This document shows positions 1 to 64,000 of a DNA stretch of 64,000 nucleotides, piece after piece (position 1 is the first letter of the stretch; the number at the start of each line of letters is the position of its first letter). The position numbers were made by a program, and so were the translations under genes. Origin of the DNA: Cloeon dipterum (lineage: Eukaryota > Arthropoda > Insecta > Ephemeroptera > Baetidae); contig NC_088790.1 in NCBI RefSeq assembly GCF_949628265.1, forward strand, positions 21,642,545 to 21,706,544. Direction: 5' to 3'. Below the pieces are notes generated by a model. It had not been told where the DNA came from. It made no database searches and was given only the letters and a program-made list of their open reading frames with translations.

Positions 1-3000
1 CACATTTTATTCAACGGAACAGAAAACCGTAAGGAACGAAAACAAAGTCCAGCAGTCTCAACCACATAAACAAGTAATGCAATTCAAAACCAAAGCCACC
101 TGTGACGCAATTCTACGAATATATAGCGAAACGACGTGCATGTCTGATGCCGCGGCTTTTCTCGCATACATTTTTTGACAAGTGAAGTCTATTTCAATAC
201 ACGTCGTAGTCTCCTCTATTGGATCAGATTTCCAAACAGTACGACGAGTAATTAAAGCTGCGAGGAGAAGAAGCCCCTCTGGAAAGACGGCTGTAATTGG
301 ATTTGCAATGATTCCTCGCGATCACGAGCCACTTTCTTTCACTCGCCGCAGATGAGATTCTTTTCAGCTTTTGTTATTGCGGAGAAAAGTATGCATGTGT
401 GTACATATTGCTGTAATTAAATCGCGACTTTTAGAGCGGAGATTGAAGACCCACACGCATATTATATTCAAATCGGCTGGCGAGAGCGTGAAATTAAAAT
501 TTTTGCGCAATACGCGGCAGCTGATCCGATTAAGTTTTGTCATTCGGTATGCAGGATTGTGCAAAACGTGAGAAAACAAGACATATGCTAGTTGGGAGCG
601 AGAGAGAAACACAGGGCGCGATCCGATTCTCACACACACACCTTATATGCCAGAGAGAGACATTCAATCCTCTGAGTGAGAGAGAGCACTGCTCCATGAA
701 TGTATAAAATAATTACAGTGGAGATGCGATTACGCTGACTGCTTATATGAAGTTGAGCGTGCTGGTTATTGGTATAAAATATACATTCAGGCTCGATTTG
801 TTGGAATTAGCATAAGCGAATAAGTCGTGCATCAACTAGCACTTTCTAAAGAGCTTTTGCGCCGAGATAACGCCGAATGTGTCCGTGCTGCATGCATTTC
901 ACACTTTTTAACCTCCATCGGAATTAATTATTAACTGGAAAATGCATTCTTCCTGCTTCGCAACGAGAAATAATCACGAATCTGGCAGATTTTCGAAAAA
1001 ATGCTTTTCAATGAATATTCATTTGAAACGCGTTTCTCCCGAAATGCGTACATCGCGGCGCTTGGGCAATCGCGTTTAATTTATTCCTCCTTCGCTCTTC
1101 GTGCGGCCGCTTACGAATCTATATAATTTTCAGCAGTCATCTCCAAATTGCGGCGCGCATCAGGGCAAATTTCTCTCCGTCGCGCACCGATATTTACATA
1201 AATGGACGGGACGCTCTCGCAGGTTGAAGAGGATTTGTGTTTGGAAACACTTTGCGGTGATGAGATGAGGTAATCTGCAGGGCATGTGGTTCCGAAGAGC
1301 AGCTTTCACCTTAACAAATCATATGTGTTTTTAATTCAGTCGAGAGCTCGTAAAGCTAGCTCAGATGCATCATCATTTTTCGTAATGGCCTTCAAGCAAA
1401 TAATAATAATACATTTTTCGCCTACAACGCACAACAATTGATGCAATTAAGATTTCGAAAGCCGCTGCGAGCTTTAATTATTAACCCTCACAAAATGTGA
1501 ACTGAAATATCATTTTTCAACTATAAACATGAAATAATCCATTTGGAGGAGTTAATTAAAAAAATAGATTATATCACATATTGTCTTCTTCCAGACGCGG
1601 AAATTAATTACTGGTTAAAGAGTGAACTAAATGATGGAGAAAAAATATCACACGTTCCCATAATGTACTGCGGCTGTTTCAGGTCTCATCTGCAATCTGC
1701 AGTGTTTTACCCTCAAAACAAATTCAGCAAACGGAATGCATCGGTTGCTGAAAACGTCTCACTAGTCACTACACTCGTTTTGTGTTTCTGAGCGCACAAA
1801 ATGTAAAGATAAACGAGTGACGAAACCTTGCCAAACCCGACACTCGTTACTCCCTGCGGTAACGAGAAGACAAACAATTGGGTCCTTTTATTTTGAGCAA
1901 TTTCAAAGAGTGCAATTATTCTCTTCATGCCATGAAAAAAAATCTTGAAAGTATTGTGCCTTCCAAATATTTTTTAAGTCCAAAGTTGAAAACTGGCTAC
2001 AATTTGTGCCCTCAACGAGCGGTCTGAACACCAGTTCAAGCTAACGGTACCACACGTTTTCGCGGTCAAGGAATTCGAAATTTCAATTAGAACAAAGATG
2101 AAGCACCGACGCAGTCGTAAAAATACTTTTCCGATGATATCAAACAAGTGCACGATCAGAATCACGGCGGCTGCAACTTGTACTATTCGCGCATGCAGGG
2201 TTTAACAACCTTTTGTGCGTAGAATTCCCGCCGACAGACATTTTTCGAGGTCTAATAATAATAATAGCAGTTCCGAGAGAGGCGATCGCCATCCATAAAG
2301 TTCTGCTGGCGTATGATTTTTTGTCTGAGTACACACAGCAGAGCAGCTAATAATAATTTATAAGATGGTCGACGCTGGCTCGGCGGCGGATAATGAGATG
2401 AAAATTTCCAACGGGCTGCAGCTTTTCTTCCTTTTACGAGCCAAATCGCTCTCAGCCATTTCGAATCGCCGGTGCGCAGCATTCAAATTAGCCAGGGAAA
2501 AACATCTCGCCGTGTATGGAGATAAAAACAAGGAGAGTAGTAATGAAGATGAATTTGAAATGTAAACGCACTCGAACTTCTTTTCAGCCCGGCTCGCCGA
2601 AGCGCGTTAATTCGATTTTAATTTCGCGTATTATGCGGCAATAGTTGGGAATTTGCACAAATTAGCATTTTCGGACTGGAATTCGGTTCGGAGCGTTCCA
2701 GGTGCGTGCTTTATTGGACCGGGCGGCCCCGCAGCTTCTTTGGTGTGCGTTGCTCTAAACCTGTCCCGCGGGAAACCTGTTGAGGTTTCTTTTTATTCCG
2801 ACCATGCGTCTCGTTTCCTTTGTGAGCAGCATTTTTTCCAGAGAGGAAAGGAAAAGTGACGTCTATAGGAAAGACAAAAGCAAGCATTGAGGTCCTTGAA
2901 ATATAGAGGCACCCTTTGTCTGCTCGCTAGGTGCCGCAAGGGGTGTAATCAAACAAGATTCCTCCTGCGGAGCCCATATTTCATAAAAGGACATTAATTT

Positions 3001-5186
3001 GGTGTATCGTCGTAAAAGCAGCTTTTTGCTTTCGCTTGAACCTTGTCAATAGGTGGGCTTATTTTTTTGTCCGCCCTCAACAACGCAGCAATCCAGCAGA
3101 GGCTGGCAGAATTTTAAGAGAGTACAAAGAGAAAGTGAGTTTGGTACACAAGCATGTGGGGCAACAATGGCAAAGGTCAAACGCGGCGCGACCCCCGCCT
3201 CGAAAGTTGTTGCTTTTTAATAAGCCGGCAAAGCAAATTCCGCGCGCCGACAACACCTCTCAACCCAATTTCCAGCAAATTCAATTAAGAGACACTTCTT
3301 GCCGTCATGGCGTAATCTTCCCCATTCGCTAAGCAGGCAGGCGACGCGCGTTAATTTGCATGCGAAATCTTCCATTTAGGCGTTTCCCTCTAGCACACAT
3401 ATCGACACTAAATTTCTTTATTTCGGCTGAATTTCAATGAGCTGTTGCGCAATTCGACCTGGATTTTGCATAACAAATGTGATTGGAAAAGTCTGGTGTA
3501 AAGGTTAAATTCACAAAATTATGCAGCCGCACACCCATAAATCACTTTCGCCTGATAACATGCTCTAGGGGGTACCTGGGAAAGGTCGCGTTCGTTTGTT
3601 TGCTCGTGATCGTTATTTCTGACGTTGAAACCAACTGCATAAATATTGCCGTGAACTTAAAATCAGAACAAAAAATAGTACTACAACAGATACACCAAAA
3701 TACTATGCTACACGCACAGGATTTTCCAGTAAAATTGTCTTTTGTATGCTATGGAGTCTATTGAAATTCTATTGAAATAGACAGTGAGATTAACACAACA
3801 CATGAGATTATAACATAAACGTGTCCGGAATAGTGTGTACCAATTTAAAATGGAACGAAATCCCAGATTATAAGGAAGGGAAAAATCGCCTGTCAATCCC
3901 CCATGGTTCTTTCATCTTTTAGAGGGAAAAAGCGTAAACAAGTATAAACTTGGCCCATCCAGGAAGCAACAACACAACAACAACAAAATTGGTCAGTAAG
4001 GGAAACGAAAGATGTATTCCAAACTAAGGCAAAATGACAAATTCCTGTGAGTCAGCGGAGTGAGTGCATATAGTGCGTCGCGTGTGGTCTGCGTGCTTTA
4101 ATTTCGGAACTGGCGCACAAAAGAATGTTTAACACGGGTCGCATCCATCAAAGCCGGATTATGATGTATACATTTTTGGCCGGCACATAATTTTTTATTC
4201 CGCGAGACGCCGCCACCAAATTGGAGCTAATTTATGTGATCAAAATGCAAATCAGCAACACGGCGCGCGGAACATAAAAACGGACGGTTTGCCGCAAAAA
4301 TTAATCTCTTGTAACTTTTATCGCGGCGGACATTGAAATTAAAAGGTCGTAAATCGCCTACTTAAAAGTCCCGAAACACGAGAGTAGATAGTGCTCTGTC
4401 AGTCCTCGCGCGCTCGCGTGTGTTATTCCCTCTTTTTGGGCGTGTTGGTGAAATTCGGCAAAATTTATGCCACCTACAATAAAAATACGCTTCTTTCGCG
4501 GCGTCAAAGTATAAAACATATTCCGAGAGAAGTGTATCAAAAAGTACTCTCAATAAAACCGGCGCCCACGCCGCGCATTTCGGCATTATTTGCATACGGC
4601 CCATTTGCGCCGACAAAGCAGCGAAGGGAATGGCGGTTTTTTTTGCGATAGCCGGCTTGTTGATAAGTATAAAATTAGATTAATAAAGAACCGCAGCGTA
4701 CGTAATAACTCTTTGCTGATTTCACGCTTTCGTTTTCATGGGGCAGAATTCGTCATGTCCTTGTTGTTGTGTTTATTCACCGGCTATGCAGCCCAGCAAG
4801 CGAGGGAGGTCTTATTTTTATTTATTTACTCAAAACGCATTCCTCAGAGCTTAACCACAACCAAGCTTTTGAAGGGGGCCTTACAAATCAGGTCGGGTTT
4901 AGTTTATTTTCTACAATGGCATGGTCTGACCCTTCCGAGCGATTGCTTTGAGCTTAAGAGGCAGCACAGCGCGTTCCTCGTTATTTTTCCTGCTGCGCTG
5001 GCTCCCTGCACCAGAATGATAATTATTGTCGAATAAAAGAGCCGTCTCAATTAAAACCACTTTTTAATGGAAACGCACGGCTGTTTTCCGATCACGTCGG
5101 CGGTCCGATTCCGGAGCAAGGCGAGCACGAAATCCCGAACCATATTCGGTGGAGGCAAAAAGCACAAAAGCAGGTTCGAAACTCAC
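1..5186. other. Non-coding DNA, no gene recognised
   Basis: AT-rich sequence with short CA/GA runs (about 600-660) and (TAA)n near 2260. The open frames, including those at 4590-5036 and 3036-3332, are short, lack family similarity and show no exon-like boundaries. It could be intron or intergenic. Confidence 0.6.
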
Positions 5187-5484
5187 CTTTTCCTTTGGCT
5201 CAAACTGGACTCCTGGCGGACGGAGAAAAAAGATGCACTACTCCAAGTAAAGTCACTTAAATTCAACACTGATTTCCCGGGTGGGTCGCGCGGAAAGCAC
5301 TGTCGGCGTGTCGGCGGGCTTGCTTGCGTTGTTTGCAGCGGCAGAGCGCCTTCGAACGGTCCTCTATCCTCGAGCGAGCCGCACACAGTGACAAGCGTAG
5401 CGCCGATCTGCCGAGCGTGGAGTAGCGGCCGCTACGCCAGCGCCACCAACCTTGCCGTGGTAACTTGAGAAGTTGGAAGGTACC
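5187..5484 (-). other. CpG-rich block, possible 5' exon on the minus strand
   Basis: A G+C- and CpG-rich island in AT-rich surroundings. On the minus strand it begins after CTCTCCGCAG (acceptor-like, or a start-site region) and ends with an excellent donor, GGAAAAG|GTGAGT, at 5187/5186. A frame is open from an ATG at 5386 to the donor, but its translation is unlike any family I know. It could be a non-coding or coding first exon of a gene lying to the left of the window. Without transcripts this remains a candidate. Confidence 0.25.
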
Positions 5485-8400
5485 TGCGGAGAGCGTATTA
5501 TGCTCAATTTATGCAGAAACAGTGGGCAAAATGCCGAGATGCAGGGGGTCGGAATGATAAAGGAGCTGAATATGCAAAACAGCAGACTATTTGGGATCGG
5601 CTTTAAATGCTGAGATGGTTTTGTACCCATCGAGCACTGCAGATTTTTAAATTAAAATCTCAAGAAGTTTTCTAAAAATCAAACCTTTGTGAAAAATATG
5701 ATCTTTTCCACTCCGAAGCAGTTAATTTTGCTACCGGCACAAGGTATAATCAAAATTTAAAAACAAATATGACAAATTATTGGGTTAAAATTCCAAATTT
5801 TCCCGCAAGGCATTTTATGGAATATAAGTCTTGGCCGGTAGCATAATTTTTAATGGCAAAATAAAATCTTAAAATCTCATTTTTTAATTACATTCCACTT
5901 TTCTAGCCGCAAGGTCTTGGAAAAATATCACATCCCATGTTGAACTTATTATCTTCCAATGAAACATTTCAAAAGGAATATTTTTAACAAAGTATCTCTT
6001 CCTTTTGAAATAATTATTTTCTAAATAGAACAAGGCTGCTATTGTCATTTGATTTGCAATGACATTTAAATCTTAGCCTCATTTAGAAGGAGATGGCGGA
6101 ACATCTAAAAACTAACAAATAAAATTGAGCAAACAACTTTCGACGAAACTAAATGTAAACCTCATTTTGAATAGAAATTCAGTAAAGTTCATCTACACAC
6201 ACACTTCCTTATTGAGGTTTGATTAATTTGCTTGTTGTTATTATATCAATTCAATTTAAAGTAGGAAAGGTAAAGTGCTCAATTTTAAGTAATATTGTTT
6301 GGCACAAGATGATGATGATGAATTCTTTATTCAATATGGTTTCAACAATGGCCAAAGTTAATATTTTTTACATCGCACCTTTGTTTGGGATTTTAACTTT
6401 CACTTCCCAACATATTCAAAGGAGTAGCTCCTATACCTGCTAATAAAGCATAATAATGACAATCGATGTTTTGACTGCAGGTTGGACTTCACTTTCGATA
6501 TTTTTTACACGCGTTTCACCTTTGCATTAACAACACATGTGCAAATAAACAATTTCTCAACCTCTGCGAATTGCTGATCCTCATTCCGGAAATTCATAAC
6601 GCATGACGCCCTCAATAAAATCTGAGGGAGCAGCACGCGGATAATTCCAAAACCTGAAAGATCCGCTGAATGAGTGTGTTACTCATCAAGTCTCTGTTTC
6701 TTCCTTGTTCCTTCCTCAGTAAATCAGATCCGCAGATTTTAAGAGAGTTCAATATGCGCAATCGCCGCCGACCGCCGACCATTAAAGTCCCCATTCGCAG
6801 CGTCCTCTCCAAGAGGTTGGCAACGGTGCTGTGAAATTCTCTCCTTCGCCTGCCCCGACCTTTTTCTTCTCGCTTCCTTAGAGCCGCGCCGAGTGTTTTT
6901 TCTCTCTCTCCTCTCCCATTTATTTTTCAACTCTCGCGCATACTTTCAGAGGAGAAGAAGAAGAAGCAATGAAAAAAGCCAGCCGCAGCAACAGCAGTTT
7001 CTGTCTGCTGACCACGCTTGATATTTTTTCTCTTTTCACCTCGTATGCAATTCGTCGTCGCCCTGGGAGTTTCCGTCGCGACGCCAGACGACCTGATTTT
7101 CGAACGGTCCTCTGCGTTGGCGGAAAATATCAGTGAAAGGGTTTTTGTTTCAACAAATAAACAAGCGACGAGAATTACAGCTTGCCAAGAACCAAGAAGC
7201 GCCTCTGACAAGCTGAAAACCTGCAAAGTCATTTTTAAGTGATGCCTTTTAATTGCACAATGCACTTTGAGGAATCATTCGGCATTTTAAAATATTCGTG
7301 CATTAATTAAATGAACTCGCAATAATAAGCTGATCACTGCCAGTAAAATTCTAATTTGATTTTTTTTTTCATTTGAATGATTATTGGTCATTTTGAAGGC
7401 AGTGTTTGAGAATAAACAAGATATGTTGTGTCTAATTTACTATAAACAATATTTAAAATAAAGAAAGGAGGGAAAAGGGGAAACGGAAAAGAAGAACTGC
7501 CACAAAATAAACTAGCGGAGAAAATAAGATTTTTTTAGAAATCGTTCTTAAAATATTCGATTTTGCTGGGTAGTAATTTACAACAAATTTTTGTAGCATT
7601 TTTTTCGTAGTAAAAAATACATCAGTTACATGCTGAAGAAAGAAAATATATGAAATTATGCAGGATTGACAACAATTGGGCAACTAAGAGTTAAAATTGA
7701 AAAAGAAAAATTAAACTACATTTTATACGTTTTCGTACTGTGCAAACGCAGCATCACTTTACCTTCAGAACAAAATGCATACCTTAGGATTAGCTGTAGA
7801 AAATTCTGAATCATAACGGTCGTTCAAAACTTTCGACTGCACTCATTCGTAAGCAAAAACGAAAAGATGAACCACTGCTGACGTAGAATAGCCTGCGGGG
7901 CCAAAACAGTGAGTTGTACTTGTAATGAGACCGTACATATTATTTTAATTTATATATTTCCACACTCAATTCTGTGCAGTTTAAAGGTATTTTGCAATTT
8001 CTTAGTTAGATTTCATAAAATTCCTCGCGTTTTATGCTTTTCATGCTATCCTATTTCGTTGAGATTATTGTGAGTTCAAAAATTGATATTTTTCCAAGCT
8101 CCAATATCTGTTTGATTTAAACCTGAACCTAATTAAAATTGAATCGATAGTACAAGGAAATGAAAGAGGTTGCCAGTTATCATAAAAATTAAGTTAACAG
8201 AGAACAAAAACCACAAATTTCACTCAAAATATTATTCAAATAATTTTTTTAAATTGCTCTTTCGAATGGAACGGCAGCTATTACCGCAATATATTTGTTT
8301 TGTTAAAAATAAAGAAGCTAATTAAGAAAAATATGGAACTTGCTGCGATTGAAGTAATAAAAACCTTAAAAAATAATAAAATCTTCCATTTTTTCCATCC

Positions 8401-11400
8401 CGTTCATGCAAGATTCAATCTGTTTGCTAACTATTTTCTCCGAACTAGATATATTTCAACTAAACAATGATTAAGTGTGCTTGATCAATGATGGCAGTCG
8501 TGTTCTACCATTTAACAATGCTTTCATATACCCTTTCCGCTAATTTCTTCACGCAGCCAGCGGATTAGGCTCGCAGTTCTGCTTCGTGTCAGTTAATCAG
8601 TGAGCCAAGAAAGCGTGTTTGCTTTTTTGTTTTAGCGCGACGACACGATCGACCAGATATTGAAACAATAACACAGAGTTCAGCAGGCACTGATCCGAAA
8701 ATTAGCGCAAACGATCCAGTGGGAAGGAGATAATTGTCGATCAACCTCATCAGCTCAGAACCTTCTCTGTTCAAGGGCCGATACACACAGAGAAAATCTC
8801 TAACGTATTGAATTGTTATAGTTCGTTAGAAATGTACACACTTCCGCTTTTTCACCTTTAAGAAGTGAGAAATACCTGCGGTTTTTTCAATTTTAATTAA
8901 ATTTAAAACGCAACCATAAAAATTCGCAATAGAAAGCTATTGGTTTCTTCATAAAAAGCTTGCACATTTTTATTTTTAAATCATGAACGAAAATTGTTAT
9001 TAAAACATTTCCTAAAATCTATTGAAAACTTAGAAAAAATTCCTAGATTTTTTCCTGCTGAAAACCTTTCAGTCTTTTTTAATAACCTTGAAGGTTGAAA
9101 CCTTGATTTTAAAGTTAAAAAAATTTAAATTTTAAACATTAGAACATTCATGGGAGACAGATTCATCTTTTGCGCAACAAATATAGCCCGAAAGCATTTG
9201 AGAAAACGTTTACTACAATCGGTTTGGGTCTAGCCTGAAAAAGAAGGTCCTGCTGTGACTCTCTATTCTTCCGGGTGTATGCGAGGTTCGCCACGATTTG
9301 CAGTTGAAGCAGAGAAACGGAATGACTGGACGATTTCCACGATGGCTAATCGAATCAAATCCTTTTCTTCCCACTCTCGGTGAGCCGTGATTCAAAACTC
9401 AGATTGCTGCAAAATTTCCTGCTCCAGTTTTTCAAAACAAAAAGTTGTGAGCCTATAGCTTTCTAAATGGAAAAGCACTAACGCCGATTTGCAGCGTGCC
9501 TCTCTTCTTTGTTTATAAAAATAGTTTTGACAGTGTGTAATTAAAAACAGTGATTAATTTCCGCTGATGAGCAACAGGGAAAAATATTGACCAGCGTTTG
9601 TCTTACTCACCCGCGAATAATTCAGGACGTGAGGAAATTTTCCACGTGAGAAGTTTTATACATTTTGCTTTTGATGGATGCCCTCGGAAGAATTTTTATG
9701 CGTCCGACGCCGAATGACACATTTTGCGCCCATGGCGGTGTTCCATGAGCGCGCGTCGACGTGAAATAAACAATAAAAACGCGAAAATGGCTGGTGAGCT
9801 GTTTTTAAAAGAGTTGGCACATTAATTGCCAGCTTTTTTGACTTTTATTAATATAAGGAAACTCGTCGGCGCTGCTGCCTTTGTTTCGCAACTCGACGAG
9901 TCATTAGACTTCATTCATCTGCTGCCGAGCCTTCAAAGTTGGGACCCGATTCCGGGAAAAGTGAGACCTACCCGCTAGTAAAATGTTGCCACTGTCAGGC
10001 GTACATACATAAATTTCGTTTTCTTTCAGGAGCTGACTCACCTGAAAATTCTAATTGAAGTCAGATTTGTACCGTCTTTCTAGTAATTATTAAATTCTCA
10101 ATCCATAACATTGAGATATTTTGAAATTAAAATCTAAAAATACTGTGCCAAGAAATTTAATAAACGAATCTATGATGATTCGTTAATAGTCATAAAAATA
10201 GCAATTAAAGAAAATGTTTTTATTTTTTTTTATTCGAGTGCTGACGGAGGCTCTGCCTCAAGCGTATAATATTATGCAGTTCATTTATCTTTGCGCACGT
10301 TGTTCTAAAATATCGCTCTCCAGTGAAATTTTTAACCTTTTTGAGGCGAGTATATTTCCATTTCTGTCGCTAAGAAATTTCATCCGCGTGGAGATTGAGA
10401 TCGAGAAAGGATAAATCGTGAAGAGTCCCATCGAAATTTATTGGGAGTCATGAAGGAGAAAAATGAACTCGTTTTGCGCGCGCGAGTTGATTAAACACGA
10501 GCGCGCTTTTTATCTCGGCACAATAATCTGCAGGTACTTATTTTCGCACTGCACAAAAACTCGGCAGATATTTAATAAAAATTTATTAAGCGGCTGAAAA
10601 TTTATCAAGTGCGGATTTTATATTTTCGCTTCGGAATCGCCGCGTTTATTTTCATCGCCTCGCGCGCGAGAGCAGTTAAATTTTATAATACATTACGCGA
10701 ACACGGCGAAATCCAGTTTGCATGCCGAGAGGACTGATAAAAGACGAGTGAAAAGGCTCCGGTTTCAGATGAATAAACCGCATTTCGTCCACTTTTCTTG
10801 GAAGGAAAATAAGAAGACGCGTTTGCTGCGTTAACCTTTCAGGTGCTCCGGGTAATTGTTGCGCAAGCTATTTTATTTTCACGCCTGTGTGTGCAACGCT
10901 GCGAGAAAATTATCAAAATGATTTATTCGCGACAATCCGAGTTTTATGGCCACTTCGAACGAGTAAAATGTTGCTTTGTAAATAAATTACAGCGCTCAAC
11001 CCTTTGGGGACGGGTTTATTTAGCACTTCTTACTTGATGCTCGGGAATAAAGTTGCGAAATTGAAATTTCCAATGGAATTTTATAGCTCACTTACAACAA
11101 TAATCGTCAAGTGACCGCACAACATGATTGTTGCATCTAATAAAGAGTTATGAGTCAGATTTGAATTCTTGTCAGTTTGAAGAGGCGTGAAATCTTGGAA
11201 TCCAGATACTCTTGTCTACATGAGATTGCAATCAATTCAAAATGATTAAATATTATTCATAAATTTGGCAATAAGCACTACAATATTTTTGTGACACTTT
11301 GCTAAATGTTTTGTCTCAGACATTTTTTTAAATGTTTAGAACGGTAATACAGTTTAAGGTATTGTTATATATAGATTCCTAAAGCTGAAACTAAGCACAA

Positions 11401-14400
11401 GGAAACTTTTAGATTATTGTAATACGCTTTAGTTTAAATGTTTTTTTTTAATTGATGTATTTGTTTTTTAACAGATTGATATGTGTATTTTTAACTGTTT
11501 TAGGTAATTGATAAAGCAAATACATTTTTAGAAGGTAGCTTTGAACAAAATAGCAGAGTTAAAAATTGAACATAATTGGTAATGAAAGGTTTAAAAGAAA
11601 AAAAGGCGCCTTGGATGCGGGCCCAATCAAACTCGATTATTTCATTTCTCGTTCTACGCTACTGAAGCATTTATTTGTTATGTATTGGAACAAGCGGCGG
11701 GCTTGTTGCATTATCAGCCTCTATGAATCGGCGTGCGGAGATGTCCGCGAGATTTTCAGATCTATTAATTTATTCAGTCGGCTGATGGAGCAGAAAGTGC
11801 TCTCGCTCGAGTTGCGCGCGCGGCTGTGGCTAACAAAGTATAAACTTATGCTCGGTATCGAAAGAGACGATCGGCCGGTTAACAGTCGCTTTAAATCGAA
11901 AGTGCTGCCTGCTTGGCAACGAAATTTATTGCCCCAATTAATTTAAATATTTAATTAAATCAATTTTCCTTTCTCGCTCGGCAGCATGTGTTCGTTTTAT
12001 TTTATCGGACAAAAGAGGAGGAGGTGCAAAACACACACATACACACAGCCATTTTTATCCGGCGCTCATTTGAATTTAATATGGATGTGTGTACGCGCAC
12101 AACCTGTTTGGGCGCAACTCCACTGCCGCGCTGATTAAATTTTATTTGAAAAGGTTGCAAAGGTCGGCCGGGCAAAAAGATGAGCAGTAGGTCCTTTGAT
12201 AGCGTGTCTCCTGCCGAGTAAAATTCGACATTAGACAAGTTTCCGTCGTTAAAAGTAAATTTTGAGATGGTGATAAAATTATAATATTCTTTACTGAAGA
12301 CAGATATCAATGACTGGAAATTGTATACAATCGAATCAGATCCAATCGTGGTTGTGCCGCCAAATGAGCATGAATCAACCAACTTTAAGCCTATAGAAAC
12401 ATGCTATAAATTGTCTATAAGGTGGCCAAAACCATCGTGTCATTATTTCATGAATATTTTATATTTTATCACTTAATTCTTTACCGCAAAGTTTTTCTAA
12501 ACCACATCCAATCAATGATGAATTGAAATGCTAGACATTTCCTGATGCGAATTTAACAAACGTCATCTCTATTTTGGCACACTATTGTCTACACTATTTA
12601 CTTCTGCTTGAACAGTCAGAAAAATTTCAAGACTTTCCATTTCTTTTTTTAAAAATAAATATCGTTTATCCAATCAAAAACACGCAGAGCAGAGGTATTA
12701 AAAGTGCGAAAAAACATTTTTGGGTTCAAGCAGACTCTGAAAGCGTCTCACGGCCGCAAATTCGGCTGCTGTACCGAAAACAATTTTTGCCAGTGTGGAA
12801 GGAATTCTAATTGGGTCCTGAGAAGCGCTATTGAATAGAATAAAAATAAGCAGCTAGTCGTGTCGGGAGAGAATATAGTGGGCGGTTTTTACGGCCTGGT
12901 AATGAGCAAATCTACCCAGCCTGACCAGCCAGACCTGTTTGGCCGAATAAAATGTGCTCAATAAAGTGTCACCTCGCGCCAAATTTATTCGTTTTCGCAG
13001 CCACCTCGACTGCTTATAAAGCTTCTCGGCGGCATTAAAATCAATTGGCAGCAGCAGGCCGGACGCGACGCGAATAAAATTGCGACTCAATTGATTCCCT
13101 TTTCGGGGATGGATAATTAGTTGGCAATCCGCACGGGCGGCGAGAAATATCTTATAATCACCCTGCACGCATTTATTTTAAACTCCAGCAGTCTCGTCAA
13201 ACTCATTTCCTCTTGAGTTTGAAAGGAGTTTTTGTTGTTTAACACGCAGCCATATTTCGTGTCTCATAATCAGCCAATAACTCATGCTCGAGTTTCTTTC
13301 ATCCCGAAAAGGATTTATCGCCTGGTCGTATATTTTTTGCTGCCGCCACCGCCTCGGATGTGTCAAATCTGGCAAACAAGGTGTCTCCTTTTAGAGATGC
13401 TTCCTTTCTCTCTCGTTTTTCACCAGAGCTCATCTGCGTCGCCAGCATAATTTTATTTTAATTTCGCCCGGCAGTAAAGCCGGCATTTTACTTCCACGCC
13501 GCAATTTTACGACGAATAAAAATGTCAAATTTTTATTGGGCCGGCTAGCCAAAGGAAAAAATATAGTCGGTGCTGTTTAATTTGTGCCGCGCGGCAATTG
13601 ATTTTTATTGGAAAACACCAAGACGGCTGCAATTCATTTTTTGTATAAAATTTAATTCGAAAGAAAATGTTTGATTAATATTCCGCTGATCATAAATACT
13701 CATGTTTGGAAGATCCGTTATGTGCACAAGTGGAATTTGACACCAAGCACGACAATTTCCAGATAACATCAAGATTCGACCCAAAATTACCTGAGATTCG
13801 GTAAATTTTTCCTCAAATATGCCCGTTTTGGATTAACATCTGTACAAAAGAACAGTAAAAGTCACCGCTTTACACCTTGCAATATATTTATGACCAACCG
13901 TATTGCACGAAAATACCGTTTTCCCTATATGCACATTATGATGAAACAAGAAGCTGAGAAAATAAAGGAAAAATATATTAAATATGTAGCAGCAATCTGG
14001 CATTGTTTAGCTAATTAAATTGAAAAGGTTTCCAAGAAGAAGTGGACCACACGCGATTTTTCCTATTAAATTGACAGGAATGACTGTGCATCTTGTCATT
14101 TATATTTTTTACCTTTTAAATGATTGTTCAGCAACAAATCTAACTAAAAAAACTCCTGATTACTTAAAACGCTTCTAACTTGCTATCGGTTTTTATCTTA
14201 ATTTTCTACGTCAGCAAAATTTCCTCTCAAAATAAGGTATAACAAAATTTTAATATTATAGAGGAACAAAATTCAAATGCTGTCAAATAGTTATTTGCAA
14301 AAAATCATGAAATGCTTTTTTGCGAATTAAGAACTATTAAAAATTCAAAAATTAAGCCGGAAAGTTTGCTTTAGACAGCAAAAGCATTGAATAAATATTA

Positions 14401-15783
14401 TATAAGATTTATTCAGCTCACAGGGGTTTTACCAAATGTTGCAAAAAAACTAACTGATTGGTATAAAACAAATGAATCGAATTGAAAGTGAGCCAATCGG
14501 AATTACAGGTTGCAGCTCAATCGAGCGAAAGAGTCAGCGAACTCTTATCTCGGCCAGACGTGTCTTCCTTCAACCTTTTTTAGATGAATTTGAGAACTTG
14601 GGCCGTGATTTGTCGAGAGGCAATGAGCCAGAGCAAAAATCGTCACCACATTCTCGTCCAAACCGCACTCCTTGAGCAGGTGGTGGTCATCTGCAGCGCG
14701 AGATGAGACAAAGCTGATGCGAGAGCGAGGCGTCAGAGCGAATTTGTCGATGAGCCACGTGATGGATGAAAAATTAACCCGCGGGTAAACCCGAAAGCGC
14801 GTTGAATTGACACAAAAAGGGTCGAGTCGACGCCGCTCTCGCACGATTTTTATTTATTGGCTGACTGAAGAGGTTTATTTCGGCTGTCACCGCGCTCAAG
14901 CGATAGCAGCCGCTTTTGAATTTTTATTTATTTATATAATAGGCGCTCGCATACACACACATGCATGAGGTACTGAGGCGAGCAAGCGAGCGAGCGAGCG
15001 GCTTATCTGCATTCCATCTCTTCTCTTTCCAATCTGTCATTTCATAATATTTTCATCCGCGGCGGTGGCGGCCAAGAGATGCTTCTGGTGATGCCGCCGG
15101 ATGACTTCATTCTTTTTATTGAATTGTGAAATTTGTAAGGGAAAAAACTGTTAATTCAGCTAAAACAGTGCGTGACAAATACGATGTAGACATTCAATTT
15201 AAACATTGCGAGAAGATAGGATCGTGTTTTTCATAATTGCACACTTGTGTTTCAAAAACAAAAAACAGCGCTTTCCCTCTCTCCTCTTCGTCTATTTTGG
15301 CTGTCGATATATATGGAGTGAAGAAAATGAGCTCTGGATGTCTTTTCGGCGGTGTGTAATTTTGTTGCTCGCCGAGGCTTGATGACGGCGGAATTAAAAT
15401 CTTATTAGCCACGAGACGACACGAAAAGAGCCTTAGTTTGTTTTTCTTGGGAAACTAGCAGCCACGCGGATGATTGTTGTGCTTTTTTGAGCGAAAATGT
15501 GGCACTTATTTTGACATTTGCGAATCGTGGGGATCACGAAATGAAAAAAAGGAAACGGATACTTTTTCATGAGCTTAATTTGCATTTAGGCTTTTGTCGA
15601 GAGAGGAAAACTAGGCTGTAACAGATTCTCTGGGAAATTTTGAGTTTTGTTGTTCCCTAGACTATGCTGATTGTTGAATTTCCTCTATTAGTTTCGCCCA
15701 AAGCTAAATGCTGCGTTCGTGACTAATTTGGATTTAGTCGTTATTCGCGATGAAATGATTAATTGAGGCCAGATTTGATTGAT
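5485..15783. other. Non-coding DNA, no gene recognised
   Basis: Long AT-rich stretch with occasional G+C-richer patches (about 6780-7230, 13000-13450, 14480-14850). The longest open frames (11566-11946 plus, 12002-12382 minus) have no recognisable domains or splice context. The only repeat seen is the (GCGA)n run. Confidence 0.6.
14978..15002. repeat. (GCGA)n microsatellite
   Basis: GCGAGCAAGCGAGCGAGCGAGCGGC: a short tetranucleotide run with one interruption, next to an alternating ACACACAC stretch at about 14953. Confidence 0.9.
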
Positions 15784-15787
15784 ATTG
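15784..15787. repeat. Target-site duplication, left copy (ATTG)
   Basis: ATTG immediately precedes the 5' LTR and is repeated directly after the 3' LTR at 20305-20308. This confirms integrase-type insertion and an intact element. Confidence 0.85.
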
Positions 15788-16978
15788 TGTGGCCGTGATC
15801 CCCCTTGTTCCCGCCCGCCCTAGTCAAAAGATAAGTTGGCACTTGAGCGCAATAGGCGAGCCTAGCGCTCGCGGCCAATCAGAGCGCTGCGCGCGCTAGA
15901 CAGCAGTCTGGAAGAGAGTCTGGAAGCGAGCGAACGCGTGTGCAAGGAGCACACGGCGTGGCGTCGATCCAGCGCGTTTTGTGAGCGTTCGGGGCGGTCC
16001 TGGCGACCTGCGGAGGTCCAGGAACCCTGAGCGACGTAGGCGAGAGAAAGGTTAGCGGGATTTAGTGGGATTTAGCGAGTTGTGAAGCGAGAATAGCGCG
16101 GGACAGAGCACGCAAGTAGTGAGACTTGACGTGGTCCCGCGCGAATTTGGCGAATTATTCGGTTTTTCTTTGTAATTTTCTTTGTTTTGTGAGAGATATC
16201 GCTTGTCGGTGAGCCGGGCGTGTGCCGCTCACCGGATTAAAGTGCGATTTAGAGCGGATGATCGCGGTTTGATTAAGTTTCCGTTTCTGGCGGCTGATTG
16301 CGTCAGATTGCGTGGAACTTGCGTGGCTGGGACTGTACGCGGCATTCTGGACGTGACTTTGTCGCGTTTTGTCACAGTTATTAGCCCGCTTCTCGCCCGT
16401 GAGTTCCGCGTCTGGCTTGCAAATTGGGGAAACGGTTGTGCTAGTCGGTGTGGCCTGTGTGGGACGCGTTGTCACCAAGTCCAGGGCATGGCCTCTCTGT
16501 GAGGAGGCCGCCGCCTGACTTGGGCGCCCGCCAGTTGGCCGCCACCGGCGAACACCGAACCCAATCTTTGCAATTTCTCTCAAATAATTGTAAATTAAAT
16601 TCAGTAGGTTAAAGCCACTTGTTCTTTTGGGAGGTTTTTCACAGCTCCTTCAGAGCTGTTTTCCTGCCCTATTAAAGTAGAGCCAATTTCTCTTTATATT
16701 TAAATTAATTTGCCAATAAAATCAGTTTCCTTGCTTGCCAAACCCTGCTTGTTTCCCTTTTGAACATTTACCCTTAAACCAGGACTAGGTAGAATTGTTT
16801 CTTTAAGACCAATAGCGCTTTAAGTCAGGTTAGATATTGTTAGTAAGCTAGCTAATTTGTGCCGCGAGCGAAGAATCCCAAGTGAGGTCAACCCTCCCCC
16901 CTAGACACCGACCCCAGAACCCCGTGAGCGCGCCCGAGCGCGCGGACCGAGCCCCGCGACACCCGAGCAGTCGGCACA
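15788..16978 (+). repeat. 5' LTR
   Basis: Begins TGTGGCCGTGATCCCCC and ends CAGTCGGCACA. It matches 19114-20304 with a constant offset of 3326 and no difference seen. It contains an AATAAA at 16715-16720 and a perfect stem-loop ACAGCTC-CTTCA-GAGCTGT at 16641-16659, a layout usual for the R region near the polyadenylation site. The first part is G+C-rich with several GCGCGC runs. Short open frames inside it (for example 16182-16502) are present in both copies and are not taken as genes. Confidence 0.95.
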
Positions 16979-16981
16979 AAG

Positions 16982-16999
16982 TGGGGGCTCGGCCGGGAT
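16982..16999 (+). other. Primer binding site, tRNA-Pro type
   Basis: TGGGGGCTCGGCCGGGAT starts 3 nt after the 5' LTR. It matches the 18-nt site complementary to the 3' end of metazoan tRNA-Pro except at one position (G where T is usual). The comparison is from general knowledge of retroelement primer sites; the host tRNA-Pro may itself have the matching base. Confidence 0.8.
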
Positions 17000-17076
17000 C
17001 AGTGCATTTTTTTTGTTGTTCGCAAATTTTGTACTGCCCTTCCTCTTGCACCCAGTTAGCTTACCCTGATAGCGCT

Positions 17077-19029
17077 ATGTCTCGGTTTGACGGTAAAAAT
17101 TTTTGTAACTTGCCTGGAAATAAATATGTAAACTTCTCCGGCTATGCCCGAGTTGTGAGCCCTCAGGTGGAGGACGCATGGCCTGATCCAGAACCGCAAA
17201 ATGGCGCGTTTCTGAGTCGGCCCTGCTCTTTCATTGACGGCTCGAGGCTTGGCCCACCTGTCCAGTCACCGGCGGCTACTAGCCGGTGTGTGACTGGGTA
17301 CATGGTCGGCTTTGACCAGCCCCGGCTCTGTGATGTAGCGCGCCCGACCCCGCTTGCCAGGCCCATGGCCCAGCTTGCAAGGCCTCTGGCCCCGCTTGCG
17401 GTGCCGACGGCGCCACTCACGATGCCGAATGAGGCAGATTCCCCGATGGTTGACGAGGGGAGCCGTCAGACTACAGCCGAGGAGTGCAAATGCTACGCCC
17501 TCGAGTTTGAGCGCCTGATGGCTGCTCCTGTTGATGATTTTTTTGAGTTGCAGGCTCTAGAGATCACACAACGGCTTTGGCAAGGCCGGCGGACGAAACT
17601 AACGCGAGAAGAACTTGAACTTATGGAATGGTGGGTTTCGCCGGAACGACAACTGAGGGCTGAGAACCTCTTCCGGCTGAAGTCAGACGCCGTAAAGTTG
17701 AAACTGGCTGAAGTCAGACAGCAAGCCAAGGCGATTGACTGGAGGAGTGGGCCTGGTTCGGCTGAACGCCTGATCAAGGAGCTCCGTATGGAGCTTGTCA
17801 CAATTTGGGCGGAAAGAGACGCGTTGGAGGAGCGTGAAAAGCGGCATCTCAGGTTCCTGGAGTCGGGCACAATGACGGCGCGGCCCTCTGAGCCGCGTAG
17901 TGCGCCCCCTGATGTGGCACCTGCACCTAATGTGGTGCAGCGGGAGGTACAGCACAATGCGCCTCCTGAGGTGGCTCTGTCTGTCGCGCCCCCTGATTCT
18001 GAGATGCGTGACACGCCCCCAGCTGTAACGCTGGCGCCTGTTGAGGTGCGGCGCGCTGTGCAGCCTGAGGTGACTACGTCTGTCATGCTGCCTGATCCTG
18101 AGCTGGTTGCCATCTCGCCAGCGCCACGTGAGGCGCCGCTTTTTCTGGCACTGCCTGTCGTGCCGTCGGCGCCGCCTGTTGGGACACAAGCGCCGCAGGT
18201 GACGCTGCGTAAGACGCTGCGCCAGGTGCCATTGAAAGCACCGCGTGTTGAGCCGTGCGTCGCGCTGCCTGTGGTGCCACTTGAGATGCCGCGCAGTGCG
18301 CTGCCTAGAACGTTGCCTGAAAGGGAACAAGATGTTGCGCCATCAGCGCCCATTGTTCAGCCGCGTTCAGCGCCACCTGTTGTGACGCTGGCTGCGCCAC
18401 CAGAGGCGCAAAGCCACGGCCAAATTGAGGGTCCCCCTGAGGTGCTACCTGTAAAGGTGCCACCTAAGGCCCCATTCAAAACCCCAAGATGTGACGTCAA
18501 ACTGGCAGAAGTGTACGCCAGGGCGAGAAATGAGTCTCCTACCAAGGAGCAACAGAGCCGCGGTCTAAAGCGGCCGCGCTCGAGCAGTGTCTGCTCAAAC
18601 CATAGGATGAAGACCAGACGAAACCGAAGCCGACGTGCGAAGATGACGCGTCCTCGGAGGACCTGGCCTGCTCTGGAGCCGATGCAGGACGAGCCTGATG
18701 GACGTCAGCCCAGGAGAAAGAGAGGCCCCCAATCCTGCCGCCGTGAAGGAAGGAGGAGGAGGCGCAGACCACCTGAAGGCCAGCGGCAGACGAAGACGGC
18801 GCGTCGCCGACAGCGAGAAGAAACCATGCACGCGAAAGCGAGCCGCCAGTGGTCGAACCACAGGCTTAAGCTGATGGCTTCGAGGAGGTTTGGTGAACCC
18901 CTCAAGGCCAGTCAGCGGTGGGACAACCACCGCCTGTTGGCAGCGCTCAAGAAGCGCCGACCATCTTGGCCAAGACCGAGGGCGTCAAGCCTTTGGTCAA
19001 ATCACCGCATTAAAGTGGTTCTCCACTAA
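17077..19029 (+). CDS. Orphan ORF of the LTR element, 650 residues, function unknown
   Basis: The start is the ATG at 17077 (MSRFDGKNFCNLPGNKYVNF), the first that avoids reading through the primer site; the open frame itself begins inside the LTR. Three parts are visible. First, an N-terminal segment of about 130 residues followed by a charged, probably helical or coiled-coil region (residues 135-262, rich in Glu/Arg/Leu). Second, a long Pro/Ala/Val-rich region (about 268-471) built from loose APPEV-like repeats. Third, a strongly basic tail (about 480-650) with four NHR repeats: SNHRMK at 507, WSNHRLK at 592, WDNHRLL at 615 and WSNHRIK at 640. No zinc knuckle, protease, RT or integrase motif is present. 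A basic tail would suit nucleic-acid binding, so a Gag-like role is possible, but I do not recognise the family. The frame is intact and the copy is young. Confidence 0.8.
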   Translation: MSRFDGKNFCNLPGNKYVNFSGYARVVSPQVEDAWPDPEPQNGAFLSRPCSFIDGSRLGPPVQSPAATSRCVTGYMVGFDQPRLCDVARPTPLARPMAQLARPLAPLAVPTAPLTMPNEADSPMVDEGSRQTTAEECKCYALEFERLMAAPVDDFFELQALEITQRLWQGRRTKLTREELELMEWWVSPERQLRAENLFRLKSDAVKLKLAEVRQQAKAIDWRSGPGSAERLIKELRMELVTIWAERDALEEREKRHLRFLESGTMTARPSEPRSAPPDVAPAPNVVQREVQHNAPPEVALSVAPPDSEMRDTPPAVTLAPVEVRRAVQPEVTTSVMLPDPELVAISPAPREAPLFLALPVVPSAPPVGTQAPQVTLRKTLRQVPLKAPRVEPCVALPVVPLEMPRSALPRTLPEREQDVAPSAPIVQPRSAPPVVTLAAPPEAQSHGQIEGPPEVLPVKVPPKAPFKTPRCDVKLAEVYARARNESPTKEQQSRGLKRPRSSSVCSNHRMKTRRNRSRRAKMTRPRRTWPALEPMQDEPDGRQPRRKRGPQSCRREGRRRRRRPPEGQRQTKTARRRQREETMHAKASRQWSNHRLKLMASRRFGEPLKASQRWDNHRLLAALKKRRPSWPRPRASSLWSNHRIKVVLH

Positions 19030-19099
19030 TATGCCAAAGTTTTCGCGCCGTGTCCCCCTTGTTGTGAGAAATTTCCCTGGAGGTTGCACCCCCAGGTAA

Positions 19100-19113
19100 A
19101 TTTCTGGGGGGCA
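19100..19113 (+). other. Candidate polypurine tract
   Basis: The segment ends CTGGGGGGCA immediately before the 3' LTR. It is the expected place for plus-strand priming. The tract is short and interrupted, so it is a positional call. Confidence 0.5.
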
Positions 19114-20304
19114 TGTGGCCGTGATCCCCCTTGTTCCCGCCCGCCCTAGTCAAAAGATAAGTTGGCACTTGAGCGCAATAGGCGAGCCTAGCGCTCGCGG
19201 CCAATCAGAGCGCTGCGCGCGCTAGACAGCAGTCTGGAAGAGAGTCTGGAAGCGAGCGAACGCGTGTGCAAGGAGCACACGGCGTGGCGTCGATCCAGCG
19301 CGTTTTGTGAGCGTTCGGGGCGGTCCTGGCGACCTGCGGAGGTCCAGGAACCCTGAGCGACGTAGGCGAGAGAAAGGTTAGCGGGATTTAGTGGGATTTA
19401 GCGAGTTGTGAAGCGAGAATAGCGCGGGACAGAGCACGCAAGTAGTGAGACTTGACGTGGTCCCGCGCGAATTTGGCGAATTATTCGGTTTTTCTTTGTA
19501 ATTTTCTTTGTTTTGTGAGAGATATCGCTTGTCGGTGAGCCGGGCGTGTGCCGCTCACCGGATTAAAGTGCGATTTAGAGCGGATGATCGCGGTTTGATT
19601 AAGTTTCCGTTTCTGGCGGCTGATTGCGTCAGATTGCGTGGAACTTGCGTGGCTGGGACTGTACGCGGCATTCTGGACGTGACTTTGTCGCGTTTTGTCA
19701 CAGTTATTAGCCCGCTTCTCGCCCGTGAGTTCCGCGTCTGGCTTGCAAATTGGGGAAACGGTTGTGCTAGTCGGTGTGGCCTGTGTGGGACGCGTTGTCA
19801 CCAAGTCCAGGGCATGGCCTCTCTGTGAGGAGGCCGCCGCCTGACTTGGGCGCCCGCCAGTTGGCCGCCACCGGCGAACACCGAACCCAATCTTTGCAAT
19901 TTCTCTCAAATAATTGTAAATTAAATTCAGTAGGTTAAAGCCACTTGTTCTTTTGGGAGGTTTTTCACAGCTCCTTCAGAGCTGTTTTCCTGCCCTATTA
20001 AAGTAGAGCCAATTTCTCTTTATATTTAAATTAATTTGCCAATAAAATCAGTTTCCTTGCTTGCCAAACCCTGCTTGTTTCCCTTTTGAACATTTACCCT
20101 TAAACCAGGACTAGGTAGAATTGTTTCTTTAAGACCAATAGCGCTTTAAGTCAGGTTAGATATTGTTAGTAAGCTAGCTAATTTGTGCCGCGAGCGAAGA
20201 ATCCCAAGTGAGGTCAACCCTCCCCCCTAGACACCGACCCCAGAACCCCGTGAGCGCGCCCGAGCGCGCGGACCGAGCCCCGCGACACCCGAGCAGTCGG
20301 CACA
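19114..20304 (+). repeat. 3' LTR
   Basis: The same 1191 bp as the 5' LTR, with AATAAA at 20041-20046, and followed by the ATTG duplication. Identity of the two LTRs by eye over their full length indicates too little time since insertion for substitutions to build up. Confidence 0.95.
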
Positions 20305-20308
20305 ATTG
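20305..20308. repeat. Target-site duplication, right copy (ATTG)
   Basis: Matches 15784-15787; see the left copy. Confidence 0.85.
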
Positions 20309-23300
20309 TGCGTGAGACTGATCAAACACGAGTTTTCGTTAAAAATTAGCCTTTACTATAACGTATTTTGGCCACTCCGTTGACAAGTTCTAGAAAATTG
20401 GTTATAAGATTAAGTAATTATAAAATACTTAAAATATAATTTTGAGCAGAGCTTTGTAATTTAAAAATTCACATTTTTTATTTTAACAAAACCACAGATT
20501 TTTAGCTTCAAAAACCTCAAAACACTATAAACCATCTTTTATTAATCAACAATGAATAATTATGACGAAAAATCTGTTCAGAAATTGGAACCAAAAAGTT
20601 GTTCAAAATTGATTCTTTTCAATTACAAAATTGTTTTTGTGCAATGCCGAAGGTACAAAGTTTACTTGAATTTTCAATTAAGCAAAATAACATGAGCAAC
20701 AATTTAAAGAAATACAAAGTACTAAATTAAACAATTAAAGTTTTAGTATAGCCAATAATTCATCAAAGAACGGTTGGACCGACCCACATTGGTATTTATT
20801 TTAATTTAAAACCGTTAAAATCAGTACTAAAAAATTCAAATTTTGTAAGTCAATTTTTATAATTACTAGCCAAGGATAGCTCAAAAAGCCACCACGATTT
20901 CAGAATTTGTTTATGGATTTAATGACAAATAGGATACTTTGTCAGAAGATTTTAACAAAATAACCTTTGTTTGCTGAATTTGTACTAACTAATTTTTTAA
21001 TTAAGATCCTACTGGCATAAATAAACTGATCAAAATCTTCTCTAATTTGCAAGCCTACAAAATGGAAGGCATCAACAGCAAATCTTTTGTCCAAGCTAAG
21101 CCAAAAAATATAAAGGCGAGGGAACTTCCACGGAGTAATTAGCGGTTGGATTCGTAGAAAAAATGAATATTCCAACAATATGCAAAGCAAAACCCCGGAG
21201 GCTAATGCGAGGATGATGGATAGACTCACCCGGTAATTAACTTGCAGTGTGGAAGTGATTTTTCTGGGCCATCCGCGCCGCTGATGGAAACTTTCGCGTT
21301 GTTTTTTGCACCTGATTAATATTCAGCAGGCTGACGGGCGGAAAATTATAATATGCAAACAAATTACACAGCAGCTCAGTCGGCCAAACACGCACTGCTG
21401 CTCTCTTGTTTCGCATTCGGAAAGGCTAAGCGTCCGCGAAAATGCATCTCGCCACCGACGAGAGAGCTAATTAAAATGCAATAAAAATTCCAGCAGCAGC
21501 GCGAGAGATGTTGGCCGCCGAGCGTGGGATATATTTTCATCGTGCGCGCGAACATACACATGCACAGCTCCATCTCGGCAGACGCGAACTGCATTATTCA
21601 ATCGCATTTTTCTGCAAGTGTGTTTTAGAGGCTTTTAATTTATGCATTCACACGAGCATCGCATTTCAGCTGCTGAGCTGTCAAACTATTAATAACGCGT
21701 TTCCGCGTGGCACATTTGAAATTTCAGTTGGGCGTTGCAATTTGGCTGCTTTGATTGTGTGAAACAACGTGATAATTATTATCTGACACTCTCACACAGC
21801 TGAAATTGTTCCTGTTCGATGATTTTAAAACTGATTTAACCAGAAAGATAAACTAATAGAATGATATCTACCTTGACAATAAGGTGGTATAATGATTTTG
21901 TTTCAGTTTGAGGTGAGCGCACTTGAGGATTAGAGAAATTTTTAACGATGTAAGAATGTTACTTAGGGGCAAATGCAACGTTAATAAGCTGTTGACCATG
22001 GAAAATGCTGTAAAATCAAATTTTGAAGTCTATTTTCTTATATAATTAAATTTAATATTCAAAGAATTAAATTTTGCTCTCAGATGTATTAAAAAATACA
22101 AAAAATTATCATCTTGAAAAAAATAAATTGGAGTTTTGTTGGCCTTCTGGTTCTGGGTACTGGATTTTTTATAAATTAAAAAGAATAAAGCTGAATTATA
22201 ATTTGTCTCGCACTCTGAGAAGATCATAACTCAAGAGTGACAAATTTACCGAATTTAAATAAATTTGCAACATAATTCCTTATTTTTTAATGTAGAACTC
22301 CCTTCTTTTTGGTATTTACAAGAAATTTTGGTAGATTTGCACAGCAAAAACATAAATGTAAAAAGTCAAATTGTCCTTCACACAAAAGGTAAGTTTTATT
22401 TTGTAAAGCACGGCACCGGATTAACATTAGGATGGGATTTATTGTTAGTATATATACTGGTGCCAAGAGTTAAATGTCACGGAATGTGACTGTCCAAAGC
22501 GCCATTTGCAATGAATGGTCACATGAATATTATTTCCGAACAAGCGCCGCAATTCCAGCGTCACTACGACAATTTCAACTGCGCAAGGACATATTTCTCC
22601 GCATAAACCCAGAAAGTACGCACTCTTTTTATTTCCTGGCCGCGCAGAGATCTCCTTCGCGCAGAGTATTTTCATAAGAATTGAGCAATTAAACGCAATT
22701 TATGTGCGGCTAATTTGGCATTTACGGCTGCAAAAATGCGTGTAAATCCATGAAATATTCATTTCCCCTTGTTTCATTCTTTATTGTTCCCAACCATGTT
22801 ATTTAATGTTGGCCATCAAACATTTTTTCCTCCGCTGGAGTGAGCTCTTTTCACTTGCAAATTAGACGTTATCGTCGTTTCAGACAATAACAAAATTTTT
22901 ATTCGCCATTTTCGTGTGTCGACAATAATTTTTAATCTACCCATTCTCTTTGTTTTATCAGCTCCTTTTTAATTTGCAGAAAATGAATAGGATATCTCGA
23001 CGGAATGGAGAGATTTACACCCACAAAACAAATTATGCAAGAAGAAAAAAAATCGTTATCCAAACAAAACGAAAAACATAGAGCCTCAAGGTTTATTTTT
23101 TCTGACTGTTGCAATTTGCCCAAAATGAATTGCTCGGTCGTTTTCGAGAGGTGTCGAAAAATTCGTTTATTCAAATTAGCCGCGGCCAACTCTCGTTTTC
23201 AGCTTACTACCACAGCTGTCGGCTCATTTAAATAAACTTTTCCACCCACGCCCCGCCGCGGCAACTCGATCCCCGGCGCGTATGCCCGTCACGAATAAAT

Positions 23301-25100
23301 TATCGATAAATTAGAGAAAAGGCCGCCAAGTCCAATTTGGAAAAACAAACACGCGCACAGCTTTTAATTGAGCCGTTCCCTGACATCTGTTTGCGGCCTT
23401 TGTTTACAATGAAGCTCTGTTCGACAATTAATTTTCAATTTTACACGTATGTAATTAAAAAAAATGCCACGACCATAGAGCGGGGAACCACGCGGCCGGG
23501 CTTGATTCAGCCGAATTCCGTGAAACGACGCGAAAGAGGCCATAACAAGTCGGATCAATTGTCACCTGCGTGCTTTTTGCTGTGCGATCCTCCGTTATAA
23601 CGCCGACATTCACATCTGATCAAAAGTGTCACGCGGAGGATTTCCAAAGCACAGCCAAAATTGAATACGCGCGCCTCCTCTCTTTGTGTACCTGGTTCAA
23701 GTTCGCCGCACACATCAGGCACTGGCATGGTTTTCATTGTCCGCAAAAACTCAGGAACCCATCATCACAGTGATGGTATTTCCGGAGAAAAAAATCATTG
23801 TGTGATGCAGTCCTTATAGAAATAAATTGATTCCGAAGCTGCTGAATCAGCTATTTGGGATATTATTTTGGCACACATCGAGATGATATTGATATGTTAA
23901 TTGATCACTAATGTGATTTAAATCTCTATTTGGTGGTATTTAAGACGGTCAAAATTTATGAAATGAAGCAGAGATTGTACATAAATTACCGATAAGGCAG
24001 CAGAAATGTTGTAGGATGGGCATAGTGTTCTAACTAATATAATAATTTTGTATTATTTGTAATTATGTATTAGGTGCATTCGTTAAATTTTTAAATAAAT
24101 TTTAATGAAAATTTATTTCATGCATAATTATGTGATCTTTTGTTAGTGTTTTTCTCGTATGTATAGGAAATGGAATTGCTGTCCGAGAAATTTTTGCTAA
24201 CATGTCAAAAATCACAAATATATAAATAAAATAATATTAGATGACATTTAATTAAAATTTAAAATTTCACGCATGTTGTAAAATTTTGTTAAGAGTACGA
24301 AAATGATTTGAGTTTTCTCTCGAGACTCCTCTCTTTTAGCATCTTCTGAGCATCAACCAATCAGCAATAAGTACAATATTATACAACGTATGTGTAAAGT
24401 GGCGAGTGGCGCAGTCTTGATTTATTTTTGGTTCAGTATTCACGTGTCTTCTCCTTCTTCAATTTATATACCTACATATATGCTTTATTCGTTGTGATTG
24501 TGGACGCATTTGTGTAGAAATACTGTGGTGCAGCGAAGTGCTGTATTTTCCATCTTCCTTTAATCATATTGGAATCGGAGATTTTTGGTTCAACGACGGA
24601 CTTGACGGAGTGTTGTGATTTATGTTCACCCTGTTCTCCTATAAAGCTGGACCGGTGAGTGTAACAATTTTTATTTTACAATATTATTTCACCCTGACAT
24701 GAGACTTATGTATGATAAATAATATTATTTGTATAATACATATGTATCAATATCCTTTTTCTACAACCAATCACAGCGTCCGGTCCTCTGTCAACAATAA
24801 TATAAATGAGAGGACAGATCCGGATGTCCCAAAATAATAATCCCTTCTTAAGGGATGTTTGCTGAGAAACTGTATAAAAAATCTTTTCCAACGTTTCTAC
24901 GGTGAATTGCTGGGCTGATTTTGGTTTTCAACCCATCAAAAGAAACCATATTGAGTGAAGAATGCTCAACAGCAGGATTGAGTCTGAAATCGCAGCGGAA
25001 GTGCCTTAAAATTAATTTTATTACTAAAGTATACGGTGGCGCCATCTGTTGGCGGCTTCGAACACTAACTGGTGAATTGTTAAATTGATTTTATGATATA
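20309..25100. other. Non-coding DNA, no gene recognised
   Basis: AT-rich immediately after the element, then mixed. A donor-like CCG|GTGAGT at 24655 follows a TATAAA-containing stretch but has no coding support. GGTGGCGCCATCTGTTGG at 25035-25052 contains a weak CTCF-like core on the minus strand. Confidence 0.55.
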
Positions 25101-25177
25101 CTAAAATAGCATAGAGATATTACAAGCTGTCGAACTGAATCAAGAAGAAGAATTGTAATGTACCTATGCTATTTTAG
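25101..25177 (+). ncRNA. Hairpin with miRNA-precursor-like geometry (candidate)
   Basis: Perfect 14-bp arms CTAAAATAGCATAG (25101-25114) and CTATGCTATTTTAG (25164-25177). After a 2x2 mismatch the stem goes on for about 9 bp, ATATTACAA against TTGTAATGT, leaving a loop of about 27 nt (GCTGTCGAACTG onward). Stem length, the single internal mismatch and loop size suit a pre-miRNA. I know of no insect miRNA with this sequence. A very short inverted-repeat element is the alternative. The strand is undetermined. Confidence 0.35.
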
Positions 25178-26826
25178 CAAGTATAAAATAAATTTCGCAA
25201 TAAATAGTGCTTCCACCATAGGTGCTGATGCGTGTGGTTTAATAATACATAACAAAATTCAGAAGGGTGATTCCAACAGAAAAGTATATCAAAGAAAATT
25301 TCCGCGACAAATCATTGTTGTTAGCTCTGTGCATTCGATTTGAATGAAAAAAATGTCTTTGCACTCTTTGACGTGTTTGACAGAGAGTTAACATAAAACA
25401 GATTCCGTGCCCACAAAGATCAACCTTTATGAAACAATGAGTGCTTTAATTCGATTATAAGCAGGTAATGCCCTTGATTGTTTAGCACCTCTTTTGATAT
25501 TCAATCGAGTGACAATTGAGGTGACTAGAATTGAGTTTTAGAATAAAAACCGACGGTAACTGTTGTTCGGCTTGGCGCGGCTGGAAAAAGAGGAAGGCCC
25601 GAAAAAAGACGCAGAGGCAAATTTTTGGGCGCAGTCGAGCGGAAATTTCCGCCGCGAGCTGCTGCGGAGCCATTGGAACGTGAAGCGGCCAAAATTCTAA
25701 CATGATAATTTAAGCAGGCCAAATAAAGCTGGCCGATCAATTGGCTGCGATAATGATACACATCTTGTTGCTTAACATGCTTAGACCGGGTTGTAGTTTT
25801 TTTTCTTTTTGTTGGCAAATATGTGTGCAATTGTGGTAAAAAGGTTTTTGCAAACCTGTTATTTTTATTGATTCATTGAGAAAATTCCTATAGCTTGAAG
25901 CTCCTACTGTGCTCAAAAGTCGCCATCTAAAATTTTTGCTAAATCGAGAAAATCATCTGTGGGCTAAAAGAATTAATAATAATTAATTGTTGTTTATTCT
26001 CATTAGTACCTAATTATAAATAAAATCATTACGAGAAAAGGCTACAAAGCTAGCGGGAAACTGATGAATCAAACCGTTGAAAATCTTCATGTCAGCACAA
26101 ACACTATATTGCCACAAAAAAGCTGATTAAGGAGAGCAGAGAATTGCGCGTTGCAGTCTTACTTAGAGCGCCACCTGCAAATCGTTCCAAGGAGAAACAA
26201 AGTCGGTAGAATTTCTCTGTGGAATTTTTTGTGGCTTTGACAGATACTAATTTTTACGATTTATGAAATTAAATTTGACTTCTCAATAGGAACCGATTTT
26301 CTGTAGAAAAAACTGACAATATTTGTCCCGTACTTGCTGACTAAATCACCAATTTTACTGACAAAGAACGATATCTTGTTGAAAATGATTCATTTTTTAT
26401 GTCCGTAGAAATAATTTTTACTGGCATATTTTGCTCTCAGAAGGGATCGAAAAACATTTAAAACATTAATGAATTGTCTATTAAATTGAAGAAATGAAGG
26501 TGAAAAACTTGGCCCTCAAATTTTTGGTTAAAATTTCATTTCTAGAGGAATAATTAACTGTCCCTTAACTAATAAATTGACAAATCAAATCTCTAATCTA
26601 TCAAAACAGTGAATACGACAATTTTTGCCATTGAAAATTGAAACTGGCTATAAACCAGCTAAAGCGTTGCCAGCCGATTTAAAATCGAGGAAAATTTTTA
26701 ATTGCCCATCGTCTTAATACAACTGAATTTAGCCCCTGAACAGAAAAAGCTACTCTCTTTTAATGGCAATTTTCGAATAATCTAAAAGCTCGAATTTTCC
26801 CTCAACGGTAATATTGTAAAATAATT
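25178..26826. other. Non-coding DNA, one CTCF-like site
   Basis: No exon-like open frame. Apart from the motif at 26167-26178 I see nothing specific. Confidence 0.55.
26167..26178 (-). promoter_or_regulatory. CTCF-like motif GCAGGTGGCGCT
   Basis: The minus-strand reading matches the core of the CTCF consensus (AGGTGGCGCT) known from flies and vertebrates. It lies alone in non-coding DNA. Binding is not shown. Confidence 0.3.
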
Positions 26827-27189
26827 ACTTTGAAAACGTTTCTTCAAAGCATTCTCAGGAGCTTTTAACAAAACGATTCGCTTGAAAATAACTACTGAAG
26901 ATATTTTTTGTCGACTTGCCGTTTGTACTTCTACAGGGAGTGTGATTTTTTAATTTGCTTAAGATATTTTCCTCTATTGTCAACTGATATAACATAGCAT
27001 GGAGTCAACTGATATAACAGTTGACAATGACTTTGAAAACTTTTCTTCAATGCATTCTCTCCGCGTGATCTATCTGGAGCTCGTAACAAAACGATTCGAA
27101 TGAAAATAACAATTGAAGATATTTTGTTTGTACTTCTATACAATAGTGTGATTTTTTTAGTTTGCTTAAGCTTTTTTCTCTATTGTCAA
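26827..27189. repeat. Imperfect tandem duplication, period 203 bp
   Basis: Copy A at about 26827-26982 and copy B at about 27030-27189 share blocks such as ACTTTGAAAAC, AACAAAACGATTCG, TGAAAATAAC, GAAGATATTTT, GTGTGATTTTTT and TTTGCTTAAG, with scattered substitutions and indels. Between them, TCAACTGATATAACA is repeated (26980-26995 and 27005-27019). The second copy of that is part of the inverted repeat TCAACTG-ATATAA-CAGTTGA (27005-27024). No coding content. Confidence 0.75.
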
Positions 27190-29931
27190 AAGTTATGCTT
27201 TGACGGGATATTATAAATGTATCCCCATGTGATTTCTTTTTAGTTTCGGTAATTAGATTTTATGGCCGTGTGTATAATCTTCTTTAAGTCCAGTCGCTTC
27301 AAGCAAAAGGGACAGTGCCTAAAGCCTTCGTCCTTTATGCACAGGCATGGAGAAAACTTTCAAGGCTAGTTCCTATTTCCCCCTAATTTTGTATTGTTAA
27401 GTGTCAATGGCTTCTCGGACGAACGCCCCGTTCAAATGCGCCAAGTTTATAGGTTTCAGCTCGAATTCTATCAGGTCGTTTGTCTAATTCTCCCTTTGTG
27501 TACGTGTTAGGAGCTGGCTGTTATCGCGCGCGAGGAAAAGGTGGTTGCATGTCAGTAGTAGTCAACTTCGACGATAAAGAGGGAATAGCACCTGCGTTAT
27601 TAAAATAATCAAGCGAGTGGAAAGAGTGTAGGCCTGAAAGTGCAACTCCGTGTCTTTTCTCGATTTCTTCGCTCGTTGCCCGGCAGCAGCCCAGCAGCGA
27701 GTGCTCATGATAGGAAACGAAGCGAGCAAACAAACACAAAACAAAACGTGTTAAATGCGTGTGCGTGTCGTTGCTGATGCACCTCAAAAAAGCAGCACGT
27801 AGCGGTTGACTGGAGACGCACGCAAACGCCGCCATTCAACGCTGGAAATTTGAAAATTTAGGGCGACGGGGAATAAATTAATTCTACAGATCATGTGTTA
27901 AATTCGATTTTATTGCCCTTTAACGTTTTATTGCGTATTGCAGTAATTTGCACTCATTCCCATGGCTTTTAAACAAAATCGTTGGATCATTCCTATCTTT
28001 ATCCTAATCAATCGTCTGGTAAGCACAAAAAATGAGCTCGGTTAGAGTTAATTGACCCTTTCGAGTCCAATTTAAAGCACGAAAAATACCCGTCTGGTAA
28101 TTGTGGACTTGACTTTTTAACGAGATTACAAAAGAAGCGGCGCCCGCGCTCGCTTTAGCTCCGTGGGGCAATTAGAGACAAAATTCTCCCTATCTGTTGT
28201 GAATAGAAAATTCAATTAACAGTCTCGCTTCTTCTCTCAAGTCAACCGCGCTCGGCCGCGCGTATAAACATTGTTAATAAATTTCCGCTACGCCATTTTG
28301 TCTGCCGATTTTAATAAGGGAGATAAAATTGAAACTATGCAGACAACAAAAGCTATAAAATTGATCAAGGACAAATTTAATCATGGGAATATCCTGCGCC
28401 TCGAGAGAAAAGAGTAATAATTCCATGTAATAGTCATGTGCTGTACTGAACAACGACGTTGAGAGGTGAGAGCCTATTTTTTATTTCTCTGTAAATGCAC
28501 GTGTACACAAAGTGTGTACACAAAAGAATACGGTACTATAATTTTATTCTTCATTTTGGAGGAAACATTTCACCAAGTTTCTGATGCCGGATCCTTCATT
28601 TTTAATCTTTTGAATCGTCCTTCAGATGCATTTTTATATCTGTGAAGCCAAATTATTCGCTATTTGCTGGCTTTACAAATCCCCCAAAATTTGTTTTTCA
28701 AGGCTTTTAAAAAATTATGAAATGAGCTCTTAAAATTATTTCCTCCAATTTTTCTGATGAGATAAAGTCCAACTCAAGATCAATCCAGCAATTTAGAATA
28801 ATAAAAAAATCGCATTTCCTGCAACTTGGCTATACGTACAGGGTAAACCAAAAATTTAGATTAAGTGATTATATTTTTTCACGAGATTCGATGGAATCTT
28901 TTTGCGGTAAATCTGCTGACGTGTTCAACTGCAAAATATCTCGAGATCCGGCGTGAAACAAAGCAATCAGACACACGTGAAAAGCCTAATAAATAGAACA
29001 CGAGCGTTTTGATTGATTATTGATTCACCCTAAATGGCACACGAAATTTTTATTTGCACGGAGTGCCGTTAGTCCAATAATCTGATAGAGCGAGCCAACT
29101 CGGCAAGTGCACTCGCTCCTCTCCCCTGAGCTCAGGACGAAACAAAATCACGACCTGCTGATCAAGTAATAAAATAATGTCGTGAGCAAGAAAACAATGA
29201 GCGTTTTCGTCTGCCCCACAAAAGAACAAAACGCGGGATAATGAGAGGAGCAAGAGAGGAAAGGCAGAAAAATTTGTTCGCCGGCCTCTGATGAGCCAAC
29301 AATGGAGCAGATAAATTGCGATAAACCTTAAGACGCGGCCGGCAGGCTAACTAACGTGAGTGTATAAGAATAGTTTCACGGTAGAATTATCTATGCTAGT
29401 TTGGTTTTATATGCGCTTGGTGTTTGGGAAAGAGGATCCAAGCAAAAAACGCGTGGATTTCTAATCTCACTGACAGGCGGAGTTCGCAACGGATCTTTTT
29501 TGAAGACAACAATCGAATTGGAATTGTTATTCTCCATTCTCTAACTGACGCATTTCGTTTGCTCTCGATGGTGAATATTTAAAAACGGAATGGCTGCAGC
29601 ATGTCACGACTGATCATTTCTAATCTGGATGAAGGGCGACAACGTGTCGAATTAAAACAGAACTTAATTAAATCCAACGATAGCAGTGTCACTGAATTTC
29701 AAATGTTCCTTATTTTATTGCAAATGAATTAATGATAGACAATCTTTCCGAGTTCGAGAAGTTTTGTTATTCATTCACAACTAAAGAACATATATAACCA
29801 ATAAGTTTTATTTATTCTAAACCTCTTAGCCATTAAAAAGATTTTAAATAAATGGCCCAATTATTAGAATAGGAATTTAAATTTGATGGGTTTTTTTAAA
29901 ATTCAATAAAGTAAATTAAACTATTTTCAAA
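27190..29931. other. Non-coding DNA, no gene recognised
   Basis: Contains a direct repeat of GTGTACACAAA at about 28501-28524 and a 104-codon minus-strand frame (27521-27835) without recognisable content. Nothing else is supported. Confidence 0.55.
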
Positions 29932-30105
29932 TGCAGTTTCAATGCAGTCCTCGGTGCGGAGGCAAGTGGCCCTTGAGTGGGCTGGGTCCTTGTGCGGCCT
30001 GGTGCGCCCATGTTATCCGTTCGCGGTGTTATTGGGACCCGGGTTTCAGCATTCGTGCTAGTGCAGTGCGCGCCCTTCCCGGTCCGAGAGGACAGGAATA
30101 AAAAG
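29932..30105. other. Isolated GC-rich island of unknown origin
   Basis: About 175 bp of G+C-rich sequence (for example GGACCCGGGTTTCAGC and GCGCGCCCTTCCCGGTCC) abruptly bounded by AT-rich DNA. It ends GGACAGGAATAAAAAGAGC followed by an A run, which resembles the 3' end of a short retroposed sequence. No RNA polymerase III box or protein family is recognised. Confidence 0.3.
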
Positions 30106-33100
30106 AGCAAAAAAATTTAAGGAATCCATTTTAAGTTTAACCAAATATAGAAATAGTTTTTTGTCTCGATCTAACTAAATAATATCTTTTCTATATTTTG
30201 CAAAATTTTTCAACTTATTTATTTAACCCGGACGCACTCCTCGGGGGTGGTTTTGAAGCCGAGAACTTCCTGCCACTCGTCATAATTTAAAAGTCAGCGC
30301 GCGGTCGGGCGCAATTGAGTTCGTCACGGTGCTGATGGCAAAATCGCGTCCGCCCGTCCGACCAAATGTGTGCAGATGCTGCTCGCGAGTGTGACTGACT
30401 GACTAAACCGTATTAGGGGGTGAGAGGGTGTAAAACAAGGCGGCCGAAAGCCACCCCTGCTTAGTGACACACCAGATTGCAGCCCTATAAATTTCCCTCA
30501 GGGGAGAGAAAAACCGCAGCTGTTTGTTCTTCGAATCGCTCCGAACGACATAGCATTATTTGTGTCCTTTTTCCAATCCGCTCTATGTATTGCGGCAGTT
30601 TTAGCGAATTGACGTGAATGACTATTTATGACTGCACAAAAAACTGGTCATAAAAGGGCATAATGGCATAACCAATCCCATCTGATATGAAGGGAGCATT
30701 TAAATCTACTTTGAATGTTGTATTTTTGCAAAAAAATAGTGATAAACGCAGTAATCATTGGCAATCACTAGAATGTTGTATACTAAAATTTTAAACAAAC
30801 ATTTCAATCTCGAATAGAAAGCAAGAATAATACTTAACTTGGGCCTCATCAATTTTGAAGAAAGTTTCTTAACTTACACTTTTTTGTAAAGATTTATTTA
30901 ATTACGAAGCAACTAATTCGAAATGTCTTAATTTGAGTCTATATGAACAAAAATCTCCTCTTTCATCTTTAAAATACTTTACAAGTCAATGCAAAGCGAT
31001 ACACATGGAAAGGTAGTGAAACAATGCTGAAGTACATTGTGCTCCTCTTTGCATTACAGAGGTGCATTGGAATTTCTCGGAAAGAAAATAATTAGACTCA
31101 GGAGCAGGAGCTCTCGAGTCTGTAGTTTGAGACCAGAACTGCGCTCGAAAAGACCTAATTAGTCGATTAATTAAAAAAATACACCTGAGACCACAGAACG
31201 AAGAGAAACTAAATTTATTCCACTTCATTGTTTGCAATTCGCTCTGTGCATTCAAGTTCATTAATAAACTCGTAGATCTGAGAAAACCGATAAAGCCTGA
31301 TCTCGGTGCAAATCGGAAAATTTCAGATTCAGCCGAGCTATTGAACTTTGAGAATCGTCTGCCGTTCCAGTTCGGAGTTTATAAAGATGGAGAAAGAAAG
31401 AAAATAGTCGTCACGCAGAGCCAGGTGTGCACGAAGAGCAAGGAATTTTGTGTCGGAAATTTTTCTCGAAATGGCAATAAAGAGTGATTGACTTGTCACG
31501 ATTTGTCTGCAGTTATAATTAGGCGCTGTTCTTATCTTTTTTTCATTTTCCCGCCTCTCAATCATCCTTTCGCGCAATGCGCGTTGAAATACGTACCTTC
31601 GGAACTGACACAAATCAAAGCGGCTGGCATTTGAGAGGATTATAAACTATGACCCAATTAAAATCGATTCTGTTTAACAATCACTTGGAATTTTCAAAGC
31701 TTACTTAAAGTATTATTATTATATATTTGTGTCTTTACTTGATTTTGTCTTAAATAGTTGTGGTATATCATACTGCCAGGAAATACGGCAACAAAATTAT
31801 CAAACAAACATTTTAATGGTTTAAGTGCTGATTTTAAAGCACTTGGGATTTTTATCAGTACGCTCTGATTCTTTTTAAGTTTTCAGGTTTGACATTCTAT
31901 TCCTTTTTCAGTCATAGTTTCATCTTAAAAAAATTATTTACGGCAAAATTAAAAAAAATGCCAAACATTTTGTTCGGATTATTTAGCACAATTTAATGTA
32001 ATTTACCACTTAAAAATCAATTCTCATGTCTAAATACTGATACATATTTACCATGTTAATTGCTAGTACAGGTTTGGCTTGGGGCAACTAGAGAGTACCA
32101 AATGCTCACACGCCAATCGATTCCCCAACCAGGTGTGTGCGTGAAGACGAAAAATTGTTAGAATCACGGCGTAAACAAACCGCGGAGGTTTGATTGAGAA
32201 AAACGAAAAGCACGATTTTCGGCCGAAAAGACGGGGCGATTGAGAAAAAACGGCGTTGCCCAAGGAATAGCCAGCGGAAATATTTCTCCCAGGCTGCGCA
32301 GAGAGGAATTAGAATAGCTTCTGTTTGTTAATTGGCCTTCGGCGCAGAGATGATGGTGAGAATGGGAAAGATGCGAGCCCAAGGGTCAGCTCAGGGCGAG
32401 CGATTCACGCGAGAAGAAATAGGCCTCAGGGTCCCAGGAGTGCGCGCAGCACTCCACTTTTTCAATTCAGGGCCGAAAACACGCGATCTCTCGTGCATTA
32501 TTTTCTCACCGATCACCGCCAGCATGGAATATTAACTCTGCGGCCTTTGTTAACATTAAATGTTCGGAAAGTGCGGTAGCCGAGCAGAATAAGAAGTGTG
32601 AGCGTATGTGTCTGCAGGGAAGCTTCCTTTCGCCCATGGGAATTCGTTTTTAAGGAGAAGATTGAGGAAGCTGCGCGCTACACACGTTGAACTTATATTG
32701 ATTTATGGACCATTTAAAAATGGTCATACGTAAATGTTTGAATTTGACCCAGCCTTGGACTGGACAAACCAGTAACTTGACACGTTAAATTGGCTTCATC
32801 TAAAATAAAAATTTTAATTAATAGTAAAAGTTAAAAAAACATGGTAAAATTTTACACAAAGGTTGAATTAAAACTTGATCTGATTTTTTGACGGTATTTA
32901 AGCACCGCTTTTTTAACTTCTAATTCTAAATCTGATTCTTAAACTTAACGAATAGAAAAATGAAGTGTAAGAATTGAGTTCTGAATCGTGAGTTGACAAT
33001 GTTATTATGAATTTATGGTGGTCTGTGTGTATGCAAGAAAATGAATTGAGTTGTCAATCTCATTTTTATTTGTACGCGATTTTTTAGTTGTAACTAAGCA

Positions 33101-34816
33101 ATGGTGCAAGAAAGTGCCTGGAGTGAAACACATAGCATGAAAACACTGACAATTCGACTCAAAGGGTTGCTTTGGTCGCGCTCAGCGGGAGTCTGCCACG
33201 CTTTTGCTTTCTCAAACACGTAATTCCCAATGCTCCGCTTTTTATTTTATTTGTTTGCCTGGCACTCACTGACAGTATACACATTAGCTTGAAGAACACG
33301 AGGAAATGGACTGAGAATCAGTCGATTATTTACGAAATAATTTAGACTGATTTTCCCTTGACTGATCAAGAAGAAATTGAATCTAGTCAGGCGTACACAT
33401 ATAGGGAAAATAAATCCTAGTGAGTGATTATTCACCATAGTATTTCGTCACATTTATGTTTTAAATCATCTTTTTTAGTGCTGAATATACTCTCTGAAAA
33501 TATTTAATATCAACTTGTTTGGGTTTGGTTTTTTAACTTTTAATTCATCAAAACGCATTGTTCCCTGTAATTTAGATATAAATTAACTGCTCGCAATAGG
33601 ATTTGTTATGGAAAACTTAAATATTTGAAAATAAAATCAACCTATTTCCTTCAATTAGTATCGAATCGTCCGTTTGTAATTTCATCAACTTTTTTACAGT
33701 TCATCAAACTCACATTTAAAGCAAAAAAAGTGCAATCCGTTTTGTTGTAATCCCTCATTTGGAACATTTTGGCTCTCTTGTGCGAAATAATTGCTGTCTG
33801 ATGAGAATCTGTGCAGGCCGAAACAACAGACAGTGTGGGCCAGGGAACAGTCGCAAGTGACAAAGCACGAGAGGGAAATAAAATATCTCGCCTCGAAGCA
33901 AACGGAGCGAATCGCGCGCAACACAAGAAAAAATAATGCGGCTATAGCATGGTGAAAAAAAAGCGTTAAGAAGGTGTAATTTTACCCTGCCCTTTGAAGG
34001 TGGTTGCGTATCGAAGGTGACTTGCCACGCTAAATGAACCCATGCCACCTGTAGAATGTCCGGAAAAGCTTTTTTGGGGAACGTGAAAATCTTATTGTTT
34101 AAAAAGCAGTGCAATCAATTATAAAATGTAAAACTAATTATGATAACTAAATCTAGTGTAGAATATTTTTGTATGAAAGAATCGATTTCACTTTGCTTTA
34201 GCTTATTATGTAGTTTAAATTATTATAAATTAATGCGATTAAATGGTTTTTAATTTGTTTGAAGATGAAACAAAGCTTCAAGTCCAACAGTTCATAAAAC
34301 TTAGGAAAATTAACAAGTTGCAGTTATTAAATCCTTCTCGGAGGTACACACGTCAGTCATTCACGTGTGTGCCGTTATTAGAAAACATCATTTCACATAG
34401 CATGCTAAATAATTCCACTTTTATACAACAATGATATTTTGATAGCTATTTTATTTTTAACTTGAAAATTGATTTTCATAAAATTAAATAATTTAGTCTG
34501 CATGGAATACTTTCTTGATAGTTATAGCCTGAATTTAAATAATATTGTCTGCATAATTTGGGACTAAATCAAATTGTTAGAACGACAGTGTTAAATTAGC
34601 TTACATATTTTGCAATTTTGGGACCGTTGATAACATTTCAGTAATCCATGTGTAAATTCAAGATAACTGCCCGAAAAAACATAGTAACGGTAGCCCTTTT
34701 TCAGGGAACATTTGATCTACGCACATCATTGTGTTTATCATCTAGATAATGGGGTTTAAATTTCCCAGGGTTGGGGAGCATGATTCATCTCACAGGAAAT
34801 GATCATGGCAGACTAA
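30106..34816. other. Non-coding DNA, no gene recognised
   Basis: Mostly AT-rich; G+C-richer near 30220-30420 and 32160-32640. The short open frames (for example 31338-31613 minus, 32325-32579 plus) lack similarity to known families. Confidence 0.55.
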
Positions 34817-34838
34817 GGAGAGTAAATCTTTACTCTCC
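34817..34838. repeat. 22-bp palindrome flanked by 8-bp direct repeats
   Basis: GGAGAGTAAA-TC-TTTACTCTCC has perfect 10-bp arms. GGCAGACT occurs on both sides, at 34807-34814 and 34843-34850. It lies about 85 bp beyond the 3' end of the U1 gene. It may be the scar of a small inverted-repeat insertion. Confidence 0.7.
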
Positions 34839-34921
34839 TCTTGGCAGACTGCAGAGCAAGGGTTTTAGTCCATGCTCCACATGTCTGTGTATTGGGGGAA
34901 AGGGCTATTATTGATTTATTA

Positions 34922-35085
34922 TAAGAGGACAGCGCGAACGCAGTCCTCACTACCAAAAATTACGCGCCCGAGTTACCCACATTTGGGGTAATCGCAGGGG
35001 TCAGCCCAACCGTAGTGCAATGGAAGGGCCTCACCCTGAGGGAACCGCCTTGATGATCACGGTAACCCCTACGCCAGGTAAGTAT
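34922..35085 (-). ncRNA. U1: U1 spliceosomal snRNA
   Basis: On the minus strand the RNA begins ATACTTACCTG, the invariant 5'-splice-site-pairing end, at 35085. Then come stem-loop I, stem-loop II with the U1A-type loop ATTGCAC (35021-35015), stem-loop III (GGGTAACTC region), the Sm site AATTTTTGG (34961-34953) and the terminal stem around GCGTTCGCGC. Total length is about 164 nt, as in other insects; the 3' end is set by that length. Role: recognises 5' splice sites as part of U1 snRNP in the nucleus. Odd point: the stem-loop I loop reads GATCATCAAGG where GATCANGAAGG is expected, changing a base contacted by U1-70K. There is no poly(A) tail as in a retrocopy. I could not recognise a clear PSE promoter upstream (35086-35160), so it may be a variant gene or a pseudogene. 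Confidence 0.9.
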
Positions 35086-36605
35086 GAGTTCCGTAACTGA
35101 CGGGAGAAGACCCGGCCGAACGGCGCTCTCGCACTTCACGTCGCGCCCGCTCACCTTTGTTTAAGCCTGCTTAGTTTCCACTCCCACTTCGTTTCCTCCC
35201 AACTAAAGAAACGCGTATGCGACAGTTTTTGGCCTTTTATGTAATGCAACGAATTCTGATTGGCATGAGTTAAGTATTTTATTTCTGCTAAAAACAGTGT
35301 TGTTTCACAAGTGATTTCTAGCGCTGCTTCCAGGATGACCGCTACCGGCTTTTGGCGCTGTCTATCACGGCTGGCAGCGCTGTTGGTGAGTTCACTCTTC
35401 TAAACTCATGACGTCATCGGGATCCTAAATGTGTTGGATAAAGATATAGATGATGCGAAATACGAAATATTACGCAATAATATGCGTGCAACACTAAATC
35501 TATAATTTCAATTTTTAAAAATTTTGCTGCTTCTCTCAAAGTAAATTTTCAGGCGAAATGCATAATCTACAATAATTATGGAAAATAATTTATTTAAAAA
35601 TTAATTTCTAATGAATTAGAAATTGGCCTTTAGCAGCGTCAGTTTTTCCATAATCTGATCTAATAAATTAGAGCAAATTAGTCTCTATATTTTTCCTTTT
35701 CCTGGACATTGCGGATACGGTCCAATTCCCGAATATCGATTTAATGATAAAATAAGTTCTGAAAATTGTTTTACTCCGAAATCTCAGTGTTTGGGAACAA
35801 TTTTATGGGTAAAAAAACAACAAGGCAATTTCATACCGTCCTATAACGCGTCAAAAATGTTTTGTTCAAATATTTACAAGCTATTATTAGAATCAAACAC
35901 TCCGCCGGGTAAATATCGATAAATTATGCAAAGGAGGCGCAAATAACATGCTCAAATATTGACGCGCGGAGCCGAATCATAATAAAAGGACGCGCGTGGA
36001 GCAGCGGAAAGGCTGAATGAAAAATTAAGCGAGCTGGTAAAAGTCCCCGAGGCTCTCATTGAAAAAAGTCGAGAGCGAAGACCAGCAATCAAGCTGTCAT
36101 TTACACATACATTATTTTTATAATGGTCACATTTTCATAAAGATAACATAAATTAGAGCAGCACTGATTTGACAAAACTCGTTATTCATTATCATTATAT
36201 AGGTAGCAACTCTGTTGGCAATTGGAAGAAACGGCATGAGGCATGAGGGACAGTATTTTATCTCGTTAAATTGGGCTGCTAGTTTATAAGAAAAAGATTA
36301 ATAATTTTGAAGAAAAATGTTTAATTTTTACTGAACTCTTTGTTATTATTTGAATATTCAAATACAAATTTTATTTTAATTTTTTATTTGATCTATCAAA
36401 TAGATGAGTAACTTTGTAAGAAATTTACCCTGGCAACTGATGTACGGGAAATTAAATTCTTAATCTATTCAAGCCAGTTAATGAATAGAAGAATTAATTG
36501 TAAATTTTTTAAGTGTTTAATCCAAAATGTGAGCATTCCATAATGTTAGAAAAATATCGTATTCCATTTTGAGATTTTCTTTTTTCTGTTCCAGATCTAT
36601 ACAAA
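35086..36605. other. Region upstream of U1, non-coding
   Basis: The first 130 bp should hold the U1 promoter, but I find no clear match to the fly-type proximal sequence element. A perfect palindrome AATTTCTAAT-GA-ATTAGAAATT lies at 35603-35624. No coding content. Confidence 0.5.
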
Positions 36606-37545
36606 ATTATTATTATTATTATTATCTTTATTGTCTTTTGGCGAGGTCATACATCAGATTTTGTTACAATTCTAAATATATGCCCCCCAATTGCAATGCA
36701 CAAACAAATTACACACAAAAATCCTAAATTTTTAACAAATGCCAAGAATTCACCACAATCATAAAATTTCTTTATGTACAAAAATTCTTTTAAGGCTGAC
36801 ACAAATTTATCGTATTGTGGCTCGAGCCGCAGTGAAAGTGGCAAAGCATTGTACAAATTTGCAGCACTGGAAAATGGATTCTGCTGCGAGATCATTAATG
36901 TCTGAGGCGCAATATACAATTCAGGCATGCGGCGCGTTGTGTACCCATGCACGTCCCTGGTCTTTTTGAAATAGGCGGGGTATTTTTAAACAAATTTACA
37001 TGCTTCAAACAAATAAACTGAAAACACTGGAAGCAGGTTGTACCGCTCAAAAAATGGTCTCGCAGAACATAGCGGCGTCAACCCCCTCCAGTACCTCTCG
37101 CCCGCCAGGGCACGAATCAACCGCTTCTGGGCCAGGAATACAGTCCGCAGCGCCCCATCGCTTGCACCCCAGATTACAATACCATATGACATAATGGAAT
37201 AAGCATGAGCATAATACACACATAATAAAAATTTTTCATCAACATTCCCCTTTAGACCATTCAACATCGTCACCGTAGTGTGCAGGCGGCCACCAACGTA
37301 CTGCGCATGGTCATCCCACTTGCAGTCTAGTCGAACGTGAAGCCCCAAAAATTTGGCTTGTTCTGCACACTGAATTGTTTTTCCGGCTTAAGCTTATCTA
37401 CCAAAATTCTCTTATACGGGTATAAAATTGGAATTTTAACGTCATTTAATATAAAAAATGCCCCTAAATATGCCCAAACTACTGAGTTCTTTGAAACTGC
37501 GGGAGGAGTTGCATTTCGTCATAAGCCAATGAATCCAATGCAACG
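36606..37545 (-). pseudogene. 5'-truncated non-LTR retrotransposon, 3' end of the reverse transcriptase ORF
   Basis: Minus-strand reading from about 37550 to 36640 gives the C-terminal part of a Jockey/CR1/I-type reverse transcriptase ORF: LGLHVRLDCKWDDH, IMSYGIVIWGAS, FLAQKRLIRALAGE, then GYTTRRMPELY and NPFSSAANLYNALPLSLR. Damage: a frameshift just upstream of LGLHV (near 37345), an in-frame TAA after CKFV (near 36985), and loss of everything 5' of the thumb region. The copy ends with AATAAAG and an ATT/AAT trinucleotide tail at 36606-36625, typical of such elements. It is not functional. Confidence 0.8.
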
Positions 37546-38778
37546 TTAAATGTCGCAGAGAATTAACATTGTAGACCAAATATAGCGAATTTAACATTAT
37601 TACATTATGTGATCATGTTTTCCGCTCTATCGACGTTATTATCCTTGGTTATGCCTTGGCACTCGCACGTGGTTGAATTTGAGAGCAGGAAATGCGCGTC
37701 TTTGCCGCTCCAGCCAGACAAAAAAATAAACCGTCCTCCTGGCCTAGGGACGAAATAATTGCATTTCAATGGAGTGTGGAATTTGATATTTTTATAGTAT
37801 TGTTCCTGCGCTTCCAGCAGACGAACAGCTTACGTGCACGGATCACAAGAGTACACAAGCGATTTGAATGAAGAGCTGCGCTTTGTGCTCGTTTTATTCT
37901 CGCTTCAACGCCGCGCCACTCATGTGTGGACGACGTCAGTAATCGTCTTATCAAAAGTAAATCTGATGGAGTCATAAAGGCCTCTTCTTCCATAACCAAA
38001 GTGAGTAAGAAAACAGCACACTTGAAACGCAGACCTCTAACCCGAAATAATTTGCCCTTCAAAAGTGACTTGGAATAATACAATAATGCCTCCTTTGTGC
38101 GCAGAATACGAGTAAGAAGTAAGAGAGAAACAAATTTGAATTTATACATGCTTTAAACGTATAATTATGCTGATTCTTATCAGCTTTGCGTTTTTTACAA
38201 TGCTGTGAGCAAGTTTAATAGTTAAGTCGAAAAAAATTACATGTGATTATTACAGTAACAAAAGTCATACATATAGTTGTAACAACTAGCAAGAATAAAC
38301 AATTATCGAGGATTTTTCAAATCAAAATCGCACCCGGCTCTTCAATGTACAGCGGTTACAAATTAAAAGGTGGGTTTTTATTTTTTTCTGTATACCTCCA
38401 GCTGCCGTACGCCGCACGCGTTTCCTTTGACTCTTCAATGAGTGTGGAAATAGCAAAATTAAATCATACGCCGTTGGAGAGTTGCTTCTCGGCTGGGGAG
38501 GTGCGACACATCGGAGACAAAATCAGCGGCAGTAGCAGCGGGGGACATACAGTCGCTCGGCAAAATAATTTTTGAAAAATTTCACTGTGAGAAAACGGCC
38601 TTTGTTTGCATTTGAATGGCGCTGTTTGGATCGAGTAGTTCAATTAGAGTGGAATGCAGCTGAGAAAAGTCTGGCTCGTGATCTTGAAAATATTATTAAC
38701 TAAGCAGCAAGCTGCTTTCGGATCATTATTCGGGCAGGTGAAGCAAAGCCGAGTCGCTGCTTTTTTCTCCTCTTCCTC

Positions 38779-38819
38779 GCCAGCCAGCCAGGCAGCCAGC
38801 ATGTAATAATAATAATATA
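38779..38819. repeat. (GCCA)n followed by (TAA)n microsatellites
   Basis: GCCAGCCAGCCAGGCAGCC at 38779-38797 and TAATAATAATAATATA at 38804-38819, separated by a few bases. Simple-sequence slippage; no function implied. Confidence 0.85.
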
Positions 38820-41800
38820 TACGCGCCCGGCGAGGCGATCGAGAGGAAGATAGCATCTCGCTCCTTTGAATCCCTCTTCAAAACCCACCGTCTTCTCAGA
38901 CGAATTTATTTTATGCAAAACGAAACACCTCGAATCGCCGATTTGCTTTATCTTGGCAAATAAATCCCCTTTTTATTCTAATTTCTTCGCGAGCTACTTT
39001 TTTTGAAGTTACTTCTATGTTAATTTTCAATATTCTGTAGTTAATTTGAACCTTGGCACACAGAAGCAGGTAGGTTAGAAAAATGGTAGAATTTGTAGTC
39101 TTAAAAACAGGTGTTCATCGCAATAATATGGCGATTGAAAGAGAGAAAATGCCTATCATTTAAGGGTGTGGACAGGATATACATTTGAAAGTCAATACCA
39201 ATTTGGAATTTTACCCACATGTACGCTAATTCAAGTCATAAACAACGCAGACTTTTGCATGTCGCACATCAGTTCCAGTCCAAAGGATGAAATAATCGAG
39301 AAAATTCGTCTCTGGTTAAAAAAGGTTAACTTTTTCGTCTTTCGAATCGTCGAGAGAATAGAATATGAGTGATTCACATAACTTTATTGCGTTGCATAAA
39401 TTAAAGAGAGTTAATTTAATGTTCCCTTGACGGTGGCTGTCCAATACCTTCATATAGTATATGTAAGGCGCGCCTCTCTCGATTTTTCATGTCATCAGGG
39501 AAATATTGTCCCAAGCATTTCTAGCGTGAACAAAGCTGCGGAGGTGTCATTTTTCTCGTTAACCAGCTGAAAGCGCCGCGTGGAAGCCAGAACTCCCACT
39601 TGAAAAAAGATAAAAGACGCTAATGATCATCCGTTCAATGCGAGATAAATTCAAGCTGACCAAATAGAATGAAATTTATGGCAGTTGTGTTCCGAGAACA
39701 TATCCATCATCTACGCAACCGAGGACAGCCCTTCTCATTTACTAAAATCAAAAGTAATACACATATGGTGCACCCAGCACAAGGGATCGAGGGACTTAAT
39801 ACCGTTCCTACGAAGCAAATTGGACTGTCGTGCAGTGGAAAGCTCGTGTGAAAAATAGGGGCTTAAAATTTAATATCGCTCCTCTGTCTCTGTGATTAAT
39901 CAGGTTCGGAGAAAAACGCAGCACGCGCGGTTAGCCAGCAGCACCCCCCAGAAAGTATGATAATTGTAATTCGTATGCGGCTGAAAACGATACGGTGTTT
40001 ATTTGATTTCCACCCCCTTATTAACATTTGGCCGCGAGGGTTAAACCTTTTACTTCAGCAGGAGGGCGAGCGCTAATCGAAACCACCAGGAGGCTCGTTA
40101 GAGCTTTGTCTTGTGGAAATTTTCTATCATTTATTTGATTGAAAATGTGAAGTTTCTCTCAAATCCACAGCCTCTAATTTTGTTAGTTTTTAATTAAAGC
40201 AGCTCATCATCTCCGTTTCACTATCTGGCGACGCATCACAAATTTTTTGAGGCAATTATAAAGCATATAAACACTTCTCGTCTTAATTAGTAATTACAAA
40301 ACTGCTGAGAAGCTAACGAGAGAGGCCACAATTTTTCATTATCAAAAGAAGCTTCTCTCTAGAACTCATTACTTGTCTTGATCAAAATATGCGCGTTTCT
40401 CTCCATTATATTAGGAAAAGTGCGTGACCCCAATGATGTATCGAAATGTAGCGCATCACCAAAGTCAATAATTAGAGCATGATACTTATTAACGTTGCTG
40501 CTGCTATTTGATTTCCTATTACTCTCTTACTTCAATTTAAAAAATTAACAACAGCAATTTATTTAAGTTACTCTGGTGGCCCATAAGAATAAGCAAAATA
40601 GTAGAAAATTTAAAATTTGTCAAGGAAATTTGTCAAGGGAAAAAATGACAGAATTTCATTAAATTTTCATTTTTTCAACCATTTGTTGGGCAAGATACTT
40701 TAATCATATCAATGCTATTTGGGATTATTATTTTGTTTTACCTATATCATAATGTCTCGCTTTGTTAATTTTCTTGTGAGTGGAATGAGGAATTATCGGC
40801 TAGCAAACCTCTCTTCGATCCTTTGCCATAAAACTAATAATCAATAGAAAATAATATAAGTATGCTGACCTTGGTGTAACCAATTTGTTGCAAAGCTATG
40901 GTATTTATGACAACACAGGTGCGTGCCTTGAACAAAATCAAATTACAATTTTCGTTCTAAAATTAAGAAAATGATGTTTATCCGGAAAATCACGAAAAGG
41001 CACAGGCACGCATTTTTGGGGAATTTTAATTAAAATATTTTGAGTAAAGCGTCTAATAATTAATGGGCTCGTGAATCTCCGCGCGATGAAAAAAAATTTA
41101 CCGACCAAAACATAATTATGCCCCCTAATCTGATCCCACGCACATCAATATAATAAAGGAGCACACGCAACAATCTCCTCTTTTTTATTTTATATACACG
41201 GATAATATTTTTCTTTCGGCATGTTACAATTAATTAATCTGCGACTTATCGATGCACAAATCTATAATTTTCTCTAATTCAATTTGATCAAACATGAAGA
41301 GCTTGTGCTAAAAGCAGCTGCGTATAATTGCTTTCCGTTTGAAGGAGAGAAATATTAGGAGTAAATTAGGAAACGCCAATAAAACTTATTTTGTGTATAG
41401 TGTGTTTATAAACACGCCTGCCCGAACAATAAATACAAGGTGTGGGTGTTTCTATATCTCCTCACGGTGTTTTTAATTTTATTACAAAAGGCACATTATA
41501 AAATTAAAGCTGGGCTCGGCAATTAGGAATTTTTATTGCGGTCCAATAGCACACAACACACGCCAGATTCCAAGGCTTGCAGGGGATGCACTCGGAACAA
41601 CAGTAATTAGCCTTTCCTATACGTGCCCATTTTATTTTCTTCAACCCTTTGCCTCGCCTCTCGACCGCGTGAGTGATTTTTCTCAGGCTCTTTTTTATTT
41701 GAGCATGTCTGCGCGTCGAGCATGATATAATTATTGTTTCCAACACACACGTAAAAGCGCAGCGACGAGCAGGAATCCCCATCCGATCGATATCTTCGAA

Positions 41801-44800
41801 ATAAATAGACGAAAAAAAATCGAAGTGCACTCCTGGGGAATTTAATAAGCGTTGTGTAGAGAGCGAAATCGAGACAGAGATAACAACCAAAGATAACCAC
41901 GACTGCAACAGCTAGCGTGAAAACATTTCGAGAATTGGTGCCCAGTTTCCACCTCGACAAGAACAAAACCGAAGCCGCTTTTGTGATATTAATTATTTAT
42001 AATAAGTGTCAGCGTGTCAGTCCATCAATCACTGCAATGTCTTTAAATAACATTCGCTATTGTACGTGCTAGACAGTTTCTGCATTCACCCAGCTCTTAA
42101 TGAAAGAAGCGCAATGAACATAATAAATATTCACCTTTCAGCGCCTACGCTGCTTGTCTCCATCCGCGGTCACTGGCCTCAACAAAAGCTTTAATCCATC
42201 TGTAAAATTATATACTCTTAAAATTTCTTCAAGCTATACAATTGCAGACTTGTTACTTTTGAATTGAGAACTGTGGAATTTAAACGGTCGACTCTTTAAC
42301 TAAGGGGACCGTAATATGTGCACCAATGATGAAATTTCAGACCGTTGATACCTTAAACAAAACTGTTAAATATTCGCGGTAACCACAATTTTACTTAATG
42401 TTTTTATTTCCCTTGACCATGGTTGATTTTATCCAAATAATTATAAGATTAAGAAGATTTCCACGGTTTAAACTGTATAAAATTCATGAGAATCATGAGG
42501 AAAACACAGTTTTTTCCTCTTCAAGTAGATAAAATTCTTGAAATAATGACAGATATATGTTCAAGAAAAATGCAATTTTAAGCAAATATTGTGTATGAAT
42601 TGGGCTACAGACGATAGTATACAAACCTTATTAAACATACAAATCTATTTAAGACTTACGAACCAACAAAACCGGGCTATTCAAAAAAGTCTTCGTTAAT
42701 TTCCTATTTAACCAATATCCAATAAAAAATAAAATATATAAAATTTGCTGCCCACAATTTAATTCAAAAAGTTTGTAAGTGTTTGATTACTTTAAAAGGT
42801 CTTCCATAATTTAATATGGTCAAGTAAAACCGCACACTTTTCTAGTTATGCCTCGTTCTGCGTTAGCACAACACGTGTGGAACTTTTTTTGTATAAATTT
42901 TCTTCTCACTTTTGCTTTCACGTAGCATCATTTATCGAGAATCGAGACCCTATTTTACTCACAAGTGAGCACAAAACGCGTCCTAAGCCTCAGTCCGGTC
43001 GTCGCAGCTTTAGGTTAGGTTTCTTCCAAAATATGAAGCCAACACACTTTTGATATTGTCATGCCTTGACATGATAATCTATTGAGTGGGAAACTTATTA
43101 TTTATTATTATACGCGCGCAGTGCACTTTGTGTGCTGCTGGGCTGGGAACATTTTTTCCGGCGTGCATCCCGCCCGACACATAATTATGTAATTTCCTAT
43201 TGACTGCTTCAGCAAGCCCCGTGATCGATTGTCTGAAATTCGAGATGCTTTTTCGGTCACCTCCATTCCTCTTGAAAGCAGGCTCACGGACCGGGCTCAA
43301 ATTGTGGCGCGGGTGGCTCTCATTTTCGTGTTACGTTGACGTGCCAAGTTTTATATTATCTCCATGCATCACTTACGAACGCGTTCTCCTATACATTGAG
43401 ACCTTTCAAATATTGTCATGATGCAGATTATTGTTTGGTCAGTTCATACAATTTCTAATTTAAAGTTTGGCAAGGCGTTTATTGACTTCTTAACATAATA
43501 AATTTAATTTAACATGGAGCAAAAGCAGTGAGTTTCCTCGAAGTCCAGAGAACACCCTGAAAAATTTTATTTCAAAACTCCAGTCGTGACATTTTGCGCA
43601 GTTTCATTTTTCCTTTAGTTTATTTTCCCTCTCACAAACTCAGAGGTAAATTAAATTGTTCAGAGTGTAAGACTGACGAAACCTTTTTGTATGTGTATAA
43701 TTTATAAAGTATGATGTTGTGAATAAGAAAAAGATGCCATTCTGATTCCTCACCGTTCATATAATAACAAAACGCTCCTTCTTGTGCTTTTCATAATCAA
43801 TTTCAGTTGCAAGCATCTCAAGTCGAGAGAGTGACTGCATTCGCCTTCGCTCTCCCAAGAATGAAAAATCACCCGTGAACAATTTTCCCGACCAAGAGCT
43901 GCGCGCGGCGCGTTGAAACTCGATCTTATAACGAGCAAATAATGAAACGACAGGCATAATTTTCCTGCATGCCCCACTCGCCTGATCGATAGAGTCATAA
44001 AGGGGATCGTGTGTGCGTTTGATGAATAAAAACCGCAGAGTGCATCGTTAAAGTGATCCTACGGCTGAGGAGACCACAGCATCCTTCCAGCTGCACGCAT
44101 CGGCCAAATAATCAAATTTCATACTCGCCTATCAACTGCTCTCTGACGAAGCGGCATTTTCGTTCCGTCGCGTGTTTGATCATAAGAGAGAAAGAGAGGA
44201 AACAATCGACAGGAAACTTGACACGTTTGTTTGCCAAAAATGAAATAAAACACTCCTCCTCTCGATCGTCTGCTGCTGCCGGTTTTCCCACTTCCGTCCT
44301 TTTATCTTTTTTCCATTTTTTTACGAGTACTTCATCAAATAGTACAATAATCACCGCCTGCTATTATTTAATAAAATTCCTAAATTGAATTGTTGGCAAA
44401 AAGACACGTGTCACAATGATTTCCCGTTCTTCTCCAACGTTTGAGCACAAAGTGTGGCCCTTTCTAGGCATCTGAGACAAACTAAGCGGAAAGGGAGAGT
44501 GAAAAAGGTTCAAGTGCATTTAATTTTGAAACACAAGATTTTTTTCCATTCCAACTATTAAACACTGCTAAGTTGATTTTAGTTGCAACTTATTTGAAAT
44601 TATTTTACTTTAGAGTTTGGCCATTTTCCATGAATGTATCAAAATTAAATCCTGATGAGCGTAAGTTTAAAAAATTGAGACAAACAACGGTTAAACTGTA
44701 TCAAGATAAAATTAATTAATTTGCAATTTATGTCATTATTTTTTCTCCTTTTAATAAATCCTAGAATGAAAACGTATTTTACGGCAATTTGCCATGGAAT

Positions 44801-47227
44801 TCTTTTAGATTGGGCAGCAGCTGATTGAATTTTTCATAATAAATATCAGAATTTCCTTTAAAATAAATATATGGATGAGGTTTTTAATTATTTTAAAATA
44901 TAATAAATTTGAGATTAGGAAAAATCGTCAGTTTAGCCAAGGAAAATTAACTTCAGGTAAACAACATAATTTTTCATGCTCTGAATAATGAATTCTGTGA
45001 ATTATAAAGAATTTAGGAATTTTCGTCTGGTGAGCGACAAAATTTCATCATTTGTTTCTTTGAATTGTTCTTAGCAATATCTTAGGGTGCTAGAAAGTTG
45101 AAAAATCATTTGAATTAATGAAACGAATCCATTTTTACAAAATGCAAAATATATTATTCAGGTTTCTTCAGTCGTGATCATTTCAAATCCGTTTTAAAAC
45201 GAACCTTAAGAAATTCCTTTCAGTCGAGAAAAAGTAAAATTAAATTTATCTGCGCACAGAAAAACTTCCATCCTGCTTGCACTTCTTTTTAATACCCCCT
45301 TTTTATTTGTACACACCATTTCTAAGGCATTCCAGTTTTAGGTTGAAATACTTGTACTCCTACACTGCATTGCCTAGACACTATTAAGCGAGGAAAACGG
45401 TCGTTCACTTTAATTGGAACTGTGCTTCATGAAGCACCGCGCATCCATATTGAACATAATAGTGAGAGATATTATGCATTATCCGCTGTAGAAAAATGTT
45501 GGCCCACAGTTCAAAGAGCGATACACGCGGTACAAATGGACTCATTGTTATTTTTCCGCCTTAATAGTCTTGCATTCAAACAAAGGCACAGGTCGTAAAC
45601 TCTCGTTTCAATACGCGGGATGCCAACTGGCGAGAATAAAAATATCCGAACGATACATATATTTCCATCCTTCAAAACAGAAATGATCATTTCCCGCGTG
45701 CACTCGCTTATAACGAACAATCCTTTTTCTTCTCGCGCAGCAATATTTTATATACACACAGCCCTCGAGTGGAGAGACAAAACGCAGGTATTTATTTTAT
45801 TGAGAGGAGCCTTTTGTAGAGGATATTTCAGTGTCTCTCCCCACGAGCGGAGCCATCAATCATCATCAAATCAGAACATCGCCTTCACGAAAACGCCTCA
45901 CGCGAGGATTGAGGGATTTTGAACACCTCCAAGAAACTGTTTTTTGTCACAAGCTTCACACCTTCCCATTATAGTTCGTAGTTGGAATAAATTATGTGGT
46001 GCTTACATTCAATTTGAAGACGCAGATACTCGACTTACCCAAGAACGGAAGCAATTTTTGTATCAAATTATTGCGTTTAAATTATAATATTTTTAGCTGC
46101 TGTTAAAACCTACTAACATTATAGCGAAAGGGAAAATCATGAACTGATTTTAAAATACAATTTTCGATCCCATTATATTATTCTCATTCCGATGAGTTTG
46201 CGGTTTAAAGTTCACGTGAAATTTTTTTAAAAATCCCGACTTTTCAGCGATCTAAGATCATACATATATGTATCTTAAAAATGACCCTTTTTTCAATCTG
46301 GAGGTGTTCCTTGAGAATACAGAACGAGGAATGCTTTTCACGTCGCCGAGATTGATTGGCGATTGTCTCGCGCCTTGACAACTCCCAGTCTGCTCGCCTG
46401 GACAGCTGAATTATAATTTCAAATCTGCGTTTACTTTGCCCAATGGCTTAATTTCATGCTTTCGAGATGTGATTTCAAGTCTGTCAGACCATATGATTTT
46501 ACAGACTAAAAAATATCGTGTGTCACTTCACTGGTTCACTGTGCAACTCCCAGCAGTAGCCAAAAATTCCTTTTCATTGAAAATTACTCATTCATGGTAT
46601 TACAATATTGTTATACCTTTGAGACTTATCAAATTCTCCGAATAAATATTTTTAATCTCGCCAGTTAATTCTGGTTTATTCTTATGGAAGCTGATGAAGA
46701 CACACTGTCCTTGAATGGCCGAAATTTTAGACCGGTGCCCATCCATTTTGCTTTCTGTTTTGCAAATAAAAACAAAATAAGCACACAAAATCTTATCAAA
46801 ACTTGTCTGCAATCTAGGGATTTTGGATTGGAAATTAATTTATATAATTTTACACGTCCTGTCAGGTTAAATTTTACACGCAAATTAACAGCGTTCGACT
46901 TACAAGCCTTGTTGGTACAAATAAACTTGATTTGCGTGTGTATATATGTGTATTTGGTTATGCACGTGTCGTGTACTCGGGATGTTGTTGGCCGCATGGC
47001 GCGCGTTGTATAAAAGAATGGACTCTCTCTGCTCCCTTGATTGTGTCTGTGAGGTGCGCGCCGCCAGAAATGAGCTATTCAAACTCTGTTACGGCCTCAA
47101 TCAATCACAAGCGGTGTACACTCGCCCGAAACAATAACAAACAGGTTTTCTTTCAAATGCAGCTCACTAGCTTATTAATGCGCGGCGGACGCACTTTGTC
47201 TCTCTCGGGCGGATAATGACTTCACGG

Positions 47228-47237
47228 AGGTGGCGCG
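47228..47237 (+). promoter_or_regulatory. CTCF-like motif AGGTGGCGCG
   Basis: Nine of ten positions match the AGGTGGCGCY core, on the opposite strand to the site at 26167. It lies in a G+C-richer patch about 2.9 kb beyond the end of the HDHD5 gene. Confidence 0.25.
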
Positions 47238-49656
47238 AAAGCCATCAAATACATATTTCATACTTGCTTCAAATAATTGTGAGTGCGTCTGCACTATAAA
47301 ACGACGTAATAATGAGCGCGAAATGATTCTATTGTTCGAACTGAATCCGTTTTATTTTAATCCTGTTTCAGTTTTGACGAATTCGTCGTTGGCTAAAAAA
47401 GATAGCATTGAAAATTGAGAAAACGAGCTGATTTCAACGAAAAAATAAAAATATTTGCTTCTAACCAAATCGAAATCAGTCACATATCAAAGTATTAACA
47501 AATTTAACAAAAAATAAAAGGAAAATCGCCTCAGATCTTATTATTTGTGTTGTTAATTGTTCCAATCCTAGGCGCTTATCATATTAAAAATACTAATTGA
47601 AATCTCTTATACACATTCATCGTAGCTTCAGTGACAATTTAATCATAGCTCTAGGTGTAATCTTTGGAAATTAAATCTACCTTCAAATTATTGCTTTTCA
47701 TTTTTGCAGCTAATTATACCGGGCACAGATTAAATTGGCCGCTTCCCTGAACTAATAAAAATCACAAACAATTACCCTGTGTTTTTCCTACAGATATTAA
47801 ATTTCATTGCGTAAAAAAAATTAAAGCCGCATGGACGAAAATAACCGTGATAAAAAGTTGTGAGAGATGAAATTTCAAGATATATTACTCTCCCAACTCC
47901 CGATGCCGCAGAGATAAAATATTTTGCTTTTGTAGCTGATGCGATTAGGTGCAGACGGAAGGGAATACACTCAAAAGGAACCGCAGCATGGGGAAAAACT
48001 CGTATATACTTTGTTAAAAGAGGAAAACACATCATCAAGTAGCGCAGTCTGCCAGCGGCAGCAGCTGCTCCATTTCATGTTTTCGCTGACAGTTCATTAT
48101 TGTGTTTATTCTTTGCGGATAAAAAGGTGCAGCAGTAGAAAGAGAGGATCAGCCTGCTGAAATTATATTGGCTCCCTTCCATTCATTTTCCTGCAAAATA
48201 CACATAAACGGTGCAGACTGCAGAGGAAGTTCATACTCGCGCACTCTGCAGCTTTAAAAATAATATTATGAACAAGTTTTCACGCTGTGCTGAACTGAAA
48301 AGAGGAAAGGTGTTCGCTTATCCTCTCCAAATGGACCGCGCTTTGCCAGATTTAAGCGGATTTTATGGCACATTGTGCACCCAGATAAGTGCAAGAGCAG
48401 CAGAAGTTATGCATTCGGTCAAACTGATCTTCCAGAGTTATATAAATTACCATAATCAGGAAGAACACGTGTCCTTTATCAATCAAAATTCTGTTTGAAC
48501 CGTTCTTGACGGTGCATTACATCTAAAAAACTAATCCGAAAGGCCGTCTTCGGGCTCAGTCTTGCATAAAAATTATAAATTTAGCTCTCGCTCCTCTCCA
48601 CATCCGCCAGGAAAGCTCGACACAAGAAGAGCAGCTAGGGTGCACCTGCTCGGATAAAAAGCAGCGCACCTTCTACATCACATATACATGAAAAAAAGCT
48701 AATCGATGAAAGGATGATTCGCTCCGGTAACTTGCGGTGATGGTTATTTCACCCTCTGCCGCTCTCGACGACCACCCCCGACTCGCGCTTCGTTTGAACT
48801 TGATATTTTATTGAAATCACTCCTCAACCGCAAAAGTTAATGCAAAAAATTGTACAACTTCGCCATGAAGGAAAATCAAACCAGTTCAAATGAAACAAAT
48901 TTATGCTTTTTTCTTTTTCAGTTAAAAGACCATGAATTGGACTATGAGAGCGATACAATAATTTTCATGCTTGAGTTTGAGCCAAAGTTACTTTAGAAGT
49001 ATTATAATATCGAATTATTTTCGTGACTCTTTTCTTTAGATTTTGGTGGCACACAATATGCGGGAAAAGGAAATAAACTGTACATATTGGTGATTTGTAG
49101 CAAAGCTATATTGATAAAATTACTCCATATGTTTTGAACAACGATATAGGAGGTATGGTACAAAGATAAAGAAGACAAGACGAGATGGTTTAATTAGCCA
49201 TCAACTGTGGATAGCAGAAAAAGTGTAGTGCAGCCAATCTTTTTCAATTTTTAAACCATCATTGAATCATATATTGAAAGAATTTTGCAGTGCAAAAAAA
49301 ACAGCTAATGACGGGGCCTACAAATATTTTCACTGTTGGTGCTATCTGCTTCATTAACACTTAGTTTTCAGTCAGGTTTATATTGAGGGGTACCACATTG
49401 GTCCTGTGATTTTCATTGTCGAGTATTTTTACTTAAGTAAGACGCTATGAGTTTTGAAATAGTTAATAATATCAGATAATCAAGATTTGAGATATTTTTA
49501 TGCTGGTGTTATCATAGCAAGTATAATAAAACATAACAATTCATGTGGTTTTGATAAAATACTGAAATCATTATAATTTTTATTTTTTATTAACAACAAA
49601 ATACAAAAAAGTCATGTCCTTTCTTTTAATGCGTAACATAACCACAAAAACTACGC

Positions 49657-49711
49657 TGATACATGCGCGATACCTGTAGATGGCAGCATCAACTTGATGC
49701 ATTATGTATCA
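49657..49711. repeat. Nested inverted repeats downstream of HDHD5
   Basis: Outer arms TGATACAT (49657-49664) and ATGTATCA (49704-49711) enclose an inner palindrome GCATCAA-C-TTGATGC (49686-49700). It lies about 400 bp past the HDHD5 stop, outside or at the end of its transcript. Confidence 0.65.
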
Positions 49712-50116
49712 TCGTTAAATTCACAAAAGGAAATTGTAAAAAAATATTAAATGAAGGAACAAGACATAATAAAAAACAAAAAGATTCAACAATAATATAA
49801 TATTATATATACCTTTATTTTTGTAAACGTAGAAGGATAATTTTGAATTACCAAATTTCAAGGTAAAATTAATTCAAGTCAGCAAGACCAGTAGTCTGAA
49901 AAATTAAAACCAAAATATGACGAAGAAAATATAAAGAGGAAGCACAGCAACTAATTCGCAAAACCTGCGGACTTTGATTATTAATTAAAAGATCATATTT
50001 GTGAGGTAATAGATCAAACTAGCAATGCACAGTATCAAGTAAAGTTGCTCTTTAGCTTAAAATTTAAAAAGTTGACAGCAGTGGTGAGCATGGTTGCGAA
50101 TTGCATTGAAATCTCT

Positions 50117-53432
<3,316 letters not shown>

Positions 53433-54841
53433 TTGGCCGTCCAGCAGCCAGCAGCTGACAGTTCACTACTTGCGGAGGTGAGCAGCGAGAAAACTCTTTC
53501 GATTTATTAGCGACAGACACGGCAACAAGCAGCCAATCGGGTGCGACCTCGTGACGTGTGCTGGATGCGGATCTGCAAAAGGAGATGGAGATGGCGAAGT
53601 GAACTTTACCGAATTATATGTTTGCTAATTTGTATTTTCTTCTCAATGCGTTTGATTTATAAAAATTGTGACACAGCTAGTAACCTTTTTCTAAAGTAAT
53701 AAGTTTTGAATTGAAATTAGATGTCAGATGATCTCGCTAAAGATTCAACTATGCAAATTTAAAGTGTCTCGTGGTGTGACGTCACATGGACGAGCCCCTT
53801 TGGCTGCAAATGTGCGCAGTAAAATTGCGCAAGAGATAAACGTCAGTCACTTGATGCAAATAAGTATTGTATGATGCCGCAAAATTTCTTTGATCTTTTA
53901 TGATGAATGAATGGAACTGAGAAACATTAAGTACATATGTATGTAATAATGCGATAAATTATACATCGATTTAATTTAATATTGAAATAATTAACAGCTT
54001 TTTTCCCTACTATGTAAAAAATGGCAAATCCAGTGACTATTTAAGTGCGTCCAGTTATATAGTAGGTTTCCCAAAAATAAACTTAAATTGATGCGGGTTA
54101 CAACCGGTTATAGCCAGTATTTGAGTATGTATATCTAAAATGTTCCACTTTAAGTAACAAGATTACATCAGTCAATGAATTGCAGTCAGTGAATGTTTTG
54201 CATGGTTTGGAATTTCAAAGGTCGTAAAAAAAGGGTAATTTTTTTTAAAACCAATTTTTAAAAAAGTTCACAGTTAAAAATTGGGGAAATTAGATTTTAT
54301 TCCTTGATATGTATCAATTAAAAATAAAAAATGTCCCAATTTGAGGTGTTTTACATAATAATTTCTTGCATTACATTTTTTTGGAACTAGAGCAGCTATC
54401 AGAAACAGTAATTATTTAAACACGACTGGTCGGTTTGCTGGTTTTGGATTCAAGAATGAAAATAATGAATTATTTGGTAAGTGCGGTAAGTACAGGTACT
54501 GGTCAGCACCAGTGAGTACTGGTTTTGGACATAATTTCGCGCGGTTCAATTTAGAAACGGTCGTAGTGCCGTTTGTAGCGGAGAACACGGATGGCGCACA
54601 TGTCGCCGATTAAGGCGCGTGCGTGACCATCTTTGTTGTGTTGTTGTGGTTGATTCGGCGGAGGCAGCGCGAGCTTCGGCCGCCGATTTGGGCCGAATTC
54701 GGCACCAGACCACTCAAAGGTGGACACCTTGCCGCAGGAAGCATTCGGGCGACGATTGCCGCAGCCGTCAGCAGCGCCTCGGGCGCCGCAATGGTTTAGT
54801 TCGTGCAGGGAGATATTCAACCAACGAGCTGCCAGAGAAAG
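53433..54841. promoter_or_regulatory. Intergenic region of the divergent HDHD5 / AF10 pair
   Basis: There are 1.4 kb between the two start codons. GC-rich, CpG-containing blocks adjoin each gene (about 53340-53570 and 54540-54840), consistent with 5' UTRs and promoters. The middle (53600-54480) is AT-rich and has no coding content. A small inverted repeat, ACTGGT-CAGC-ACCAGT, lies near 54498-54513. Transcription starts cannot be placed from sequence alone. Confidence 0.5.
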
Positions 54842-55981
54842 ATGAAGGAGATGGTCGGCGGTTGCTGCGTATGTTCCGACGAGCGCGGCTGGGCGGAGAA
54901 CCCACTCGTATATTGCGACGGCCAGGGCTGCAACGTCGCCGTCCACCAGGGTGAGTCACCCCTGCAGAGTGCCTCCGAGGCACGAGTGGCCCCCCGCAGC
55001 ACCTGCTTTTTGCGCCAGATGAATTTAATAACCGGTTGCTGCGGTGACCGTTTGCCCGTTTTTGGGTTATTCTGCGCTGATTTGAGTGCAGAAGTCGCGT
55101 CTGTCGAGCCCACTGTCACCTGTCCGAGTTAAAATCACCCCGCATTCTGTCATTAGTTCCAAAATTATTGAAACCTTTGGAGACGTTAATTTCGGTTTTC
55201 CCTCAAATACCGGTTCCGTTGAACGAAATACCGGTTATTTTCTGACAAAAATTGTTTTTTTAACAAAAAATTAACATTCATTTCAGCATGCTATGGCATC
55301 GTGACTGTCCCGACCGGACCATGGTACTGCAGAAAATGCGAATCTCAAGAGAGAGCTGCCCGAGTGGTAAATTTTGTTTGAAATTTCTGGCTAGTTGCCA
55401 TTAAAATGCTCTTCCTGTGCTTGACAGCGCTGTGAATTGTGCCCCAGCAAAGAGGGTGCCCTGAAGAGAACGGACAACAACGGCTGGGCGCACGTCATTT
55501 GCGCGCTTTACATACCAGAAGTGCGCTTCGGAAATGTCACAACTATGGAGCCTATAGTGCTCCACCACATTCCTTCAGAGAGATATAGCAAAGTAAGTTG
55601 CAAACAGAGCCAAATTGTAATACATACATAAATTTAGGGGTTTAAATGCATCATAAGAAGCATGAAATATTTATAGAAAATTATTTTTGAACTAAGTTAA
55701 GTGTCGTCATTTCGACAAATTAACCCAGATAATAATTTAAGTATGAAATATTTAGGTTTATAAACCAAATAATTCTCTTTCAGACATGCTACATTTGTGA
55801 GGAACTGAACAAGGGCAGCAGAGCCTCAATTGGTGCGTGCATGCAGTGCAACAAAGCTGGCTGCAAGCAGCAGTTCCACGTGACCTGCGCCCAGGCAATG
55901 GGGCTTTTGTGTGAAGAAGCTGGAAACTATCAAGACAATGTCAAATACTGCGGCTACTGCCAGCACCATTATGGAAAACTG
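54842..55981 (+). CDS. Alh: AF10 exons 1-4: PZP (PHD - zinc knuckle - extended PHD) module
   Basis: Exon 1 encodes the start of PHD1 (MKEMVGGCCVCSDERGWAEN, then VYCDGQGC). Exon 2 completes it (ACYGIVTVPTGPWYCRKC). Exon 3 carries the C2HC knuckle (RCELCP, NNGWAHVICALYIPEV). Exon 4 carries the second PHD (TCYICEE, GACMQCNKAGCKQQFHVTCA, YCGYC). Cys and His spacing follows the family closely. The introns are 336, 61, 191 and 477 nt. The module spans residues 1-184, and in AF10 it is the histone H3-binding part. This is the most conserved section of the gene and anchors the identification. Confidence 0.95.
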
Positions 55982-58900
55982 GTAACTTTATAATAAATAT
56001 TAAATATTTATCCTTAACTAACGTAAAGGGCTGTGAAATATAAAATATTTTTTATATTTTTTTCTGGGCTACCAATCATTGAAGAATGGTCAAATCTGCA
56101 CAATTAATGCAAAATTTGTTCGTTTGAGTTGTAGTTTAAATCATCATTAACTCATAACCGATTGCATTGTCTAACAGCGTTTAAAGACAGAAGTATAAAA
56201 CCTTTTAAACCTGTGGCTAAACCTTTGTGTGCGGCTTGGCGTTTTGCTCATAAGTGGCTTTCTTTTGGAATATAATATATTATGACTGCACACTTGGCTA
56301 CTGTTGATCAGCTATCCAATTCTGCAGATTTTTATTCATCTTTTTTCCAGATAATTTGAGATGAGAGTCACCAATTTTTGGTCAAAATCCAATGTCTAAT
56401 GATGAACTAATAATTTTTTATGTGCTATTTTCACCAGTTTTGCGTACTTCCTTTGCAGAAGAAGGGTGGAAACGTGAAAACCATCCCTGCTTACAAACCT
56501 GTGTCTTTTGAGAGCGGCAGCACCTCATCTGACGCAGCCTCTGAGAAAGACACGCCTCCCAAGGGTACCAAACGGAAGGGCAGCAAAAGCGTGACTGCAG
56601 TGCCGAAAGCAGAGCCTGAAAAGCCCGCCGCGCCTGAACCCCCTCCAGTGAGCTTTGCTGCCGCTGTGCCCACCACTTCCACTGCCGCCCCTAAATTCAC
56701 CGCGTCCAACTTCGTGGAGGTGAGTCCGGCGCCGCTGTCCGCCTCCGGAGGCAAGAAGCGCAAGAGCCGCAACTCGCCCACGCCGCCCATCGTGCCAAAA
56801 GAGGAGGAAGCCGAGGCCGAGAAGAAGATCAAGCTGGAGGAGCAGCCGCCTGAAACGCCGCCGCCCCCGGCCAAGTCGCCCAAAGTGCCACCCATCGTGC
56901 TCCAGCAGCCGTCGGTCGTTGTTGCCACGCCGCCGGCCGCCTCCTCCTTACCCCCTCAGGCCTCCCCACCGCACTCTGGAGGTGGTGGCGGTGGACTCAT
57001 CTTTTCCACTACCTCCTCGCACCCCCAACAAACACCTTCTGACACAGCTGCAAAAGACGCGGCGGCGGCAGTGATGGCGGAGACGGCCAAACTGTTTGGA
57101 CTACCTGCAGAAGCAGCTGTGTTGAAGCCCCGAGGAAGGTCAGTTCATACTTTTGATTTTTTTTCTGGAAATATTGGATGGATGTTAAAGAAAGTAAGTT
57201 TTCAATTTATTACTTGAGGTATCAGCCAGCCGCGCTAGCTGATTTATTTCTGGTTGTGTATTCAGCTGACAGCCACCGCCTAAAATTACTTTGCTGAGAC
57301 CTCCTCTTATTTGTCACTAATTCTGTTCTGCCACAATTCACCATTAGCTTTACACCAAATAGTTCATCTAAATTTGATTTTATCTCCTTAATCAGTCTCA
57401 TTACCGCAGCATTTTTAAGTAAGATCTACAGATGGTCAATTTTCTGTCCCACTAGTGCAATGTAAAGAATTTAGGGACCAGGAAACGACTTCGCGACTAA
57501 CCAATTGTTGAAATTAAACGACTGCATATAAGTTTTAGAAATGTTCCATAAGAGTAGCGTTGGCAACAGTTTGAAACCAACAAGTATCCAAAGTCGAAAA
57601 TTCCTGGATCTAGGTCCTAGAAACTATGTCTATCCTTAGTGCCATAATGGATATGATCATAAACCAACATTTTAGCAGTTTTAACATTTGAAAATTCATT
57701 CATCATTCCAAATTTCCATTTTATTTCAATTCAATGGAAACGATTCAGTTTTTTGCCTCTGAGCGACTCACAACCAAGGAAAATGTGGAGTTTCTACTAT
57801 CTTCAATTTAAACTAAATTAAATCCCACCGAAGATACGTAATTGAGGATGTTCTATGGCGTCCGAAAAGCACTGTGAGAAAAAGTATTTGGATATAATTG
57901 ATTATTCATTCCTGATTGTTGCACTTAAAGACAGAAAATTTGCCATCTTTTCAACCTTTTTGCATATAATTTGATGGTTGAAACGCTTTGTATTTTTCAG
58001 AGCAATGAGTTTGAGGTAAGGAGTGGAATTATACAATAAATCTCAAGATGTGAAATTTAGGTTTTAAAGAAATGGTTCAGCTCCTTTCGCTGAGCATAAA
58101 GTCGCTTTGATGATTTGTGCGTTTTGTTGTTGTTAAATCTTAGTTAGTTAATTTGCCCTCCAAATTTCACATCCCAAGTTATTATGTCTCTTTCATTTTC
58201 AATTTGTACTAATTTATTTATTATTTTCATTCCTCTTCGTGATCCTCTCCATAATCCAGGCCTCGGAGGTAATTTTCATTTTAATGCGAGTGTTAAGAAT
58301 TTAAAGTTCAACAATTTTCCAATTTCAATCCTGATATACACTGTATTACTTAGAAAATTGTTGTATTTCGCCAACCCTATTTTTTGTTTCATGTATTTTT
58401 CTCATATCAAACTTAATCAAAAAATTTATGAGCAACGTTGAAACCCGGAAGAGAGACTAAAATTCTCAAAGATAAGATTTTCATCTTGTACAATCGTATT
58501 TCTGGTCCTACCCAGCCCTAGTTACTAAATTTTCACTGCATTTTTATTTTGTAATTATTTCTCACAAATTTTTAAATTATTAGTTCCAAATTAGACAAGA
58601 TATTTTAAGGTTTTAGAGACAGAAAAGGATAAATGGTATGTGGGGATTTGTTGGCAGATCGCAATCAACCGAGAAAAGTGAGAAGGTAGCTAAAAAAGCG
58701 AGGCGGAAGAGTCCAGTGGCGACAGGGCGACGAGCAAAGAACTCGAGCCTAGTTTCACCCCCGCCCGAGAACCCATCCACATCTGCAGACGCGTCATCGT
58801 CGGTGCCAGCCATGAATAGTTTGCTGCAGTTCTCAAACATTGCTGCCAATGCAGCGCCAGTGCTCGTGCCCCCGCGCCTTACGGAAGACCCTTCGGTACC

Positions 58901-61900
58901 TGACCCTACCCGCAAAGCGCCGCAACTGCTGCAAAAGTCGTCTGCCAAGTCGCCAAAGGAGACTAAGGATTACAAGCTGTAAGTCCAGAAATATCCGGAA
59001 ATATCTGTTTAACAACAAGGAAGGCCTTGAAATATTATGTTGCAATAATTGTTTTATCAGCTCCTGGTTTGTTCTATTGTTTTTAAATTTCTTCAATTAT
59101 TGCGTAAGGAGATGGCGACATTTCATGCTCAGATATTTGGGCAATTGAGCTTAGAGACTGTTATTGGTGCCAGCATTGCTCGAAAGATAATAAACTTTAT
59201 TTTGGTGTTAGATTCAAATGGATTCACCAATGTATGTTTCATTTTAAAATATTCTTTCCTCGAAAATTTTATTGATTTTTTATGCGTTTGCAAGATAATT
59301 TTCAATTTTCAATTTCTGTTTCAGGTACCAAAACGGCGTGGGAAACGCTGCACCGCACATGCTGGGCAACATCCTGAACCCTAATTCGTCGATGGCGCAG
59401 AAAATGACGGACACTCTGAACGCAGAGATGGAAGCGCACAGCGTCTTCACTCCTACATCAAGCAGCAGCAGCAGTAGCTTGGTCGGGCCGCAACTGCCGT
59501 CCAAAGTGGTCGCCTCGACGCGAAACAGCATAAACAACATGCTTGGGCTTGGCTCTCCCAATGGCTCCCTGAGCAGCGGAAACGCGTTCTCGTCAGCCCT
59601 GGCAGGAGCACCTGGAGCCGCCAACAATTTGCCCCAGAGCCTGGACCAGCTGCTGGAGAGGCAGTGGGAGCAAGGTAGCCAATTCCTCATGGAGCAAGCC
59701 CAGCACTTTGACAGTAAGTATTTTTTATTTAATGTACTAACAAGTGTGCTTGTCATGAAGCCTGTCATTTTAGAGAAAAAAGAGGGGTTAGGAAGTTTTC
59801 ACTTAGATGATTATAACAATTAATGGAGCTTAAAAATTCCGGATGTGCTGTAACACAATAAAAAACTCAATTTTTTTCCATAATGACATAAATTTCAGGT
59901 TTTGAGAAGACGAATCGATTGAATGGGTTTTTAATTTTAGAGCATAAAACGCACACAATCTGGAAGCTGAATAAATTACCTATTTTTCATGCTGACCAAA
60001 ATTTTATCTTGTCATTTTTATATTTTCTAGAAAATCTAACCACCTGTTGTTGATTAAAAATTTCAAAAGGCTGTTTATTTTAACCATCAATTTTCTAAGC
60101 AGGATGTTAATTTTTCTATTTCAGTTGCATCACTGTTGACGTGCTTGCACCAACTGCGCGCTGAAAACATCAAGCTGGAGGATCACGTGTTGAATCTACA
60201 GCAAAGGAGGGACCACCTTCTGGCTGTCAATGCCAGGCTAGCCATTCCACTGCCTCCTAATCAACCAGGTGAGACACCTCTCATGCCCGAATGACAGCGT
60301 TTGTTTATTCATGCGACGGCATTTCAGTTACAGCAGCTATGCGCTCAACGCCTCCGCAACAGCGCAGCGCCATTCCGCCCTCTATGAACAACTATCCGGT
60401 GGAAAACGGTATCCCAACCGAAGCCAATATTCTGTCTTCGTTTTCTAACAGAAGTCCAGTGGCCACCTCTAGTGAGCGCAGCTTCAGTGGCCAATCTGCT
60501 CATCCCCCACCGCCTCAAATGTCAAGGTAGGAAATCACCTTTTGTAATTATTAATTTTCTTAAAGCTGTCTTGAAATTTTGAAAATCAGCTTCCATGAAT
60601 GAATGTCAAAAAACTAAATTAATTTTGCCTTTTGAGTAGGAGTGGCTACTATGAAAGGCAGAGTCCTGCTAGTGGCGTCCCGAACTCATCTCAAGGCCCG
60701 CCACCTCAGCAGCAACAATCGCAGACCTCGCCTCACTCCAATAATATCGGCACCCTAAGGATGAATCCACTCCAAATCGCTGAGCAGTTCCGCAGAGAGG
60801 AATCGCGAAGGTTGGTTATTAGAGATTTACTCGATTTGACAGGGTTGAGTAATTTTGATTCATGTCCGCAGTGGAAGAAGTCAAGGTGGAATGCCACAGA
60901 TGCAGATGTATACTCCCTATCAAGCTGTGTCTCCCCCCGTTGCTCAGTCTTCATCTCATGTACCAGTAGTGACATCTCATCAGGTAAATTATTTTGTGTT
61001 GATTGACCAAACACTAAGTACTTTAAACAAAATTTTGCAATTATTTAACTATACTGAGTACAATGCAATGACACTTTGATTTTCTGATTGTAAGAATCGT
61101 GTCTAAAATCGAAATTTTCGTTATAGATAGATTTTTAACTATTAAAAACGGAGCTTTCCTGCCCAACCCTTACAACGTCTAGAACGATAAAAATTCCAAA
61201 ATATCTAAGAAAAAAATCGTAATTCCTGACAGTGAAATTTTATGTAATGGATCTATGAACGTCTCCTGAAAATGTATTTGAATTATTTTTCTAACTGCTG
61301 CTCCTTGTATTTGAATTCTATTGAATTATTTTAAAATTACTTTTGATCATCATTTAAATTTTAATGCGTTTATATTTTTTGGATTGATTATATGCTTACG
61401 CATTAAAACGTGTAAAAATATTTCCAATTGTCAATCTGAACGCCCTTGGTGAAGTCAAGATCAAGGACAGTAGAGATTAGTGTCTGACAATATAGGTTGA
61501 GAAATTCTTTTACCCTGGCATAAATTGGCATCGGGGGCTACAACTACACAATTGTCCGATACTAATCTAATATCCTTTAGAAGGCTGGAAAAAAACCATA
61601 ATGATTTTTAAATGTGGTGCATTGGTTTTGATATCTTTATTAGTATCTCTGACATTATTTGCACAAAATATGGATACATGTTTTTATGCACCTTGACATA
61701 AGATTTGGGAATCAAAACATTGTTTAAGTTGAAGACAGGAATAGCATTTTATTAATATTAACTCATAAGTGTATTTGGATTTTTTCCCAAAATTTGTATT
61801 TTTGCTAAGAAAAAATTCACGTAAGAAATTAGTAAAAAACTAAAAATCAGTGGTGAAAAGACAATGAAACCCTAATCTTAGGTCAGTATGTGTTATTTTT

Positions 61901-62123
61901 AGAACAAAGGTATTAAAATTTACACTTATTTTTATTATTTGAAGTTGAAATAAATTAATGCTTCATAATTTTATCTAGGACAATGAGTTAAAAGGCAAGT
62001 AAATATGTTTTCTTCACGTGTTTGTAACTGTTTTTGCAGCCGATGGTGATTCGGCGGGAGGGCATGCCAATGGAGCACTCGAACCTGATGCTGCACATGC
62101 ACCACCACCAGAAGCAGAGCTGA
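54842..62123 (+). CDS. Alh: AF10/MLLT10 (Alhambra) orthologue, PHD-finger chromatin reader
   Basis: Spliced gene. Exons: 54842-54950, 55287-55366, 55428-55592, 55784-55981, 56459-57138, microexons 58001-58015 and 58260-58268, then 58658-58978, 59325-59713, 60125-60268, 60328-60526, 60640-60810, 60872-60983, 62040-62123 (TGA at 62121). All junctions are GT-AG and phases agree throughout. The product is 891 residues with both microexons and 883 with neither. Family knowledge: AF10 reads unmodified H3K27 through its PZP module and brings DOT1L to chromatin for H3K79 methylation, acting in the nucleus. Seen here: a PZP module at about residues 5-180, a conserved FTASNFVEVSP block near 264, KKRK-type basic clusters, a candidate AT-hook near 410, and the octapeptide/leucine zipper near 630-700. 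The start is the first ATG after an in-frame TAG at 54797. An extra upstream coding exon cannot be excluded, since vertebrate AF10 has a few more N-terminal residues. The other possibility is the close paralogue class AF17; insects normally have one gene. Confidence 0.93.
56459..57138 (+). CDS. Alh: AF10 exon 5: long low-complexity linker
   Basis: This 680-nt exon codes for a Pro/Ala/Ser-rich linker (about residues 185-410) with basic clusters (KGTKRKGSK, GGKKRKSRNS) and the FTASNFVEVSP block that aligns with the family's FTNANFQEV-type motif. It begins KKGGNVKTIPAYKP after an AG at 56457-56458. It ends AAG CCC CGA GGA AG at 57138, before GTCAGT, in phase 2. Reading on into the intron stays open to a TGA at 57217, so intron retention would give a truncated protein that contains PZP but lacks the zipper. 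Confidence 0.88.
58001..58015 (+). CDS. Alh: Candidate 15-nt microexon of the AF10 gene
   Basis: AGCAATGAGTTTGAG is preceded by a good acceptor (TTTGTATTTTTCAG) and followed by GTAAGG. It is a multiple of three and lies between phase-2 junctions, so inclusion adds five residues (AMSLR after the shared R codon) without a frame change. It is predicted from splice signals and phase only; no transcript evidence is available here. Confidence 0.45.
58260..58268 (+). CDS. Alh: Candidate 9-nt microexon of the AF10 gene encoding the core of an AT-hook
   Basis: GCCTCGGAG follows a pyrimidine-rich tract ending ATAATCCAG and precedes GTAATT. It is a multiple of three between phase-2 junctions. Joined directly to exon 5 and to the exon at 58658, it gives K-P-R-G-R-P-R-R-S, a canonical AT-hook centred on GRP. 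Vertebrate AF10 also carries an AT-hook in this part of the protein, which supports the exon being real despite its size. Confidence 0.5.
58658..58978 (+). CDS. Alh: AF10 exon: basic and Ser/Pro-rich linker
   Basis: The acceptor is TTGGCAG and the entry phase is 2 (AG|A TCG CAA). The exon reads SQSTEKSEKVAKKARRKSP, then VATGRRAKNSS, a Ser/Pro stretch, and ends KETKDYKL with donor CT|GTAAGT. It lies immediately after the candidate AT-hook and is probably part of the nuclear-localisation and DNA-contact region. No folded domain is visible. Confidence 0.85.
59325..60268 (+). CDS. Alh: AF10 exons encoding the octapeptide motif and leucine zipper (OM-LZ)
   Basis: Two exons, 59325-59713 and 60125-60268. 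The first holds YQNGVGNAAPHMLGNILNP, a Ser-rich run, then SLDQLLERQWEQGSQFLMEQ (the octapeptide region). The second continues IASLLTCLHQLRAENIKLED with leucines in heptad spacing and ends LAVNARLAIPLPPNQP. In AF10 this coiled coil binds DOT1L, and it is the part kept in leukaemic AF10 fusions in humans. Junction codon: GAC A|TT, giving D-I. Confidence 0.93.
60328..62123 (+). CDS. Alh: AF10 C-terminal tail exons
   Basis: Four exons: 60328-60526, 60640-60810, 60872-60983 and 62040-62123. They encode a Pro/Ser/Gln/Met-rich, probably disordered tail (TAAMRSTPPQQRSAIPP, then SGYYERQSP, then GRSQGGMPQMQMYTPYQ). The tail ends with a His-rich segment, LMLHMHHHQKQS, before TGA. The last intron is 1056 nt. 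The donor at 60811 (AAG|GTTGGT) is weak but the phase is right on both sides. Low-complexity tails of this kind are usual after the OM-LZ. Confidence 0.8.
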
Positions 62124-64000
62124 GGCCGGCCCCCCTTGCCGCTTCCAGTGCCGCCCCCGAGCCAAGTGCACCCTAACCTCAGCCTCTGGCTGCGGCACAC
62201 CTTCAACCTGTAGGTTAAGACTCTGAATTGCTCTGATTTTCGTTCACTGCCAGGACCATCTCTGCAATTTTCGACTGCTCTGCCTTTTCAAGTCTTACTA
62301 ATTGATGTGATTTTTCCTATGTCGATGGATGGGTTTGAACTATCTGTGATCCCTAGCCAGTCCTAAGGACTGTGTCTGCGTGGGATAGCTTTTTTGTTAG
62401 TTACTACAATCTGATTGGAACAGGTAACAGCCCCGTTGCAGCTATTCAATGGTTCGCACCAGAAGCAGTCAAGCAGAGGTGGTTGTTTTATGATAATAAT
62501 TGTGTACTAGGATGGTTGATTCCTTTGATAAGACTTTGTGCAATCCAAGCATTGAAAGCAGTAGGTGTTTAAGGTGTAAAAATGTTCAACTGGATGTGCG
62601 TGCCGATGTTTATACTCTCGGACAACTCTTTAAATAGTTGATCTTGTTACAGATTTTTTGTTTTTCTCCTCTTTGTGTAATCAAAACCACGTATGTCAAT
62701 GTATGATGACGCTCTTTCCGGTTATTATTTTTTGTACCAGAGATTTTCTTATAGATTGTTCTTTGGATGTGATCCAAAATAAAATAATTCATTTTCCATT
62801 TCACTTTGAATTTAATGAGTCTGTTTTCGACCAAACAAAAATCCCTGTAAGTGTTTTTGGTGTTGATTTTCCTTATTGTTTTTCGACGAAATTTGCGTGT
62901 CGAGGCAACACCAACGCAGGAACGAGACTCGGTGCTGCACCCTAGTGAAAGGGTGGGGGGTGCGGCGTCGCTGAGTGGGCCGACTGAGTAGGGGTTGGGA
63001 TTTTACCAGTCAAGGGCCTCTCGCATTCATCAGTCCTCCACAGCAACCTCTCGCGAATGTGCGTGTCGTCTACTTCTGCTCGCACTTGTCTTTCAAGGTA
63101 CAAAGCATGACTCCTATTTTTTGGTTGGTGTTTTTGCTATAAATTCGAATGCACGGAATTTGCGATTTTTGACTGGCATAGATGATGTATTTTAAGACCT
63201 GTCGTAAAGATAACCCACGACGTCGGTGCGCTCTGTATAAACTTCGGTCTTTGAACGTTTGCTCTCTTTCGCGGAAAAATAAACCTGGTGGCCTCTCATC
63301 TCTTTATGCGAGTCAATTTCGACCACTTTTATCTATGTGTGCGGACGAGGACACACGGCGGTGTAGTGGGTGGACGGACACGGTTTTTGATGGATGAGGT
63401 CTCTGCTTTCACGCCAGCGTATTTAGCTGCTGAGACCTGAAAGACTGAGTGGCCTAATCTCTGTAATGAATGTCGGCCAGCTTTTTATTTTGCAACTCGA
63501 CTAAACTCGCAGCGTGACAGATTGATTACCCTTTCGCTATATTCATCATGTTTTTAATTTCATATTTTCTTCGTATTATCATTCATCGCATTTTTTACAG
63601 CTCAATGGCGCGTTGTTTTTGACATTTTTACTAACAAATATTAGTAAGAAGTTCAAAGTAAAAAGTATTTGAGAAATTTCTCAATTAATATTTTTTGATT
63701 TCGTTTAATGTTAAATGGCCAGGTGAGGCACATAAAACAATTTGCAGCACGTCTTCGTTCTCTACCTTTTAAAGATTCAAATCAAGGTAAACACGCACGC
63801 AAAGTTACCAAACTAGAATGGAAAGAGAAAAAGCCGCATTGAACGGAATTAATGATTATATTTACACTTCTAAAACACTCAACGCCAGGCATTCCCCTTT
63901 TTTTCGTGGAAATACCTTTATTCACTTTGCTCTCGAAAACTTTCAGAACGAAATGTCAAAGGCTTACGTTTGTTGACTGAAAAAAAAAATCGAATGGTAG
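62124..64000 (+). other. AF10 3' UTR and downstream sequence
   Basis: No further coding exon is seen. An AATAAA lies at 62778-62783, about 655 nt past the stop, and is a plausible polyadenylation signal. A G/C-richer stretch at about 62895-63080 and another AATAAA near 63280 could mean a longer 3' UTR. The open frames here are short and have no recognisable content. Confidence 0.5.

Follow-up and report, generated by a model that had tools for sequence, protein, structure and literature searches.

A candidate 9-nucleotide microexon that may complete an AT-hook in the AF10 orthologue of the mayfly Cloeon dipterum

Intron 5 of the AF10 (MLLT10/Alhambra) orthologue of the mayfly Cloeon dipterum raises the question whether a segment of nine nucleotides decides if this protein carries an AT-hook. 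The locus was analysed within a stretch of 64,000 nt of C. dipterum DNA, here called the window; all coordinates are positions of this window and AF10 is read on its plus strand. We report that the position of the 9-nt segment, its phase, its splice dinucleotides, a branch-point-like element, an AG-free zone, the coding result and an annotated isoform that skips it are all observed. On this basis we consider it, with a probability of roughly 0.55, to be a genuine and alternatively included cassette microexon, perhaps used together with a 15-nt segment of the same intron, and we infer that its inclusion is regulated.

The identity of the gene and the structure of the junction agree with the initial annotation. 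Specifically, the spliced translation of 883 amino acids agrees at every residue with P0001, annotated as "protein AF-10 isoform X2" of Cloeon dipterum, three Pfam families (PF13831, PF13832 and PF13771) score above their cut-offs, and solved AF10 chains match residues 1-187 (5dag), 621-692 (6jn2) and 624-689 (6ckn). The protein thus has the N-terminal PHD/zinc-finger module of the AF10/MLLT10/Alhambra family as well as the C-terminal part covered by solved AF10 chains, which we take to be the OM-LZ; its target is presumably unmodified histone H3. The end of exon 5 within the codon that follows K-P-R-G, and the phase-2 resumption in exon 6, were likewise found in the sequence as annotated (Table 1). 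A search of the genome DNA with positions 56400-59000 returned the locus itself and seven short matches of 73-78% identity on contigs C1, C2 and C3; all seven fall on the same part of intron 5, positions 57459-57637, which is probably a dispersed repeat. Read by eye, an apparent minus-strand gene lies head to head with AF10 at 50117-53432.

Table 1. Coordinates of the AF10 gene features and of the microexon candidates in intron 5.
Feature	Position	Strand	Remarks
AF10 (MLLT10/Alhambra) orthologue, coding span	54842..62123	+	12 coding exons; 883 aa when both microexon candidates are skipped
Exon 5	56459..57138	+	ends ...VLKPRG(AG; contributes the PRG(R) half of the putative AT-hook
Intron 5	57139..58657	+	phase 2, 1519 nt; contains both microexon candidates
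15-nt candidate microexon AGCAATGAGTTTGAG	58001..58015	+	acceptor ttttcag, donor gtaagg; in frame; adds AMSLR
UACUAAU branch-point-like element	58207..58213	+	lies some 50 nt before the 9-nt candidate; CTAAY (CTAAT) at -51 from the intron end
AG-free stretch carrying UCUC motifs, with the CAG acceptor of the 9-nt segment	58214..58259	+	
9-nt candidate microexon GCCTCGGAG	58260..58268	+	flanked by AG and GT; inclusion gives KPRGRPRRSQS
Exon 6	58658..58978	+	321 nt long and frame-preserving; reading continues with (A)TCG CAA TCA

The 9-nt segment, with AG before it and GT after it, is present as had been described, and translation across it gives VLKPRGRPRRSQSTEK, which contains the predicted PRGRPRR. 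Skipping it gives KPRGRSQS, the product of the annotated isoform X2, which joins 57138 to 58658. The skip product had earlier been written PRGRRS and is in fact PRGRSQS, which retains RGR together with the proline N-terminal to it. According to PMC5028900, RGRP forms the core of an AT-hook, and HMG-I has prolines on either side of RGR. The inclusion form has both the RGRP core and a proline on each side of RGR; since the core is RGRP, inclusion completes it in full and skipping leaves only an RGR with its N-terminal proline. Judged from this motif, inclusion would act as a switch of AT-rich DNA binding. No AT-hook family of Pfam was found at E-values up to 1, either in the whole protein or in a 28-residue piece of the inclusion form, and the skip form is likewise without one; the AT-hook profile is very short, and the HMMER filters drop most weak matches. 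As a coding segment of no more than 30 nt with splice sites on both sides that keeps the frame, the candidate falls within the definition of a microexon.

A second in-frame candidate, of 15 nt, had been overlooked in the initial annotation; its inclusion translates to PRGRAMSLRSQS. The two candidates are separated by 244 nt, which is enough for an intron. The AG-free zone of the 15-nt acceptor measures 64 nt and holds no CTAAY, nor does this acceptor have UCUC. For the 9-nt acceptor the full AG-free zone is 79 nt (the 11 AF10 introns have a median of 28 and a range of 1-102) and CTAAY lies inside it, as it does in the AG-free zones of 0 of the 11 AF10 introns; moreover, the last 60 nt before the 9-nt candidate hold three UCUC/CTCT matches.

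These features resemble those of fly neuronal microexons under the eMIC (Srrm234) programme. According to PMC8797185, such exons lie between short introns and have weak splice sites; upstream they show an extended AG exclusion zone, a strong CUAAY branch point, UCUC tracts and a UGC close to the acceptor. The 9-nt acceptor shares with them the long AG-free zone, CUAAY and UCUC, but differs in that the last 30 nt before it hold 0 TGC and that the flanking introns cannot be called very short, with 862 nt ahead of the 15-nt candidate and 389 nt behind the 9-nt one. The main text of PMC8042270 has neither "Alh" nor "Alhambra", and that of PMC8797185 does not have "Alh". An SRRM_C domain (PF15230) was found above its cut-off in the Cloeon genome (C1:20434834-20434980). 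This family, we assume, covers the eMIC domain.

Splice sites were scored with two matrices, one generic for insects and entered by hand, the other trained on AF10's own 11 introns. When the 11 AF10 introns were scanned with the generic matrix for segments of 3 to 51 nt, the 15-nt candidate ranked first (17.9 bits) and the 9-nt candidate second (16.1 bits), and the third was an out-of-frame candidate of 20 nt in intron 11 (13.2 bits). Chance expectation was taken from 22 Cloeon stretches, each read in both orientations and together amounting to 528,000 strand-bases (window 1-54000, L010 and L011-L030), where in-frame candidates of 3-30 nt were counted. Under the generic matrix, the 9-nt candidate is equalled or beaten at both of its sites by 2 of these and in the summed score by 18, which corresponds to 0.006 and 0.05, respectively, for each intron length; under the AF10-trained matrix the counts are 35 (0.10) and 258 (0.74). 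For the 15-nt candidate the corresponding counts over the same strand-bases were 0 and 3 (generic) and 0 and 12 (AF10-trained). A smaller scan of 136,800 strand-bases agrees, with 0, 0 and, by sum, 3. Whether the sites of the 9-nt candidate stand beyond chance or are ordinary depends on the matrix, and under the AF10-trained one they are ordinary. Set against AF10's own 11 sites, its acceptor and donor come lowest with the latter matrix, on which AF10 sites score high in part because they trained it, and have ordinary strength with the generic one. The acceptor of exon 6 is the weakest of 11 under the generic matrix (2.9 bits) and not under the AF10-trained one.

Among 500 Markov-resampled copies of the intron, a candidate as good on both sites as the 9-nt candidate occurs in 7 and one as good as the 15-nt candidate in 2; 24 copies reach the sum of the 9-nt candidate, 0 of these giving GRP. 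As regards the acceptor anatomy, 159 in-frame candidates in the 528,000 strand-bases have a donor scoring at least as high as that of the 9-nt candidate, and 2 of them have an AG-free zone of at least 60 nt and 0 also have CTAAY, a combination that was chosen after the site had been seen and so supports rather than proves the case.

The reading that comes closest to the one we prefer overlaps it as its richer form: both candidates would be real, giving four states (skip, +9, +15 and +24), of which only +9 would have the AT-hook. Both segments are in frame and top-ranked, and the distance between them suffices for an intron, yet the argument is one of scores and, for the 9-nt candidate, of the choice of matrix; we therefore give this reading appreciable weight but less than an even chance. 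A more specific version, in which KPRG has become fixed in mayfly exon 5 and the three codons are under neuronal eMIC control, so that only +9 builds a lineage-specific AT-hook, is more tentative still.

That neither candidate is used, the splice-like sites having arisen by chance and intron 5 always being removed whole, we regard as unlikely. The direct joining of 57138 to 58658 in isoform X2 accords with it, as do the 0.74 pairs per intron length that match the 9-nt candidate by sum under the AF10-trained matrix and the 7 and 2 resampled introns with candidates of equal quality on both sites. It is at odds with a 15-nt candidate that is unmatched on both sites under two matrices and with a 9-nt candidate that, together with its branch-point features, is unmatched in the same 528,000 strand-bases, and also with an implied isoform X1. 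In 10 of the 10 species with several isoforms among the matches listed, a higher isoform number never goes with a longer protein (e.g. Hylaeus volcanicus X1, X2 and X3 have 1030, 989 and 973 residues); the two isoforms of Megalopta are equal in length and come from differently named annotations. With Cloeon X2 at 883 residues, this rule implies an X1 of at least 883 residues, and since X1 is not listed apart it is probably inside the 90%-identity cluster of P0001, which has three members. The length of X1 could be 886, 888 or 891 residues, or the difference could lie elsewhere; the 15-nt candidate, with its higher splice score, could equally account for a longer isoform.

The junction was compared by a pattern scan across 121 homologues, i.e. 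the best 120 of 2080 proteins (7987 candidates scored) and P0121; all named members of this set are insects, and it was clustered at 90% identity, which hides isoforms. By a loose pattern, a basic stretch is joined straight to [SATL]Q[ST] in 98 of the 121 (best 120 of 2080 plus P0121), and RxRxQS is found in 96, which makes the skip form the usual one. In 88 of this set KR[SAG]R precedes the junction motif, a place where both mayflies have KPRGR. From these sequences, the conserved feature at the junction looks like a basic RxRxxS motif; the RxRxQS version, which intron 5 splits in Cloeon, looks like a motif of the basophilic-kinase or 14-3-3 type. PRGR is found at the junction only in the two mayflies of the set (best 120 of 2080 plus P0121), P0001 and Neocloeon P0002, and the residues just upstream differ between them (EAAVLKPRGRSQS and ETPPAKPRGRSQS, respectively). 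The presence of PRGR in both despite this divergence fits, but does not prove, a kept half-hook. When the region was searched with in its inclusion form, P0001, a skip form, was the only one of 65 candidates to be returned. P0007 (Ceratina X5) and P0096 (Nilaparvata X4) lack the counterpart of exon 6, with the frame kept.

An AT-hook is commonly ascribed to AF10, and the initial annotation had treated this as a trait of the family; a canonical core is not general among the insect AF10 proteins compared here. Within the 121 homologues (best 120 of 2080 plus P0121), GRPRR is found in 0 and RGRP in 2, the beetles P0031 and P0093, at another site; Cloeon AF10 in its inclusion form would thus differ from the 119 that lack RGRP and from the two that have it off the junction. 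MGRPKK lies about 10 residues past the junction in two further members, P0077 (Carabus) and P0120. In these two the sequence reads MGRPKKRG, a basic stretch with GRP just behind SQS that makes up part of an AT-hook-like motif at nearly the same position.

Somewhat less probable than chance sites throughout is the reading that only the 15-nt segment is real and the 9-nt one a chance match, in which case AMSLR would stand between RGR and SQS without an AT-hook and would break the basic, kinase-type RxRxxS motif that skipping joins. The higher total score of the 15-nt candidate, its lack of any chance counterpart on both sites whichever matrix is used, and the RxRxQS of 96 of the 121 homologues (best 120 of 2080 plus P0121) argue for it. 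In its favour, too, two other insects carry a 15-nt insert at the corresponding junction: Chrysoperla has TIQLR (P0115), and isoform X1 of Aethina has HAIHR (P0031). These two inserts could, however, be tandem acceptors 15 nt apart, and their peptides are unlike; a search for more of them with residues 570-690 of Aethina P0031 gave, among 440 candidates, only P0031 and P0121, the latter without the insert. Other inserts at the junction, FLCSFS (Dufourea P0044), LRNYVFR (Rhamnusium P0104) and FR (Cotesia P0027), were set aside as microexons, as the peptides read like translated polypyrimidine tracts. Nor would a 15-nt microexon by itself explain why the 9-nt acceptor has its branch-point-like element and long AG-free zone. 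Recursive splicing was dropped, the intron being only 1.5 kb long and neither candidate being a zero-length AG|GT site.

Further inserts were rejected. GSVTRICEKGE in Timema P0003 was considered as a 15-nt insert and dropped, as the sequence after it does not resume SQS; judged by eye it is presumably a repeat. FRSFFHDR in Neocloeon, considered as an extra exon at the exon 6/7 junction, is likely a translated polypyrimidine tract before exon 7. Elsewhere in the protein, AF10 isoforms of bees and wasps (P0055, P0070, P0051, P0101 and P0007) differ as HFD[I]ASLL and HFD[SEF]ASLL, a splice choice of 6 nt in the part of the protein that aligns with the solved chains of the AF10 C-terminus. We assume that this region is linked to DOT1L binding.

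The proposal that an AT-hook is switched by the 9-nt segment thus stands in part: the splice anatomy, the change in the RGRP core and three eMIC features speak for it, and the commonness of the skip form, the lack of a general RGRP and the 15-nt rival speak against it. Under our preferred reading of the 9-nt segment as a cassette microexon, some transcripts would include it, most likely those of neurons and under the Srrm234/eMIC programme. Inclusion would turn the half-hook KPRGRSQS into the AT-hook PRGRP and may thereby add a contact with the AT-rich minor groove to the histone reading of AF10, and the common skip form would instead retain the conserved basic RxRxxS motif. The 15-nt microexon would provide a further state without the AT-hook.

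Splice isoforms of a Drosophila transcription protein, described by Metcalf and Wassarman in 2006, reportedly differ in their AT-hooks, with a longer exon carrying the hook; the mayfly AF10 hook is unlike this case in being divided between exon 5 and the 9 nt. In the vertebrate histone reader PHF21A, neuronal microexon splicing decides whether the AT-hook is present (PMC11605454). The likeness is that a microexon would decide the AT-hook of a histone reader; the differences are that the neuronal isoform of PHF21A lacks the AT-hook, whereas inclusion in mayfly AF10 would complete it, and that the mayfly case concerns another gene and is a candidate known from sequence. PHF21A and TAF1 are precedents for AT-hook switching by splicing. 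A narrow look at the literature on microexons with AT-hooks and on microexons of Cloeon dipterum found no report of a microexon in AF10.

If the preferred reading is true, a microexon that decides the AT-hook of a histone reader arose in a mayfly in another gene than PHF21A and in the opposite sense. This would be a convenient case for asking whether chromatin readers are repeatedly tuned by neuronal microexons, and a reminder that coding exons of 9 nt are easily overlooked. Should the two-microexon switch hold as well, a reader of unmodified histone H3 would gain affinity for AT-rich DNA cell type by cell type, as the mirror image of PHF21A.
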